DNA of 64,000 bases from Roseisalinus antarcticus (GTDB lineage: Bacteria; Pseudomonadota; Alphaproteobacteria; Rhodobacterales; Rhodobacteraceae), in NCBI RefSeq assembly GCF_900172355.1, contig NZ_FWFZ01000001.1:62001-126000 (forward strand). The letters run 5' to 3'. Shown in pieces: positions 1 to 64,000 of the stretch. The position numbers and the translations under genes were made by a program. The notes under the pieces are model-generated. The model was not told the DNA's origin. It was given only the letters and a program-made list of their open reading frames with translations, and searched no databases. The number at the start of each line of letters is the position of its first letter. Position 1 is the first letter of the stretch.

Positions 1-219
1 AATCTCGCGCTGGTCCAGCTGCCGTTCGGCGGGGTCTTCCTCGTCGGCGGCGTCGCCCGCGCCTTTGCCCCCTACCTCGACGCCTACGGCTTCGACGATG
101 CCTTCCGCGACAAGGGCCGCTTCGCCGGCTTCATGGCCAATTTCGCGGTCCATGTGGTCGAGGACGACTTCGCGGCGCTCACCGGCTCCGCCGCCCACCT
201 CGTCGAGCTGCGCTCCTGA
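1..219 (+). CDS. glk: Glucokinase, C-terminal 72 residues (5' end outside window)
   Basis: The frame is open from base 1 and ends with TGA at 217-219. The visible tail has the C-terminal pattern of bacterial hexokinase-type glucokinases: LPFGGVFLVGGVARAF, then a KGRF..FM segment, and a closing DDFAALTGSAAHL. Glucokinase phosphorylates glucose to glucose-6-phosphate in the cytoplasm, the substrate of the Zwf and Pgi encoded further along. The catalytic and ATP-binding N-terminal part is outside the window, so intactness cannot be judged. Immediately downstream lies a region of decayed insertion sequences. Confidence 0.85.
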   Translation, partial: NLALVQLPFGGVFLVGGVARAFAPYLDAYGFDDAFRDKGRFAGFMANFAVHVVEDDFAALTGSAAHLVELRS

Positions 220-407
220 CCGGTTCTCCGGCCCCCTCTTCGCGGTCCTGATCGCCCGGCCGGTCGACAACCGGCGAGCCTGAAAACGCGAACGCCCCCA
301 GTGTTTCGCGCCCTGCTCCGACATTGGAAACCTGACCGTCGTTTCCGGTGACCCGGGAGCCCCATCTCCTCCGGTATTGCAGGGAGTCCGCGGGTTGTTT
401 GCAGAGG

Positions 408-1583
408 CTACGCAGCGCACATCCCCAGCCCCTTCTCTGCAATGACCTCGACGGGCGGGCTGTTGCCGAGACCCGAGCAAAGTCGGTGGTGGTTGTCGTT
501 GTGCCGCCATGCCCGGATTTCTCGCGGGCACCGTCCAGGCACGACAACAGCGTCTCGTTGAGCAGTTAGTTCGTCCCGGAAGCGCCCGTTGAAGCTCTCG
601 ACCAAGCCGTTCTGCCTTGGCTTTCCGGCCGCTATGCAAGGCTACCCTACGGCTGCGCGTTGGCACCATGGCAGCGCCGCCATCGATGTCAGCTCGGTTC
701 CGATGTCCGAGACCGCCATCGCCGGTCGGCCGCGACGCGCCATCAAGGTGTCGAGGCCACGAACGACACGCAGTCCGGAACGCGCCGTGTCGGCGGTACG
801 CGCCAGGCATTCCCGGCTGTAGTCGTCGACCACCGGCAAAACCCGGAAACGCCGGCCATCCGCCAGTGCGTCGCTGACGAAGTCCAGGCTCTGGCGCTGG
901 TTCGGCGCACAGGGCAGCAGCGTTGGTCTGCGCGTCCCCAAGGCCCGCGTCCGGCCGCCCCGGCGGCGCACCTGGAGCATTTCCTCGCGGTAGAGCCGCC
1001 TGAGCTTTTTCAGGTTCATCCATTGCCCGGCAGGCGATTTGGCAAAGCCAAATCTGCTGAGACGGGCGACCCCTGCCGTTCCAGCCAACACATGCATGCG
1101 CCGGCAACCAAACCGCCGCCACGCACTTCATCGCAACCCGCGCCTCGGCATCGTCCGGTCGCATACCGCGACAGCTCACGATGGATCGATCGACCGCCAG
1201 TGCCCTGCACGCCCGTCGCCGGCTCACGCCCTGGACCGTCACGATACGAGCCACCGCTTCCCGCCTCACGCCCGGCGCTACGATTCTCTTGCGGCGCCAT
1301 CATTCGGGATCGCATACTATTGTCCGGCAGGGCATTGCGCGGCACTGTCCCGCGAGGGGGGCATTGCCACCGCCAGCAGGTTCCTCAGCTTGCCGTTCTC
1401 GACGTCGAGCGCCTTCAGCCGGCGCGCATCCGACACCTCGCGGCCACCGAACCGCGTCTTGCATTTGTAGAATGTCGCCGCGCTCACCCCAAGTGTCCGG
1501 CATACATCGTAAGTCGGCTTTCCGGCCTCCTGCTCCTTCAGCATCACAACGATCTGCTCTTCCGCGGACCCTGATCGCCTCAT
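408..1583 (-). pseudogene. Decayed IS3-family element (orfA plus frameshifted orfB)
   Basis: Read on the minus strand, 1583-1317 encodes an OrfA-like helix-turn-helix protein (RRSGSAEEQIVVMLKEQEAG, then GREVSDARRLKAL) that runs into unrelated sequence after LLAVAM. OrfB follows in several frames: an N-terminal piece near 1240-1110, a central integrase-core piece at about 1055-645 (NQRQSLDFV, VVDDYSRECLA, VSDIGTELTS) and a C-terminal piece at 605-408 (VESFNGRFRDEL, NHHRLCSGLGN). The pieces are in IS3/IS407-subgroup order but separated by frameshifts, so no functional transposase can be made. Terminal inverted repeats were not convincingly located. Confidence 0.8.
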
Positions 1584-1911
1584 TGTCGGTCTCAGGGTTG
1601 GAACGGACCCACCTCAAGATGGCGCAAGAAACGGGCTTCAGGTCACGGTCCAAGGCAGCCCACTGGCAGCCCACGGGCAGGGCCATCGCAGGCGAACCGG
1701 CTTTCGCAACGGCAATGAATAGGCGTCGAGTGGTTGAGATGCCACTCTGCGGGCCGAAGCTTGACGACTTCATGGCTCGATGGCCGGAGGGCAACGGCAA
1801 GATCCGATCTGCGACCAAACCGACGATCGCCACCGCACGGCGCACAACACCGATGCTGCCTCGTTCGATCCTGGCCGGGACCTCCATCCTGTTCGCTTCA
1901 GTATAGGTGTT

Positions 1912-2040
1912 CAGTCCCGGCACTGGGTGGATCGGATCGCTGATGAATCTGTCTGGCTCTGATGTCCAGGTCTTGCAGATGTATTCGTAGGGTATGAGGC
2001 GTCCGAGGGCCTTGAGATTGCGGGCGAAGTTGTAGGCTGT
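1912..2040 (-). pseudogene. IS481-type transposase, C-terminal fragment
   Basis: The minus-strand translation YNFARNLKALGRLIPYEYI, then CKTWTSEPDRF and PGLNT, is the conserved end of IS481-family transposases. In family members the protein ends at about GLNT. Here the usual stop is absent and the frame runs on into unrelated sequence (TYTEANRMEV). The upstream edge at 2040 abuts the IS3-type fragment directly. Confidence 0.7.
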
Positions 2041-2041
2041 C

Positions 2042-2464
2042 GTGCTCGGCGCCCTGGACCAGGCTGTTCACGATCGCCGACCGGTCAAGGGGGCGGGGCC
2101 CGTCCACCACTCTGATCGCGGGTCGCAATTCTTTTCCATCCGCTACACCGAACGGCTGGGCGAGGCCGGCATCGAACCGTCCGTGGGCAGTGTCGGCGAC
2201 AGCTACGACAATGCCCTCGCCGAGACGATCAACGGTCTCTTCAAGGCAGAGGTCAGCCATCGGCGCGGGCCGTGGCGCACTTTCGAAGCCGTCGAACATG
2301 CCACCCGCGAATGGCTGGACTGGTTCAACAATCGCCGGCTGCCCGAGCCGATCGGAAACATCCCGCCTTCGGAAATTGAGGCAAACTTCTACGCCGCTCT
2401 GGGAACTGAGGACATGGCTGCGCAACCAACAAGAATCAGCCTCCGGCAAACCCGGTGCGGTTCA
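2042..2464 (+). pseudogene. IS3-group transposase orfB, 3' fragment with right inverted repeat
   Basis: The plus-strand frame encodes the C-terminal part of an IS3-group integrase: HHSDRGSQFFSIRYTERLGE, GDSYDNALAETINGLFKAEV and DWFNNRRLPEPIGNIPPSEI. The second Asp and the Glu of the DDE triad region are present, but the N-terminal half is missing. The element ends at 2464: bases 2441-2464 read on the minus strand as TGAACCGCACCGGGTTTGCC followed by GGAG, an IS3-like terminal repeat, and the IS481 coding sequence resumes at the next base. It is therefore a truncated insertion inside the IS481 remnant. Confidence 0.75.
2441..2464 (-). repeat. Terminal inverted repeat of the nested IS3-type element
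   Basis: The sequence resembles IS3-group ends when read on the minus strand and lies exactly at the junction with the IS481 transposase frame. The partner repeat at the other end is lost. Confidence 0.55.
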
Positions 2465-2977
2465 GTCTGCTTTGTCGACCAACTGCGTGACCGCGAACTT
2501 GGTCGTCCGGTCAATGCCCACGAAGAGATAGAGCTTGCCCTCCACCGTCTGAACCTCAGCGATATCGATGTGGAAGACCCCGATGGGATAGCGTTTGAAC
2601 TTTTGACGCCTCGGCTTGTCGCCTTCGATCTCAGGCAAACGAGAGATCCCGTGCCGCTGTAGGCACCGGTGCAACGCCGACCGCGTCAGCTGCGGGATCG
2701 AAGGGCGCAGGGCATAAAGGCAATCATCCAGAGGCAGCAGTGCGTGCCGCCGGAATGCGACGATCATTGCTTCCTCGGCTTCAGAGAGAACGGTTGAACG
2801 CGGCTCTCTCGGCCCGGTTTTGCGGTCTTCGACTCTCTGCCGCTTCCGCTACTTCGCGACTGTCTTGGGGTTGATACTCAGCGCTTCGCTCAGCTGCGTG
2901 AGCGAAGCCTTCGATGGCTGTCTTGCTGCTCTGCCGGCGCAGGTGGTCGTGCCGCTGCCATGACGAACTTGTCCCAT
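2465..2977 (-). pseudogene. IS481-type transposase, N-terminal fragment with nonsense codon
   Basis: Starting at the ATG at 2977 the minus strand encodes MGQVRHGSGTTTC, a helix-turn-helix segment (SLTQLSEALSINPKTVAK), then a TAG at 2851-2849 where I recall Trp in related proteins, then RKRQRVEDRKTGPREPRSTV, VAFRRHALLPLDDCLYAL and HIDIAEVQTVEGKLYLFVGI. It stops at LVDKAD where the IS3 fragment begins. Both the internal stop and the truncation make it non-functional. Confidence 0.75.
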
Positions 2978-3066
2978 CATGCTTCCTTCAAAGCTTGAGA
3001 CAGGATCACACCATCAAACGATGGGATCAGACAGCTAGGTGCTCCATAGGCGCGACGAACGGGATA

Positions 3067-5433
3067 TCAGGCCTCGGCGAGTTGGCTTTCCACCATCTCT
3101 GTCAGGTCGGTCAGCGAGAAGGGTTTGGGCAGGAAGGCGGAGTTGGGGACCAGCGCCTGGTTCTCGGCCAGCGCGTCCTCGGCGTAGCCGGAAACAAAGA
3201 TGACGCGGGCGTTCGGGCGGTCAACCAAGGCCTCCCGGACCCAGGTCGGGCCGTCCTTGCCGGGCATCACCACATCCGTCACGAAAATGTCGATCTTGAG
3301 GTCAGGGTCGGCGATCATGTCGAGCGCCGCCTCCGCGCTATCGGCCTCCAGGACGGTGAAGCCGCGCAGCCGCAAGGCCCGCGAGGCGAAGGCGCGGACC
3401 GGGGCCTCGTCCTCGACCAGAAGCACGACGCCCTCGGCGGTGGCCTCGGGCCGCGCCTTGGCCTTGGCGACCGCGGTGGATTTGGGCGGCTCTGGCATGG
3501 TCGTGAAATGACGCGCGATCACCGGGAAATAGAGGGTGAACGTCGTGCCACCGCCCATGGTGCTGTCGGCGAAGATGAAGCCGCCGGTCTGCTTGACGAT
3601 GCCGTAGGCCGTGGACAGCCCCAGTCCGGTCCCCTCTCCGGTGCGCTTGGTGGTGAAGAACGGCTCGAAGATCTTCGTACGCTTATCCTCGGACATGCCC
3701 ACGCCTACGTCGATCACATGGACCGTCACGTAATCGCCGGCCGGAACGGTCGCGCGATCCCGGCGCAGCTCGTGTGTGAGATGCTGGTTCTCGGTCTCGA
3801 TCCGGATCTCGCCGCCGCCGGGCATTGCGTCGCGGGCGTTGACCACGAGGTTCATCAACACCTGCTCCAGCTGGCGCTTGTCCGCACGGATCGGCCTCAG
3901 CGCCGGGTCGTGCATGAGGTTCAGGGTGATCTTTTCGCCCACCAGTCGGTTCAGCAGATGGGTGAGGTCCGACAGCGTGTCGCGCAGGTCGAGCTCTTCG
4001 GGACGCAGGTTCTGCTTGCGCGAGAACGCGAGGAGCTGCCCGACGAGGCTCGCCGCGCGGTTGGCGTTCTGATGGATCTGCGTGAGGTCGCCGAAATCCG
4101 CGTCTCCCTGGTCGTGGCGCAGCAGCAGAAGGTCGCAATGGCCCGAAATCGCCGTGAGCAGGTTGTTGAAGTCATGGGCCACCCCGCCGGCCAGTTGACC
4201 GATCGCCTGCATCTTCTGGCTCTGGACGAACTGCGCCTCGAGCGACTTGAACTCTGTCACGTCCTTCAGCACGGCGATCAACTGCGTGTCGTCGCCGTCG
4301 TCCGAGCGGTTCAGCGCGACCTGCACGAACGTATCCACGTTGCCGCTGGTCACGCGCAGGAATTCCGGCGTCTTGCGCCCCCGATCCTCGGCGGCCTCGC
4401 GCAGCCAGTCGAGAATCGGCCGGCCGAGCCCGTCCACGAGGTCGCCGAGACGCACCGTGCCGGTCATGTTGGTGCCGAGCAGGCTGCGCGCCTGGCGGTT
4501 GGCCTCTACCACCTCGCCCGAGACGGTCACCTTGAGCAGGGGCACGGGCAGTTCCTCGATGGCCTCCCAGCCGGGGCCGCCACGGGTCTGGGTCGCGGTC
4601 TCTCCGGGCAGCAGATAGATTTCGCGCCGGCCGCCCCTGCCGGTGATCTCGGCCACGAGGGAGTCTATCGGCCCGTCGACCCCGTTGACCTTGTGCAGTT
4701 GCCCGCTGACGATCGGCAGCTCCCGGAAGACGGCATCGAGCGATTTCACCCGCCCGCCGATGACCTTGCGGAAGGCCTCGTTCATGTAGAGCACCGTGCC
4801 GGACGGGCCGGCCGTCAGCATCGGCAGGCTGAGGGATTCGGCGCCGCGGCCGGAACTGATCCGCTCGGTCTTTTCGTCGAGGCGCCACAGGAAGATGTCG
4901 CCGCTGATCTTCTGCACGGACAATCGCACCGGGCCGCGGCGGGTCACGATATCCTCGCGCGCGAAGCCCTGGCCGTTGGCCCGGCTTTGCAACCGGAACA
5001 ATACCGCACCAGGGTTGGCGAAGATGTCCGTCAGCACGAAGCCGAGCGTGTCGACGAAGGGATCCCGGAACCGGTCGCGCGCGGGCGCGTTGCGCGCCTC
5101 GATATTGCCGTCGCCGGTGGTGATGAATGCCGGGCAATTGTCATGCTCGATCAGTTTCTCGGCAGCCCGAAGCTCCAGCCCGTCGCGGCGCAGCTGGGCC
5201 CGTTTCCACAAGAGAAGTCCCACGCAGGCGGCCGAACACAGCCCGGCCGCGAGCTGCATCCCCAACACCTGCCACGGATCCGTCGAGATCAGCGAGCCCA
5301 GCAGGGCCCCGACCGAGATGGCCAGCAGGGCCAGGGGCCGCCCGTCGCCGCGGGTGACGCGGGTCGGAGCACTGGGCCGTGCTGTGTCGATCTGACTCAA
5401 ATGACGCGCCTTTTCGATTCGATGCAGCTTCAA
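3067..5433 (-). CDS. cckA: Cell-cycle hybrid histidine kinase CckA
   Basis: This 788-residue hybrid kinase controls the phosphorelay CckA-ChpT-CtrA/CpdR. Two N-terminal hydrophobic stretches (about residues 33-51 and 56-76) would anchor it in the inner membrane. PAS-like regions follow (about 95-185, 200-275 and 290-400). The dimerisation/phosphoacceptor box is GGVAHDFNN with His420; the ATPase domain has the N box [10 protein letters not shown] (about 528-537), DVGVGM and GTGLGLST; the receiver domain has LVEDE and acceptor Asp720 in [11 protein letters not shown]. Length and domain order match alphaproteobacterial CckA. A CtrA-type box lies 16 bases upstream of the start, suggesting feedback control. 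The ATG at 5433 is the first good start; a downstream start is possible. Confidence 0.93.
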
Positions 5434-5448
5434 TCGACCTCAATTCGA

Positions 5449-5463
5449 TTAATTCGAGATTAA
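5449..5463 (-). promoter_or_regulatory. CtrA-type binding site upstream of cckA
   Basis: The sequence is TTAA, seven bases, TTAA, followed by C: the full CtrA consensus TTAA-N7-TTAA, readable on both strands. It lies just upstream of the cckA start codon and in the short gap after rsmB. CtrA is the output regulator of the CckA relay, so the placement makes functional sense, but binding is inferred from the motif only. Confidence 0.6.
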
Positions 5464-5518
5464 CGATAGAGGATTTGCGCGGCTTTGCAACTTAAGGTTG
5501 TTGCAGGTTCCGGGTCAT

Positions 5519-6682
5519 TCAGACGCGCCGGAAAACCGCGACAAAAAAGCCGTCGGAGGCCTCTGTCGGCGTGATCCGCAGGCTGTCGGCAAGCCGCCAG
5601 CCGGGCGTGTCGCGAAGAAAGGCCTCGACCCGCACTTCGTTTTCTTCGCGCAGCACGGAACAGGTGGCATAGGCAAGGCTGCCCCCCTCGGCCACCAGGC
5701 CGGTGGCGGTTTCCAGGACCTCGGCCTGGGTCTCGGCAAAGCCTCGCAGGCGCTCGGGGGTCAGGCGCCACTTGGCCTCGGGGTCGCGGCGCCAGGTGCC
5801 GCTGCCCGAACAGGGCGCGTCGCAGAACACCAGGTCGAAAGGCTTCAGGCGCGGCAGGTCGGCCGTCGCGCAGGTCGCGATCGCGACGCCGGCACGGGCG
5901 GCGCGGGCCGGCAGGTCGGCCATCCGCGCCGGGGCGATGTCATGGGCAACCACCTCGGCCCCGGTCATGTCGGCGAAGGCCAGCGCCTTGCCGCCCGCGC
6001 CGCTGCAGTAATCCAGCACGCGGCCGGGTGCGTCGCGGCAGAGCCAGGCGACGATGCGCTGGGATGCGGCATCCTGAAGCTCTGCCAGTCCCGCGTCGAT
6101 CACGCCGCTGCGGGGCAGCCGGCGCCCGCCCTCGTCGACGATGACGGCGGTGTCGACCGTCGGATGGGGGCGGGCCACAACGCCTGCCTCGGCCAGCCGA
6201 GCGATCACCTGATCCCGGTCGCCATTGCGCCCGTTGATCCGCAGATGTGTCTGCGCCCGGTCGCGAAAGAGGTGCAGGACCTGCTCGGTCTCGGGGCCGA
6301 GCGCGGCCTCGAACGGGGCGATCAGCCAGTCGGGCAGGTCCAGAGCCTCGGCCCGGCCGGGCGTCCGGCGGAGGTCGAGCTCCTCCTGCGACAAAGGCGG
6401 CGGGGCATGGCCCTGGCCGGAGAAGACGTCGGACGTTGGAATGCCGGCAGCACGAAGTGCGCCGATGACGAGGCCGCGCCCGGTCTCTGACCCGCCCAGT
6501 GCGGCATAGGACCGGCGCCGGCGGGCCGCGTCATAGATCAGGTCGCGCACCGCAGCCCGGTCCGACGAACCGGCATAGCGCGCCCCCCGCGCCCAGCCCT
6601 GGTAGGCGGCTTCCAGCGGTTGGCCGCCCAGCCAGTGATCGAGGATCCCGATTGCCCCGGCATTGCGCGCGGCCGGGGTCAC
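5519..6682 (-). CDS. rsmB: RsmB-type 16S rRNA (cytosine-5) methyltransferase
   Basis: The 387-residue protein has an N-terminal NusB-like helical domain (about 1-130) and a C-terminal RsmB/NOP-type SAM-dependent methyltransferase domain. Visible motifs are the SAM-binding DYCSGAGGKALAFADM, the motif IV region VFCDAPCSGSGTWRRDP with the Cys that releases the product, and YATCSVLREENE with the catalytic Cys of motif VI. It would methylate C967 of 16S rRNA (E. coli numbering) in the cytoplasm. It is transcribed in the same direction as guaB, 47 bases downstream of it, and precedes cckA. Confidence 0.9.
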   Translation of the reverse strand: MTPAARNAGAIGILDHWLGGQPLEAAYQGWARGARYAGSSDRAAVRDLIYDAARRRRSYAALGGSETGRGLVIGALRAAGIPTSDVFSGQGHAPPPLSQEELDLRRTPGRAEALDLPDWLIAPFEAALGPETEQVLHLFRDRAQTHLRINGRNGDRDQVIARLAEAGVVARPHPTVDTAVIVDEGGRRLPRSGVIDAGLAELQDAASQRIVAWLCRDAPGRVLDYCSGAGGKALAFADMTGAEVVAHDIAPARMADLPARAARAGVAIATCATADLPRLKPFDLVFCDAPCSGSGTWRRDPEAKWRLTPERLRGFAETQAEVLETATGLVAEGGSLAYATCSVLREENEVRVEAFLRDTPGWRLADSLRITPTEASDGFFVAVFRRV

Positions 6683-6729
6683 AGGCGCCTCGGTGCGATG
6701 TCAGGAAGATCCCGCAAGGTGCTGACTTT

Positions 6730-8247
<1,518 letters not shown>

Positions 8248-8254
8248 CTATCGG

Positions 8255-9379
8255 CTATGCGGCCGCCGTCGCGTCCATCTCGGCGCGCCATTCCGCCCGC
8301 GCCCGGCCCGAGCCGCGGCCCCGGAACGCCCGCCAGAACAATCCGTGGAACGCGTCCATGTCGGGCCAGAAGCAGTCCAGGACCATCCGCATGTGCTTGC
8401 GCAGGATCGCGCGGGCCAGCGCCTCGTCGCCGTCGGCCAGCGCCTTGGCGGCGAAGGCGTTGACCAGGGTCTGCCCGCCGGGCGCCTCGGCCACCTCGCC
8501 CAGCCGTGCCAGCGTCGAGGTCGGGCAGAAGGACGGCAGGCCCGAGAGCGGTGCCGCGCCCGCACTTGCCAGCTGAGCATGCAGAAGCGCGGCGGAACTG
8601 CCGAAGAGCCGGCAGGCGCCCACGGTCTCGGTCAGGTGGCGGGCGGATTCGGTCCGTGCGTCCGCACCCAGGGCGGCCAGCCGCGCGGCGTGATGCACAT
8701 ACGGGCGGATATTGCCCGGATCGGCATCCCGCCAGACCCGGAACGCCCGCTGCAGGGCTTGCGGCTCGGGCTGCAACACGGCGCCGGCGTGGTAGATCGC
8801 CTCGGCAAGGCACGGCACGGCGCAGGTGTCGAGGTCATGCTCAGCGACGCTTTCGAGGATCTCGGAGGCCCAGCCGCCGGCCATGGCCGCGCCGGCGGTG
8901 TCATCCAGCGTTTCGGCCCGGCACAGGGCGCAGGCCAGCGCCCGGCAGTGCAGCGCCACGAGCGCGGGCTCCCCGGTCCCCGCCGCCTCGGCAATGCGTC
9001 GAAGAACCGCGGCCATGCCGGACAGGCCCTGGGCCTCGACCAGCGGCTGCAACGCGGCATCCATGGCCACGTCGTAGAGCCGCCGCCCGTCGGTCGCATC
9101 GGTGGGCGTGTTCGACAGCAGGGCCAGCACCTGCCCGAGCTTGTGCCAGCGGTCCTCCTGAACCAGCCCCGCGACGATCTCCTGCAGCTCGGCCACGTCG
9201 GCGGTGGCGGGTGCGGTCTCGTGCCGGGGCAGGTCCATGACCATCCGGCCGCGCATCGCCTGCCATCGTCGGTGCAGGACCCGGTCGGCATGGGCCCAGA
9301 GCCGCAACAGAAACGCCACGGCAACGGCGCCGCAGACGAGCCACGGGATGGAGATCGACGATGGCAGCAAGTCCGGCAT
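8255..9379 (-). CDS. Membrane-anchored helical protein of unknown function
   Basis: This 374-residue protein begins MPDLLPSSISIPWLVCGAVA with one N-terminal transmembrane helix (about residues 8-28), followed by a soluble Ala/Leu-rich, probably all-helical region that may contain TPR-like repeats. I recognise no catalytic motif. It lies 76 bases upstream of guaB on the same strand and is divergent from the corrinoid-activation gene. The start at 9379 gives a clean N-terminal anchor; the 27-codon upstream extension is Arg/Pro-rich and unlikely. The protein looks like a conserved hypothetical of Rhodobacterales. Confidence 0.7.
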   Translation of the reverse strand: MPDLLPSSISIPWLVCGAVAVAFLLRLWAHADRVLHRRWQAMRGRMVMDLPRHETAPATADVAELQEIVAGLVQEDRWHKLGQVLALLSNTPTDATDGRRLYDVAMDAALQPLVEAQGLSGMAAVLRRIAEAAGTGEPALVALHCRALACALCRAETLDDTAGAAMAGGWASEILESVAEHDLDTCAVPCLAEAIYHAGAVLQPEPQALQRAFRVWRDADPGNIRPYVHHAARLAALGADARTESARHLTETVGACRLFGSSAALLHAQLASAGAAPLSGLPSFCPTSTLARLGEVAEAPGGQTLVNAFAAKALADGDEALARAILRKHMRMVLDCFWPDMDAFHGLFWRAFRGRGSGRARAEWRAEMDATAAA

Positions 9380-9720
9380 GTGTCTGGTCCCTGGCCTTTC
9401 GCTTGGGGCGATATGTCTCGGGCGAGCGGGCCTGCGCGGGGTCCTGCGCCTGTCCCGCATCGGGGCCCTGGGGGGAGCCCGGATTCGGGGCGGTGCGGGG
9501 CCCGGACGACCTGTCTCGCGGGCGGTCGAGACAGGGTGCCGCGCGATTGTGGCGGCTTTGCGTCCGCCCGGTGGCCGCTGTCTGGTGCCGGCGATCGAGG
9601 TTACCGGCGGCGGGCGCCGGTTGGGCTTTCGCTCGGCGGCGCAGGCTCTATGTTACGGCCAGAGCCGGCCCGCGCCTCGCGCGGCGGTGCCGGCGGCCCA
9701 GCCGCAAGGACGATGTTCAC
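9380..9720. other. Divergent intergenic region
   Basis: About 340 GC-rich bases separate two divergent genes. They must hold promoters for both, but I see no convincing sigma-70 boxes, operator palindrome, terminator or short gene. Open frames crossing it are extensions of neighbouring genes or shadows. Confidence 0.5.
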
Positions 9721-11769
9721 ATGACCCAGGATCCGCTTGTCATCTTCACCCCCTCCGGCAAACGCGGACGCTTTGCCGTCGGAACGCCGGTCCTGACCGC
9801 CGCGCGGCAGCTGGGCGTGGACCTTGATTCGGTCTGCGGCGGACGGGGGATCTGTTCCAAGTGCCAGGTCTCGCCGTCCTACGGGTCGTTCTCGAAACAC
9901 GGCGTCACCGTGGCCGAGGGCGCGCTGTCGGACTGGAACAAGGTCGAGCAGCGCTACGATGACGTGCGGGGCCTGAAGCCGGGCCGCAGGCTCGGCTGCC
10001 AGGCGACGGTGCAGGGCGACGTGGTCATCGACGTCCCCGCCGAGAGCCAGGTCCACCGGCAGGTGGTGCGCAAGGCGGCCTCGGCCCGCGCGGTGACCAT
10101 GGATCCGGCCACCCGCCTCGCTTATGTCGAGGTGGCCGAGCCCGACATGCACGTCCCCACCGGCGATTTCGAGCGGCTGAAGACCGCGCTGGCCGAGCAA
10201 TGGGACATCACGGATGTCACCGCGGACCTGGCGATCCTGGCCCGCATTCAACCGGTCCTGCGCAAGGGCGCGTGGAAGATCACCGTGGCGCTGAACCAGC
10301 CCGCCGAGGGCGCCGCGCACCGGATCGTCGACCTCTGGCCCGGCTTCTTCGAAGGGCCGCTCTATGGTTTGGCGATCGACCTCGGCTCGACCACCGTCGC
10401 GGCGCATCTGACCAACCTGGTGACCGGCGAGGTCACCGCCTCGGCCGGGATCATGAACCCGCAGATCCGCTTCGGCGAAGACCTGATGAGCCGGGTGTCC
10501 TACGCGATGATGAACCCCGGCGGCGATGCCGAGATGACCCGCACCGTGCGCGAGGCGCTCGACACGCTGGCCCGCGAGATCGCCGCCGAGGGCGCGATCG
10601 ACCCCGCACACATCGTCGAGACGGTTTTCGTCTGCAACCCGGTCATGCATCACCTGCTGCTGGGCATCGACCCGGTAGAGCTGGGCCAGGCGCCCTTCGC
10701 GCTCGCTGTTTCGGGTGCGCTGGAAATGTCCGCGGCCGAGCTGGGCCTGACCGCGCTCAGCCCCGGGGCCCGCAGCTATATCCTGCCCTGTATCGCGGGC
10801 CACGTGGGCGCCGATGCCGCCGCCGTCGCCCTGTCCGAGGAACCGGAGAAGAGCGAGGACCTGGTGCTGATCGTCGATGTCGGCACCAATGCCGAGATCC
10901 TGCTGGGCAACACCTCGCGCGTGCTGGCCTGCTCCTCGCCCACCGGCCCGGCCTTCGAGGGCGCTCAGATCAGCTCTGGCCAGCGCGCCGCCCCCGGCGC
11001 CATCGAGCGGGTCGAGATCGACCCCGACACGAAAGAGCCGCGCTTCAAGGTCATCGGCTGCGATCTGTGGTCCACCGATCCCGCCTTTGCCGAGGCGACC
11101 GCGGCCACCGGGATCACCGGGATCTGCGGCTCGGGCATCATCGAGGCCGTGGCCGAGATGCGCATGGCCGGCCTGCTCGACCCCTCGGGGCTGATCGGCG
11201 GGCCCGACAAGACCGGCACGCCGCGGTCAGAGCCGCAGGGCCGCACCTTCGCCTACCTGCTGCATAACGGCACCGCCGAGGGCGGCCCGCGCATCAGCGT
11301 GACCCAGGGGGACATCCGCGCGATCCAGCTCGCGAAATCCGCGCTTTATGCCGGGGCGCGGCTGCTGATGGACGAGATGGGGGTCGACACCGTCGACCGC
11401 GTGGTGCTGGCCGGGGCCTTCGGGGCGCATATCTCGCCCAAGCACGCGATGGTCCTCGGCATGATCCCGGATGTGGAGATTTCCCGCGTAAGCTCGGCCG
11501 GCAACGCCGCCGGCACCGGGGCGCGCATCGCGCTCTGCTCGCGCGCCGCCCGCGCCCGGATCGAGGCGCAGGTCAGGCGCATCACCAAGGTCGAAACCGC
11601 GATCGAGCCGCGCTTTCAAGAGCATTTCGTCGCGGCCAACGCCATCCCCCATGCTACGGCGCCCTACCCGAATCTGCGCAGCCTGGTGCCCCTGCCCCAG
11701 GTCTCCTTCAATGCCGGAAGTTCGGGCGACGATGGCGGCAACCGCCGCAGACGCCGGCGGCCCGCTTAA
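9721..11769 (+). CDS. Corrinoid activation (RACE) protein: 2Fe-2S ferredoxin plus ASKHA ATPase
   Basis: The 682-residue protein has an N-terminal plant-type ferredoxin domain with Cys39, Cys45, Cys48 (VCGGRGICSKCQ) and Cys93 (RRLGCQA), a linker/middle domain (about 100-210), and an actin-like ASKHA ATPase domain (DUF4445) starting with LAIDLGSTTVAAHL near 217 and including VDVGTNAEI, SPTGPAFEGA and GICGSGIIEA. Family members (RamA-like reductive activators) use ATP to reduce inactive Co(II) corrinoid proteins of methyltransferase systems. No methyltransferase or corrinoid protein is encoded in this window, so the partner is unknown. The ATG at 9721 fits the domain start. The C-terminus is Arg-rich. 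Confidence 0.85.
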   Translation: MTQDPLVIFTPSGKRGRFAVGTPVLTAARQLGVDLDSVCGGRGICSKCQVSPSYGSFSKHGVTVAEGALSDWNKVEQRYDDVRGLKPGRRLGCQATVQGDVVIDVPAESQVHRQVVRKAASARAVTMDPATRLAYVEVAEPDMHVPTGDFERLKTALAEQWDITDVTADLAILARIQPVLRKGAWKITVALNQPAEGAAHRIVDLWPGFFEGPLYGLAIDLGSTTVAAHLTNLVTGEVTASAGIMNPQIRFGEDLMSRVSYAMMNPGGDAEMTRTVREALDTLAREIAAEGAIDPAHIVETVFVCNPVMHHLLLGIDPVELGQAPFALAVSGALEMSAAELGLTALSPGARSYILPCIAGHVGADAAAVALSEEPEKSEDLVLIVDVGTNAEILLGNTSRVLACSSPTGPAFEGAQISSGQRAAPGAIERVEIDPDTKEPRFKVIGCDLWSTDPAFAEATAATGITGICGSGIIEAVAEMRMAGLLDPSGLIGGPDKTGTPRSEPQGRTFAYLLHNGTAEGGPRISVTQGDIRAIQLAKSALYAGARLLMDEMGVDTVDRVVLAGAFGAHISPKHAMVLGMIPDVEISRVSSAGNAAGTGARIALCSRAARARIEAQVRRITKVETAIEPRFQEHFVAANAIPHATAPYPNLRSLVPLPQVSFNAGSSGDDGGNRRRRRRPA

Positions 11770-11822
11770 ATCCGACAAGAAAAATAAGAAAATTGTCCCT
11801 GATAGGGTTAATGGCCGCAAAG

Positions 11823-11838
11823 TGTGACGTAGATCACA
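11823..11838. promoter_or_regulatory. CRP/FNR-family type palindromic site
   Basis: TGTGACGTAGATCACA matches the CRP consensus TGTGA-N6-TCACA perfectly in both half-sites. It lies 54 bases after the stop of the RACE gene and about 200 bases before the tRNA, with terminator hairpins downstream. Its target is unclear; it may drive a small transcript ending at the terminators. Confidence 0.6.
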
Positions 11839-11872
11839 GAACCGGACCCGGGCTGCCGTCAAAATTGACGGG

Positions 11873-11897
11873 ACCTCCCTCGTGGAGGTTTGTTTTT
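11873..11897 (+). terminator. Rho-independent terminator
   Basis: A 6-bp stem ACCTCC/GGAGGT (11873-11878 with 11884-11889), loop CTCGT, is followed by a T-rich tail TTGTTTTTT. It is oriented to stop plus-strand transcripts from the RACE gene or a small RNA starting near the CRP-type site. A 16-base perfect palindrome (11856-11871) lies just before it. Confidence 0.7.
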
Positions 11898-11908
11898 TAT
11901 GAGTTTAA

Positions 11909-11940
11909 CCGTCCTTCCCCGCTGGGGGAGGACGGTGTTT
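11909..11940 (+). terminator. Strong rho-independent terminator
   Basis: A 12-bp stem (11909-11920 with 11924-11935, one T-G pair) and a three-base loop GCT are followed by TGTTTT. It is the second terminator within 40 bases, insulating the tRNA gene from upstream transcription. Confidence 0.75.
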
Positions 11941-12036
11941 TGATATATCGTCTGTTCAGGTTGGATGCGCGACCGGCCCCGCCGCATCCCCTTGACTGCG
12001 GCGGCCGGTTTGGATAGCTGATCGCAGCTTACCCGG

Positions 12037-12110
12037 GCGGGTATGGTGAAAAGGTATCACGGCAGCTTCCCAAGCTTTAGTTACGGGTTCGATTCCCGTT
12101 ACCCGCTCCA
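12037..12110 (+). tRNA. tRNA-Gly (anticodon CCC)
   Basis: A 74-base tRNA with encoded CCA end folds as follows: acceptor GCGGGTA/TACCCGC, D arm GTGA/TCAC, anticodon loop TTCCCAA (CCC at positions 34-36), T arm ACGGG-TTCGATT-CCCGT, discriminator T. It reads GGG codons. The anticodon stem is imperfect: 28C-42U is a mismatch and 27G-43U a wobble, while the other arms are perfect. Confidence 0.93.
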
Positions 12111-12182
12111 GTTTCTCCGGTATTCCCGACTTGCCCGCGCGGCCCGCGTGGCCGACCCTCGTGACAACAGGGAGGGCCCGTG

Positions 12183-13577
12183 ATGGACCGACAGATCGTC
12201 ATCTGCATGGATGGGACCGGGAACGAGATCCGGCGCAAGGCGAGCAATGTCCTCAAGATCTACCGGCATCTGAAGAAGGATGACGCGCAGATCGTCCACT
12301 ACGTCCCCGGCGTCGGCACCCGCGACGGCCAGACCCTGATCGGCGACACCTGGCAGCGGCTCAAATCGCTTGCGGGCCTGGGCTTCGGGCTGGGGCTGGA
12401 GGATGACGTGCTCGACGCCTACCGGTTCCTGTCGCGATGCTACCGAAGCGCCGAGGCCAAGCGCCGCGACTGGCAGTTGGACCAGGACCGCGACGCCCGG
12501 CTCCGCCGCGGGATCGGTGTCGCCGAGGCGGGCGACGCGCCGCCGGTCTTTCTCGACGACCGGATCTATCTCGTCGGGTTTTCCCGCGGCGCCTATGCGG
12601 CCCGGGTGCTGGCGGGGTTCATTCACAATTTCGGCCTGCTGCCGCCCGACAGGCTTCACATGGCCGCGCAGGTATTCCGCGCCTATCGCCGCCTGACCGA
12701 AGACCCGCAGGTCGCCCGCACCCGCCCGCCCGCAGAGCTCTACGCCGAAATGCGGCTCTATGGCCGGGTGCTGGACCCGGACGTGTCGGTCTCGATCCGG
12801 GCGCTGGGGCTCTTCGATACCGTCAGCTCGATGATCCGGTTCCATCCGGTCTGGCGCAACCTCGCCCGCTACCGGAGCCTGATCGGCTTCGGCCGTCACG
12901 CCGGCGTGTCCTACAACACCTCCGTCCGCATCGTCCGCCACGCGATGTCGGTCGACGAGCGCCGGTCGATGTTCCGCTCCGAGCACTGGGTGCCGTCGGA
13001 TTTCTACCCGACCCGGTTCCGCAACAGCCGGCTCAAGCGCCTGCAATATTGCGAGCAGCGCTGGTTTCCGGGGTATCATGCCGATATCGGCGGCGCGGTC
13101 CGCGAACAGGACAGCGGCATCGGCAAGCTGACCGCGCTGTGGATGCTGGACGGGATCGCCGCCGACGAGGCCGCCGCAGAGGCCGAGGACAACCGCCTGC
13201 GGGCCGATGCGGGCGATCCCGCCCTGCCGAGGCGCCCGCTGGGGCTGGCGCTGAAACGGGGCGCGCGGGCGCGGTATTTCGAGGGGGCCACCGACAGCAC
13301 CGATGTCTTCGGCAAGCCCTATGCCGGGCCCGACGGGCTGGCGCCGCTGCACCCGTCGCTGACGCCCGGCTGGTGGATTTTCGAAATCATTCCGAAATCA
13401 CTCAAGCGGCGCGAATGGAAGCCGGGGCGCCCTGGCCTCGTCTGGTATTTTCCCCTTGGCGAACCGAGGCTTGTGCCGCACGACCATATCGTCGATCCGA
13501 CCGTGATCGTGCGCCGGGACGCCATGCCGCTCTATCGGCCGCCGAACATTTCCGGGCGCGACACGCTGCCCGAGTGA
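12183..13577 (+). CDS. DUF2235 domain protein, putative alpha/beta hydrolase
   Basis: The 464-residue protein opens with MDRQIVICMDGTGNEIRRKA, the DUF2235 signature, and contains VGFSRGAYAARVLAGF, where the Ser of GFSRG is the presumed nucleophile. DUF2235 covers uncharacterised hydrolases and is the catalytic domain of Tle1-type phospholipase effectors of type VI secretion. No secretion gene, immunity gene or lipoprotein neighbour is present, so a housekeeping lipase/esterase role is as likely. A GTG at 12180 directly precedes the ATG at 12183; both follow a GGGAGGG ribosome binding site. A tRNA-Gly lies 72 bases upstream. Confidence 0.82.
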   Translation: MDRQIVICMDGTGNEIRRKASNVLKIYRHLKKDDAQIVHYVPGVGTRDGQTLIGDTWQRLKSLAGLGFGLGLEDDVLDAYRFLSRCYRSAEAKRRDWQLDQDRDARLRRGIGVAEAGDAPPVFLDDRIYLVGFSRGAYAARVLAGFIHNFGLLPPDRLHMAAQVFRAYRRLTEDPQVARTRPPAELYAEMRLYGRVLDPDVSVSIRALGLFDTVSSMIRFHPVWRNLARYRSLIGFGRHAGVSYNTSVRIVRHAMSVDERRSMFRSEHWVPSDFYPTRFRNSRLKRLQYCEQRWFPGYHADIGGAVREQDSGIGKLTALWMLDGIAADEAAAEAEDNRLRADAGDPALPRRPLGLALKRGARARYFEGATDSTDVFGKPYAGPDGLAPLHPSLTPGWWIFEIIPKSLKRREWKPGRPGLVWYFPLGEPRLVPHDHIVDPTVIVRRDAMPLYRPPNISGRDTLPE

Positions 13578-13658
13578 AACTCTTTCCCGGCGCCCGCCGT
13601 GGGTCCTGTCACAAGCCGCCCGGAACAGGCGGCGGACCCGACCCAATGGAGAGAGAAC

Positions 13659-14789
13659 ATGACCAACCCGATCAAGGCCGCCCTTCTTGCCGCAACCCTG
13701 CTGACCCCCGTCACCGCCCTGGCCGCGGCCCATGAGATGGCCAACCCGCAGGTCGGCGGCGCCGATATGTTCGCCGACAAGACCATCGTCGAGAACGCGG
13801 TGAATTCGCCGATCCACACCACGCTCGTCGCCGCCGTCGTCGAGGCGGGCCTGGTCGAGACGCTGTCGGGCGAAGGCCCCTTCACCGTCTTCGCGCCCAC
13901 CGACGCCGCCTTCGCCGCCCTGCCCGAGGGCACCGTCGAGACGCTGATGATGGCCGAGAACCGCGACCAGCTGACCCGCATCCTGACCTGTCACGTGGTC
14001 GCCGCCGAGGCGTTTTCGGATGCCATCGCCGGGATGATCGCCGATGACGGCGGCCGCCATCCGGTGCCGACCGTGGGCGGCTGCACCCTGACCGCCTTCA
14101 TGGAGGGCGACGCGATCAAGATCGAGGACGAGACGGGCAATGTCGCCACCGTCACCGTGGCCGATGTGGACCAGTCGAACGGCGTAATCCACGTGATCGA
14201 CAGCGTCCTGCTGCCCGGCACCGAAGAGGCTTCGGCCGATGAGGGCATGGGCATGGGCATGGAGATGGACCCTGAAATGGACACAGGGATGGACATGGCA
14301 GAGGGCAACCCGACCGTCGGCGGGGCCCCGATGCTGCCCACCCGCAACATCGTCGAGAACGCGGTGAACTCTCCCATCAACACCACGCTGGTGGCCGCCG
14401 TCCAGCAGGCCGGCCTGGCCGAGACGCTGTCGGGCGAGGGCCCCTTCACCGTCTTCGCGCCCACGGACGCCGCCTTCGCCGCCCTGCCCGACGGCACGGT
14501 CGAGACGCTGTTGCAGGAGGAGAACATGGCCCAGCTGCAAAAGATCCTCGGCGCCCATGTCGTGTCCGGCACCTGGACAACCATGGCCCTGAAAGAGGCC
14601 GCCGACCGCGACGGCTTCGTCAATTTCCAGACGGTCTCGGGCGATCCGCTGACCGCGCAGATCTTCGACAGCGGCCGGGTCTGGATGTTCGATGAAAGCG
14701 GCGAGGTCTACGAGGTGCAGACCGCCGACGTCATCCAGTCGAACGGCGTGATCCACGTAGTCGACGGCGTGCTGCTGCCGCGCGGCTGA
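13659..14789 (+). CDS. Exported protein with two fasciclin (FAS1) domains
   Basis: The 376-residue protein has a signal peptide (about residues 1-24, cleavage near ALAAA) and two FAS1 domains (about 35-188 and 225-376). Each has the H1-type IVENAVNSPI segment, the GPFTVFAPTDAAFAALP core and an H2-type QSNGVIHV(I/V)D motif. A Met-rich linker joins them (MGMGMEMDPEMDTGMDM, residues 197-213). FAS1 domains mediate adhesion or protein interaction at cell surfaces, so a periplasmic or extracellular location is expected. The two domains share a nearly identical DNA segment, indicating duplication or conversion. The ATG at 13659 follows a GGAGAGAG ribosome binding site. Confidence 0.88.
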   Translation: MTNPIKAALLAATLLTPVTALAAAHEMANPQVGGADMFADKTIVENAVNSPIHTTLVAAVVEAGLVETLSGEGPFTVFAPTDAAFAALPEGTVETLMMAENRDQLTRILTCHVVAAEAFSDAIAGMIADDGGRHPVPTVGGCTLTAFMEGDAIKIEDETGNVATVTVADVDQSNGVIHVIDSVLLPGTEEASADEGMGMGMEMDPEMDTGMDMAEGNPTVGGAPMLPTRNIVENAVNSPINTTLVAAVQQAGLAETLSGEGPFTVFAPTDAAFAALPDGTVETLLQEENMAQLQKILGAHVVSGTWTTMALKEAADRDGFVNFQTVSGDPLTAQIFDSGRVWMFDESGEVYEVQTADVIQSNGVIHVVDGVLLPRG

Positions 14790-14823
14790 GCCACCCGGTT
14801 ACAGCCCCCCCCCGTAACGCGAG

Positions 14824-14857
14824 AACGCCCCGCTGCCATCCAGCCGCGGGGCGTTTT
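14824..14857. terminator. Bidirectional terminator between fasciclin gene and pgi
   Basis: A 10-bp stem AACGCCCCGC/GCGGGGCGTT (14824-14833 with 14846-14855) has T-rich sequence on the plus side. It lies between two convergent genes and would serve at least the fasciclin transcript. Confidence 0.75.
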
Positions 14858-14899
14858 CACGAGTCCGACGAATGCATAATTTACATTCCAAAGAACGCC

Positions 14900-16498
14900 T
14901 TACAGGCCGTTCTTGCGAAGATACGCCACCAGCCCGGCGGTGGAGCCATCCTTGCCCGCGGGCTCTTCGCGCCCCTCGACCACGGGCTGCAGGGCGGTGG
15001 CCAGCTCCTTGCCAAGCTCCACCCCCCATTGGTCGTAGGAATTGATACCCAGCACCACGCCCTCGACGAACACCCGTTGTTCATATAGCGCGATGATCAT
15101 GCCCAGCATCTCGGGCGTCAGCGCCGGATAGGCCAGCGTGGTCGAGGGGCGGTTGCCCGGGAACACCCGGTGCCGGGCCTGCCGCTCCAGCTCGGCGCCC
15201 TCGAACTTGTCGGCGACCTTGCCGGTGGCCTCTGCCAGATCCCGGCCCTTCATCAGCGCCTCGGATTGCGCCAGGCAATTGGCCACCAGCAGCTGGTGCT
15301 GGTGGTGCAGGTCCTCCTCGGGCCCGGTGGCGGCCACGAGGAATTCGCACGGGACGACCCGCGTCCCTTGGTGGATCAGCTGGTAGAAGGCGTGCTGGCC
15401 GTTGGTCCCGGGCTCGCCCCAGACGATGGGGCCGGAATTCACCGTCAGGTCGGCGCCGTCCATCGACACGCCCTTGCCGTTCGATTCCATCTCGAGCTGT
15501 TGCAGGTAGGCGGGCAGCCGCGACAGCCGGTTGTCATAGGGCAGCACCGCGCGGCTGGAATGGCCGCAGACCTGGTTGTGCCAGATGCCCACAAGCGCCA
15601 GCAGCGCGGGCATGTTCTCGGCCCAGGGCGCGGCGCGGAAATGGCGGTCCATCGCCTGGCCGCCGCGCAGGAAGGCGCGGAACGCCTCGGGTCCCACGGC
15701 GATCATCAGCGACAGGCCGATCGGCCCCCACATGGAATAGCGCCCGCCGACCCAATCCTCGAACCCGAAGACGCGCGTGCCGTCGATGCCGAAGGCCTCG
15801 GTCTTGTCGGCGGCGGTCGAGAGGGCCGCGAACTGCGCCGCCGGGTCGGCCACGGGCTCGCCCATCCACGCCTTGGCGGTGCGGGCGTTGGTCATGGTCT
15901 CGATCGTGGTGAAGGTCTTGGAGGCGACGATCACCAGCGTCGTCTCCGGGTCGCAGCCCCGCAGAACGCCTGCAATATCAGCGGGATCCACGTTGGAGAC
16001 GAAGTGGCAGCGCGGCCCGTCGTGATAGGGCGCCAGCGCGATGGTCGCCATCTTGGGGCCAAGGTCGGAGCCGCCGATGCCGATGTTGATCACGTCGGTG
16101 ATCTTGCCCCCCGCCCCGGCGAAGCGCCCGGCGCGGACATCCTCGGCAAAGGTCGCCATCCGGTCCAGCGTCGACAGCACCCCCGGCATCACGTCGATGC
16201 CGTCCACCGTGACCGGCCCGCCGTCGAGATTGCGCAGCGCGGTGTGCAGCACCGCGCGGCCCTCGGTCTCGTTGATCTTCTCGCCCTCGAACATGGCGTC
16301 GCGCCGCGCGGCCACGCCGGCGGCGTCGAGCAGCTCGATCAGCAGCGCCCGCCCCTCGGCGTCGATGTTGGTCTTGGAATAGTCGAACAGCAGATCGCCC
16401 ACCTGCACCGAGAAATCCTCGGCCCGCGCGGCATCCAGCATGGTCTCGAACCGGCGATCCCCGACCGCCTCATGATGTGCCCGAAGCTTGTCCCACAT
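14900..16498 (-). CDS. pgi: Glucose-6-phosphate isomerase
   Basis: Pgi interconverts glucose-6-phosphate and fructose-6-phosphate in the cytoplasm. The 532-residue length is typical. Diagnostic segments are [52 protein letters not shown], a [20 protein letters not shown] segment with the active-site His, and a C-terminal [10 protein letters not shown]. It is the last gene of zwf-pgl-pgi, with only three bases after the pgl stop, so probably co-transcribed. Confidence 0.97.
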
Positions 16499-16501
16499 GT
16501 C

Positions 16502-17173
16502 TCAGCTCTCCGCCCAGTGAACGATTGCATTGCGCAGCACCGCGGCGATCGGCGCCTCGTCGGGCGTCAGGTGACGCGCCCGCTCCAGCGCCTCGCGCTT
16601 TTCGGTGCCGGTGATGACGACATGGGTGCTCATGGCGTCGCGCAGGACCTTTGCCGACAGGGTGATCCGCGGCTCGGGCGCGCCGGGTGCGCGCATCGGC
16701 ACCAGCAGCGCGTCGCCGTGCAGCGCCTCATCCAGCCGGTCGGCGCCGGGAAAGATCGAGGCGGTGTGCATGTCCGCCCCCATCCCCAGCAGCAGGATCG
16801 ACAGCGGCAGCTCGGGCTTGAGGCTTTCCTCCAGCTCGGCCAGCCGGTCTTCCGGCGCGTCCCCCGGCAGGTAAAGCGGCACATAGACCGCCGCCGCCGC
16901 CCGGTCGGTCAGCAGGCGCTGACGGATCAGCCGGGTGTTGGAGCGGTCCGAGCTTTCGGGCACCCAGCGTTCGTCGGTCAGCATGACATGCACCCGGTCC
17001 CAGTCCAGACGGGTGGCGCAGAGCGAATCGAAGATCGGCCCCGGCGTCGTGCCCCCCGGAACGGCGAGCGAGGCATGGTCATGCCGCGCCAGACAGGATC
17101 GCAGCTCGCTGGCCAACAGGTCGGCGAGGTCCATCATCATCATCTCGGCGTCGGGATATTCCTTGAGTTCCAT
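16502..17173 (-). CDS. pgl: 6-phosphogluconolactonase
   Basis: This 223-residue DevB-type lactonase hydrolyses 6-phosphogluconolactone to 6-phosphogluconate, the step after Zwf. Features of the NagB/sugar isomerase-like fold are seen: AVPGGTTPGPIFDSL, MLTDERWVPESSDRSN and LLGMGADMHTASIFPGA. It lies between zwf (38-base gap) and pgi (3-base gap) on the same strand, which supports the assignment. Confidence 0.94.
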   Translation of the reverse strand: MELKEYPDAEMMMMDLADLLASELRSCLARHDHASLAVPGGTTPGPIFDSLCATRLDWDRVHVMLTDERWVPESSDRSNTRLIRQRLLTDRAAAAVYVPLYLPGDAPEDRLAELEESLKPELPLSILLLGMGADMHTASIFPGADRLDEALHGDALLVPMRAPGAPEPRITLSAKVLRDAMSTHVVITGTEKREALERARHLTPDEAPIAAVLRNAIVHWAES

Positions 17174-17211
17174 GGCCTTGTCCCTTGGTCTTGAAGCAGG
17201 TCGAGGCTACC

Positions 17212-18666
17212 CTACCCCTTGATCTCGCGCCAGCGGCGCCCATCGCGGTGCAGCAGCATCATCGCATCCTCGGGCCCGGTCGAGCCGATGTCGTAATGTT
17301 TCGGCACGTCGTTGCGCGTCTGCCAGCCCTCGATGATCGGGTCGGTCCAGGCCCAGGCGGCCTCGACCTCGTCGCCGCGCATGAACAGGGTCTGGTTGCC
17401 GCGGATCACGTCCATGATCAGCCGCTCGTAGGCGTCGGTCGCCTCGTCCACGTCATCGCCGAGCGCATCGGCGAATGTCATGTCCAGCGGCACGTCGATC
17501 AGGCGCATGCCGCCCGGTCCGGGCTCCTTGATCGTCACCTGCAGGTCGATGCCCTCGTTCGGCTGAAGCCGGATCGCGAGGATGTTGCGGTGGCGCTTCT
17601 CGTCGCCCTCGAAGATCGAGTGGCCCAGATCCTTGAAGACCACGGCGATCTCGGAGGTGCGGCCCTTCAGCTTCTTGCCGGTGCGCAGGTAGAACGGCAC
17701 GCCGGACCACCGCATGTTGGCGATCTGGCACTTCAGCGCGACAAAGCATTCGGTGTGCGAGCGCGGGTTCTCGACATCCTCGCGGTAGGAAGGCTCGTCC
17801 CCCCGCGCGTCGTATTGACCGCGCACGATGTGATGGAAATCAACAGGTTGCAGGGCGCGGATCACCTTGAGCTTTTCGTCGCGCACGGCGTCGGCCTCGA
17901 ACTGGTTCGGGGCCTCCATCGCGATCAGGCACAAGAGCTGCATCAAGTGGTTCTGCACCATGTCGCGCATCGCGCCGGACTTGTCGTAATAGCCGCCGCG
18001 CCCGCCGACGCCCACGGTCTCGGCCACGGTGATCTGGATGTGGTCGACGTAATGGTTGTTCCAGAGCGGCTCGAACAGGATGTTGCCGAAGCGGACAGCC
18101 ATCAGGTTCTGCACCGTCTCCTTGCCTAGGTAATGGTCGATCCGGTAGATCTGATCCTCCTGGAAATGCTCGGCGAGGGTCGCGTTGAGCGCCTTGGCCG
18201 TCTCCAGATCGCGGCCGAACGGCTTTTCGACCACCAGTCGGCTGTTCCGGTCGGCGATGCCATGGCCGTGCAGCCGTTCCGCCAGCGCCCCGAACAGGCT
18301 GGGCGCCACCGAGAAATAGAAGGCGCGCACAACGTTCTCGCGGATCAGGTCCTTCAGCTGCGCCCAGCCGCCCTCGCCCGTCGCATCGACGGCGACGTAG
18401 TGGATGCATTCGAGAAAGGCCGCGAGCCGGTCCTTGTCGGCGGTTTCCTCGCCGCCGAATTCCTCGATGGCCTGGCCGATCATGTCGCGGAACCCGGCAT
18501 CGTCCAGATCGGAGCGGGCGGCGCCGATGACGCGCGCCCCCTCGGGCATCTGGCCGGACAGGAACCGACGAAACAGCCCCGGCAGGATCTTGCGCCGGGC
18601 CAGGTCGCCCGTGCCGCCGAAGATCACGAGGTCGAACTGATCGACCGGGATGACGCGAGATACCAT
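17212..18666 (-). CDS. zwf: Glucose-6-phosphate 1-dehydrogenase
   Basis: Zwf oxidises glucose-6-phosphate to 6-phosphogluconolactone, opening the Entner-Doudoroff and oxidative pentose phosphate routes. The 484-residue protein has the nucleotide-binding FGGTGDLARRKILPGLF, VVEKPFGRDL, and the active-site IDHYLGKETVQN. The ATG at 18666 (MVSRVIPVDQFDLV) is preceded by GAGAGG at good spacing; an in-frame extension to 18729 is unlikely. It heads the zwf-pgl-pgi operon. Confidence 0.96.
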   Translation of the reverse strand: MVSRVIPVDQFDLVIFGGTGDLARRKILPGLFRRFLSGQMPEGARVIGAARSDLDDAGFRDMIGQAIEEFGGEETADKDRLAAFLECIHYVAVDATGEGGWAQLKDLIRENVVRAFYFSVAPSLFGALAERLHGHGIADRNSRLVVEKPFGRDLETAKALNATLAEHFQEDQIYRIDHYLGKETVQNLMAVRFGNILFEPLWNNHYVDHIQITVAETVGVGGRGGYYDKSGAMRDMVQNHLMQLLCLIAMEAPNQFEADAVRDEKLKVIRALQPVDFHHIVRGQYDARGDEPSYREDVENPRSHTECFVALKCQIANMRWSGVPFYLRTGKKLKGRTSEIAVVFKDLGHSIFEGDEKRHRNILAIRLQPNEGIDLQVTIKEPGPGGMRLIDVPLDMTFADALGDDVDEATDAYERLIMDVIRGNQTLFMRGDEVEAAWAWTDPIIEGWQTRNDVPKHYDIGSTGPEDAMMLLHRDGRRWREIKG

Positions 18667-18809
18667 TGCGAACCTCTCGGGCTTTTGTGTTACCGCTAAC
18701 GGGGCTTCCTTAACGGCCAGTCCGCCCACTGTCTAGCAAGCGCCCGCAGGTTTGCCAAAGGCCTAGCCCCCAGCGGCGCCGAATGCCCAAGACTTGGGCA
18801 GTCTCCCGC

Positions 18810-19394
18810 TCAGGCTTCCAGCTCGGCATCCCAGTAGAGGAAGTCCATCCAGCTGTCGTGCAGGTAATTCGGCGGAAAGCGCCGGCCCATGTTGCGCAGC
18901 TCTTCCGAGGCGGGCTGCCGCGGGGGCTTGCGCAGGGCCAGCCCCGATCGCCGCAGGCTTTGCGAGCCCTTGCGCAGGTTGCACTTCGAACAGGCGGCGA
19001 CCACGTTTTCCCAGCTGGTGATGCCGCCACGGGCCCGGGGCACCACGTGATCGAAGGTCAGATCGCCCTTGGCCCCGCAATACTGACAGCAGAATTCGTC
19101 CCTCAGAAAAAGATTGAAGCGCGTGAAGGCCACGCGCTTCTGGGGTCGGACATAATCCTTGAGGACGACAACGGAAGGTATGCGGATCCGCGTCGAGGGA
19201 CTTCGGACGCATTCATCGTATTCGGCGACGATGTCCACGCGATCAAGCCAGGCGGCCTTGACCGCCTCCTGCCAGGGCCAGAGGCTGAGCGGGTAGTAGG
19301 ACAAGGGCCTGTAATCCGCGTTCAGCACAAGCGCCGGAAAGTGCTTCAGCCCCGAGGGCTGTCGTACAAAATGGGTCCTGAAATCGCCGTCCAT
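18810..19394 (-). CDS. HNH endonuclease family protein
   Basis: The 194-residue protein has a conserved N-terminal part (LVLNADYRPLSYYPLSLWPW) and a zinc-containing HNH module: Cys103-x2-Cys106 (CQYCG), LTFDHVVPRARGG with the DH pair at 115-116, WENVVAACSKCN with Asn130, Cys135 and Cys138. Proteins of this type are widespread single-copy genes in alphaproteobacteria and cyanobacteria. They presumably nick or cleave DNA, but the role is not established, and no restriction or intron context is present. The ATG at 19394 follows a GAGGA-type site. Confidence 0.85.
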   Translation of the reverse strand: MDGDFRTHFVRQPSGLKHFPALVLNADYRPLSYYPLSLWPWQEAVKAAWLDRVDIVAEYDECVRSPSTRIRIPSVVVLKDYVRPQKRVAFTRFNLFLRDEFCCQYCGAKGDLTFDHVVPRARGGITSWENVVAACSKCNLRKGSQSLRRSGLALRKPPRQPASEELRNMGRRFPPNYLHDSWMDFLYWDAELEA

Positions 19395-19697
19395 CCCGGA
19401 GTCCTCTTTCGCCCTGCCTGCCTGTCTCGGCATCAGAGCGAGAGCCCCCGCTCCGTCCGCCCGATGGACTATATCTGGCGTTCGCGTCCTGACAAGCCCC
19501 GCAGGTCTAGTCCTGCGCCTTGGGGATAAGAGAATGTGATGACGCTTGCGTGACAGCGCGTGCGGCCGCCGAATGGCGGTGCGCCGGACAGCAATCGAGG
19601 CAGACCGGGGCGAAACTGCCGCGATTTTGGGCAAGTTGGGGATCGGCCCGGCAGCGCGGCGCCCTCTGGTCCGCCCCGCCGCCCGTCCCGTCGCCCG
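19395..19697. other. Intergenic region with no recognised content
   Basis: About 300 bases separate the HNH gene's start from the 3' end of the esterase gene on the same strand. It must contain the HNH promoter. I see no terminator with a T-tract, RNA gene or operator that I would defend. Confidence 0.5.
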
Positions 19698-20366
19698 TCA
19701 GGAATAGCCGAGTTGTTCGCGCATGAAGGCCAGCGCCACCGACAGCCCGTCATTGGCGATGCCGTGGGCCGTGCCCTTCTGGATATGGGCGAAGACATCG
19801 GTCCAGCCGGCCTCCTGCAGGCCCTCGGCGGCCTGCGGCAGCGCCTCGACCGGAACGACCGGGTCTTCGTCGCCATGGACCAACAGGACCGGCGGGCGGC
19901 TCACGACCTCGTCCACCAGCGCCTCGGGCTCCAGCAGCCGGCCAGAGAACGCGACGATGCCCGCGACCGGATCCTCGCGGCGCGGCACGACGTAAAGCGC
20001 CATCATCGTGCCCTGGCTGAAGCCGAAGATCAGGACCTGCTCGGGCAGCAGATCCTCGTCGACCATGACGCCGTCGAGAAAGGCGTCCAGGTCTTCTGCC
20101 GCGCGGGCCAAGCCCTGCTTGCTTTCCTCTTCCGACGACCCGTCGATCCACGGAATCGGGAACCATTGCAGCATGCCGGGCGCCGCCACCGACATCTCGG
20201 GCGCGTTGGGCGCGAGAAACAGCGTGTCCGGCATGTGCTCTGCCAGGGGCTCGGCCAGGCCGATCAGGTCGGCGCCGTTGGCCCCGTAGCCGTGCAGGAA
20301 GATCACCGCCGAGCGGATCTCGCCCGACAGGGCCTCTCTGCGTTCCGCCTTCAATGCGCGTGTCAT
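19698..20366 (-). CDS. Alpha/beta hydrolase, phospholipase/carboxylesterase family
   Basis: The 222-residue protein is a compact serine hydrolase of the LysoPL/YpfH type. It has AVIFLHGYGANGADLIGL with the oxyanion HG motif, IFGFSQGTMMAL with the nucleophile Ser, VHGDEDPVVP with the acid Asp, and KGTAHGI with the catalytic His. Its substrate cannot be read from sequence; short-chain esters or lysophospholipids are typical. Its ATG overlaps the stop of the alkA-like gene by 4 bases (20363-20366), indicating translational coupling at the end of the cbiD-cobK-alkA string. Confidence 0.88.
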   Translation of the reverse strand: MTRALKAERREALSGEIRSAVIFLHGYGANGADLIGLAEPLAEHMPDTLFLAPNAPEMSVAAPGMLQWFPIPWIDGSSEEESKQGLARAAEDLDAFLDGVMVDEDLLPEQVLIFGFSQGTMMALYVVPRREDPVAGIVAFSGRLLEPEALVDEVVSRPPVLLVHGDEDPVVPVEALPQAAEGLQEAGWTDVFAHIQKGTAHGIANDGLSVALAFMREQLGYS

Positions 20367-20992
20367 CTTGTGCCCTCTCGCCCCTTTTCCCGGGCGTAAT
20401 AGGCCCAGAGCGCCCGCGCCGCAACCGACCGCCAGGGCGACCAGGCCTCGGCCATCCCGCGCAGCACCCTGGGCGACGGCCGCTCGGGCAGACGGTAGAG
20501 CATCCGCGCACCCTCCTGCAGGGCGAGATCGCCGGGGGCGAAGACATCGGCGCGGCCCAGCGAGAACATCGCATAGATCTCGGCGGTCCAGGCGCCGATG
20601 CCGGGCACGGCGGTCAGGGTCGCGATGACCTCGGGCGTGGGGGCGCGGCGCAGGGCCGCGTAGTCGAGCCGGGCCTCGGCCAGCGCCCTCAGATAGCGTT
20701 GTTTGGGACGCGACAGCCCGACCTCGCGCAGAAGCTCCGGCCCGGCCGCGCGCACGGCGGCCGGATCGCGCAGCCCGGCGGCGGTGCAGCGGGCCCAGAT
20801 CGCGGCGGCGGATGCGGTCGAGACCTGCTGGCTGACGATGGCCGAGGCAAGCTCAGCAAAACCGTCGGGCTTGCGCCGGAGGGGCAACGGGGCGCAAAGC
20901 GCCACCGCCTCGCCCATGCGTGGACACTGCGCGGCGAGCCAGGCCGCCCCTTCGGCCACGCAGGCCTCGGTCTCGATCAGCCGGCCGGTCAC
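20363..20992 (-). CDS. alkA: DNA-3-methyladenine glycosylase II family protein
   Basis: The 209-residue helix-hairpin-helix glycosylase would remove alkylated bases from DNA. Key features are FAELASAIVSQQVSTASAAA, the hairpin LTAVPGIGAWTAEIYAM and the catalytic Asp region GRADVFAPGDLALQEG, then WSPWRSVAARALWAYY. It is shorter than E. coli AlkA because it lacks the N-terminal beta domain, as is common in alphaproteobacteria. The start is inferred as GTG at 20992, where GTGA overlaps the cobK stop; ATG-based extensions upstream run in another gene's territory. Confidence 0.85.
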   Translation of the reverse strand: MTGRLIETEACVAEGAAWLAAQCPRMGEAVALCAPLPLRRKPDGFAELASAIVSQQVSTASAAAIWARCTAAGLRDPAAVRAAGPELLREVGLSRPKQRYLRALAEARLDYAALRRAPTPEVIATLTAVPGIGAWTAEIYAMFSLGRADVFAPGDLALQEGARMLYRLPERPSPRVLRGMAEAWSPWRSVAARALWAYYAREKGREGTR

Positions 20993-21702
20993 AGGCCGGC
21001 CACCCAGTCCAGCGCCTCGGGGACGGTGGCCACGTTCCCCGGCGCGGGCGGCCGGCGCAACATGGCCACGGGCAGGCGCAGGCGCCGCGCGGCCTGCAGT
21101 TTGCCGCTCGCCGGGCCGCCAGAATTCTTGGTGACGATCCAGTCGACCCTGAGGCGGCGCAGCAAGGCCTCTTCCGCATCGACGTCGCCCGGCATGCCGA
21201 CCACAAGCTCTGCGCCCGGGATCGGAGGCGGCCCCGTGGGCGGGTCGATGACCCTCGCGATGACGCGACGCCCGGCCAGCCCGGCGAAATCGGCCAGCCC
21301 CTGCCGGCCGGTCGCCAGGAACACGGTCGCCCCGGCGGGAATGATCCGGGCCACGTCCCCGGGTATCGCGACCTCGTGCCAATCGTCGTCCGGCCCCGGC
21401 GCCCAGGCCGGGCGCAGCACCCGCAGGTAGGGCAGACCCGCCTCGGCGCAGAGCGCGGCGGACCGCGGGCCGATCCTTGTGGCAAAGGGGTGCGTCGCGT
21501 CGAGTACCGCGTGGATGCCGGCGTCGCGCAGGAAGGCGCAAAAGCCCGCAGCCCCGCCGAACCCGCCCACCCGGATGGGCACCGGCAGGGGGCGCGGCCC
21601 CTTGGTGGCCCCGGCGAGGGACGCCCGCACCGGCACGCCCGCCGCCGCCAGGCCCTCGGCCAGCCGCCGCGCCTCGGTCGTGCCCGCCAGCAACAGGATC
21701 AT
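20989..21702 (-). CDS. cobK: Precorrin-6A reductase
   Basis: The 237-residue CobK/CbiJ enzyme reduces the corrin ring C18-C19 bond of (cobalt-)precorrin-6A with NADPH. Conserved elements are LLLAGTTEARRLAEGL, LDATHPFATRI, LRPAW and VTKNSGGPASGKL. It overlaps cbiD upstream by 4 bases and the alkA-like gene downstream by 4 bases, so translation is probably coupled across three genes. It belongs with cbiD, cobA and cobB to a cobalamin locus. Confidence 0.92.
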   Translation of the reverse strand: MILLLAGTTEARRLAEGLAAAGVPVRASLAGATKGPRPLPVPIRVGGFGGAAGFCAFLRDAGIHAVLDATHPFATRIGPRSAALCAEAGLPYLRVLRPAWAPGPDDDWHEVAIPGDVARIIPAGATVFLATGRQGLADFAGLAGRRVIARVIDPPTGPPPIPGAELVVGMPGDVDAEEALLRRLRVDWIVTKNSGGPASGKLQAARRLRLPVAMLRRPPAPGNVATVPEALDWVAGL

Positions 21703-22745
21703 CCGGCCCGCGCCAGGATATTGCCGGCCCGGTCGATCACCACCGTTCCGACCGCGACCGGGGCGCCGTCGAGGATCCGCAGCGCCGTTATCCGGGCCTC
21801 CAGAGCGATCCGCTCTGCCAGGGTTTTTCCCGCGATTTCATAGGCTTCCAGCGCGGTGTTCGCGTCCGCCACCCGGCAGTCGCCCGCCCAGTCCGCCAGC
21901 CCGGCGAAGTCCACCTGGCTGCGGCCCGAATGCAGGTCCCCCGCGCCCTGGGCGAGTTTCGCCATCTTGCCGATGCCGCCGCCGATGGTCACCCGCGCGA
22001 TCGGATGACGCCGAAGATACTTGAGCATGCCGGCCGCGAAATCGCCCATGTCGAGCATCGCGTGATCGGGCAGGCCGCAAAGCTGCTGGACCACCCGCTC
22101 GCTGGTGGCCCCGGTGCAGCCTGCGACATGGGCAAGGTCGGCGGCCCGCGCCACATCGACGCCACGGTGGATCGAGGCGATCCAGGCCGCACAGGAAAAC
22201 GGCCGGACGATGCCGGTGGTGCCCAGGATCGACAGCCCCCCCTCGATGCCCAGCCGGGGGTTCCAGGTCTTTTCGGCCAGCGCGGCACCGCCCGGCACCG
22301 AGACCGTGATCTCCACATCCGGCATCCGCCCGTGTTCCGAGGCCAGGTCCGCCACGACCTCTTCCATCATCTGACGCGGGACGGGGTTGATCGCGGGCTC
22401 TCCGGGCGGGATCGGCAGGCCGGCCCTGGTCACGTGGCCGACCCCGTCGCCCGCGCGAAAGGTGACGCCGCCGGAGGAGGCGGCGACGCGGGCGACGATC
22501 AGTGCGCCGTGGGTGACGTCGGGATCGTCCCCGGCGTCCTTGACGATACCGGCCTCGGCCCAGCCGGTGCCCTCTGCGCGGTGCGCCAGATTGAAGACCG
22601 GCGTCTCGCCCCGCGGCAGGACGATGCCCACCCGATCGGGCCAGGATCCGCCCCAAAGCCGGGTCAGCGCCGCCCTGGTGGCGGCGGTGGCACAGGCGCC
22701 CGTGGTCCAGCCCCGGCGCAGCTCTCCTGTCGGTTTGCGGCTCAT
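21699..22745 (-). CDS. cbiD: Cobalt-precorrin-5B (C1)-methyltransferase
   Basis: The 348-residue protein starts MSRKPTGELRRGWTTGACATAAT, the CbiD signature RxGxTTGxCAxAA, with AITVSVPGGAALAEKTWNPR-like (here VEITVSVPGG), GTTGIVRPFSC and GDFAAGMLKY further on. CbiD methylates C1 of cobalt-precorrin-5B and is best known from the cobalt-early (anaerobic) route. The start at 22745 is preferred over 22796 because it begins at the family N-terminus. It is divergent from cobA with a 92-base gap. Confidence 0.93.
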   Translation of the reverse strand: MSRKPTGELRRGWTTGACATAATRAALTRLWGGSWPDRVGIVLPRGETPVFNLAHRAEGTGWAEAGIVKDAGDDPDVTHGALIVARVAASSGGVTFRAGDGVGHVTRAGLPIPPGEPAINPVPRQMMEEVVADLASEHGRMPDVEITVSVPGGAALAEKTWNPRLGIEGGLSILGTTGIVRPFSCAAWIASIHRGVDVARAADLAHVAGCTGATSERVVQQLCGLPDHAMLDMGDFAAGMLKYLRRHPIARVTIGGGIGKMAKLAQGAGDLHSGRSQVDFAGLADWAGDCRVADANTALEAYEIAGKTLAERIALEARITALRILDGAPVAVGTVVIDRAGNILARAG

Positions 22746-22837
22746 GGGACGGACCCTAGCCCCGCGATGTCGCCGCGCCAACGCTTCGTGTCGCATGGAG
22801 TCTTTTCGCCGCCGTCACGATTGGCCATAAGGAGGTC

Positions 22838-23686
22838 ATGACCGATACCGCCCTTCCCCCTTCAGACTGGCCCCGGTTCGATCCGGGATGGGTCTGGCTG
22901 TGCGGCGCGGGGCCCGGAGATCCGGGCCTGCTGACGCTGCACGCGCTCAACGCGCTGCGCCAGGCCGATGTCGTGGTCTATGACGCCCTGGTCACCGAGG
23001 CCATCCTCGACTGGGCGCCGCAGGCCGAACGGATCTATGCCGGCAAGCGCGGCGGCAAGCCCTCGGCCAAGCAGCGCGACATCTCGATGCGGCTGGTAGA
23101 GCTGTCGCGGGCCGGCAAGCGGGTGCTGCGGCTGAAAGGCGGCGATCCGTTCGTCTTCGGACGCGGCGGAGAAGAGGCGCAGACGCTGGTGCAGCACGGT
23201 GTCCGGATCCGGATCATCCCGGGGATCTCCGCCGGGATCGGCGGGCTGGCCTATGCCGGCATCCCCGTGACCCACCGGGACGTGAACCAGGCGGTGACCT
23301 TCGTGACCGGCCATGACCAGTCGGGCGAGTCGCCCTCGTCGCTGGACTGGTCGGCGATCTCGCGCGGCAGCCAGGTCATCGTGATCTACATGGGCATGAA
23401 GCATATCGCGCAGATATCCGCCGCCCTGTTGGACGCGGGCCGCCCTGCGTCCGAGCCGGTCGCCGTGGTCTGCACGGCTACGACCCCCGGGCAGCAGGTG
23501 CTCGAATCGACCCTGGGCCGCATTGTGACCGATATCGAACAAAGCGGCCTGGAGCCGCCGGCGATCATCTGCGTCGGCCGCTCGGTGCTGATGCGGCAGG
23601 CGCTGGACTGGCAGTCACAGGCAGCCGGGGAGCCCGTGCGAAACGATGACCCCCTGAACCGCGGCCCGGCGGCCCGGATCGCATGA
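22838..23686 (+). CDS. cobA: Uroporphyrinogen-III C-methyltransferase (SUMT)
   Basis: CobA transfers two methyl groups from SAM to uroporphyrinogen III, giving precorrin-2 for cobalamin or siroheme. The 282-residue protein has VWLCGAGPGDPGLLTLHAL, RLKGGDPFVFGRGGEEA, the GISAGIGGLAYAGIPVTHRD segment and IYMGMKHI, all SUMT motifs. There is no fused CysG oxidase/chelatase domain. A near-perfect AAGGAGGT ribosome binding site precedes the ATG. It is divergent from cbiD. Confidence 0.95.
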   Translation: MTDTALPPSDWPRFDPGWVWLCGAGPGDPGLLTLHALNALRQADVVVYDALVTEAILDWAPQAERIYAGKRGGKPSAKQRDISMRLVELSRAGKRVLRLKGGDPFVFGRGGEEAQTLVQHGVRIRIIPGISAGIGGLAYAGIPVTHRDVNQAVTFVTGHDQSGESPSSLDWSAISRGSQVIVIYMGMKHIAQISAALLDAGRPASEPVAVVCTATTPGQQVLESTLGRIVTDIEQSGLEPPAIICVGRSVLMRQALDWQSQAAGEPVRNDDPLNRGPAARIA

Positions 23687-23775
23687 CGCGGCGCCCGGAC
23701 CGGCGAACCGTCGGCACGGCCGGTCCAAGGTGCGCTGCACCCAGCCTTCCCGCCGGCCGCATTGGCAGCAACCCT

Positions 23776-23939
23776 GCCTCCGGCGGGAGTTTTCGGACCA
23801 AGATGAAGGGGAATGTGCACGCCAAGGCTATGATGCTTGAAGTGATGACCCGCGAATTGTCGGGACAACGGCCGATAATCGGTCCAACCGACGCCGCCGG
23901 CCGCTCCTTCATCTTGGCAGAAAAACTCCCGCCGGAGGC
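23776..23939. repeat. Paired inverted repeat element between cobA and cobB
   Basis: Two 34-base arms (23776-23809 and 23906-23939) are inverted copies with 30 of 34 bases identical; the shared core is GCCTCCGGCGGGAGTTTT and CCAAGATGAAGG. They flank 96 bases of lower-GC sequence. The arm resembles a repetitive sequence I associate with 3' intergenic regions in Rhodobacteraceae. It could form a long hairpin in a cobA-cobB transcript or be a miniature mobile element. No target duplication is evident. Confidence 0.75.
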
Positions 23940-23957
23940 GTCTGCGGCCCGGATACC

Positions 23958-25217
23958 ATGCCCGGCCTGATCCTGTCCGCCCCGTCCTCCGGCAGCGGCA
24001 AGACCACGCTTGCCCTCGGCCTGCTCCGGGCCCTTTGCCGGCGCGGGCTCGAGGTGCGAGGCGCAAAGTCGGGGCCGGATTACATCGATCCGCGGTTTCA
24101 CGAGGCGGCCTGCGGCAAGCCCTCCATGAACCTTGACGCCTGGGCCATGGGAGCGGAGCGGATCCGGGCCCGGGCGGGGGGCGACGGGCTGCTTGTGGTC
24201 GAGGGGGCGATGGGGCTCTTCGACGGTGCGCCGCCCGATGGACGGGGGGCGACGGCGGATCTCGCGCGGGTACTCGGCCTGCCGGTGGTGCTGGTGGTGG
24301 ATGCCGCGCGGATGTCCCATTCCGTCGCGGCATTGGTCGAAGGTTTCGCCAGGCACGACCCGGATGTGCGAGTCGCCGGTGTTGTCCTGAACCGGGCGGG
24401 CAGCCCGCGCCATGCCGCGATGCTCTGGCAAGCCCTTCGCAACACTGGCGTTCCCGTCCTCGGCGCCCTTCCCCGCGATGCCGACCTGGCGCTGCCCGAG
24501 CGCCACCTCGGCCTGGTCCAGGCCGCGGAGCATCCCGACCTTGCACGGTTCATCGATCGGGCCGCCGATAGCGTTGCCGCACATCTGGATCTCGAGGCGC
24601 TCGTCGCCCTGGCCCGGGATTTCGAGACAGCCCGCTTGCCCCCGATCGACGCGCCCCGCCGCGTGGCGATCGCGCGGGATGCGGCCTTTGCCTTCACCTA
24701 TGCCCACGCTCTCCACGACTGGACCCGGGCGGGCACCACGCTCCTTCCGTTCTCGCCCCTGGCCGACGAGCCTGTCCCACCCGCCGACCTCGTCTTTCTG
24801 CCCGGTGGCTACCCGGAGCTGCATGCCCCCCGGATTGCCGCCGCCCGGACCTTTCTGGACAGTCTCCGCGACGCGGCTCGCACCACCACGATCCTGGGAG
24901 AATGCGGCGGCTACATGGTCCTGGGAGAGAGCCTCACCGACGCCGCGGGAACCCGGCACGCAATGGCCGGGCTGCTGGGGCTGCACACCTCCTTTGCCAC
25001 CCGCCGACTGCACCTGGGGTACAGGACGTTGGAGAGCGACTGGCCCGCCCTGCGGGGCCGCTTTGCAGGGCATGAATTCCATTACGCGACCACCCTGGCC
25101 GCCGAAGGCACGCCGCTCTGGTCGGCGCAGGATGCCGAGGGCACGCCCCTTGCGCCCATGGGCCTGCGCGAGGGGCGGGTCGCGGGCTCCTTCGCCCATG
25201 TCATCGACCCGATTTGA
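23958..25217 (+). CDS. cobB: Cobyrinate a,c-diamide synthase
   Basis: CobB/CbiA amidates the a and c side chains of (hydrogeno)cobyrinate using glutamine and ATP. The 419-residue protein has an N-terminal ATPase domain (LILSAPSSGSGKTTLALGLL, SGPDYIDPRFHEAA, VEGAMGLFDG) and a C-terminal class I glutaminase-like domain with FLPGGYPELHA, ILGECGGYMVLG carrying the nucleophile Cys, and GHEFHYATT with its His. No clear ribosome binding site is seen, and the gene starts 18 bases after the inverted-repeat element. Confidence 0.94.
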   Translation: MPGLILSAPSSGSGKTTLALGLLRALCRRGLEVRGAKSGPDYIDPRFHEAACGKPSMNLDAWAMGAERIRARAGGDGLLVVEGAMGLFDGAPPDGRGATADLARVLGLPVVLVVDAARMSHSVAALVEGFARHDPDVRVAGVVLNRAGSPRHAAMLWQALRNTGVPVLGALPRDADLALPERHLGLVQAAEHPDLARFIDRAADSVAAHLDLEALVALARDFETARLPPIDAPRRVAIARDAAFAFTYAHALHDWTRAGTTLLPFSPLADEPVPPADLVFLPGGYPELHAPRIAAARTFLDSLRDAARTTTILGECGGYMVLGESLTDAAGTRHAMAGLLGLHTSFATRRLHLGYRTLESDWPALRGRFAGHEFHYATTLAAEGTPLWSAQDAEGTPLAPMGLREGRVAGSFAHVIDPI

Positions 25218-25256
25218 CCTCTGGACCAGGGCGCGGAAACTGGATAATCCGCAGGC

Positions 25257-26486
25257 ATGAGCAGCGCCCCCGACACCCTGGCCCGGACCGACGATCGCCG
25301 GGCCATCCGCAACGTCGCCATTCTCGTAGCTGCGCAGGCGATCATCGGGGCCCAGATGCCGATGATCTTCGTGATCGGCGGTCTCGCCGGCGGGATGCTG
25401 GCCACCAATCCCTGCCTGGCCACCCTGCCGATCTCGCTGATCGTCTTCGGGTCGATGACCACGGCGCCCTGGCTGTCGCCCCTGATGCAGCGCCACGGCC
25501 GCCGCGCGGGATTCGTGATCGGCGCCGCCGGGGGGGCCATCGGCGCGGCGGTCTCGGCCTGGGGGCTCTATACCGGCAGCTTCGCGATCCTGCTGGTGGG
25601 CAGCTACCTGACCGGCATCTACATGTCCGCCCAGGGGTTCTATCGCTTTGCCGCCACGGACACCGCCTCCGAAGCGTTCCGCCCCAAGGCGATCTCCTAC
25701 GTGATGGCGGGCGGGCTGGTGTCGGCGATCATCGGCCCGCAGCTCAACAAGATGGTGCAGGAGGCCTTCGTCGTGCCATTCCTCGGCAGCTACGTCGCGG
25801 TGATCGGGCTCAACCTGCTGGGCGTGCTGCTGTTCTTCGGCCTCGACCTGCCTCGTCCCGCGCAGCCCCTGCCCGACGCCCCCCGCGCCCGCACGCGGAT
25901 CGAGTTGTTGCGCGACCCCACCGTCCTGACGGCGATCATCTGCGCCATGGTCTCCTACGCGCTGATGAACCTCGTGATGACCTCGACACCGCTTGCCGTG
26001 GTGGGCTGCGGCTTTTCAACGGGCCGGGCCAACGATATCGTCTCGGCCCACGTGCTGGCGATGTTCATCCCGTCGTTCTTCACCGGTCACCTGATCGCCC
26101 GCTTCGGCACGCAGCGGATCATCGCCACCGGGCTGGCGATCCTGGCCATCGCCGGCGTCGTGGCGCTCAGCGGAGTGACGCTGGGCAATTTCTTCGGTGC
26201 TTTGATCCTGCTCGGCATCGGCTGGAACTTCGGCTTCATCGGCGCGACCACGATGCTTGCAGGCGCCCATTCCCAGGACGAACGCGGCGTGGCGCAGGGT
26301 CTGAACGACATGATCGTCTTCGGCTGTGTGACCTTTGCTTCGCTCGCCTCGGGCGGGTTGATGAACTGCTCGGGCGGTTCCCCGCAAGAGGGCTGGACCG
26401 CGGTCAACCTCGCCATGCTCCCGTTCCTGGCCCTGGCCGGCGGCGCGCTGATCTGGATGGCGCTGCGCCCGCGCCAGACGATCTGA
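25257..26486 (+). CDS. Major facilitator superfamily transporter
   Basis: The 409-residue protein has about 11-12 predicted transmembrane helices, with the MFS loop 2-3 motif in degenerate form (PLMQRHGRRAGFVIG) and a pseudo-repeat in the second half (GHLIARFGTQRIIATGLA). It resembles the YnfM/NarK-like MFS proteins annotated as generic permeases; the substrate is unknown. It starts 39 bases after cobB, so cobalt, precursor or cobalamin-related transport is possible but not supported by any motif. Confidence 0.85.
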   Translation: MSSAPDTLARTDDRRAIRNVAILVAAQAIIGAQMPMIFVIGGLAGGMLATNPCLATLPISLIVFGSMTTAPWLSPLMQRHGRRAGFVIGAAGGAIGAAVSAWGLYTGSFAILLVGSYLTGIYMSAQGFYRFAATDTASEAFRPKAISYVMAGGLVSAIIGPQLNKMVQEAFVVPFLGSYVAVIGLNLLGVLLFFGLDLPRPAQPLPDAPRARTRIELLRDPTVLTAIICAMVSYALMNLVMTSTPLAVVGCGFSTGRANDIVSAHVLAMFIPSFFTGHLIARFGTQRIIATGLAILAIAGVVALSGVTLGNFFGALILLGIGWNFGFIGATTMLAGAHSQDERGVAQGLNDMIVFGCVTFASLASGGLMNCSGGSPQEGWTAVNLAMLPFLALAGGALIWMALRPRQTI

Positions 26487-26490
26487 GCGG

Positions 26491-26886
26491 ATGCACCACA
26501 GCACGAATTACAGCGACACGTTCCTGCGGGTCTCGCCCGACACCCGGGCCACCAGCGGCACTCCGCCGCCAAAGCCCGGCACCGTCACCGCGCTGGAATT
26601 CTGCCTGCTGCATGGGGCGCCCTACGGAATGACCAGCGACGACCTGCTGGTGGCCGTCACTGCGGAACGCCTTGACAGGGCCCCGGACGACCGGCTCCGC
26701 GCCGAGATCTTCGCCAGCGCCCAGCCATGCCTGCGCAGCTCGCCCCTGGTGCGGATCTACGGCTGGGGCATCCACTACGACCAAAATGCCCGCATCGCGC
26801 TGGTGGGGTGCGAGACAGAGGCCTATGCCCGCCTCGCCGCCGACCCGACCCTGAACCAGATCGCGGGCTTGCGGCGCCGCGCCTGA
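26491..26886 (+). CDS. DUF6157 family protein
   Basis: The 131-residue cytoplasmic protein starts HHSTNYSDTFLRVSPDTRAT and contains LLHGAPYGMTSDDLL and YGWGIHYDQNARIAL, which match the DUF6157 family as I recall it. No function is known. It begins four bases after the MFS gene and is probably co-transcribed with it. No membrane or catalytic motif is visible. Confidence 0.75.
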   Translation: MHHSTNYSDTFLRVSPDTRATSGTPPPKPGTVTALEFCLLHGAPYGMTSDDLLVAVTAERLDRAPDDRLRAEIFASAQPCLRSSPLVRIYGWGIHYDQNARIALVGCETEAYARLAADPTLNQIAGLRRRA

Positions 26887-26894
26887 AGGGCCCG

Positions 26895-27665
26895 CTACCA
26901 GCTCCCCCGCGCCGCAACCCGCGCGAGGCTGAGCTTGCGGCGGAACTCCGAGACCGGAAGCTCTCCGCGAGCGACCCGCCCCGGATCGGCCTCGGCCCGC
27001 CGCAGCAGCCTGTCCGCCTGCCAGGTCCAGCGCAGCGCAAAGGCGGCGGCCGGCCCCCCCGCGCCGGCCCGCGCCCCGGCCAGCCGCAGACGCGCCTCCC
27101 GCGCCAGCGCCGCCACCGCCTCGGGCCGCCCGTCGGCAAGTGGGCGCTGCCCCCGCGCCTCAAGGTCGGGCACCGCCGAGAGCCAGAAAGCGACAGCCCC
27201 GCCATAGGCCGCGTCCCGCACCGCACCCTCGGCCCGCGCCTCGGCTCCGAGGGCCAGCGCAGCACACCAGCTCAGGTCCCCGGCCGTGGCATCCATATGT
27301 GCATCGAAGGCGGCGCGGTCGGCAAAGGGCTCGCGCCAGATGTCCCAACGCCGCGCAGCCGCCGCGCGGTCGAGCAATTCGAGCGGCAGGCCATGGGTCC
27401 GGATCACCTCGGCCAAGGACCCGGCGACCTCATGGGCCCGCGGCGTCTCGCCCCGGCCGATCTCGTCCAGCGCGTCACGCCACCATTGCAGGCGCATCTC
27501 GGCGATCATCGGCTCCTGCGTCACATAGGGCGCCCGGCTGACCTCCAGATTGAACGCATGGAGCGGAAACAGAACCGACCGTGCCTCTGGCGGGCAGGAC
27601 ATCGCGGCCAGAAACCGGTCCGGATCGCCCCGCTCCACCAGTGCCGCGCATGCCGCAACGGTCAT
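26895..27665 (-). CDS. Squalene/phytoene synthase-like protein
   Basis: The 256-residue protein resembles the trans-isoprenyl-diphosphate synthase fold, with LFPLHAFNLEVSRAPYVTQE and AEMRLQWWRDALDEI, and an Ala-rich C-terminus. The Asp-rich DxxxD substrate motifs of true squalene/phytoene synthases are not evident. It therefore resembles the NDUFAF6-like group implicated in complex I assembly, common in alphaproteobacteria, rather than a carotenoid enzyme; no crt genes are nearby. Its start overlaps the lipoprotein stop by 4 bases. Confidence 0.75.
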   Translation of the reverse strand: MTVAACAALVERGDPDRFLAAMSCPPEARSVLFPLHAFNLEVSRAPYVTQEPMIAEMRLQWWRDALDEIGRGETPRAHEVAGSLAEVIRTHGLPLELLDRAAAARRWDIWREPFADRAAFDAHMDATAGDLSWCAALALGAEARAEGAVRDAAYGGAVAFWLSAVPDLEARGQRPLADGRPEAVAALAREARLRLAGARAGAGGPAAAFALRWTWQADRLLRRAEADPGRVARGELPVSEFRRKLSLARVAARGSW

Positions 27666-28099
27666 CGGGGCACCAGCCCGCCGATCGCGCCCATCAGGGC
27701 CCGCACCCCGGTATCGCCACAGCCCGCGGCAATGCGCTCGGTGCCCGCCACCGCGGGCCTGACCGTGATCACGTCCGCGCCCATGTCGGTCGGGCAGACG
27801 GGCGGGTCGGTCTCGGCCGCCTGCGCCGCCAGCACGGCGGGAAAGCCTGCCTCCACCAGCGCCCGCGCCCGCGCGTAACTGCCGTCCGGCAGGGCCAGGG
27901 TGCGGCTCTCATCCCGGGCGCCATGGGGCTCGGCGGCAAAGACTTGCGCGAAATCCCCGTCGAAGATCGTGATCTCGGTCTCCCCGATAAAGCTGCTGCC
28001 CGAGGTTGTGCGCACGAAATCAGCGGCCTCCGGCACACCCGAAGAACAGCCCGCCACCAGGATCAGCGCCAAACCGGCCAAGCTCGAATGTCGCGCCAT
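27662..28099 (-). CDS. Small lipoprotein of unknown function
   Basis: The 145-residue protein has a lipoprotein signal peptide with lipobox LVAGC (Cys18), followed by a periplasmic domain with two further Cys residues (about PPVCPTD and AAGCGDTG) that may form a disulfide. I recognise no domain. The ATG at 28099 gives a correct signal peptide; the longer upstream frame runs into a GC-rich repeat. It is co-transcribed with the squalene synthase-like gene by ATGA overlap. Confidence 0.75.
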   Translation of the reverse strand: MARHSSLAGLALILVAGCSSGVPEAADFVRTTSGSSFIGETEITIFDGDFAQVFAAEPHGARDESRTLALPDGSYARARALVEAGFPAVLAAQAAETDPPVCPTDMGADVITVRPAVAGTERIAAGCGDTGVRALMGAIGGLVPR

Positions 28100-28143
28100 C
28101 ACATCTCTCCCCAGATCGGCCCCGGAGCCCGGCCCCGCGGCTT

Positions 28144-28200
28144 CATTGCCTCCCGTATCCCGGGGGAGGCGCCCGGCGGGCGCCGGGGGCAGCGCCCCCA
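28144..28200. repeat. GC-rich dispersed intergenic repeat, copy 1
   Basis: The segment contains CGTATCCCGGGGGAGG and then nested complementary blocks ending GGGGGCAGCGCCCCC. It shares the TATCCCGGGGG core and terminal GGGGGC..GCCCCC hairpin with copies at 29857-29914 and 59725-59785. It sits between cimA and the lipoprotein gene. Confidence 0.55.
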
Positions 28201-28224
28201 GCGCCGCCGCCTCACACCGCCGCC

Positions 28225-29934
28225 TCACACCGGCGCACCGTCCCGCAGCAGCTTCCAGCGGATCGCATCCACCAGGGCGTCAAAGGACGCATCCACGATA
28301 TTGGCCGACACGCCGACGGTAGACCACCGACGTCCCTGCCCGTCCTGGTGGTCGATGATGACCCGCGTCACCGCCTCGGTGCCGCCGTTGGTGATCCGCA
28401 CCTTGAAATCCACCAGCTTCCAATCCGCGATATAGCTCTGGTACGGCCCCAGGTCCTTCGACAGCGCCACGGACAACGCGTTCACCGGACCGGCATCCGA
28501 TTGCTCGGTCGGGTTCTCGTTCTGGTAGAAACTCGTGGTCTGCTCGCCGCCCGGCAGGGTCACGGTCACCACCGCCTCCGACACGATCACCAGGTTTCCC
28601 TGCGCGTTCCGCCGCCGCTCCGAGATCACGCGATAGCGCTCCACGTCGAAGAAATGCGGCATCTGCCCCAGCTCTTCCCGCGCGATCAGCTCGAACGACG
28701 CCTGGGCGCTGTCATAGGCATAGCCCTGGGTCTCGCGACGTTTCACCGTCTCCAGCAGGCCGGGCAGCGCCGGATCGGTCCGCTCGACCTCCAGCCCCGC
28801 CTCGGCGAGCCTGCGCCGCAGATTCGACTGGCCCGCCTGGTTCGACATCGGCACGACGCGCTCGTTGCCCACCGACCCGGGCAGGATATGCTCATAGGTG
28901 GTCGGATCCTTCAGGATCGCGCTCGCATGCAGCCCCGCCTTGTGTGCGAAGGCCGACGCGCCCACATAGGCCGCCTGCTTCATCGGCACCCGGTTGAGGA
29001 TATCGTCCAGGGTCCGGCTGACCTTGCGCAGCCCCTCCAGCGCCTCGACCGTGACCCCGGTCTCGAACCGGCTGGCATAGGGCTCCTTCAGCATCAGGGT
29101 CGGGATCAGCGAGGTCAGGTTGGCATTGCCACAGCGCTCGCCCAGCCCGTTCAACGTCCCCTGGATCTGCCGCGCCCCGGCCTCCACGGCAGCCAGAGTA
29201 CCGGCCACGGCGGTCTCGGTGTCGTTGTGGCAATGGATGCCCAGCCGTTCGCCCGGCACACCGCTGGCGATCACCTCGCCGACGATCCGGCCGATCTCGC
29301 TGGGCAAGGTCCCGCCATTGGTGTCGCACAGCACGATCCAGTCCGCCCCAGCCTCCAGCGCCGCATGAACCGCTGCCAGCGCATAGCCCCGGTTCGACTT
29401 GAACCCGTCGAAGAAATGCTCGGCGTCGAAATGCGCCTCCCGCCCGGTGCCCTTCACATGGGCGAACGAGGCCCGGATGTTGTCGAGGTTCTCCTCGAGC
29501 GTGATCCCCAGCGCCGTCTCCACGTGAAAATCATGGGTCTTGCCCACCAGGCAGACTGACGGCGTGCCCGCGTTCAGAACCGCGGCCAGCACGTCGTCAT
29601 TCTCCGCCGAGCGCCCGGTCCGCTTGGTCATGCCGAAGGCGGTCAGCACCGCCCGGGTCGCGGGCGGCGCATCGAAGAACTCGCTGTCCGTGGGGTTCGC
29701 CCCCGGCCAGCCGCCCTCGATGTAATCGATCCCGAGCCCGTCCAGCATCGCCGCGATCCGGCACTTCTCTGCGGTCGAGAAATCCACCCCCTGGGTCTGC
29801 TGCCCGTCCCGCAAGGTCGTGTCGAAGAGATAGAGCCGCTCCTTCTGCGCCCCGTCCTTCTTCTGGTCCGAAATATCCCGGGGGGAGTCCGCAGGACGGG
29901 GGGCAGCGCCCCCCTCGACATCCGAAACACTCAT
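28225..29934 (-). CDS. cimA: (R)-citramalate synthase
   Basis: CimA condenses acetyl-CoA and pyruvate to citramalate for isoleucine synthesis. The 569-residue protein has [49 protein letters not shown] (metal His pair) and a C-terminal LeuA allosteric domain from about residue 430. The family N-terminus normally begins near KERLYLF; here about 30 extra residues precede it, encoded by a dispersed GC-rich repeat. The start at 29934 is supported by the ATGA overlap with cysS and by the absence of a nearer ATG or GTG. Confidence 0.9.
29857..29914. repeat. GC-rich dispersed repeat, copy 2, inside the cimA coding sequence
   Basis: The segment reads CTTCTTCTGGTCC, AAATATCCCGGGGGG, a variable part, then GGGGGGCAGCGCCCCCC on the plus strand. 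It matches the copy at 59725-59785 in the same order and overlaps codons about 8-26 of cimA, giving the atypical N-terminal residues. Confidence 0.7.
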
Positions 29935-31328
29935 CGCAGCGCCTCCAGCTTGGCCCGGTCAAAATCCATGTGATGCCGCAGCCGGACCCCGGACGCGGCG
30001 AGCATGACGGACAGGCCCGCCTGTTCCAGCCGGCTCCGAAAGGCATCGGCTTGGGTGAAATCCTTGCACGCCTTGGCCTCTTCGCGCAGCCTGCCCAGCT
30101 TCTCCGCCAAGGGCTCCAGAAGCTCCGCCATGGCGGTGAACTCGGCGACCCGCGCCAGCAGGCCCTCAAGGCTGAAGATGCCCAGAAAGACCAGATCGCC
30201 CGCAAGCCGGGTCGCGACCTCGGCATGGTCGAGCCGGTCGAGCGCCTGCAGCGCCCCGTGGGTGTTCAGATCGTCTGCCAGCGCCTCGACAAGGGGCGGG
30301 CTGGGCGCATCCGGCTCGATGGCATCCAGCTTCGCATGGTGCGCCACCGTCTCGATATAGCCCGAAAGCCTGGACAGGGCGGCCGACTGCTTTTCCGCCG
30401 TCCAGTCCATCGGCTTGGAATAATGCGTGCCCAGCATGACATACCGGATGACCTCGCCCGGCACGCCCTGTTCCAGAAGATCCCGCACGGTGAAGAAATT
30501 ACCCAGCGACTTGGACATTTTCCTGCCCTCGACCTGCAGCATCTCGTTGTGCAGCCAATAGCGCGCGAAACCGCCGCCCGGATGGGCGCAGGCCGATTGC
30601 GCCAGCTCGTTCTCGTGATGCGGGAACATCAGGTCGTTGCCGCCACCGTGGATGTCAAAGGTCTCGCCCAGCAGCTCGTGGGCCATGGCCGAGCACTCGA
30701 TATGCCAGCCCGGCCGCCCCCGCCCCCAGGGGCTGTCCCAGCCGGGCGCGGCGTCATCCGACGGCTTCCACAGCACGAAATCCATCGGGTTGCGTTTGTA
30801 GGGCGCGACCTCGACCCGGGCGCCGGCGATCATGTCCTCGACCGAGCGGCCTGAAAGCCGCCCGTATTCGGCATGGCTTTCGACGGCGAACAGCACGTGC
30901 CCCTCGGCCTCGTAGGCATGGCCCGAGGCGACGAGCCCGGCGATCATGTCCTTCATCGCCCCGATCCACTCGGTCGCCCTTGGCTCCTGCGTGGGCCGCA
31001 GCGCCCCCAGCGCGTCGGTGTCCTCGTGATACCATCCGATCGTCTCGGTGGTGATGTCGCGGATGTCGCGCCCGGTCTCGGCGGCGCGGGCGTTGATCTT
31101 GTCATCGACGTCGGTGAAGTTGCGCACGTAGGTGACATGATCCGCGCCATAGACATGGCGCAGCAGCCGGAACAACGTGTCGAACACGATCACGGGCCGC
31201 GCATTCCCCAGATGCGCCCTGTCATAGACCGTGGGGCCACAGACATACATCCGCACGTTGTCGGGATCGAGCGGCGCGAACGGCTCGACCTTGCGAGTGA
31301 GGGTATTCTTCAGTCGGATGGTGACCAT
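29931..31328 (-). CDS. cysS: Cysteinyl-tRNA synthetase
   Basis: CysS charges tRNA-Cys. The 465-residue class I synthetase has the zinc/HIGH region [19 protein letters not shown], the [14 protein letters not shown] segment with a zinc-ligand Cys, [18 protein letters not shown], and the [11 protein letters not shown] signature. The length is typical. Its stop overlaps the cimA start by 4 bases, so the two are translationally coupled. Confidence 0.96.
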
Positions 31329-31497
31329 TGGGGCCTCGCGCGGTTGTCGCCCGCGGGCTTTAGCAATTTCGATCTGGAGAGGAAACGAGAAGAGCTGGCC
31401 CGCGCGACGATTGTCAGCAGCAAATAATGATGCAGCAGAGAATGCAGATGCTCTTCATGGCAGCGGTGCTAGCAGGCGGGGGCGGCGGCGTCCAGCG

Positions 31498-32025
31498 TCA
31501 TGTGACCCCGCGCAGCATCCCGGCCAGGTGGCGCACGGTCCGCAGGTTGCGGCCGGTCAGATCGGTGCCCGGCACCACCCGGCCGAGGTTCGCGAACAGC
31601 TTCGACCGCCCGATCCCCTCGGGCGCGGACAGATAGACCGCCGCCGGCCCCGCCTCCAGCGCCTCGCCTGGCGCGATGTAGCGGTCCAGCGCCGCGCCAT
31701 CGATCCTCGGCGCGCCGAAAGCGAAGTAGACATGGGCCAGCCGGCCGTCCTCCGGCGAAAACGGGCAGGCTGCCGCGATCCGCTCGAAACGGGCGCGGCC
31801 CAGCACCAGCACCGGCACGTCCACGCCGATCTCTCGCCTCATCGCCCCACGTAGATCCTGCGCCAGGTCGCCGTCCGCGGCCTGGAACACCAGGTTTCCC
31901 GAGGCGATGTAGCTTTGCACCCCGGTCCAGCCGAGCCCCTCGGCCAGCCTGCGCAGTTCGGGCATCGCCACCTTGTTGCCGCCGCCCACATTGACCCCCC
32001 GCAACAATGCCACATGGGCTGTCAT
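31498..32025 (-). CDS. DUF1697 family protein
   Basis: The 175-residue protein begins MTAHVALLRGVNVGGGNKVA, the hallmark of DUF1697 (ALLRGINVGG), and has SYIASGNLVFQA and a C-terminal TGRNLRTVRHLAGML, also typical. The function is unknown; a structure of the family has a ferredoxin-like fold, as far as I recall. It is divergent from the MmcQ-like gene with only 37 bases between them. The start at 32025 is chosen at the family N-terminus. Confidence 0.88.
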   Translation of the reverse strand: MTAHVALLRGVNVGGGNKVAMPELRRLAEGLGWTGVQSYIASGNLVFQAADGDLAQDLRGAMRREIGVDVPVLVLGRARFERIAAACPFSPEDGRLAHVYFAFGAPRIDGAALDRYIAPGEALEAGPAAVYLSAPEGIGRSKLFANLGRVVPGTDLTGRNLRTVRHLAGMLRGVT

Positions 32026-32062
32026 GCTTGCCTCGCCTTCGTGTCTGGGCAAGACTGATCCT

Positions 32063-32407
32063 ATGAGCGATGCCCGGGTCAAGACCCTCTGCGCGGCCCT
32101 GCCCGGCGCCACATATGCCGATCCGGCGGACGGCGAATTGCGGTCGTGGAAGGTGGGCGGCAAGATGTTCGCCTGCATGGGCACCCGCGACCCCGGCGTG
32201 TCGGTCAAGACACCCTCGGTCGAGGATGCCGCCCTGCTGATAGAGATCGGCCGGGCGATCCGGGCGCCGTATTTCCATCGGTCCTGGGTCCGGATCGACC
32301 CCGACGCCATCCCCGAGGACGAGCTGCGCGACCGGATCACGACCTCCTACCGGATCGTGCGGTCGAGCCTCACGAAGAAGGTGCAGGCCGGCCTCGGCCC
32401 GGAGTGA
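32063..32407 (+). CDS. MmcQ/YjbR family protein
   Basis: The 114-residue protein has the YjbR pattern: an N-terminal helix with LCAALPGATYADP, LRSWKVGGKMFACMG, VSVKTPSVEDAALL, and the terminal ITTSYRIVRSSLTKKVQAGL. Family members have a CyaY-like fold with suspected DNA binding; function is unproven. The ATG at 32063 lies just after the divergent DUF1697 start. A 12-base direct repeat (GTGACACGGCCG) occurs at its 3' end and again about 50 bases later. Confidence 0.82.
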   Translation: MSDARVKTLCAALPGATYADPADGELRSWKVGGKMFACMGTRDPGVSVKTPSVEDAALLIEIGRAIRAPYFHRSWVRIDPDAIPEDELRDRITTSYRIVRSSLTKKVQAGLGPE

Positions 32408-32547
32408 CACGGCCGGACGGTGTGGGACGGCCCCAAAGACCGGCAGGACTATTCGGGGTGACACGGCCGCACAGTACAAACCTCAGCGCGTATTGCAAGA
32501 CCGCAACGGGGCGCGATCCGGGCACGCGGGGCCCGGAGGGGAGCGGC

Positions 32548-32787
32548 CTAGAACTTGCCGATGCGCCGGGTGGCCCGCATGGCCTGGCGCGCGCGCTTGG
32601 CAGCCTGACGCCCGTCGCCTTCACCCTGGCCCTGGTCCTGGCGTTGGCCTTGTCCGCCGCCACCGCCGCCGCCGCCATTGCGGTTGCGGTTGCCGCCCCC
32701 GCCGCCACGGCCACGGCCGCCGCGGGCGATGTGGTTCATCCCCTGTTTCATGAACATCCGCACAATCATTCGGATCATTCGTTCCAT
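32548..32787 (-). CDS. Small Gly/Arg/Gln-rich protein of unknown function
   Basis: The 79-residue protein has a Met/Arg-rich start (MERMIRMIVRMFMKQGMNHI), a low-complexity centre of Gly runs with Asn/Arg/Gln, and a basic Ala-rich tail (KRARQAMRATRRIGKF). A GAGAGGAAG ribosome binding site precedes the ATG at 32787 at good spacing, which supports expression. It is likely basic and disordered, possibly nucleic-acid or membrane associated. It follows scpB on the same strand. Confidence 0.6.
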   Translation of the reverse strand: MERMIRMIVRMFMKQGMNHIARGGRGRGGGGGNRNRNGGGGGGGGQGQRQDQGQGEGDGRQAAKRARQAMRATRRIGKF

Positions 32788-32858
32788 GATCTTCCTCTCA
32801 TCCTCGAGATTTCGCGGAAGCATAGCGGAAAAACGCGGCCACAAGAAGGCAGGCGCGA

Positions 32859-33524
32859 TCACGTGTCGTCGAAGAGGCCCGACTGGGCGTCGCCCTCGCC
32901 CGCGCCCTCGCCCTCTTCGGGCCCCTCGCTGCCCGGCGGCGGCCGGTTGTCCAGCAGGCCGGCGGCGCGCAGCTCCGACAGGCCGGGCAGATCGCGGGCA
33001 TTCTCCAGCGCGAAATGATCGAGGAACGCCTCGGTCACCACGAAGGTCACCGGGCGTCCCGGGGTCATGCGCCTGCGGCCGAAACGGATCCAGGACATCT
33101 CGATCAGCTGGTCGATGGTCCCGCGCGACACGCCGACGCCACGGATCTCCTCGATCTCGGCGCGGGTGACGGGCTGGTGGTAGGCGATGATCGCCAGCGT
33201 CTCGATCGCCGCGCGGCTGAGCTTGCGGGTCTCGACCACCTCCTGCTGCATCAGGAACCCCAGGTCCGGCGCGGTGCGGATCGCCCAGGCCTCGCCGATC
33301 CGGGTGATGGCGACACCGCGGCCCTCATAGCGCCGGCGCAGATGCTCCAGCGCCCGAGCCGGGTCCGAGCCATGGGGCATCCGGCCGATCAGCTCGCGCA
33401 GGGTCACCGGGTCGGCGGTGGCAAAGAGGATGGCCTCAACCATGCGCTCCTGCTCGGCCATGGGCGGCGCCTCGAAGAGGCTTTTCTCCATCTCGAGATC
33501 GCGGTCGGGATCGGGCTCTGTCAT
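32859..33524 (-). CDS. scpB: Segregation and condensation protein B
   Basis: The 221-residue ScpB is the winged-helix partner of SMC-ScpA in chromosome condensation. Recognisable parts are VEAILFATADPVTLRELIGR, the LSRAAIETLAIIAYHQPVTR helix, EIRGVGVSRGTIDQLIEM and GRPVTFVVTEAFLDHF. An acidic Glu/Gly-rich tail of about 30 residues follows. The ATG overlaps the scpA stop by 4 bases. Confidence 0.93.
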   Translation of the reverse strand: MTEPDPDRDLEMEKSLFEAPPMAEQERMVEAILFATADPVTLRELIGRMPHGSDPARALEHLRRRYEGRGVAITRIGEAWAIRTAPDLGFLMQQEVVETRKLSRAAIETLAIIAYHQPVTRAEIEEIRGVGVSRGTIDQLIEMSWIRFGRRRMTPGRPVTFVVTEAFLDHFALENARDLPGLSELRAAGLLDNRPPPGSEGPEEGEGAGEGDAQSGLFDDT

Positions 33525-34306
33525 GGAGACTTCCGGCGGATCTGGATCGGGGCGAAGCTCTCGCCCTGTCGGATTTCGATGCTGCCCTCCTTGGCCAGCT
33601 CCAGGCTCGCGGCGAAGGTCGCGGCGGTCGCGGTCCGCCGCCGCACGGGATCGCCGCCCCAGCCGTCGGGCATGTAGCTCGTCAGGTCCGTCCAGTCGCC
33701 GGCGAAGCCGATCAGCGGCCGCATCCGCTCCAGCGCCTGTTCCAGCGTCAGCAGGTTGGAGCGGTCGAAGGCATAGGGCCGGAACTCGTCCTTGGTGCGG
33801 ATCCGGGCATAGGCCTGCATCAGGTCGATCAGCGTCGCGGTATAGGCCACCCGGCGCACGCGAGAGACATCCTCGGTGATGCCGCGCGCAAAGCGGTCGC
33901 GGCCCAGCTGGTCGCGCGCCATCAGCTTGGCCGCCGCCCCGCGCATGGCCTCCAGCCGTTCGAGCTGGAACGCCAGGTGCGCGGCCATCTCCTCGCCCGA
34001 GGGCCCCTCTTCCTCGGGGTCGGGCGGCAGCAGCAGGCGGGATTTCAGGAACGCGAGCCAGGCCGCCATCACCAGGTAATCCGCGGCCAGCTCGATCCGC
34101 AGCGCCCGCGCCTGTTCGACAAAGGCCAGGTATTGCCGGGCCAGCGCCAGGACCGAGATCTCGCGCAGGTCCACCTTCTGGGTGCGGCTGAGCGTCAGCA
34201 GCAGATCGAGCGGGCCCTCGAACCCGTCCACGTCGACGATCAGCGCCTCGGCGGCAAGCCGGGCGGCGACATCCGTGGGCGCGGTCTCGAATTCGTCGTC
34301 GGACAT
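33521..34306 (-). CDS. scpA: Segregation and condensation protein A
   Basis: The 261-residue kleisin ScpA bridges the SMC heads. Features are the N-terminal DVDGFEGPLDLLLTLSRTQK and VDLREISVLALARQYLAFVE, the middle AADYLVMAAWLAFLKSRLLL, and a C-terminal winged helix. It follows nagZ with a 17-base gap and is coupled to scpB by overlap, a gene order widespread in alphaproteobacteria. Confidence 0.93.
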   Translation of the reverse strand: MSDDEFETAPTDVAARLAAEALIVDVDGFEGPLDLLLTLSRTQKVDLREISVLALARQYLAFVEQARALRIELAADYLVMAAWLAFLKSRLLLPPDPEEEGPSGEEMAAHLAFQLERLEAMRGAAAKLMARDQLGRDRFARGITEDVSRVRRVAYTATLIDLMQAYARIRTKDEFRPYAFDRSNLLTLEQALERMRPLIGFAGDWTDLTSYMPDGWGGDPVRRRTATAATFAASLELAKEGSIEIRQGESFAPIQIRRKSP

Positions 34307-34323
34307 CGGGCGGGCGGGCCTTC

Positions 34324-35313
34324 TCAGGTCAGAAGGCTTGCAAGTTCCGCGTCGAGCGCCGCCATGTCAACGGGCTGGGGCGCCTTGCGCTGGGAAAGCG
34401 CCGCATCCGCGCGGGCGTTCGCCGCCCCGTCCATCACCCGGCAGGCCGCCGCCGTCGCCCGCATCTCGTCGAGCGAGCCGTTGCAATGGAGCGCGATATC
34501 GCAGCCCGCCTCGAGGCAGGCGGCGGCGCGGTCGGGGATCGGCCCCGACAGGGCCTGCATCCCGATATCGTCGGACAGCAGAAGGCCGCTGAAGCCGATC
34601 TCTTCGCGGATCAGCCGGATCACCCGGTCCGAGGTGGTCGCCGGTGCGCCCGCGTCGAGGTCGGAAAAGACGATATGGGCCGTCATGCCCATCGCCATGG
34701 TGTTGAGCGCCTTGAACGGGGCGAAGTCGCGGCCGGCAAGCTCGTCTGCCGGAACCGCAACGCGCGGCAGGTCCAGGTGGCTGTCGACGCTGGCGCGGCC
34801 ATAGCCGGGAATGTGCTTGAGCACCGGCAGCACGCCACCGTCGAGCAGCGCCTCGGCGCAGGTCCGCGCGGCCGCGACCACGGTCGCGACATCGTCGCCG
34901 TAAAGCCGGTTGCGCAGCACCGGGTGGGTCTGCGGCTCTGCCAGGTCGGCCAGCGGGGCGCAGTTCACGTCGATGCCCACGGCGTGCAATTCGGCGGCGA
35001 TCAGGCGGTTGCGGATGTAGACGGCGCGCATCGGGTCGCGGGCCCGGGTCATCTGGTCGAGCGCCGGCAGGTAGCTGCGCCAATGCGGCGGGCCCATCCG
35101 CTGGACCCTTCCGCCTTCCTGGTCGATCAGGATCGGCGCCCGCCAGCCTACCGCGTCGCGCAGATCCGACGTGAGGGCGCCCAGCTGCCCGGGGCTTTCG
35201 ACATTGCGGGCGAAGAGGATGAAGCCGAACGGGTCGGCCTGGGCAAAGAACTGCCGCTCCGCCTGCGAAAGGCGGGCGCCCAGGCAGCCGAGAATGACCG
35301 CCCGGCGGCTCAT
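34324..35313 (-). CDS. nagZ: Beta-N-acetylhexosaminidase (peptidoglycan recycling)
   Basis: The 329-residue GH3 enzyme cleaves GlcNAc from anhydro-muropeptides in the cytoplasm. Diagnostic segments are GFILFARNVESPGQL, PILIDQEGGRVQRMGPPHW, VLKHIPGYGRASVDSHLDLP (the family loop with His and Asp) and LLSDDIGMQAL with the nucleophile Asp. The start at 35313 lies one base after the stop of the SPOR gene, indicating coupling. Confidence 0.94.
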   Translation of the reverse strand: MSRRAVILGCLGARLSQAERQFFAQADPFGFILFARNVESPGQLGALTSDLRDAVGWRAPILIDQEGGRVQRMGPPHWRSYLPALDQMTRARDPMRAVYIRNRLIAAELHAVGIDVNCAPLADLAEPQTHPVLRNRLYGDDVATVVAAARTCAEALLDGGVLPVLKHIPGYGRASVDSHLDLPRVAVPADELAGRDFAPFKALNTMAMGMTAHIVFSDLDAGAPATTSDRVIRLIREEIGFSGLLLSDDIGMQALSGPIPDRAAACLEAGCDIALHCNGSLDEMRATAAACRVMDGAANARADAALSQRKAPQPVDMAALDAELASLLT

Positions 35314-35314
35314 G

Positions 35315-36322
35315 TCAGCGCGAGACCACGGACATGCACAGCGCGTCCTCCGCGACCAGCGCCGCGCAGAAGCGCCGCGCCTCGGACAGGTCCTCGAACC
35401 CGGTGGCACGCAGGCGCCAGAGCGTGCGGCCCGCGCTTTCGGTCTGCTGGATCACCGGCGCCTTGCCGCCCATGTAATCGGCGAACCGGCCCGAGATCTG
35501 GCGCCACTGGGCGGCGGCGACGGCCTCGCTCTCGAACGCGCCAAGCTGCACCAGCCGTGTGCCCGGCGGTATCGTCGCCGGATCGACCAGCGCCAGATCC
35601 GACGCGGAGGGCGTCCGCGCCGCGGTGGGCTCTATCCCGCTGATGCGCATCGGGCGGGGCTGGGGCCGCAGCGACCGGCTGACGCCGGGCACGGACGCCG
35701 GAATGACCGAGACCACCGGCGCCCCGTCGAGCGCGAGCTGCACCTCGCCCGCCTCCATGTCGAGCGCCGTCAGCGGCGCCACCCCCTGCGCGATCTGATC
35801 GGCGAGCGCCTGGATCTGGTCGGCGGTCAGCGGCACATCGTTGTCAAGCAGGGCATCGGCGAGCGGGTCGGCGCCGGCAATCTCGTCCGCGGCCTCGGCG
35901 ACCATGGCCGAGATGCCGGCGAGCGCCTCGGCGCTGTCGTCGGCGTCGGCCGAGGCCTCGATGACCGGGTCGGGGACCGCAGGGGCCAGTTCCAGGTCTT
36001 CCGCCGCCAGCTCGATATCCCGCGGGGCGAGCGTCAGCCTGTCCTCGGGCGCACCGGCCTGGCCCTCGGCGGCCACGGCGTTGACGGACAGGCCACGGTG
36101 CAGCGCGACTTCGCCGCCCGGATCGGCGGGCTGCTCGCGCATCGGCCCCTCGATGGCGCGGACCACGGGGATGCCGCTCACGTCGCGCTTGACGAGCTTG
36201 TAGCTCCAGACGCCGACGCCGGCGACCAGCGCCAGCGACAGGACCGCCCCGGTCAGATTGACCAGGGTCGAGGCCCGAAAGCCGGTTTCAGGCGCGTCCG
36301 CACCATAGGAGTAATCTGCCAT
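35315..36322 (-). CDS. SPOR domain membrane protein
   Basis: The 335-residue protein has a short cytoplasmic N-terminus, one transmembrane helix (about residues 21-41), a long acidic Ala/Glu/Asp-rich periplasmic linker, and a C-terminal SPOR domain (about 258-335) with TRLVQLGAFESEAVAAAQW and LWRLRATGFEDLSEARRFC. SPOR domains bind denuded glycan strands at division septa, so a cell-division or envelope role is likely. It lies between argS and nagZ, its usual position in alphaproteobacteria. Confidence 0.88.
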   Translation of the reverse strand: MADYSYGADAPETGFRASTLVNLTGAVLSLALVAGVGVWSYKLVKRDVSGIPVVRAIEGPMREQPADPGGEVALHRGLSVNAVAAEGQAGAPEDRLTLAPRDIELAAEDLELAPAVPDPVIEASADADDSAEALAGISAMVAEAADEIAGADPLADALLDNDVPLTADQIQALADQIAQGVAPLTALDMEAGEVQLALDGAPVVSVIPASVPGVSRSLRPQPRPMRISGIEPTAARTPSASDLALVDPATIPPGTRLVQLGAFESEAVAAAQWRQISGRFADYMGGKAPVIQQTESAGRTLWRLRATGFEDLSEARRFCAALVAEDALCMSVVSR

Positions 36323-36436
36323 GTCTGCCTCACGTGCCCCGGCGGCTGGATCCGCCGATGGTCTCTTGGGTTCCTGCTCGTGTCCCCGGGCGGCGCGTGC
36401 GGCTTTATGGTGGCGTCGGCCTTTTCGGCTCTTTGA

Positions 36437-38179
36437 CTACCGCATCTCGTCCACGGGGATGACGCCAAGGATACCCAATCCTTGCGAAATCACAATCGCC
36501 GCGGCCTTGGGCAGCGCAATTTTGGCTTGTGTTGCAGCGGAATCACCCTCCTGCAGGAAACGCAGGGCGGTCTCTTCGTTGCCCCTGTTCCACAGCGCGT
36601 GCAGTTCCGAGGCCAACTCGTAGAGATAGAACGCCACCCTGTGGGGCTCGTGCAGGCGGGCCGCGATCTCGATCAGGCGGGGCCACTCGGCGATCTTCCT
36701 GGCCAGGGACAGCTCTGCCTCGTGGGTCATCGCGGACAGATCCTGACGCGCCAGCGCCCCGGCATCGGTTGCCAGCCCCATCTCTTCGGCCTTGCGCAGG
36801 ACGGATTGCACCCGCGCATGGGCGTATTGCACGTAGAAGACCGGATTGTCCTTCGACTGCTCGGTCACCTTGTCGAAATCGAAATCCAGCGGCGCGTCGT
36901 TCTTGCGCGTCAGCATGTGGAACCGCAGCACGTCCGCGCCGACCATCTCGACCGCGTCCGCCAGGGTCACGAAGGTCCCGGCCCGCTTGGACATCTTGAA
37001 CGGCTGCCCGTTCCGGTAGAGCTTCACCAGCTGGATCAGCTTGACGTCCAGCGGCACCCTGCCCCCGGACATGGCCGAGACCGCCGCCTTCATCCGCTTG
37101 ACATAGCCGCCGTGATCCGCGCCCAGCACGTCGATCAGCTGGGTAAAGCCGCGCTCCAGCTTGTCGTGGTGATAGGCGATGTCGGGGGCGAAATAAGTCC
37201 AGGCGCCGTCCGATTTCATGATCGGGCGGTCGACATCGTCGCCGTGCTCGGTCGATTTGAACAGCGTCTGCTCGCGCGGCTCCCAATCCTCGGGCAGCTT
37301 GCCCTTGGGCGGCTCCAGCACGCCCTTGTAGATCAGGCCCTTCTCGCGCAGCCCCTCGATGGCCGCCTCGATCCGGCCGGTGCCGTAAAGCGACTTTTCC
37401 GAGAAATAGACATCCATCACCACGCCGACCGCGGCGAGATCGGCCTTGATCTGCTCCAGCATCTTCTCGGTCGCGAAATCGCGGATTGTCTGGAGCCAGA
37501 CCTCCTCGGGCCGGTCGACGAAGGCGTCGCCATGCGCCGCCTTGACCGCCTCGCCCACGTCCTTGAGGTATTCGCCCGGATAGGTGCCGTCGGCAAATTC
37601 GACCTCGCGGCCGAACGCCTCCAGATACCGCAGATAGACCGAGCGGGCGAGCACATCGACCTGCCCCCCGCCGTCGTTGATGTAGTATTCCCGCGTCACG
37701 TCGTAGCCCGCGAAATCGAGCACCGCGGCCAGCGCATCGCCCACCGCCGCGTGCCGGGCATGGGCCACGTGCATCGGTCCGGTGGGGTTGGCCGAGACGA
37801 ACTCCACGTTGATCCGCTCGCCGCCCCCCATGGTCGAGCGGCCGTAGTCGGGCGTGCCGAGGACGGTGGTCACGAGCCCATGCCAGACCGTGTCGGCCAG
37901 CCGCATGTTCAGAAAGCCCGGCCCGGCCACGTCGGCCACCGCGATCCGGTCGTCGGCCAGCAGGCGGGCGGCCAGCGCGTCGGCGATGTCGCGCGGCTTC
38001 AGGCCCGCGGGCTTGGCCAGCACCATCGCGGCATTGGTCGCCATGTCGCCGTGGGCCGGGTCGCGGGGCGGCTCGACGGTCACATTGGCATGGTCGAGCC
38101 CGGCGGGCAGCGTCCCCTCCGCCACCAGCGCGTCAAGGCAGCCCACCACAAGGGCCCGGATATCGGAAAAGAGGTTCAT
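36437..38179 (-). CDS. argS: Arginyl-tRNA synthetase
   Basis: The 580-residue class I enzyme charges tRNA-Arg. It has the N-terminal Add1-type domain, the HIGH-equivalent [20 protein letters not shown], the [20 protein letters not shown] region, [13 protein letters not shown] in the KMSK position, and a DALR anticodon-binding domain ending [15 protein letters not shown]. The length is typical. It is followed after 114 bases by the SPOR gene on the same strand. Confidence 0.96.
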
Positions 38180-38331
38180 GTCGCAGCTTCCTCGGAAATC
38201 AGGGGCGGTTTATCACGGGCGTGTCCGAGTGCAATCCACCCTGACCACGCCCCGCCCGGCCCGGTTTGCGCTTGTTCCCCGGCCGGAGGCAGGTTTTATC
38301 TGGGCGCCGGGCCGGCAGGAGACGGGATTTG

Positions 38332-39456
38332 GTGCGCACGACGATCGGGCTGATGATGCTGAGCGCGCTCGCGATGGGCCTGTCCGCCCTCGCGCTGCGG
38401 CTGGAGATGGCCGCCCCGGGTCAGAGCGCCGCGCTGCTGGCCGGCGGCTGGAACGCCCCAAGCGTCGCCACGCTGCTCTTTGCGGTGCACGGCACCTCGG
38501 GTCTGATGCTGATGGCGCTGGCCGGGGCGGCGATGGGGGGCGTCGCGGCCACCGCAAACGGCCCCGCCGGCTGGACCAGCGCCGCCCTCGGCCTTGCGGC
38601 GGCGGTCGTGCTTGCGATCGTCGGCGTGCTGCAGGCGCTGCCACCCGGTCTGCAGCCCTTCACCATGGTGCCGCTCGACGCGCTGCCGGCCGAGCGGCTG
38701 GCGGCGGCACTGGGCGATCCCGAACGGCTCTCGGCGTTGGGGCGCGGCGAATGGGCCCAGATCGCGGCGCTCACCCCGTTGCTGCTCGGCGCGGGGGCGC
38801 TGGCCGGTGCGCGGCCCGGCCATCGCTGGGGCGGGCGCGTGGTTCAGGTGCTGTCGGTCGCCGCCCTCGTGACGCTGGGGATGCAGACGCCGGCGGTGCC
38901 GATGTCCTCGGCCATCGGCATCCTGGTCCTGCCGTTGCTGGCGCTGATCGCGACGCTGTCGATGCAGCTGGCCGACGACGCGGTGCCCGCGGCCCCCTAC
39001 CTCTGGACCGGGTCGGTGGGCATGGTGCTGGGCCTGATCGTGGCCGCGACCCTTGGCACCAACCCGGGCACCGACCCGGGCACCGCCCCAGGCGGCGGCG
39101 CGGCGGCGGCGGCGACGGTGAACGCCATGGCAGGCACGACCCTGTTGCCGGGGCTGATGCACCTGACGGTCTGGGGCTTTGCGCTTTTCGCGGTCTTCGC
39201 GGCGCTCAACCGGCGCTGGAGCCCGCGCCTGCAGGAGGGCATCCTCTGGGGCCATGCACTTGGCCTCGCGGTGCTCTGTGCGCTGGCCGCCGCGCCGCTC
39301 GTGCGCAACGGTCTGGACGGGATGCCGGTGCGCCGGCTCGATCCTGCCGCGAGCTTCGCCGCCGCGCAGCGGGACGCGGCCGTCTGGGCGCTCCTGCTGC
39401 TCGGCTGGATCCTTGCGGGGGTCATTGTGGCCTGGCGACGACGCTCTCGCCCGTAA
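38332..39456 (+). CDS. Reduced heme-copper oxidase subunit I-like membrane protein
   Basis: This 374-residue protein with about 8 hydrophobic helices shows local resemblance to cytochrome c oxidase subunit I at both ends. The N-terminus has RLEMAAPG (residues 23-30, compare RxELAxPG after COX1 helix I) and WNAPSVATLLFAVHGTSGLM with His53 in the place of the helix II heme ligand. The C-terminus has LMHLTVWGFALFAVFAALNR with His277 at about the second His of the helix X HFH motif, then GLDGMPVRRLDP (compare GMPRRYxDYP). The CuB ligands (HPEVY, HH) and about 170 residues are missing. The GTG at 38332 has AGGAGA upstream at good spacing; TTG at 38329 is possible. Similarity was judged by eye. Confidence 0.55.
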   Translation: MRTTIGLMMLSALAMGLSALALRLEMAAPGQSAALLAGGWNAPSVATLLFAVHGTSGLMLMALAGAAMGGVAATANGPAGWTSAALGLAAAVVLAIVGVLQALPPGLQPFTMVPLDALPAERLAAALGDPERLSALGRGEWAQIAALTPLLLGAGALAGARPGHRWGGRVVQVLSVAALVTLGMQTPAVPMSSAIGILVLPLLALIATLSMQLADDAVPAAPYLWTGSVGMVLGLIVAATLGTNPGTDPGTAPGGGAAAAATVNAMAGTTLLPGLMHLTVWGFALFAVFAALNRRWSPRLQEGILWGHALGLAVLCALAAAPLVRNGLDGMPVRRLDPAASFAAAQRDAAVWALLLLGWILAGVIVAWRRRSRP

Positions 39457-40585
39457 GCCGCTCGTGCGTGAGGATGGCAAAACGGTCCGTCATCCCGGCG
39501 ATGTAATCGGCGACGATCCGGGCCAGCCGCATCTCGTCGCCCGCGGCCTCGTCCACGTCCTTGCGCCATTGCTTGGGCAGCTGCGCGGGGTCCGCCATGA
39601 AGGCGGGGAAAAGATCGTTGATCACCCGCGTCACCTGCTGGCGCATCACCACCACCGAGGGGGCACGGTACATCCGCTCGAACAGGAATTGCCGCAGCAC
39701 CTTGAGATCGGTCCAGAGCCCGGGTGAGAACTGCACCACCATCCGCCCCGCGTGCCGGATATCGGCCGGGCCTTGCGGCGCGAGGTCGGCAAGGTTGGCC
39801 CGGGTCACGCCGATCACGTCCTCGACGAGGATGCCGAAGAACCGCCGCAGCGCCTCGTGCCGGCGGCGGTAGTAGTTGAGGCCCGGATAGGCCCGGTCGA
39901 CCTCGGCGAAACACTCCCTCAGCACGGGCAGTTCCGCCAGCTCGTCGGTCGAGAACAGCTCGGCCCGCAGGCCGTCGTGCAGATCGTGGTGGGAATAGGC
40001 GATGTCGTCGGAGAGGGCCGCGACCTGCGCCTCGGCGCCGGCGTGGGTCGGCAGCTCCAGGTCGTGGCGCATGTCGTATTCGGCCAGCGCCCAGGGGATC
40101 GGCGCGGTCACCGGGCCGTTGTGCTTGGCGATGCCCTCAAGCGTCTCCCAGGTCAGGTTCAGCCCGTCCCATTCGGCATAGTGCCGCTCCAGCGAGGTGA
40201 CGATGCGCAGGGTCTGGGCGTTGTGGTCGAAGCCGCCGTAGGGCGCCATCAGCGCCCCCAGCGCGTCCTCGCCGGTATGGCCGAAGGGCGTGTGCCCGAG
40301 GTCATGGGCCAGCGCCACCGCCTCGGTCAGTTCCTGGTCGAGCCCCAGCGTCCTGGCCATGGTCCGGGCCACCTGCGCCACTTCGATCGAATGGGTCAGG
40401 CGGGTGCGGAAGTAATCGCCCTCATGCTCGATGAACACCTGGGTCTTGTGCTTGAGCCGCCGGAAACTGGAGGCGTGGATGATCCTGTCGCGATCCCGTT
40501 GGAAGGGCGAGCGAAAGGTGCTCTCGGCCTCGGGAAAAAGCCGCCCGCGGCTTTGGTCGGGGTCGCACGCGAAAAGCGCCGCCAT
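39422..40585 (-). CDS. dgt: Deoxyguanosinetriphosphate triphosphohydrolase family protein
   Basis: The 387-residue HD-domain enzyme would hydrolyse dNTPs to nucleosides and triphosphate. HD motifs are visible: RLTHSIEVAQVARTMART, VALAHDLGHTPFGHTGE and a later VAALSDDIAYSHHDLHDG. The N-terminal RSPFQRDRDRIIHASSFRRL and KHKTQVF are typical of the family. Its 3' end overlaps the convergent membrane protein gene by 35 bases. It is divergent from the A-type Fe-S carrier gene, usual in alphaproteobacteria. Confidence 0.93.
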   Translation of the reverse strand: MAALFACDPDQSRGRLFPEAESTFRSPFQRDRDRIIHASSFRRLKHKTQVFIEHEGDYFRTRLTHSIEVAQVARTMARTLGLDQELTEAVALAHDLGHTPFGHTGEDALGALMAPYGGFDHNAQTLRIVTSLERHYAEWDGLNLTWETLEGIAKHNGPVTAPIPWALAEYDMRHDLELPTHAGAEAQVAALSDDIAYSHHDLHDGLRAELFSTDELAELPVLRECFAEVDRAYPGLNYYRRRHEALRRFFGILVEDVIGVTRANLADLAPQGPADIRHAGRMVVQFSPGLWTDLKVLRQFLFERMYRAPSVVVMRQQVTRVINDLFPAFMADPAQLPKQWRKDVDEAAGDEMRLARIVADYIAGMTDRFAILTHERLTGESVVARPQ

Positions 40586-40637
40586 GATCTGCCTCGTCTG
40601 TCTGCCGGGGCGCGGCGCGCCCCCCTGTTCCTGGCCC

Positions 40638-40661
40638 CGCGACGGTGTCCCGACCGTCGCG
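40638..40661. other. Hairpin in the dgt / iron-sulfur carrier divergent promoter region
   Basis: A perfect 9-bp inverted repeat CGCGACGGT/ACCGTCGCG (40638-40646 with 40653-40661) with a 6-base spacer lies between two divergent start codons. No T-tract follows, so it is more likely an operator or chance palindrome than a terminator. Confidence 0.4.
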
Positions 40662-40777
40662 ATCGCTGCCTTGTCAGACCTCTAGCAGCCCGCTAAAGGC
40701 GTGACGAGGGCAAGCGCATCTTGGCACTTGCCATCACTGCGCCTATCTTGAGCCCGAGAGTCGAAGGGACCGAAGCC

Positions 40778-41104
40778 ATGCTGACCGTACCACCCAAAGT
40801 CACTCCCCGCGCCTTCGAGCGCCTGGCCGAGATCGGCGCCGCCGCACAGGGCAAGGCGCTGCGCATCGCCGTCGAGGGGGGCGGATGTTCCGGGTTCCAG
40901 TACCAGATCGACCTCGACGCGCCCGGCGACGACGACCTCGTCCTCGAGGCCGAGGGCGAGCGCGTGGTGATCGACAGCGTCTCGCTGCCGTTTCTCGCCG
41001 ACGCGGTGATCGACTTCAGCGAAGAGCTGATCGGCGCCCGCTTCGTGATCGAGAACCCGAACGCCACCAGTTCCTGCGGCTGCGGCACCTCGTTCTCTCT
41101 CTGA
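40778..41104 (+). CDS. A-type iron-sulfur cluster carrier (ErpA/IscA family)
   Basis: The 108-residue protein carries the three conserved Cys of A-type carriers: Cys37 in GGGCSGFQY, and Cys100 and Cys102 in SSCGCGTSF. It would bind and transfer [2Fe-2S] or [4Fe-4S] clusters to apo-enzymes. It is not in a suf or isc operon here but stands alone, divergent from dgt, so ErpA-like use is plausible; the exact subfamily cannot be settled by eye. The start MLTVPPKVTPRAFERL is preferred over the in-frame extension to 40721. Confidence 0.9.
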   Translation: MLTVPPKVTPRAFERLAEIGAAAQGKALRIAVEGGGCSGFQYQIDLDAPGDDDLVLEAEGERVVIDSVSLPFLADAVIDFSEELIGARFVIENPNATSSCGCGTSFSL

Positions 41105-41134
41105 CTTTCCGCTGACCGTGTTCCGCTGACATGG

Positions 41135-41160
41135 CGGCCGGCCGCGCGGCCGGCCGTTTT
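41135..41160 (+). terminator. Terminator after the iron-sulfur carrier gene
   Basis: A 9-bp stem CGGCCGGCC/GGCCGGCCG (41135-41143 with 41148-41156) is followed by TTTT. It lies 30 bases after the stop codon. Confidence 0.75.
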
Positions 41161-41203
41161 CGCGTATCCGTCTGCGCCGGCCCCCAATCACGGGCGCACG
41201 AGT

Positions 41204-41293
41204 GCGCCGGCCGCGGGCGCGCGGGTCACGGGCTTTACGGCCCCTTCCATGGTGTGTTGTATAAGCGCCGGCCGCGGGCGCGCGGGTCACGGG
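41204..41293. repeat. 29-base direct repeat, two copies
   Basis: Identical 29-base copies at 41204-41232 and 41265-41293 (core GCGCCGGCCGCGGGCGCGCG then GGTCACGGG) are 61 bases apart, in the 360-base gap between the Fe-S carrier and the exported protein. They flank a lower-GC stretch. The function is unknown. Confidence 0.75.
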
Positions 41294-41466
41294 GCGCATG
41301 CGCCCGCGCACGCAGTCCTCACCTCCTTCCCGAAAAATCATTCAATTGCGTGACGTTAGGTCAATTCTCTGTTCACGGATACGTTATGAAGAAATATCGC
41401 TTTTCGAGGAAACAAAACGCGGGGGGGTCGGAGTTGACCGGACAGCAACGAAGAAAGGAGTTCGTT

Positions 41467-41823
41467 ATGTTTAACACGAAAATCATCGCTGCCGCCGCTA
41501 CCGCAACCGCCCTTCTGGGGACCGCCGCCGCGGCCGAGAGCTACTTCACGTATCTCGACAACACGCCGCAAGAGCGGGACACAACCCTGGAGCTTGGCTC
41601 CGTCGTGTCCGACGCCGATGGTGTCATCGTGGTCTACGAATACAGCGACGGCGAATACGGCGACACGCTGGGCAGCACGCAAGTCAGCGCCGGCGCGAAC
41701 GACAACGTCGACGTGCAGCTTGACGAGAACCCCTATTACCAGGTCGCGGCCGTGCTCTATCTCGGCGAGCCGACGATGCCGGAAGATGGCGCCGCGATGG
41801 TGACCGTCGAAATCGACGAGTAA
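41467..41823 (+). CDS. Small exported acidic protein, DUF7282-like
   Basis: The 118-residue protein has a signal peptide (MFNTKIIAAAATATALLGTA, cleavage near AAAAE) and a mature acidic beta-rich domain of about 95 residues: GSVVSDADGVIVVYEYSDG, LGSTQVSAGANDNVDVQLD and a final MVTVEIDE. The pattern resembles DUF7282, a domain of secreted proteins with unknown role; this is a by-eye impression. A strong AAAGGAG ribosome binding site precedes the ATG at 41467. A terminator follows, so it is probably a single-gene unit. Confidence 0.75.
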   Translation: MFNTKIIAAAATATALLGTAAAAESYFTYLDNTPQERDTTLELGSVVSDADGVIVVYEYSDGEYGDTLGSTQVSAGANDNVDVQLDENPYYQVAAVLYLGEPTMPEDGAAMVTVEIDE

Positions 41824-41862
41824 TCATTGATCCGCGGGCGCGAGAGCGTCTCGAATGAACGG

Positions 41863-41892
41863 AAGGGCCAGCCTGCGGGCTGGCCCTTTTCG
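41863..41892 (+). terminator. Terminator after the exported protein gene
   Basis: An 11-bp stem AAGGGCCAGCC/GGCTGGCCCTT (41863-41873 with 41878-41888) has a short loop and a T-rich tail (CCCTTTTCGTTTTT). It lies 40 bases after the stop and 30 bases before xthA. Confidence 0.85.
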
Positions 41893-41915
41893 TTTTTCCC
41901 GGGCATGGTCGGCCC

Positions 41916-42695
41916 ATGAAAATCGCGACCTTCAACATCAATGGAATCAAGGCCCGCCACCCCGCCCTGTGCGACTGGCTGGACGAGGCCGCCACCGACG
42001 TCGTCCTGCTGCAGGAGATCAAGTCGGTGGACGAGAATTTCCCCCGCGAGATGTTCGAGGACCGGGGCTACAACGTCGAGACCCACGGCCAGAAGGGGTT
42101 CAACGGCGTCGCGATCCTGTCGAAACTGCCGCTGGAGGATGTCACTCGCGGGCTGCCCGGCGATGACAGCGACGAACAGGCCCGCTGGATCGAGGCCACC
42201 GTGGTGGGCAGGACGGCGATCCGGCTCTGCGGGCTCTACCTGCCCAACGGCAACCCGGCGCCGGGCCCGAAATACGACTACAAGCTGGCCTGGATGGAAC
42301 GCCTGCGGACCCGGGCACAGGCCTTGATGGAGGCCGAGGAGCCCGCCCTCATGGCCGGCGATTACAATGTCATCCCGCAGCCCGAGGACGCCGCCCGCCC
42401 CAAGGCCTGGGAAAAGGACGCGCTGTTCCTGATGGACAGCCGGACGGCCTTTCGGCGGATCGTGAACCTCGGCTTCACCGAAGGCTTTCGCGCCCGGGTG
42501 CAGGGGCCGGGGCATTACTCGTTCTGGGATTACCAGGCCGGCGCCTGGGACCGGAACGACGGGATCCGCATCGACCACGTCCTGTTGACGCCGCAGGCCG
42601 CCGACCTGATGCGCGACATCACGATCGACAGCGAGATCCGGGGCCGTGAAAAGCCCTCCGACCATGTGCCGGTAGTGATCGACCTCGACGCATGA
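41916..42695 (+). CDS. xthA: Exodeoxyribonuclease III
   Basis: The 259-residue EEP-fold nuclease repairs abasic sites and trims 3' ends. Motifs are IATFNINGIKARHPAL, VVLLQEIKSVDENFP (catalytic Glu), GLYLPNGNPAPGPKYDYKL, MAGDYNVIPQPEDAA (Asp, Asn), IDHVLLTP and the terminal SDHVPVVIDLDA (Asp-His pair). The length matches the family. The stop overlaps the next gene's start by 4 bases. Confidence 0.95.
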   Translation: MKIATFNINGIKARHPALCDWLDEAATDVVLLQEIKSVDENFPREMFEDRGYNVETHGQKGFNGVAILSKLPLEDVTRGLPGDDSDEQARWIEATVVGRTAIRLCGLYLPNGNPAPGPKYDYKLAWMERLRTRAQALMEAEEPALMAGDYNVIPQPEDAARPKAWEKDALFLMDSRTAFRRIVNLGFTEGFRARVQGPGHYSFWDYQAGAWDRNDGIRIDHVLLTPQAADLMRDITIDSEIRGREKPSDHVPVVIDLDA

Positions 42696-43531
42696 CGGTC
42701 GTTTCCGATGTGTTGAAGCTGCTTCAGGGCAAGACCCGCGCGCAGTCGCGGCTGAGGGGCCGGATCTGGCGGCTGTTGCGAGGCGCGGCCGCGCCCTCGG
42801 ACGACCCGCTGGTGATCTTCGCGATCCCGCTGGTGTCGCGCCGCCGCAGCTCGGACTGGGATCAGGTCACCGCGAACCTCTCCGCCACGCTCGCCAGCTT
42901 CCTGCGCCAGACCGACGGCAACTGGATGGCCCTGATCTGCGGCCAGGACCGCCCCGACGACCTGCCCGACGATCCGCGGATCACCTTCCTCAAGGCCAGG
43001 GTCGGCGACAAGTTCTACGACAAGGGCGACAAGCGCCGCCAGCTGATCGCCCATGTCGCGCGACGGATCCGGCGGGACGGCTATTACATGCAGTTTGATG
43101 CCGACGACATCCTGCACCCCGAGGCCGTGGCCCATATGCGCGGCGACCACAACGGGCGCGGCTACCTGATCTCGCGCGGGTATTTCGTTCATGCGGGCGC
43201 CCGCCGCCTTGCCCCGCTGGAGCCGCCAGAGAAGCCGTTTCACCTGGCCTGCGGCTCCTCCTCGGCGGTCTACGTGGATTTCCGCACCCACCGGCACGAT
43301 GCCCGGCTGCTGGCCGAGCACCGCTCGCACACCCGTGTCGCCGAGACCTGCGCGGAATGGGGCCAGCCGCTCGACGAGATCCCGTTTCCGGCCGCGCTCT
43401 ACATGGTCGGCCACGGCGAGAACATGATCCAGCGGCGCGGCAAGCTCGAGGACCGGCTGGGCCATCTCGACGCGCACGAGATCACGTCCCCGGCCGCGCG
43501 CGACACGATCCTGGCGGCCTTCGGGCTGTAG
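42692..43531 (+). CDS. Putative glycosyltransferase (rhamnosyltransferase-like)
   Basis: The 279-residue protein has a GT-A-like start (VIFAIPLVSRRRSSDWDQV, LASFLRQTDGNWMALICGQD) and a DxD-type motif in YYMQFDADDILHPEAVAHM, then a region rich in His and Arg. It resembles proteins annotated as putative rhamnosyl transferases in Rhodobacterales. It would use a nucleotide sugar for a surface glycan; donor and acceptor are unknown. Its ATG overlaps the xthA stop, an odd coupling of repair and glycan genes. Confidence 0.7.
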   Translation: MTVVSDVLKLLQGKTRAQSRLRGRIWRLLRGAAAPSDDPLVIFAIPLVSRRRSSDWDQVTANLSATLASFLRQTDGNWMALICGQDRPDDLPDDPRITFLKARVGDKFYDKGDKRRQLIAHVARRIRRDGYYMQFDADDILHPEAVAHMRGDHNGRGYLISRGYFVHAGARRLAPLEPPEKPFHLACGSSSAVYVDFRTHRHDARLLAEHRSHTRVAETCAEWGQPLDEIPFPAALYMVGHGENMIQRRGKLEDRLGHLDAHEITSPAARDTILAAFGL

Positions 43532-43551
43532 AATGGGCCCGCCCGCCCCTT

Positions 43552-44694
43552 TCAGACCGTCACGTCATGCCCGTAAAGCCAGTCGAGCCGCTTCAGGAAC
43601 GCCTTGGGCGCCACGGTTCCGATCCCTCGCAGCGCGGTTAGCGACACGCTGCGGCGCAGCCCGCCCAGATGGTAGTTGACCGCGTTGCTGTTGGCGGCGG
43701 AAATCGCCCGGGCCACGCGGGGCCGCCGACGCTGACCGTAGAGCTCCAGCGTCCCGTCGGCCCAATCGGCGGCCAGGCACCAGGCATCCTCCAGCGCGAG
43801 ATTGGCGCCCTGGGCCAGGAACGGCAATGTCGGATGCGCCGCATCCCCGAGCAGCGCCAGACCGCCGCCGGTCCACACCTTCGCAACCGGATGCCGGAAC
43901 AGGCCCCATTGCATCACGTCCTCGGCCTTGCCCAGCCGGCCGGTCACCCGCCCCGAGAGCTTGTGGAACGCGTGGCGCAGGACCTCGGGATCGGCCCGCA
44001 GGTGCCAGCCCTCCGCCGTCCACTCGCGCCGTTCCAGCACCGCCACGATGTTGAGCCGCCCGCCCGGCACCGGATAGGTGACGATGTGGCGCCCCGGCGC
44101 CATCCAGATCCGCGCGACCGGATCGGCATCCTCGGCCGGCACCACGCAGCGGAACGCGACCTGGCCTGTGAAGAACGCCGCATCCGCGCCATTGAGCACC
44201 GGGCGCGCCACCGAATTCAGCCCGTCGGCGCCGACGGTCAGCGCGGGGCGCACGGTGCCGCGGCTGTCCTCGAAGGCGCCGTCGGGTCGCAGGGACTCGA
44301 TTCGCTCGCCAAGACGCAGGGTGACCCCCGCCGCGCGGGCGCCGGTCGCCAGGATGTCGATGAGATCGGCGCGGTGAAAGAACCGGTAGGGCGGGCCGGA
44401 CAGGGCCGAAAGATCGAACCGCGCCACCCGCTCGCCGCTCAGACCGTCCATCGGCTCCACCGCCCGGGCGGTGATCCCGCGGGCCGTCGCGGCCTCTCCC
44501 AGCCCGAGAGCGTCGAGAACCCGGGCGCCGTTCGGAGTGATCTGGATGCCCGCGCCGACCTCGCGCAGTTCCTTGGCCTGTTCGTAGACGGTCACCTCTG
44601 CCCCGCGCCGGGCAAAGGCCGTGGCCGCCGCCAATCCGCCTATCCCGCCGCCAAGGATGGCGACGGTGCCAGAGGCGCGCGACGGCCCGGTCAC
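43552..44694 (-). CDS. FAD-dependent monooxygenase (aromatic hydroxylase type)
   Basis: The 380-residue flavoprotein has the Rossmann motif VAILGGGIGGLAAATAFARR, the DG motif VGADGLNSVARP, and the FAD ribityl-binding motif ALLGDAAHPTLPFLAQGANL, typical of class A hydroxylases such as salicylate or 3-hydroxybenzoate hydroxylases. The substrate is unknown and no aromatic-degradation neighbours exist. It starts one base after the dksA stop on the same strand, so it may be co-transcribed with dksA. Confidence 0.88.
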   Translation of the reverse strand: MTGPSRASGTVAILGGGIGGLAAATAFARRGAEVTVYEQAKELREVGAGIQITPNGARVLDALGLGEAATARGITARAVEPMDGLSGERVARFDLSALSGPPYRFFHRADLIDILATGARAAGVTLRLGERIESLRPDGAFEDSRGTVRPALTVGADGLNSVARPVLNGADAAFFTGQVAFRCVVPAEDADPVARIWMAPGRHIVTYPVPGGRLNIVAVLERREWTAEGWHLRADPEVLRHAFHKLSGRVTGRLGKAEDVMQWGLFRHPVAKVWTGGGLALLGDAAHPTLPFLAQGANLALEDAWCLAADWADGTLELYGQRRRPRVARAISAANSNAVNYHLGGLRRSVSLTALRGIGTVAPKAFLKRLDWLYGHDVTV

Positions 44695-44695
44695 A

Positions 44696-45118
44696 TCAGG
44701 TGTCCCGATGAACCTTCTCGCGGCGCTCGTGACGCTCCTGCGCCTCGAGGCTCATGGTTGCGATCGGGCGGGCCTTGAGCCGCTTGATCGAAATCGGCTC
44801 GCCGGTCATCTCGCAATAGCCGAATTCGCCCTCGTCGATGCGCCGCAGGGCGGCGTCGATCTTGGACACCAGCTTGCGCTGACGATCGCGGGTCCTGAGT
44901 TCCAGCGCGCGGTCGGTCTCTTCCGAGGCCCGGTCCACGACGTCCGGAATATTGCGTGTCTGGTCCTTCATGCCCTCGATCGTGTCGCGGGTATCCTCCA
45001 GAAGATCCGAGCGCCATTCGAGCAACTTCCGGCGGAAGAACTCGAGTTGCCTGTCATTCATGAACGGTTCGTCTTCAGCGGGCTGGTAGTCATCCGAAAT
45101 GAACACTTCGGCCTTCAT
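44696..45118 (-). CDS. dksA: DksA-type RNA polymerase-binding regulator
   Basis: The 140-residue protein binds in the RNA polymerase secondary channel and acts with ppGpp. It has the coiled coil (about residues 23-95) with the acidic tip region VVDRASEETDRALEL, and a C-terminal domain GEFGYCEMTGEPISIKRL. Only Cys102 of the four zinc-finger Cys remains, the others being replaced (CEMTG, ATMSLEAQ), as in other alphaproteobacterial DksA homologues. The start MKAEVFISDDYQPAEDEPF at 45118 follows GAGGGAAG; the upstream frame extension is not needed. Confidence 0.92.
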   Translation of the reverse strand: MKAEVFISDDYQPAEDEPFMNDRQLEFFRRKLLEWRSDLLEDTRDTIEGMKDQTRNIPDVVDRASEETDRALELRTRDRQRKLVSKIDAALRRIDEGEFGYCEMTGEPISIKRLKARPIATMSLEAQERHERREKVHRDT

Positions 45119-45296
45119 ATTATCTTCCCTCGCATCGCCTTCATCTGGCTCTTGCAGGTGACCAGTCATCCGGCATCCCCATAATATATCGGTCGTTTAC
45201 TCCCCTTCCCCCAGCCTGTCACCCCCCAATTCGCCTTGGCGACAAGAGTTGAAGAGAACGCAGCAACCGCTAGACTTCATGAGGGAAACAATCATC

Positions 45297-46148
45297 ATGG
45301 ACAGCCCCGTGAAGTTCACCGGAACCGCCGATTACGTCGCCACCGACGACCTGACAATCGCCGTCAACGCGGCCGTCACGCTGGAGCGGCCGCTGCTGGT
45401 GAAGGGGGAGCCCGGAACCGGCAAGACAGAGCTTGCCCGGCAGGTCGCCGGCGCGCTGGGGCTGCCGATCATCGAGTGGCACATCAAGTCCACGACCCGC
45501 GCCCAGCAGGGGCTCTACGAATACGACGCGGTCAGCCGCCTGCGCGACAGCCAGCTGGGCGATGCCCGGGTGCATGACGTGTCCAACTACATCCGGCGGG
45601 GCAAGCTGTGGCAGGCCTTCGCCGCGCCCGACCGGGTCGTGCTGCTGATCGACGAGATCGACAAGGCCGACATCGAGTTTCCCAACGACCTGCTGCAGGA
45701 GCTCGACCGGATGGAGTTCCACGTCTACGAGACCGGAGAGACCATCCGCGCCGAGACCCGGCCCATCGTCATCATCACCTCGAACAACGAAAAGGAGCTG
45801 CCCGACGCCTTTCTGCGCCGCTGCTTCTTTCACTACATCCGCTTTCCCGATGCCGACACGATGAAGCGCATCGTCGCCGTCCACCACCCCGGCATCAAGG
45901 AGGCGCTTCTGACCACCGCGCTCACCCGGTTCTACGAGCTGCGCGAGACGCCGGGCCTCAAGAAGAAGCCCTCGACCTCCGAGGTGCTGGACTGGCTCAA
46001 GCTGCTGCTGGCCGAGGATCTGGCCCCGGAGGACCTCAAGGGCGGCGGGCAGGACGCCCTGCCCCGGCTGCACGGTGCGCTGCTGAAGAACGAGCAGGAC
46101 GTGCACCTGTTCGAGCGCCTGGCCTTCATGGCGCGGCGCGAGCGCTAG
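45297..46148 (+). CDS. MoxR-family AAA+ ATPase
   Basis: The 283-residue ATPase has Walker A GEPGTGKTE, Walker B VVLLIDEIDKADIEFPNDLL, sensor 1 VIITSNNEKELPDAFLRRCF and a helical C-terminus. MoxR/CoxD-type ATPases work with VWA proteins to insert metals or remodel protein complexes; a VWA partner lies 2.3 kb downstream on the same strand. The ATG at 45297 (MDSPVKFTGTADYV) follows GAGGG. A 17-base segment spanning its last codons is duplicated just after the stop. Confidence 0.9.
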   Translation: MDSPVKFTGTADYVATDDLTIAVNAAVTLERPLLVKGEPGTGKTELARQVAGALGLPIIEWHIKSTTRAQQGLYEYDAVSRLRDSQLGDARVHDVSNYIRRGKLWQAFAAPDRVVLLIDEIDKADIEFPNDLLQELDRMEFHVYETGETIRAETRPIVIITSNNEKELPDAFLRRCFFHYIRFPDADTMKRIVAVHHPGIKEALLTTALTRFYELRETPGLKKKPSTSEVLDWLKLLLAEDLAPEDLKGGGQDALPRLHGALLKNEQDVHLFERLAFMARRER

Positions 46149-46455
46149 GTCCGCGATGGCGCGGCGCGAGCGTTTGGCTTGGGGCAACGCGCCGGGCCTG
46201 CGACGGCCCCGCACCTTCCCCAACAAGGGACAGATCAACATATTGTAGCCGGGTGGCCGAGGCCCCCAAGAAACCTGAGTCTTCCGGGCCACGCCCCGCG
46301 CAGATCCGCGGCGCGGGCGCAGTTTTCGCGTGATCCGGGCGCCGTGCCTTGGCCTTATGGCCCTGTTCCCAGCCGGCCGCGGCAGCGTCCCGGCCAAATC
46401 AAAGGGGGCCCCAGTCCGCTGGCAGGTCGGGCTGAAGGATAGAAGGAGCAGAGGT
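46149..46455. other. Intergenic region with a 17-base duplication and possible terminator
   Basis: The 3' end of the MoxR gene (46128-46144) recurs at 46156-46172, so the spacer begins with a copy of the last coding bases. A GC-rich imperfect hairpin at about 46291-46318 followed by GTTTTCG (to 46326) may terminate the MoxR transcript. No gene is recognised. Confidence 0.45.
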
Positions 46456-46923
46456 TTGACCAAGGCAAAGATGCCGGTCGAAATCCGCCCGCTGACCGCC
46501 GCCGACAGGTCGGCGTGGCAGGGGCTTTGGACGGCCTATCTGGAGTTCTACGGCACCGCCGTGCCGCAAGAGGTCCAGGACACCACGTTTGCCCGGCTCA
46601 TGGGCCGCGACGCGCAGGATTTCCACGCGCGGCTCGCGCTGGTCGACGGCAGGCCCGTGGGCCTCGTGCATTACCTCTTTCACCGCCATTGCTGGCGGAT
46701 CGAGAATGTCTGCTATCTGCAAGACCTCTTTGCCGATCCGTCCGTACGGGGCCAGGGCGTCGGCTGTGCCCTGATCGAGGCGGTCTATGCCGAGGCCGAT
46801 GCCGCCGGGGCGCCCAACGTCTACTGGCTGACACAGGATTTCAACACCAACGCCCGCTGGCTCTATGACCGGGTCGGGCGGCTGACCTCGTTCATCAAGT
46901 ACGAACGGGCCCCGACCTCATGA
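46456..46923 (+). CDS. GNAT family N-acetyltransferase
   Basis: The protein (155 residues from TTG 46456, 150 from ATG 46471) has the GNAT fold: VEIRPLTAADRSAWQGLW, the YLQDLFADPSVRGQGVGCAL acetyl-CoA loop, and VYWLTQDFNTNARWLYDRVG near the end. The acceptor is unknown. AGAAGGAG seven bases before TTG favours that start; the ATG has a weaker AAGG. The stop overlaps the DUF2927 start by 4 bases (ATGA). Confidence 0.87.
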   Translation: MTKAKMPVEIRPLTAADRSAWQGLWTAYLEFYGTAVPQEVQDTTFARLMGRDAQDFHARLALVDGRPVGLVHYLFHRHCWRIENVCYLQDLFADPSVRGQGVGCALIEAVYAEADAAGAPNVYWLTQDFNTNARWLYDRVGRLTSFIKYERAPTS

Positions 46924-48269
46924 GGTGGATGGCCGCCGTCACCGCGATGTTGCTGGCGTCCTGCGCGCCGCTCGACACGCCCGCCCGGGCGCCGGGGCTG
47001 GAGGCGTCGCTGCCGCCGATGCGCACCTTTGCCGCCGCCGGCTCGTCGATCCCCCTGCGGCCCAATTCCGAGATCGCGCGGGATTTCCTCGACCTGTCCT
47101 TCCAGATGGAGAGCGGCCGGACCCTGCCCGCGCTCACCCGGTTCGAAGGGCCGATCAGCGTGCGGGTCACCGGGGCGGTTCCAGCCACCCTTCCGGGGGA
47201 CCTGTCGGCGCTTCTGGGGCGGCTCCGGCGCGAGGCGGGGATCGACATCGCCCTGACCAATGGCGACACGGCCTCGATCACGGTCGTGGCGATCCCCTCG
47301 GCCACGCTTCAGCGCGCCGTGCCGCGGGCCGCCTGTTTCGTGGTGCCGCGGGTGTCCTCCTGGGAAGAGTTCATGGCCGTGCGCCGCTCGCCGCAGGTGG
47401 ACTGGACCACGCTCACCCGCCGCGACCGGGCCGCCATCTTCGTGCCCTCGGACGTCGCCCCGCAAGAGATCCGCGATTGCCTGCACGAGGAGCTCGCTCA
47501 GGCGATCGGCCCGCTCAACGACCTCTACCGTCTGCCCGACAGCGTGTTCAACGACGACAACATCCACGCGGTGCTGACCGGTTTCGACATGCTGGTGCTG
47601 CGGGCCTATTATGCGCCCGAACTTCAGAACGGCTTGAGCCGGACCCAGGTCTCGCGCCGGTTGCCCGGCCTGCTCGCGCGGCTGAACCCCGCGGGCGAGG
47701 CCGGCGGGCGCAGCCGCGCCACCAGCACCAGCCGCGACTGGGTCGAGGCCATGCAGACCGCGCTGTCCCCCGGCACCGCGCCCGCCAGCCGGCGGCAGGC
47801 CGCCGCCACCGCCATCGGCATGGCCCGCGCCTTCGGCTGGTCCGGCGCACGCGAGGGCTTTGCCAACTACGCCTATGGCCGGCTGCTGGTGGGCTATGAC
47901 AGCCCCGGCGCCTACACCGCCTTCGTCGCATCGGCCAATGCCTATGCCCAAAGCTCGCTGATGCGCATCCATTCGGCGCATGTGGCGGTCCAGCTTGCCG
48001 CCTTCGCCCTGCAATCGGGGGATGCGACTAGGGTGCTGGCGCTGGTCGACCCCGCGATCCCGGTCGCGGCCGAACACGAGAATGCCGCCCTGCTGGCGAC
48101 CCTGCTGATGTTCCGGGCCGAAGCGCTGGAGATGCTGGGCCGCGACGCAGAGGCACGGGCCGTGCGTCTGGACAGCTACGGCTGGGCGCGATACGGCTTC
48201 GGCTCCGATGTAAACGTCCTGGCCCGCGAGCGCGAGGTGGGCGGGCTCCGGCCCTCTCCCCGCCTCTGA
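46920..48269 (+). CDS. DUF2927 lipoprotein
   Basis: The 449-residue protein has a lipoprotein signal ending LLASCAPL (Cys15) and a DUF2927 domain (about 45-250) with the conserved CFVVPRVSSWEEF, DCLHEELAQAIGPLNDLYRL and DSVFNDDNIHAVLTGFDML, including an HEE-type motif reminiscent of a zinc-metallopeptidase helix. The C-terminal half (about 270-430) is helical and TPR-like. The function is unknown; periplasmic outer-membrane attachment is expected. It lies between GNAT and the VWA protein. Confidence 0.82.
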   Translation: MRWMAAVTAMLLASCAPLDTPARAPGLEASLPPMRTFAAAGSSIPLRPNSEIARDFLDLSFQMESGRTLPALTRFEGPISVRVTGAVPATLPGDLSALLGRLRREAGIDIALTNGDTASITVVAIPSATLQRAVPRAACFVVPRVSSWEEFMAVRRSPQVDWTTLTRRDRAAIFVPSDVAPQEIRDCLHEELAQAIGPLNDLYRLPDSVFNDDNIHAVLTGFDMLVLRAYYAPELQNGLSRTQVSRRLPGLLARLNPAGEAGGRSRATSTSRDWVEAMQTALSPGTAPASRRQAAATAIGMARAFGWSGAREGFANYAYGRLLVGYDSPGAYTAFVASANAYAQSSLMRIHSAHVAVQLAAFALQSGDATRVLALVDPAIPVAAEHENAALLATLLMFRAEALEMLGRDAEARAVRLDSYGWARYGFGSDVNVLAREREVGGLRPSPRL

Positions 48270-48310
48270 TCGAGGCGCCCGGGGCAGACCTCAGCCACGG
48301 AAGCGCTGCC

Positions 48311-48481
48311 ATGATCTACCCTCTCTCTGGCCTCCTGCTGGGCGCGATCGGCGGCGCCCTCGCCGCGCGGCGCAAGGGCGGCAAGACCGCCGACCTGCTG
48401 CAATGGGCCGCCGTCTGGGCGATGATCTGCGCCATGATCGGCCTTTTCATCCTGGTCTTCATCGAACGGGGCAATACCTGA
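48311..48481 (+). CDS. Small membrane protein, 56 residues
   Basis: The frame ATG 48311 to TGA 48481 encodes MIYPLSGLLLGAIGGALAAR, a basic linker RKGGKTADLL and a second hydrophobic helix ending FILVFIERGNT: two predicted transmembrane helices. A GGAAG site lies upstream. It is placed between the DUF2927 lipoprotein and the VWA gene with 5 bases to the latter's start, so it belongs to the same transcription unit. The function is unknown. Confidence 0.75.
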   Translation: MIYPLSGLLLGAIGGALAARRKGGKTADLLQWAAVWAMICAMIGLFILVFIERGNT

Positions 48482-48486
48482 CGGCC

Positions 48487-49674
48487 ATGCTGCTGCCGTT
48501 CTTCGATGCCCTGCGCAGCCACAAGGTTCCGGTCTCGGTCCGCGAATTCCTGACGTTCCTGGAGGCCCTGCGCCGGGACCTCGTGACCTATGACGTGGAC
48601 GGGTTCTATTACCTCGCCCGCAGCGCGATGGTGAAGGACGAGCGCCACATCGACCGCTTCGACCGCGCGTTTGCCAGCGCCTTCGGCGGGCTGGCGCAGA
48701 TCACCCCCGCCCAGGTCCTCGCCGCGCTCGACCTGCCGCCCGATTGGCTGGCGAAACAGGCCGAAAAGCACCTGACGCCCAGCGAGATGGCCGAGGTCCG
48801 GGCGCTCGGCGGGTTCGAGACGCTGATGGAAACCCTGCGCCAGCGCCTGGCCGAGCAGGAGGGCCGGCACCAGGGCGGCTCCAAATGGGTCGGCACCGCG
48901 GGCACCTCGCCCTTCGGCGCCTACGGCTACAACCCCGAGGGCGTGCGGATCGGCCAGGACGAGAGCCGTCACCGCCGCGCGGTCAAGGTCTGGGACAGGC
49001 GCGAGTTCCGCAATTTCGACGACGGGGTCGAGCTGAGGACGCGAAACATCAAGGTGGCCTTGAAACGGCTGCGCAAATGGGCCCGCGACGGGACCCATGA
49101 AGAGCTTGACCTCGACGGCACGATCCGCGCCACCGCCCACAACGGTTATCTCGACGTGCAGACCCGGCCCGAGCGGCGCAACGCGGTCAAGGTGCTGTTG
49201 CTGCTGGACGCGGGCGGCTCCATGGATCCGCATGTGAAGGTGGTCGAGGATCTGTTCTCGGCCGCGCGGGCCGAGTTCCGCAACCTCGAACATTTCTACT
49301 TTCACAATTGCATCTACGAGGGGCTTTGGCGCGACAACCGGCGCCGCTGGAACGACACGACGCCCACCCGGGACATCCTGCGCACCTACGGCCCGGATTG
49401 GAAATGCATCCTGGTAGGCGACGCCTCCATGTCGCCCTACGAGATCGCCGTCCCCGGCGGCGCGAACGAGCACTGGAATACAGAGGCCGGCCAGGTCTGG
49501 CTGGAGCGTGTCCGCGACCAGTGGCCCGCCCACCTGTGGATCAATCCTGTTCCCGAGGCGCAGTGGGGCCGTACCCAGTCCATCGCAATGGTCCGCGAGG
49601 TCTTCGGGCCCGATCGCATGGTCCCGATGACCCTGGACGGCATCGACCGCGGCATTCGCACCCTGGGACGATGA
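48487..49674 (+). CDS. VWA domain protein, CoxE-like
   Basis: The 395-residue protein resembles CoxE/YehP-like VWA proteins that partner MoxR ATPases. The N-terminal part (FFDALRSHKVPVSVREFLTF) precedes a von Willebrand A domain (about 235-395) beginning VKVLLLLDAGGSMDPHVKVV. The MIDAS motif is DAGGS rather than the canonical DxSxS, which may change metal binding. With the MoxR ATPase upstream it probably forms a chaperone-like maturation system; the client is unknown. The ATG at 48487 is chosen at the conserved N-terminus. Confidence 0.85.
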   Translation: MLLPFFDALRSHKVPVSVREFLTFLEALRRDLVTYDVDGFYYLARSAMVKDERHIDRFDRAFASAFGGLAQITPAQVLAALDLPPDWLAKQAEKHLTPSEMAEVRALGGFETLMETLRQRLAEQEGRHQGGSKWVGTAGTSPFGAYGYNPEGVRIGQDESRHRRAVKVWDRREFRNFDDGVELRTRNIKVALKRLRKWARDGTHEELDLDGTIRATAHNGYLDVQTRPERRNAVKVLLLLDAGGSMDPHVKVVEDLFSAARAEFRNLEHFYFHNCIYEGLWRDNRRRWNDTTPTRDILRTYGPDWKCILVGDASMSPYEIAVPGGANEHWNTEAGQVWLERVRDQWPAHLWINPVPEAQWGRTQSIAMVREVFGPDRMVPMTLDGIDRGIRTLGR

Positions 49675-49698
49675 CGCGCGCCCGTCAGGCCCTGCCCG

Positions 49699-49878
49699 TC
49701 AGGACCGGGATGCCTGCTGCCCCTCCGAGCCCTTGCCCCCGTGCCGCTCGGCGATCTTGCCGAGCAGCGCCTCGAGCCGGGGGGCCGGCGCCGAGGGCGG
49801 GCTGAAGGCCTTGCGGAGGCCGTTCGAAATGGCTGCCTTGTCTGCGTCGCGCTCGTCCATCGTTTCGCCTGACTTCAT
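49699..49878 (-). CDS. Small hypothetical protein, 59 residues
   Basis: The protein MKSGETMDERDADKAAISNG continues with LRKAFSPPSAPAPRLEALLG and ends in a Gly/Gln-rich tail. The LR-x-hydrophobic, Pro-rich, LLxKIAE pattern faintly recalls NepR-type anti-sigma factors, but no sigma factor or PhyR gene is near and the match is weak. A GGAG site precedes ATG 49878; a second ATG is at 49860. Its upstream region has a 13-base palindrome. Confidence 0.55.
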   Translation of the reverse strand: MKSGETMDERDADKAAISNGLRKAFSPPSAPAPRLEALLGKIAERHGGKGSEGQQASRS

Positions 49879-50025
49879 TGCGTGCGTCTCCGGTTCCGTC
49901 GCGACGGCCAGTCGGCCGACGGATGTAAGGATCAATTCCGAACAGCCGGAACGGTTCCGAAAAAAATCGCGCGGCGGCGGTCCCGTGACACTTTTCCCAC
50001 GCCCCGCCGGCCCCATATGTTGTAG

Positions 50026-50715
50026 GTGATCAAAGTCGCCCCGATCCTTCTGGCCGTGCTCTACGGCTTCGCCATGTACCGCTTTTCGGTGTGGCGCACC
50101 GCGCGTGAGCTTGACGCGCGGTCGACCGAACTTGCCGACGTGCGCCTGCGCGAGGCGATGGCGCACATGGCGCGGGCGCTGGATGTCGAGCGGATCAAGG
50201 TCTTCATCTACGAGATTTCGCCGGTCAATGGGCTGGCCGCGCCCGATGGCCGGATCTTCATCACGCGGGGCTTCTACAATCGCTACCGCGCGGGCGAGGT
50301 CACGGCCGACGAGATGGCCAGCGTCATCGCCCATGAGCTGGGCCATGTGGCCCTGGGCCATTCCCGCAGGCGGATGATCGACTTTTCCGGCCAGAACGCG
50401 ATCCGCACGGCGCTGGCGATGGTGCTGAACCGCTTTCTGCCCGGCGTCGGCGCGATCGCGGCCGGGGCGCTGACCTCGCTGCTTGCGGCGCGGCTTTCGC
50501 GGGCGGATGAATACGAGGCCGACGCCTATGCCTCGGCCCTGCTGATGAAATGCGGGATCGGCACGGCCGGGCAGAAGTCCCTGTTCCAGAAGCTGGAGCA
50601 CTTGACCGGCTCGACGGGAGGCGCCACCCCGGCCTGGCTGCTGAGCCATCCGGCCACCGCCGAGCGTATCACTGCGATCGAGGCGAACGAGGCCCGTTGG
50701 CAGGCCGACACCTGA
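50026..50715 (+). CDS. M48 family metalloprotease
   Basis: The 229-residue protein has an N-terminal hydrophobic segment (about 3-19), the zinc motif ASVIAHELGHVALGHSRRRM (HELGH at 103-107), a second hydrophobic region (about 130-160) and DEYEADAYASALLMKCG with the third zinc ligand Glu. It resembles HtpX/LoiP-like membrane-associated peptidases for protein quality control. The start is GTG at 50026, the first possible codon giving the N-terminal anchor; no strong ribosome binding site is seen. Confidence 0.85.
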   Translation: MIKVAPILLAVLYGFAMYRFSVWRTARELDARSTELADVRLREAMAHMARALDVERIKVFIYEISPVNGLAAPDGRIFITRGFYNRYRAGEVTADEMASVIAHELGHVALGHSRRRMIDFSGQNAIRTALAMVLNRFLPGVGAIAAGALTSLLAARLSRADEYEADAYASALLMKCGIGTAGQKSLFQKLEHLTGSTGGATPAWLLSHPATAERITAIEANEARWQADT

Positions 50716-50751
50716 CGGTGCCGGCCCCGCGCCGGGTGGCGGCCGCGGCCG

Positions 50752-51132
50752 TCAGGCGTAGCTGACCACCTCGATCTCCACCCCGTTCTCCTCGCGGAAA
50801 TAGAACCGGCGGCCGGGCTCGTAATCGGCATGGCTGTGGGGGCTGTATCCCTTGTCGCGGACCAGCGCCTCGACCCGGTCGAGATCGTCGACCACCACGC
50901 CGATATGGTTCAGCCCGCCTTGCGTCCGGTAGGTGTCGCCGGCCGTGCGATCGGCACCACCCGGTGCCGCATAGACCACCACATAGGATCCCTCGTCGCC
51001 CACATGCACCGACCGCCCGTCGTGGATCGCGCCGCCGGACCAGCGCACCGTCCAGCCGAAGAGGTCGCACAACAGGGCCGCCGTCGCATCGGGATCGGTC
51101 ACGGTCACGTTCACATGTTCCAGTCTTGCCAT
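50752..51132 (-). CDS. VOC (glyoxalase/dioxygenase) family protein
   Basis: The 126-residue protein has the paired beta-alpha-beta modules of the VOC fold, with LEHVNVTVTDPDATAALLCD at the start, GGLNHIGVVVDDLDRVEALV in the middle, and RRFYFREENGVEIEVVSY at the end. His8, His and Glu positions could coordinate a metal. It is divergent from soxR, and the spacer has a sox box between plausible -35 and -10 elements for this gene, so it is probably SoxR-activated in response to redox-active compounds. Confidence 0.85.
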   Translation of the reverse strand: MARLEHVNVTVTDPDATAALLCDLFGWTVRWSGGAIHDGRSVHVGDEGSYVVVYAAPGGADRTAGDTYRTQGGLNHIGVVVDDLDRVEALVRDKGYSPHSHADYEPGRRFYFREENGVEIEVVSYA

Positions 51133-51174
51133 CGTCTTCTCCTTGCGTTGCAGTTGCGACTCAGGGTGTAATTC

Positions 51175-51190
51175 CTCAAGTAAACTTGAG
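51175..51190. promoter_or_regulatory. SoxR operator (sox box)
   Basis: CTCAAGT-AA-ACTTGAG is a perfect inverted repeat, nearly identical to the E. coli soxS operator core CCTCAAGTTAACTTGAGG. On the minus strand it lies between TTGATC and TACACC with a 19-base spacer, the long spacer typical of MerR-family promoters, driving the VOC gene. It ends 10 bases before the soxR ATG, so it also covers the soxR promoter region. Confidence 0.85.
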
Positions 51191-51200
51191 ATCAAGCACA

Positions 51201-51650
51201 ATGTCCGCCCTGCCCCACAGCCTCACCATCGGCGACCTCGCCGCCCGCACCGGCCTCGCCGTCTCGGCCATCCGCTTCTACGAGACCCACGGCATCGTGA
51301 AGCCGGTCCGCAACGCCGGCGGCCACCGGCGCTATGGCCGCGCCGACATTCGCCGTCTGTCCTTTGCGATGATCGCCCAGCGGCTGGGCTTTCCGCTGTC
51401 CGAGATCGCCGCGCACCTGACCGCCCTGCCCGATCACCGCGCCCCGTCCCGCGCCGACTGGACGCGGATCAGCGATGGCTTCCGCAGCCAGATCGACGCC
51501 CGGATCGGAGAGCTTGAACGGCTGCGCGACAAGCTCGACGGCTGCATCGGCTGCGGCTGCCTGAGCCTTGCCAGTTGCGCGCTCTACAATCCCGAGGACA
51601 GGGTCGCGGCGCGCGGTCCTGGGCCGCGGCTGGTGCTCGATCCCGATTGA
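51201..51650 (+). CDS. soxR: Redox-sensitive transcriptional activator SoxR
   Basis: The 149-residue MerR-family protein has an N-terminal winged helix-turn-helix (LTIGDLAARTGLAVSAIRFY, AGGHRRYGRADIRRLSF), a dimerisation helix, and the [2Fe-2S] cluster motif Cys115-x2-Cys118-x-Cys120-x5-Cys126 (DGCIGCGCLSLASC). SoxR senses redox-cycling compounds. There is no soxS gene, as expected outside enterics; the divergent VOC gene with the sox box is a probable direct target. Confidence 0.95.
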   Translation: MSALPHSLTIGDLAARTGLAVSAIRFYETHGIVKPVRNAGGHRRYGRADIRRLSFAMIAQRLGFPLSEIAAHLTALPDHRAPSRADWTRISDGFRSQIDARIGELERLRDKLDGCIGCGCLSLASCALYNPEDRVAARGPGPRLVLDPD

Positions 51651-51681
51651 CGAATCGCCGCCGGTTTGGCCCAAGCGCCGG

Positions 51682-52878
51682 ATGAACCTGTCACAGCGCC
51701 TGGCCCAGATCTCGCCCGGCGGCTCCAACGGCCGGGAGGTGTTTCACCGCGCCCGGGCGCTGATCGCCTCGGGCGTCGCCGTCGCCGACCTCACGATCGG
51801 CGAACATGACATCCGCACCGATCCCGCGATCCTTGCCGCGATGGATGCCTCCGCCCGAGGCGGGCACACCGGCTATTCCAGCGTTGCCGGCATCCCCGCC
51901 CTGCGGGCCGAGATCGCCGGCCGCATCGCCACGCGGACCGGCGTGGCGACCACGCCCGAGAACATCGTGGTGACCGCCGGCGGGCAGGCCGCGCTTTTTG
52001 CCGCGATGTTCGCGATCGGGGCGCCGGGCGACGCCTGCGCCTTCATCGACCCTTACTACGTGACCTATCCGGGCACGATCCGCAGCGCCGGGCTGGTGCC
52101 GCGCCCGATCGTGACCGAGGCGCGGGACGGCTTCCTGCCCCGGCCCGAGGACCTGCTGGCCGGGACCGCCGGCGCCCGGGGCCTGCTGGTCAACACGCCG
52201 AACAATCCCACCGGCGCGGTCTATCCCGACGCGACCCTTGCCGGGGTGGCCGACGCCGCCCGCGCCCATGACCTCTGGCTGATTTCGGACGAGGTCTATG
52301 ACACCCAGGTCTGGACCGACCGGCACACCAGCCTGCGGGCCCTGCCCGACATGGCCGCGCACACGCTGGTCGTGGGCTCGCTGTCGAAGAGCCATGCGAT
52401 GACCGGCAGCCGCCTGGGCTGGATCTGCGGACCGGAGGAGGCGGTGGCCCATATCGTCAACCTCTTTGTCCACCTGACCTACGGCATCCCCGGTTTCGTG
52501 CAGGATGCGGGGCTGTTCGCGCTGCAGCAGGGCGCCCCGTTCGAGGAGCGGATCGCGGCCCCCTTCGCCCGCAGGCGGGCGCTGGTCGACGCGGCGCTGG
52601 CGAGGACCTCTGCCGTGATAGGCCTGCCGACCCAGGGGGCGATGTATGCGATGCTCGACGTCCGGGCGACGGGGCTCTCGGGTCTGGCCTTCGCCGAGCG
52701 GCTGCTGGAGGCGGAACGGATCGCGGTGATGCCGGGGGCCAGCTTCGGCGCGGCGGCCTCGGGCCATGTGCGCGTGGCGATGACCATCGACGACGCGGCC
52801 CTGGCCGACGCCCTCGCCCGTCTGGTGCGCTTCGCCGAAGCCGAGGCGGCGGCCGCCCGCACGACGGCCATGTCCTAG
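51682..52878 (+). CDS. PLP-dependent aminotransferase, class I/II
   Basis: The 398-residue fold-type I aminotransferase has GHTGYSSVAGIPALRAEIAG, VTAGGQAALFAAMFAI, NTPNNPTGAVYPDATL, ISDEVYDTQVW and VVGSLSKSHAMTGSRLGWIC with the PLP Lys. It would transaminate an amino acid with pyruvate or 2-oxoglutarate; the substrate is not clear. It starts 31 bases after soxR. Its stop codon overlaps the convergent lpxB stop by four bases. Confidence 0.9.
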   Translation: MNLSQRLAQISPGGSNGREVFHRARALIASGVAVADLTIGEHDIRTDPAILAAMDASARGGHTGYSSVAGIPALRAEIAGRIATRTGVATTPENIVVTAGGQAALFAAMFAIGAPGDACAFIDPYYVTYPGTIRSAGLVPRPIVTEARDGFLPRPEDLLAGTAGARGLLVNTPNNPTGAVYPDATLAGVADAARAHDLWLISDEVYDTQVWTDRHTSLRALPDMAAHTLVVGSLSKSHAMTGSRLGWICGPEEAVAHIVNLFVHLTYGIPGFVQDAGLFALQQGAPFEERIAAPFARRRALVDAALARTSAVIGLPTQGAMYAMLDVRATGLSGLAFAERLLEAERIAVMPGASFGAAASGHVRVAMTIDDAALADALARLVRFAEAEAAAARTTAMS

Positions 52879-54035
52879 CCGACCCCCGGCCCCAGCCCGT
52901 CCAGCACCGCCGCCGCCGCCCGAAGTCCGGGCGCGTCGCCGCCCCGGCCCAGCCGCGTCATGGTCAGCGCCATGGCCGCCCGCTGTGCGCCCGGATCGTC
53001 GAGCACCTGCCCCAGAGCCTCGGCGATCGGGCCGGGCTGGCAGGCCGTTCCGATGAATTCCGGCACGGTGCGGGTCTCGGACACCAGGTTGACCAGCGTG
53101 ACCGTATCGATCCGCAGCATTCGGGCCACGATGGCGCGGCTGACCGCGCTCATGTCATAGGCGATCACCATGGGGGTCTCTGCCGCCGCCAGCTCCAGCG
53201 ACACCGTGCCCGAGGCCGCAAGCGCCACGTCCGCGGCCCGGAACGCCGCCCGTTTCTCGGCCCCCGGATCGCCCGCATCGCGCGGGTCCAGCAGGATCGG
53301 CGCCCCCGGCCAGTCGGCCGAGAGCCCGGCCACGAGGTCCGCCACCGGACCCGCCGCCGGGATCACCACCCGTGCCCCCGGGCGCCGCTCAAGGACCAGC
53401 CGCAGCGCCGCGCCGAAACGGTCCGCCAGGCGCAGGACCTCGCCGCGCCGAGAGCCGGGCAGCGCCAGGATCAGCGGTGCGTCGCCAAAGCCCCGGGCCT
53501 CGCGAAAGGCCTGCGCCTCCGCCTCGGTCGCGATCGCCTCGGCGACGACCGGGTGGCCGACGAAATCGCAGCGCAGGCCCACGGCCTCCATGTAGGGCGG
53601 CTCGAACGGCAACAGCGCTAAGACCTGGTCGACCTTGCCGACCATCTTGCGCGCCCGGCCGGGCCGCCACGCCCAGACCGAGGGGGCCACGTAGTGGACG
53701 ATCCGCACCCCCGAGGCCGCCTTGACCAGCCGCGCGACGCGCAGGCAGAAATCCGGCGAGTCGATGGTGATCAGAACGTCTGGCCGGGCGGCGATCACCG
53801 CCTCCGCCGTCTCACGGATCCGGCGCTTGAGGTGGCGGTATTTCGGCAGGATTTCGGCGATGCCCATCACCGACAGCTCCTCCATGGCAAAGCGCGAGGT
53901 CAGCCCCTGCGCCGCCATGAGCGGCCCGCCGATACCGTCGAAGGTGACGTCGGGCCGCAGGTCGCGCAGCCCGGCCATGAGCGCACCGCCCAGCTTGTCG
54001 CCCGAGGGCTCTCCGGCGATTACGAAAACCTTCAT
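52875..54035 (-). CDS. lpxB: Lipid-A-disaccharide synthase
   Basis: LpxB joins UDP-2,3-diacyl-GlcN and lipid X to the lipid A disaccharide at the inner membrane. The 386-residue GT19 protein starts VFVIAGEPSGDKLGGALMAG, followed by GIGGPLMAAQGL, HYVAPSVWAWRPGRARKM and VGHPVVAEA. The start at 54035 is preferred over 54080 and overlaps the lpxI stop (ATGA). It is the last gene of fabZ-lpxA-lpxI-lpxB. Confidence 0.95.
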   Translation of the reverse strand: MKVFVIAGEPSGDKLGGALMAGLRDLRPDVTFDGIGGPLMAAQGLTSRFAMEELSVMGIAEILPKYRHLKRRIRETAEAVIAARPDVLITIDSPDFCLRVARLVKAASGVRIVHYVAPSVWAWRPGRARKMVGKVDQVLALLPFEPPYMEAVGLRCDFVGHPVVAEAIATEAEAQAFREARGFGDAPLILALPGSRRGEVLRLADRFGAALRLVLERRPGARVVIPAAGPVADLVAGLSADWPGAPILLDPRDAGDPGAEKRAAFRAADVALAASGTVSLELAAAETPMVIAYDMSAVSRAIVARMLRIDTVTLVNLVSETRTVPEFIGTACQPGPIAEALGQVLDDPGAQRAAMALTMTRLGRGGDAPGLRAAAAVLDGLGPGVG

Positions 54036-54829
54036 CCGCCATGCTCCCGCACCCAAAGCGTCAGGCCCGCCGCGGCACATCCCGCGATGACCTTGTCGCG
54101 GTCGAGCACCATGACCCCGCCCGCCTCGATCACGATGGCCCGCAGGCCCGCCCGCGCCGCGCCGGCCACAGTGCCGGGGCCGATCACCGGCAGGTCGGCC
54201 CGCCTGTCCTGGCCCGGTTTTGGCGCCTTGAACAGCACAGCACCCGGCGCCGCGAGCCCCGCAAGCATCGCGTCGGTGCCGGCGGGGCCTTCGGTCGCCA
54301 GCACGGCCCCGGCGTCCACGACACAGGCCTGGCCGATATCCGCCGCGCCCATCCGTGCGACGGTGGCCTCGCCCAACCGGGCCGCCGTCTCCAGCGCGGT
54401 GTCCGGCACGGGCCCTGCCAGCACACCGGATGGCGGCAGCAGGTCGCCGGCGATTTCGTGCGCCGCGACCACCGACAGCCCGGCGCCCTCAAAGAACGCG
54501 ATGAAGGCGCGCAGCGTGCCGTCGTCGCCCCGCGCCATGGCGGCGACCAGTTCCGGCACCAGGGGGGCGGTCGCCGCATCGATGGCGGCCGGATCGACCT
54601 CGGGCCGGGTCATCGCGCCGGCCATGCAGAGCCGCGTGACCCCCCGCGCAGCCAGATCGGCCAGAAGGCTGCCGAACGACTCGATGCGAAAATCCAGCCG
54701 GGGCAGCGTCGCGGGCACCTCCGGCGCGACGCCGCGCATGACGCAGACCAGAGGCGTCTCGCCCCGCCGCATCAGCCGGGCGCAGATCTCGCCCGGCAGC
54801 GCCCCCGTCCCCGCGATCAATGCCAGCAT
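54032..54829 (-). CDS. lpxI: UDP-2,3-diacylglucosamine pyrophosphatase LpxI
   Basis: The 265-residue LpxI (DUF1009) cleaves UDP-2,3-diacylglucosamine to lipid X and UMP, the role filled by LpxH in E. coli. The family start LALIAGTGALPGEICARL is present, with LCMAGAMTRPEVDPAAID, and near the C-terminus KPGQDRRADLPVIGPGTV and AIVIEAGGVMVLDRD. It lies between lpxA and lpxB as in many alphaproteobacteria. Confidence 0.94.
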   Translation of the reverse strand: MLALIAGTGALPGEICARLMRRGETPLVCVMRGVAPEVPATLPRLDFRIESFGSLLADLAARGVTRLCMAGAMTRPEVDPAAIDAATAPLVPELVAAMARGDDGTLRAFIAFFEGAGLSVVAAHEIAGDLLPPSGVLAGPVPDTALETAARLGEATVARMGAADIGQACVVDAGAVLATEGPAGTDAMLAGLAAPGAVLFKAPKPGQDRRADLPVIGPGTVAGAARAGLRAIVIEAGGVMVLDRDKVIAGCAAAGLTLWVREHGG

Positions 54830-54867
54830 CTGCGCTCCGTCCGCTCCGTTCGCTTGTCCGACGGCCC

Positions 54868-55650
54868 CTAGCCGGGCGTCAGGAATGACCGGTCCGTGTC
54901 GCCGAGGATGAAATCGACCATCTCGCGCACCGGGTCCGAGGTCGCCTCGTCCTTCAGGCGGTGAGCGCGGTCCAGAAACGTGCCCTCGCCGTCGCGCAGC
55001 ATCTGGAACGCCGCCCGCAGCGCGGTGATATCGTCACGCGCCACGCCGGCGCGCTTCAGCCCGACCAGGTTCAGCCCGTCGAGCACGCCGCGCGGCCCCT
55101 GCACCAGCCCGTGGGGCAGCACGTCCTTGGTGACCATGGTGACCGCGCCGATGATCGCGCCGCGCCCGATGCGCACCCATTGGTGGATTCCGCAGAGCCC
55201 GCCGATGATGACGTCGTCCTCGATGATGCAATGGCCGGCCACGGCGGAGTTGTTGACCACGATCACCCGGTTGCCCACCTGGGCGTCATGGGCGATGTGA
55301 CAGCCGGCCATGAACAGCCCGTCATCGCCGATCCGCGTGATCCCGCCGCCCTGGGCGGTGCCGGTGTGGATCGTCACATGCTCGCGGATCCGGGTGCGGG
55401 CGCCGATCACCAGCCGCGTCTCCTCGCCGTCGAACTTCAGATCCTGCGGGATCTCGCCGACCACGGCGAAAGGAAAGAGCGTGCTGTCGGCGCCGATCTC
55501 GGTCCGGCCGCTGACGACCACGTGGGATTTCAGCTCTACCCCCGCGCCCAGCCGAACCTTGGGGCCGACCACGCAGAACGGCCCGATCCGGCAGCCCGCG
55601 CCGATCTCGGCCCCCTGTTCGATCACCGCGCTGGGGTGGATCTCGCTCAT
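54868..55650 (-). CDS. lpxA: UDP-N-acetylglucosamine acyltransferase
   Basis: LpxA adds a hydroxyacyl chain to UDP-GlcNAc, the first lipid A step. The 260-residue protein is a left-handed beta-helix with hexapeptide repeats ([40 protein letters not shown]), the catalytic His in [12 protein letters not shown], and a C-terminal helical domain. It overlaps fabZ by 4 bases upstream and is separated from lpxI by 38 bases. Confidence 0.96.
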
Positions 55651-56114
55651 GCGGGCGGAAGCTCCATCATCGCGGTGAACTCGGCCTCGCAGGCGAGCTC
55701 TTCGTCGACGGTGGCGCGGCCCTTGAAGCGCCAGACCTTGGCGCCGGCCTTGCCGCGCGTGGTCTCGATCGCCAGCCGCAGCTGGTCGCCGGGGATGACC
55801 TTGCGACGGAACTTGCAGCCGTCGATCCCCATGAAATAGACCAGCAGGTTGCCCTCGGTCAGGCCCAGCGTGGTGCCGACCATGACGGCGGCCGTCTGCG
55901 CCATCGCCTCGACGATGGTGACGCCGGGCATGATCGGGTTGCCGGGAAAATGGCCCTGGAAATGGGGCTCGTTCATGGTGACGTTCTTGAGGCCCACGGC
56001 GCGGGTGGTCCGCTCAATGTCGACCACGCGGTCCACCAGCAGGAATGGATAACGGTGCGGCAGGATCGCCTGGATCAGGTGGATATCTGCTTCGGTCGGC
56101 GGGGCGTCGGTCAT
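55647..56114 (-). CDS. fabZ: 3-hydroxyacyl-[acyl-carrier-protein] dehydratase FabZ
   Basis: FabZ dehydrates 3-hydroxyacyl-ACP in fatty acid elongation and competes with LpxA for hydroxyacyl-ACP. The 155-residue hotdog protein has [35 protein letters not shown] with the catalytic His, and [12 protein letters not shown] with the catalytic Glu. It is first in the lipid A operon, with the next gene in the window being 90 bases further and part of another unit. Confidence 0.96.
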
Positions 56115-56204
56115 TTGGCGGCTCCTTCGGCGTCACCGCGCCTCGTTAGCAACGCGGCCCCCCGGGGGCAAGGCGGACGCGCGAGGCGCCGCCCCGGCCC
56201 GCGC

Positions 56205-57251
56205 TCAGACCCGGCGCCCGTCCGCGCCGAAGAACGCCAGCCGCTCGGGCGTGAACACCAGCCCGATCCGGTCGCCGGGCCGCTGGTCGGTATCGCCGGT
56301 GGTGCGCACCGTGACCTGCCCCAGCCCGCCGCAATCGACCACCAAAAAGCTGTCGGCCCCGAGGTATTCGACCACGTCCACCGTGCCGTCGCACTGACCC
56401 TCGCCCGCGGAGCCGAGGTCGATATGCTCGGGCCGGATGCCCAGATGCTCGGCCGCGCCGGCCCCAGAAAAGGCGCCGCCGCGCCCGCCCTCCAGCCGGT
56501 AGGTGCCACCCGAGGTGGTGCAGGGCAGGATGTTCATCTTGGGCGAGCCGATGAACTGCGCCACGAACAGGTTCGCCGGCCGCTCGTACAATTCGCGCGG
56601 CGTGCCGACCTGGGCGATGGTGCCGTATTCCAGCACCACGATCCGGTCGGCCAGGGTCATCGCCTCGACCTGGTCATGAGTCACGTAGATCATCGTCGAT
56701 TTCAGCGTCTGGTGCAGCTTGGCGATCTCGTAGCGCATCTCCACCCGCAGCGAGGCGTCGAGGTTCGACAGCGGCTCGTCGAAGAGGAACGCGGTGGGGT
56801 CGCGCACGATGCAGCGCCCGATCGCCACCCGCTGGCGTTGCCCGCCCGACAGGTCCTTGGGCCGGCGATCCATGTAGGGGTCGAGCTTCAGCACCCGCGC
56901 GGCCTCGTTCACCTTGGCATCGATCTCGGCCTTCGGCGCACCCGAGGTCTTGAGCGAAAAGCCCACGTTGTCGCGCACGGTCATGTGCGGATAAAGCGCG
57001 TAGGACTGGAACACCATGGCCAGTCCGCGCTTGCTGGGCGGCTCGGCGGTGACATTGCGGCCGTCGATCTCCAGCGTGCCGCGGCTGATGTCCTCGAGCC
57101 CGCCGATCATCCGCAGCAGGGTCGATTTCCCGCAGCCCGACGGGCCCACGAAGACGACGAATTCGCCGTCCTCGATTTGCAGGTCCACGCCCTTGATCAC
57201 CTGCACCGAGCCGAACCACTTTTCGACGGTCTTGAGTTCGATCGCCCCCAT
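56205..57251 (-). CDS. ABC sugar importer ATPase (UgpC/MsmX/MalK type)
   Basis: The 348-residue ATPase has Walker [10 protein letters not shown], the Q loop [12 protein letters not shown], the signature [13 protein letters not shown], Walker [21 protein letters not shown] and the switch His (VTHDQVEAM). A C-terminal OB/TOBE regulatory domain follows (about 235-348), typical of carbohydrate importers. It is the last gene of the operon and its ATG overlaps the glycosidase stop by one base (TGATG). Confidence 0.93.
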
Positions 57252-58513
57252 CAGACCGCCTCCGCCGAGGGGCGCGCCCAGGTCAGCCAGACGGCCGCCG
57301 TCCAGGTGAACGCCTTGCCCCCGGCAGGCGCGCCGGTCACGGGGTCGAAATACTCGGCAAAGCCATGCTCCGCGATCAGATCGGCCGTCACGCGGCGCAG
57401 GGCCTCGGCCCGCGCCTCGTGCCCCTGTTCGGCCAGCCCCTGCCCGATCATCATGTTGAGAATCCCCCATGTCGGCCCGCGCCAATAGCGCCGCGGGTTG
57501 AATTTCGCGCTGTCCGGGTCGTGGCTGGGCACCGGATAGCGGCAGGCCGCCGTCACCCGGTCGTAGACGGCCAGCATCTCCGGCGCCTCGAGCCCCGCGT
57601 ACCAGCACAGGAACGACGCGCTCGACACGCAGTCGGCAAATTCGCCGGTGCGCGCGTCACGGGCGTCGAATGCCCCCAGCCGCGCGTTCGACAGGGTCTC
57701 GGCCCCGGCTTCCAGCGTGGCGATCCAGCCGTCGATCTCGGCGGTGTCTTCGCCGAGGGCCTGACCGATGGCCCGCAGGTCACGCTGGGCGCGCAGCAGG
57801 ATGAAGGTCATGGTCGGATCGGCCACCCGGAACGGCGTGTACTCCAGCATCCGCGCCTCGTCCCAGCCCAGCCTGCGGCCGCGCTGCACGAGCCAGATGT
57901 AGCGGTCGTAATCGTCCTTCGTAGGCCGCATCTCGGGGTTCACGTGGCTGGTGTCCCGCCGGGTGTATTCGCCCACGCCCACGGGGTCGATCGCGGCCAT
58001 GGCCCCGTCCCAGTCCGGCGCGTTGTCGCGGCCCGCCTCCCAGGGGTGGGTGATGCACACCGCGCCCCGGTCCAGCCGCCAGTCCATGAACCAGCGGTGC
58101 CAGGCCAGCAGCTTCGGGAACAGCCCCGCCGCCCTGTCGCGGCCGGCGGCGGGGTCGGCCTCCAGCATCGCCCTGGCCGCGCTGGCCGCGACCGGCGGCT
58201 GGCTGATGCCGGACGAGGCGATCGGGCCAAGGTCCGCGCCCCAGACATCGGGCCCCGGGAAATACCCCGGATCGGGCTTGTGAAACAGGATGTGCGGCAC
58301 CATGCCGTTGGGCCATTGCCCCGAGAACAGCGTCTCCAGCTCGACCCAGGCGCGCGGCGCGTCGAAGGCGGCAAAGCCCCGCGCCGCAAAGGCGCTGTCC
58401 CAGTTCCACTGATAGGGATAGAGCCCCGCCGTCGGCAAGGTATAGCCGCCCCGGTCATTGCCCCGCAGAATATTGCGCGCCTCGTCGTCCAGCTTGCCAA
58501 TGTCCATCGTCAT
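57251..58513 (-). CDS. GH63/MGH1-like glycoside hydrolase
   Basis: The 420-residue cytoplasmic protein is an (alpha/alpha)6-barrel glycosidase of the GH63 mannosylglycerate hydrolase-like type. It has [47 protein letters not shown] with the likely acid Asp, [13 protein letters not shown], and FAEYFDP then [13 protein letters not shown] with the likely base Glu. No signal peptide is present, so it acts on an imported glycoside, consistent with the surrounding ABC genes. Mannosyl- or glucosylglycerate is my guess; trehalose-like substrates are possible. Confidence 0.82.
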
Positions 58514-59724
58514 CCCTTCACCGATCCGGCGGTCAGCCCCTTCGTCATGAACCTCTCCAGCCCCAGGAACAGCGCCATGATCGGCACCGTGGCGATCACC
58601 GCCCCCGCCATCAGGTGCTGGCGCGGCACTTCCGAGGAATTGAGGCTCGCGATCCCCCGCGTCAGGGTGAACTTCGACGGGTCGTCCAGAAGCATGAAGG
58701 CCAGCAGGAACTCGTTCCAGGCGATCATGAAGACATAGAGCGAGACCGAGGCCAGCGCCGGCAGGCTCAGCGGCAGGGTGATCTTCCAGATCACCTGCAA
58801 CCGGCTCAGCCCGTCCATCAGGCCGGCCTCCTCGACCTCGCCGGGCAGGCCGCGGAAATAGCCCTGCAACATGTAGAGCGCGACCGGAATGGTGGTCACC
58901 GGATAGATCATGACGATGCCGAGGATCGAATTGCGCAGGCCCGTCATCGAGAAGGCGATGTAGATCGGCAGCGCCAGCACGATCATCGGCACCATGTAGA
59001 TCAGCAGGATGGAGCGCGATATCCCCGCCCGCCCCCGGAACCGCAGCCGGGCCACGGCATAGGCGCCGGGCACACTGAACGCCAGCGTGATGGCCACGGT
59101 CAGCACCGAGATGATGAACGAGTTCAGAAGGTAGGTGCCGAAGTTGAATTGCCCGAAAAGCTCCGCGTAGGACCGGAAGAGATCCCAGCCCTGGCTCAGG
59201 TCGATCGAGAAATCGAGCGGGTTCTGGATCAGCTCCGACTGGTTCTTGAGGCTGGTCATCACCATCACGTAGAACGGGATCGCGACGATGGCGGTGAAGA
59301 AGATATAGCCCGTCCCGGTCAGGAACCGGATCACCGCCTCCTCGAATTCATGCCGCGTCAGCGCTCCGGGCCGGATCTCCTCGAGGATCCCGCGCAGGGA
59401 CCAGACCAGCGCCGCCGCGAGGATCGCCGCCCCCACGAGGCGCGCCACCACCCCCGCATCCGGCCCCGCCAGGATCGGCCCGATCCCGGCCAGCGTCACC
59501 GCCAGCACGGCCAGCGCCACCCCCGCCAGCACCGGCAGCGCCCGCCCGAGGCCGACCACCGCGACGCCCGCCAACGCGCCCCAAAGCAGCGACCAAAGCA
59601 TCCCGGGCCGGAACGGGGCCCCCGTGGCGAACGACATGGCCACCGCCACGGTCACCGCCAGCACCACCATCCAGACCGCCCCGATCAGCGCCCCCGTCAC
59701 GTATCCCTTGCGTATCGCGTTCAT
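58510..59724 (-). CDS. ABC sugar importer permease (MalG-type) with N-terminal extension
   Basis: The 404-residue protein has the MalG-like six-helix permease core (about 130-404) with the EAA loop EVEEAGLMDGLSRLQVIWKI that docks on the ATPase. Before it lies about 110 residues with several extra hydrophobic helices (GALIGAVWMVVLAVTVAVAM and VLAGVALAVLAVTLAGIGPI regions) not found in MalG. The start ATG 59724 follows AGAAGAAG supplied by a dispersed repeat. Its stop overlaps the glycosidase start by 4 bases. Confidence 0.9.
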   Translation of the reverse strand: MNAIRKGYVTGALIGAVWMVVLAVTVAVAMSFATGAPFRPGMLWSLLWGALAGVAVVGLGRALPVLAGVALAVLAVTLAGIGPILAGPDAGVVARLVGAAILAAALVWSLRGILEEIRPGALTRHEFEEAVIRFLTGTGYIFFTAIVAIPFYVMVMTSLKNQSELIQNPLDFSIDLSQGWDLFRSYAELFGQFNFGTYLLNSFIISVLTVAITLAFSVPGAYAVARLRFRGRAGISRSILLIYMVPMIVLALPIYIAFSMTGLRNSILGIVMIYPVTTIPVALYMLQGYFRGLPGEVEEAGLMDGLSRLQVIWKITLPLSLPALASVSLYVFMIAWNEFLLAFMLLDDPSKFTLTRGIASLNSSEVPRQHLMAGAVIATVPIMALFLGLERFMTKGLTAGSVKG

Positions 59725-59785
59725 CTTCTTCTGGTCCCAAATATCCCGGGGGGGATCGCCGCAGGCGATCGGGGGCTGGCCCCCG
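59725..59785. repeat. GC-rich dispersed repeat, copy 3, at a gene start
   Basis: On the plus strand it reads CTTCTTCTGGTCCC, AAATATCCCGGGGGG, a palindromic variable part, and CGGGGGCTGGCCCCCG. It ends exactly at the permease ATG, so its minus-strand end CCAGAAGAAG serves as the ribosome binding site. It matches the copy at 29857-29914. Confidence 0.7.
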
Positions 59786-59794
59786 CCGCGCGGC

Positions 59795-61030
59795 TCACAA
59801 TCCTTCCTCCCGGCTGATGAAGCGGAAAAACAGCACCGAGAACAGCAGCAGGCACCCGAAGATCACCACGGCCACCGCCGCCCCCGCACCGATGTTGGAA
59901 ATCGCGAAGGCCTGCTCGTAGACATTTACCGTCAGGGTCCGCGTCCCGGCATTGCCGCCGGTCAGCAAGAAGATGTCGTCGAACTTGTTGAAGGTCCAGA
60001 TGAAGCGCAGCAGGAACAGCACCGAAAGGATGCCCAGCAGCATCGGCAGGCTGAGATACCAGAACTTCTGGAACGGAGAGGCGCCGTCCATGTCGGCGGC
60101 CTCGTACATGTCGGTGTCGATGCTCTGCATCCGCGCGAGGATGAACAGGAACGACAGCGGGAAATAGCGCCAGATCTCGAACACCGTCACCATGATCAGC
60201 GCCAGCGGCCGGTCGCCGAAGAAGTTGATCGTCTCGTCCGTGACCCCCATCTGCACCAGCAGCGCATTGGCCGAGCCCGAGAACGGATCGAACAGGATCA
60301 GCCAGGAAAACGCGACCGCGATCACCGGCGCCACGTAGGGAAACAGGTAAAGCCCGCGCAGGATGCCCTGCCCGCGGAACGACTTGTTCAGCAGCATCGC
60401 CGCGAACAGCCCCACCCCCAGCGCGCCGACCGTGCCGAACACGGTATAGAACAGCGTGACGCCAAGCACGCCCCAGAACTCCGAGCCATCGAAGATCCGC
60501 GCGAAATTCTCCAGCGTGAAGGTGTCGTTGGTCAGGACGTTGTCGCCCGTGCCGCTGACCTCGGGCTCGCCGGCCTCGGCCGCGTCCTCGGCGGCATCCG
60601 CGTCCGCGGCCCGCAGCCCGATGATGATGCGCTCGTTATAGCCGCCCTCCAGACTGCCCACCTCGCAGCGCAGCGCGTCGCCGGACAGGGCGCAGCCCTC
60701 GGGCAGGTCGCCAGTCACGGTCACGCTGTCGGGGATCACGTCGGTAAAGACCACGTCCGTCACCACCTGGTCCTGGCTGGAATTGCGCACCCGGTATTCG
60801 ACCCGCAGGTCCTCGCCCTCGCCGCGCACGGCCTCGCGCACGATCGGCGCGGGCGGGCGCAGGTCGGCCAGCCCGATCGGCTTCACCGAGATCCAGAAGA
60901 TCGCCAGCAGCGGCAGCACGACCACCAGCGCCACGCTGATCAGCGTCGGCGCCAGCAGACCCCAGGCCAGCCGCGCCTCGCGCCGGGCCAGCGGGGTGGT
61001 CCCGGTGGGCGGTATCGGTGTCATGCTCAT
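59795..61030 (-). CDS. ABC sugar importer permease (MalF-type) with periplasmic DUF11-like domain
   Basis: The 411-residue permease has a first transmembrane helix (about 20-48), then a large periplasmic insertion (about 52-175), then the usual MalF-like helices with EAA loop YEAADMDGASPFQKFWYLSL. The insertion looks like a DUF11 beta-sandwich: DLRVEYRVRNSSQDQVVTDV, VFTDVIPDSVTVTGDLPEG, CEVGSLEGGYNERIIIGL, with Cys113 and Cys122 possibly paired. Two ATGs (61030, 61024) are possible. It follows the solute-binding protein gene and precedes the second permease. Confidence 0.88.
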   Translation of the reverse strand: MSMTPIPPTGTTPLARREARLAWGLLAPTLISVALVVVLPLLAIFWISVKPIGLADLRPPAPIVREAVRGEGEDLRVEYRVRNSSQDQVVTDVVFTDVIPDSVTVTGDLPEGCALSGDALRCEVGSLEGGYNERIIIGLRAADADAAEDAAEAGEPEVSGTGDNVLTNDTFTLENFARIFDGSEFWGVLGVTLFYTVFGTVGALGVGLFAAMLLNKSFRGQGILRGLYLFPYVAPVIAVAFSWLILFDPFSGSANALLVQMGVTDETINFFGDRPLALIMVTVFEIWRYFPLSFLFILARMQSIDTDMYEAADMDGASPFQKFWYLSLPMLLGILSVLFLLRFIWTFNKFDDIFLLTGGNAGTRTLTVNVYEQAFAISNIGAGAAVAVVIFGCLLLFSVLFFRFISREEGL

Positions 61031-61084
61031 GTCATTGATCCCGAGGGGCAATCCCCGGCCGCACCCGGCCGGGGACAGGGCGGA

Positions 61085-62431
61085 TCACTCGATCGCGCCC
61101 AGCTCTTCGTTCATCGCGGCCACGGCCGCCGGCGCGTCAAGCCGACCGTCGATATACTGCCGCACGATGCGGTTGATCGCCTGGCTGTTGATCATCTTCG
61201 ACGCCAGCGAGAGCTGGCCGTCCGCCACCCCCCAACGCTGCGCCACATCGAGGCCGCCGACGATCTCGGCGATCATCTCGGGCGCATACAGATCGCCCAA
61301 CGGCGCCTTGCGGTCCACCCCGACGGGCAGGGTCGCCCAGGCATCGGTGAAGGCGGTCGGCGCCTCGGCGGTGCCGTTGCGGACCGGGAACTTGCCCTCG
61401 GGCGCGATCGACAGCGTCAGCTCATAGCCGTCGTCCAGCGAGAACTCGATGAACTCGGCCGCGACGTCGGTATTGGCATCCGCCGTCACGCCGAAATAGC
61501 GGATGTCGGCCCAGGCCGCCCCGTCGGGGTTCGACGGTCCCGAGAAGTTGGTGACGATGCCGGTCAGCGAGGCCAGCTCCGACGAGGTAGGGTCGTCATT
61601 GATCGTCGGCGGCGCCGAATCCCGCAGGCCCGCGAGCTCGTCGAGGATGAACGGCGACCAGATGATCATCGCCGCGTTGCCCGAGAAATAGAGGCTGCGC
61701 GACTGGTCCCAGTAAAGCTCTCCTGGGGGTGAGGCGTCGGCGATCGCCTTGTAGAACTCCAGCACCTCGGTCGTGGCGGCCTCGTCCAGCGGCTGGAACC
61801 CGTCCGGGCCCACGGGCGAGACGCCGTTGGCGAGGAACACATGTTCGAGCACCTGGCTCATGAAGTTCTCGTCCACCTTGGTGGCGGCGACGAAACCGTA
61901 CATCTCGGGCGGGTTGTGCAGTGCGTCGAGGGCCGCCTCGACCGCGGCATAGGAGGTCGGCGGCGCCAGGCCCGCTTCCTCGAAAAGGTCCTTGCGATAG
62001 ACGATCATCTGGGTCCAGCCGTCCACCGGAACACTGGCGTAGCCGCCGTCATAGGCCGCCATCTCCAGCGCGCCGGGGGCAAAGGTGTCGGCGCCCAGGT
62101 CCTCGATGATGTCGGAGGCGGCGTCGGTGTCCAGGATGCCCGCCTCGGCCCAGGGCAGCGCGTATTGCAGGGTGTGGTAGATCACGTCCGGCAGGTCGCC
62201 CGCGGCAAAGGCGGCGGTGGTCCGGGTGCCCAGATCGCTCTCGCTGACCGGGATCACCTCGACCGTGTGGCCGGTTTCGGCGTTGAACATCGCGGCCAGC
62301 TCCTGCTGGCGCTCCAGCCGCTCGGGCTGCTCTTCGGTGGTCCAGAAACGGATCGTGTCGGCCTGCGCCGACAGCGCCGTCAGCCCGACGGCAAGCGCCG
62401 TCCCTGCCAGCAATCTCGCGTGAAGTGTCAT
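61085..62431 (-). CDS. Extracellular solute-binding protein (sugar family 1)
   Basis: The 448-residue periplasmic protein has a signal peptide (MTLHARLLAGTALAVGLTAL, cleavage after SAQA) and the family pattern IRFWTTEEQPERLERQQELA, FNAETGHTVEVIPV, DLPDVIYHTLQYALPWAEAG and KFPVRNGTAEAPTAF. It would deliver the substrate to the two permeases encoded next. The ATG at 62431 has GGAGGAAG upstream. An in-frame upstream reading encodes a short SRPTG-type repeat and is not considered coding. Confidence 0.92.
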   Translation of the reverse strand: MTLHARLLAGTALAVGLTALSAQADTIRFWTTEEQPERLERQQELAAMFNAETGHTVEVIPVSESDLGTRTTAAFAAGDLPDVIYHTLQYALPWAEAGILDTDAASDIIEDLGADTFAPGALEMAAYDGGYASVPVDGWTQMIVYRKDLFEEAGLAPPTSYAAVEAALDALHNPPEMYGFVAATKVDENFMSQVLEHVFLANGVSPVGPDGFQPLDEAATTEVLEFYKAIADASPPGELYWDQSRSLYFSGNAAMIIWSPFILDELAGLRDSAPPTINDDPTSSELASLTGIVTNFSGPSNPDGAAWADIRYFGVTADANTDVAAEFIEFSLDDGYELTLSIAPEGKFPVRNGTAEAPTAFTDAWATLPVGVDRKAPLGDLYAPEMIAEIVGGLDVAQRWGVADGQLSLASKMINSQAINRIVRQYIDGRLDAPAAVAAMNEELGAIE

Positions 62432-62443
62432 GGTCTTCCTCCC

Positions 62444-62488
62444 TGTGGTTCTTGATTCTGTGGGTCTTGATCCCGTGGGTCTTGAAAA
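62444..62488. repeat. Three 15-base tandem repeats upstream of the solute-binding protein gene
   Basis: Units at 62444-62458, 62459-62473 and 62474-62488 share the form YGTGGKTCTTGAWWM. They fill almost all of the 59 bases between the lacI-type gene stop and the solute-binding protein start. A regulatory or mRNA-processing role is possible. Confidence 0.65.
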
Positions 62489-62490
62489 GG

Positions 62491-63567
62491 TCATGGCGCG
62501 TCGGCCCGCCCCGGCGCGGGCCCTTCCGAGCCGCGCGACAGGAACGTCGCGTGCCCCAGCGCCCGCAGATCCTCGGGCGGGGTGCCCCTCGCCCTTGCGA
62601 TCAGCATGTCGGCCAACCGGGCCCCCGCGGCGCGGGTGTCCACGGCCCAGGTCGACAGCGGCGGGTCCATCAGCGCGCCCTCGGGGATGCCGTCGTAGGA
62701 CACCACCGACAGGTCGCGGCCGATCCGAAGGCCCCTGTCCCGCGCCACGTCGTAGGCGCCCAGAGCCGCCTGATCGACGGCAAAGATCACCGCGGTGGGG
62801 GCGTCGTCCCGCGCCAGAAGGCCCCGCGTCGCGGCCGCCCCCGCCGCCCGGTCGAGCGCCGGCAGCCCGACGAGGCCCGGATCCACCGGCAGCCCCTCCC
62901 GCGCCATGCCCTCGCAAAACCCCTGCCAGCGTAGTCGGGCATACATCGGCCCCTCGCCCCCCGGCACAAAGCCGATTCGGTCATGCCCCAGCGCCCGCAG
63001 CCGCGAAACCGCCTCGGCCATGGCCGCCTCGCTGTCGATGTCGAACCAGGCACAGCCGGTGTCGTCGCCGGTCCGGCCATAAAGGACGAATGGCACCCGC
63101 ATGTCGCGCAGCGTGGTGATCCGGGCGTCCTCGACATAGGTGCGCGGCAGGATGAAGCCGTCGGCCTTGCGATCCTCCCACAACGTGCTGAGCAGGCGCA
63201 GGGTGTCGGCCTCGGTGGCGGCGGTGGCCACGGTCATGGTCCAATCCTCGCCCGAGGCGGCCTGGCTGACCCCGGCCAGGAAATCGGCCAGGAACGGCCG
63301 GTGCCCGTCATGTTCGTTGATCTGCAGCACCAGGCCGATCGAGCGCACCCGTCCGGTGCGGATCGCCTGGGCATGGGCCAGCGGACGGTAGCCCAGCCGC
63401 TGTGCCGTGCGCCGCACCCGAAGGCGCGTGGTTTCGGCGATGTCGGGATGGTCGTTCAGCGCCCGGCTGACGGTGCCCTTGGTCAGTCCGACCGCGCGGG
63501 CCACATCAATCAGGCGCACCCTTGCGGGGGATGAGCTGTCGCGCTGTTCGAGCAGTGTCGCAGCCAT
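62491..63567 (-). CDS. LacI-family transcriptional regulator
   Basis: The 358-residue repressor has an N-terminal LacI helix-turn-helix and hinge (VRLIDVARAVGLTKGTVSRA, LNDHPDIAETTRLRVRRTAQ) and a periplasmic-binding-protein-like effector domain (GLVLQINEHDGHRPFLADFL, VVSYDGIPEGALMDPPLSTW). It heads the ABC importer/glycosidase operon and probably represses it in the absence of the sugar. A GAAACCGGTTTC operator lies 35 bases upstream. The start at 63567 follows GAGGAAG; a longer in-frame version is unlikely. Confidence 0.92.
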   Translation of the reverse strand: MAATLLEQRDSSSPARVRLIDVARAVGLTKGTVSRALNDHPDIAETTRLRVRRTAQRLGYRPLAHAQAIRTGRVRSIGLVLQINEHDGHRPFLADFLAGVSQAASGEDWTMTVATAATEADTLRLLSTLWEDRKADGFILPRTYVEDARITTLRDMRVPFVLYGRTGDDTGCAWFDIDSEAAMAEAVSRLRALGHDRIGFVPGGEGPMYARLRWQGFCEGMAREGLPVDPGLVGLPALDRAAGAAATRGLLARDDAPTAVIFAVDQAALGAYDVARDRGLRIGRDLSVVSYDGIPEGALMDPPLSTWAVDTRAAGARLADMLIARARGTPPEDLRALGHATFLSRGSEGPAPGRADAP

Positions 63568-63601
63568 CTCGATTCTTCCTCCTGGACTCATCCAAGGTTC
63601 A

Positions 63602-63613
63602 GAAACCGGTTTC
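63602..63613. promoter_or_regulatory. LacI-type operator
   Basis: GAAACCGGTTTC is a perfect 12-base palindrome with the central CG and AACCGGTT core typical of LacI-family operators. It lies just upstream of the regulator gene that begins the operon, suggesting autoregulation and control of the whole transport unit. Confidence 0.7.
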
Positions 63614-63793
63614 GGCAACCCTTTATTCCCCTCTTCCGGGGCGTGGCGCCGGGCAGGCGGGCGCCGCCCGGCCCCCACGCCACCTGAATTCTGCCGAGAC
63701 ATGACCCTGCGTTCGCCACAATGTTGCGCGAATGGCGACAAAGACCGCTGTCAACGTCGTCTTGTTGCGAAGCCGACAACGAGGAAGAGACCA

Positions 63794-63976
63794 ATGGACC
63801 ACATCATCACCGACGCCGCGCAGATCCGCCAGTTCGTGCTCACCGAGCGCGCCCGCTGTGTGTCCGAGCGGGAATGGATTCACCGCCTTGCGGGCTACGG
63901 CTATGCCGTGCGCAACACCGGCACCACGCAGGTGGTGGCCTCGCTGCTGCACGACCGCGAGATCTGCGCCCTCTGA
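63794..63976 (+). CDS. Small protein of unknown function, 60 residues
   Basis: The protein MDHIITDAAQIRQFVLTERA continues with RCVSEREWIHRLAGYGYAVR and ends in ASLLHDREICAL. A GAGGAAGAGA ribosome binding site precedes ATG 63794. It is charged, without signal peptide or membrane helix, and its Arg/Glu-rich helical pattern suggests a small DNA- or protein-binding factor, but I recognise no family. It is divergent from the lacI-type gene. Confidence 0.65.
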   Translation: MDHIITDAAQIRQFVLTERARCVSEREWIHRLAGYGYAVRNTGTTQVVASLLHDREICAL

Positions 63977-64000
63977 GACCTCTGATCCCGGCGACAATCC

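Follow-up and report, generated by a model that had tools for sequence, protein, structure and literature searches.

The gene at 38332..39456 (+) of the window (the whole stretch of 64,000 nucleotides that was analysed) encodes a membrane protein of 374 aa that is best read as a catalytically dead descendant of cytochrome oxidase subunit I (COX1), about two helices shorter, with the window protein itself probably a mono-heme bis-His membrane cytochrome. We give this reading a probability of roughly 0.6. On this reading the gene descends from COX1 of the aa3 type and has shed the K-channel Lys, the ligands of CuB and of the high-spin heme, roughly two of the four helices IV-VII, and apparently the D-channel Asp, which is unaligned. 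On established oxidase chemistry, O2 reduction and proton pumping would be impossible, and an oxidase function is not expected with the proton channels gone and neither CuB nor a high-spin heme in place. What the window protein keeps are elements that in COX1 surround the low-spin heme: the Arg of helix I, one His each in helices II and X, and the GMPxRR/D loop. Most likely it would be a free-standing bis-His cytochrome with a single heme predicted near the periplasmic face, passing one electron to or from a partner that may be, for example, a c-type cytochrome. Lineages without one or both ligands would either work without a bis-His heme or have a function that is fading.

To our knowledge, every known member of the heme-copper oxidase superfamily has a binuclear centre, and this centre is named as the characterising feature of these oxidases in the available part of PMC6431628. 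What is new here is, on the sequence evidence, a COX1-derived protein that is not an oxidase. If true, a selected descendant without the binuclear centre would mean that the low-spin heme module is usable by itself, and would offer a small natural protein in which the insertion of a low-spin heme, perhaps heme A, could be studied apart from a catalytic centre. Its relatives would also illustrate ligand loss caught at various stages. No such protein is described in the available portions of the open-access literature on truncated, CuB-less, COX1-like proteins or on Histidinibacterium. The 'COX1-like' protein of PMC4013037, as far as its available text goes, is a split cbb3 subunit.

The window gene and its COX1 landmarks

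The reading frame given in the preliminary description was upheld, with a GTG start at 38332 and a stop at 39456, and this start matches the N termini of homologues (MRATT..., MTRAT...). The GC content at third codon positions was 0.91, with 0.88 for argS and 0.89 for dgt, and the distribution of GC over codon positions resembles that of coding sequence. On its 5' side the gene has argS (36437..38179, -) as a divergent neighbour, while a convergent gene at 39422..40585 (-), whose product we take to be a dNTP triphosphohydrolase (dgt), overlaps its 3' end. Among the ORFs of 33-45 kb, no genes for oxidase subunits II or III or for oxidase assembly were found beside the window gene, nor does an evident electron-transfer partner gene adjoin it.

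Profile alignment bore out, in landmarks and in register, the by-eye alignment with COX1 from which the gene had first been described, and R23-L-E-M-A-A-P-G, His53, His277 and G330-M-P-V-R-R all stand at the positions then given. Arg23 (38398..38400, +) was aligned with the helix I Arg of COX1 (bovine R38, Rhodobacter sphaeroides R52), His53 (38488..38490, +) with the axial ligand that helix II gives to the low-spin heme, and His277 (39160..39162, +) with the second His of HFH, the helix X low-spin axial ligand. GMPVRRLD (residues 330-337; 39319..39342, +) is the counterpart of COX1 GMPRRYxD, the Arg pair of which touches the heme propionates. In the CtaD of the same genome the corresponding residues are R63 (for R23), H103 (H53), H422 (H277, the second His of its HFH), G479 (G330) and D486 (D337). 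The window protein has four His in total, and by our own arithmetic the chance of both named positions being His is near 1e-4. His53 lies 8 residues into the second hydrophobic segment and His277 3 residues into the eighth, and both would point toward the outer side, given an N terminus inside as in COX1. A structure predicted from three sequences (pLDDT 45.7, pTM 0.40) was too poor to place His53 relative to His277.

Heme A would be possible, as the formyl-binding Arg is kept. The heme-b quinol oxidases (bo3) also have a helix I Arg, so the kept Arg is no proof of heme A. Apart from those cited, roles of COX1 residues (Paracoccus numbering) are general background. According to the available part of PMC12901375, the helix I Arg hydrogen-bonds the heme a formyl in the bovine (R38) and R. 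sphaeroides (R52) oxidases, and the heme-b Thermus enzyme has Gln at this position.

At 374 aa, against 567 aa for the CtaD of the same genome, the window protein is 193 aa shorter, and simple hydropathy gave it 10 hydrophobic segments, with 11 for CtaD, a protein of 12 helices. The earlier figure of about 170 missing residues was therefore only roughly right: the difference is 193 aa overall, and the aligned core lacks about two of helices IV-VII. COX1 helices I-III and VIII-XII were aligned in every setting tried, while the match of the two window segments between helices III and VIII to helices among IV-VII varied with the alignment settings. In the window, a low-complexity stretch, TNPGTDPGTAPGGGAAAAA, is found at 39058-39150, in the loop ahead of the helix X counterpart, and exceeds the length seen in the other 13 aligned members.

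Like aa3 COX1 (CtaD; PF00115, TIGR02891), then, the window protein has helices I-III and VIII-XII in the same order, and it shares the Arg at the low-spin heme, the two His and the GMPxRR/D loop. Unlike COX1, it lacks the CuB His pair, the high-spin His and the K-channel Lys, has fewer helices and no aligned D-channel Asp, and oxidase subunit genes are not adjacent. Bis-His membrane b cytochromes (cytochrome b561/CybB) resemble it in being small membrane proteins with a low-spin bis-His heme, as is proposed here, but their folds differ from that of a COX1-derived protein.

Descent from COX1 through intermediate sequences

The window protein alone gave nothing relevant in Pfam, NCBIfam or PDB phmmer searches. 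PF00115 did not match it at E 10, nor did any other Pfam family, and a PF00115 search of the window genome (E up to 10) found two other places only, namely CtaD and a gene that is presumably CcoN-like. The link to COX1 runs through homologues. The first (in genome G003) lies at the same locus and is 39% identical to the window protein; its sequence is identical to that of a protein of Histidinibacterium lentulum B17, and the window genome belongs to the same genus as H. lentulum. A profile of these two members led to further members in the family. One of these (in G166) is identical to a protein of Thalassobium sp. R2A62 and matched the window protein at 2.8e-18 over residues 2-344; the R2A62 homologue in turn matched the CtaD of its own genome at 2.6e-7, and reads IGWTLYPPLST and GMPRRYIDYPDTFAALN, both CtaD-like. 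TIGR02891 (CtaD) matched three of six homologues scanned (P0005, 2.9e-13; P0006, 2.8e-16; P0007, 2.4e-7), and PF00115 matched one of the six above its cut-off (P0006, 6.7e-15).

Profile-profile comparison agreed with these matches. Using hhalign, the family profile matched a COX1 alignment with a probability of 99.7% and an E-value of 1.7e-25 (98.9% and 1.3e-17 with 13 members), while the controls stayed low: the reversed profile gave 0.3%, five column shuffles gave 0.1-0.2% and an antiporter gave 0.6%. The window protein and its congener alone reached 0.7%, which is background, yet in the right register; addition of the R2A62 homologue raised the probability to 92.8%, and three other member subgroups alone gave 70.6, 78.9 and 95.9%. 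In the PDB, the family profile (E 0.001) matched 29 distinct sequences, all named COX1 or COX2-COX1 fusion, the best being Paracoccus COX1 (1.6e-18) in two stretches covering helices I-III and IX-XII. The cbb3-type subunit CcoN belongs to the same superfamily and a CcoN-like protein is encoded in the window genome, but these PDB matches were to COX1 entries only, and none of eight members matched the CcoN of the genome by blastp at E 10.

COX1 ancestry through intermediates is regarded as firm on this profile evidence. A COX1 match in profile searches, on which the preliminary description had let its proposal depend, was obtained at 1.7e-25 with the family profile and was lacking for the window protein alone and for the pair with its congener; the proposed descent thus stood by way of intermediates and not from the window protein by itself. 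In searches of the family, a six-row profile matched 368 of 394 genomes. Twenty of 22 non-member loci found with it (L027-L048) have long frames with HFHY; L027 and L031 are COX1 pieces at contig ends.

Low-spin heme ligands and alternative readings

The member alignment consists of 14 rows, including a weak member, G409 (profile E 1.7e-4; blastp 8e-8 to the window protein), and excluding the contig-end fragment G202, in which the helix X His is kept (by eye). The high-spin heme His and the CuB His-His pair were absent throughout, as had been proposed for the CuB ligands and the high-spin heme His of the window protein. The high-spin heme His (the first of HxH in helix X) was found in none of the 14 members, a His of G559 being one residue further on; the columns of the CuB His-His pair held no His in any of the 14 under one setting, and a second setting left them unaligned. 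Both settings left the helix VI His unaligned. The helix VI Glu/Tyr and the D-channel Asp are unaligned too, and the K-channel Lys was found in no member. Other His are scattered in the vicinity, such as the HH in a loop of G300 and G471, and by eye they share no column.

The surround of the low-spin heme was kept more widely, with the helix I Arg in 11 of the 14 members, the helix II His in 11, the helix X low-spin His in nine and Asp337 in 11. Conservation of both His among orthologues, which the preliminary description had made a test of its proposal, was found in eight members, the window protein and its congener included, and not in the other six. Two pairs among the eight are nearly identical (96% and 99%), which leaves six distinct lineages, 20-39% identical, all with both His, Arg23 and Gly30. 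Fourteen columns are invariant in the first six members, where His53 and His277 are the sole invariant His, and Arg23, Gly30, His53, His277, Gly330 and Asp337 fall in the COX1 stretches round the low-spin heme, the residue roles there being in part general background. The helix X His is absent from G188, G497 and G653 (one genus), the helix II His from G559, and both from G523 and G409. On the family tree, in which several branches are weak or long, the fewest changes required were two for the helix II His and three for the helix X His.

As six of the 14 members are without at least one ligand, heme binding is not family-wide; a heme in the window lineage is a well-grounded prediction from these alignments. 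That some members do not have both His suggests that the role is in part heme-free or is being lost. The pattern could also belong to a heme-independent membrane protein derived from COX1, such as an oxidase assembly or interaction factor, in which the His of the window protein are leftovers. This is the most credible of the alternatives, at perhaps one chance in four: the six members persist with 8-10 hydrophobic segments and open frames, and Pro219, Pro222, Leu224 and Trp306, none of them a heme ligand, do not vary among the first six members. Retention of both His with Arg23 and Gly30 in six such divergent lineages argues against it, as does the loss of Arg23 in all three members without the helix II His. 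By simple hydropathy, 10 of the 14 members, the window protein included, have 10 hydrophobic segments and four have 8-9.

Somewhat less probable is a bis-His heme protein with no role in an electron-transfer chain, acting as a heme or redox sensor or as a heme-A carrier for oxidase assembly. A low-spin pocket kept without the catalytic centre would suit it, as would the lack of an adjoining oxidase subunit or evident redox partner, but no attached domain was recognised within the 374 aa, and the patchy presence suggests that aa3 assembly in most relatives needs no such protein.

That the gene is a decaying COX1 remnant under no selection is improbable. A pseudogene would fit the patchy presence, the ligand losses and the very fast divergence, the window protein and its congener sharing 39% identity where argS and dgt share about 80%. 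However, none of the 11 member frames counted has an internal stop, the window gene has a high GC3, and the gene occupies the same place in 13 member genomes. Moreover, purifying selection acts on one close pair, G160/G657 (one genus; 96% identical), with dN 0.020, dS 0.343 and dN/dS of about 0.06, 72 of the 89 differences being at third codon positions. G300 and G471 differ at only 7 sites, and the other seven pairs are too diverged for a dN/dS judgement, among them the window protein and its congener (dN 0.66; dS 0.93, near saturation). Chance resemblance of an unrelated polytopic membrane protein is hardly credible: the window protein has no direct significant match and reaches only 0.7% with its congener, but the chain of matches is significant, the R2A62 link that speaks against chance came out at 2.8e-18, and the controls lie at background.

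In genus g185 (L169, L170, L025) Tyr was observed at or beside the helix X ligand position instead of His; the position itself is Tyr, or Leu/Thr if shifted by one residue. The most degenerate relative, at 445-1809 of L013 (G409), has neither His and adjoins an antiporter-like gene in a locus without argS.

Distribution and genomic locus

Members were found in 15 genomes of eight genera in one family. The family sample yielded nine carriers among 394 genomes. In the order sample (n=390), 18 genomes were matched (12 with short frames and six with COX1-sized ones), giving six further member genomes, and in the class sample (n=387, E 1e-17) only the window's own genome was recovered; stringent thresholds and five scored candidates per genome may overlook diverged members in these counts. 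The two named relatives, H. lentulum B17 and Thalassobium sp. R2A62, are placed in the Rhodobacterales, Paracoccaceae, by NCBI. Three of five genomes of the window's own genus gave no match, and searches of the genera round G166 and G327 (one genome each) gave no new member. A contig profile scan with the single window protein recovered no relative, and one with a three-row alignment recovered two. Four of 12 profile matches (G037, G107, G293, G329; E 0.002-0.009) were dropped, their loci showing unrelated genes. The single record obtained from PLSDB plasmids with P0005 was an annotated ctaD and not a member.

Within the fetched loci, argS was present for 13 of the 15 member genomes (it was not seen for G202 and G409), and in all 13 the COX1-derived gene lies divergently at the 5' side of argS. 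Member neighbours are argS plus dgt or a Na+/H+ antiporter-like gene, the latter adjoining the COX1 relative in four g157 genomes and in G409. Stretches adjacent to dgt from 80 of 128 dgt-matching genomes (74 of the family and six from other families of the class, one stretch being only 78 bases) yielded no additional member (best E 0.96). Of these 80 stretches, 59 showed argS; in the other 21 its side was out of view. In non-carrier loci argS comes straight after dgt or is separated from it by an antiporter-like or other gene. Such a gene of 600-650 aa, presumably a Na+/H+ antiporter (NhaP-like), was observed between dgt and argS in L086, L089, L092, L094, L096, L116, L120 and others.

In an ArgS tree built from 68 rows, six changes are needed to account for the 13 carriers, and well-supported branches force three of them. 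One old insertion followed by many losses fits this history best, and the gene may have been transferred between genomes.

By eye, a TTGAC...TGNTAAAC pattern recurs some 35 bases ahead of argS and borders on the COX1-derived gene (window copy at about 38214, - strand); it looks like a sigma-70-type argS promoter. A strict version of the pattern was matched in 15 of 70 loci.
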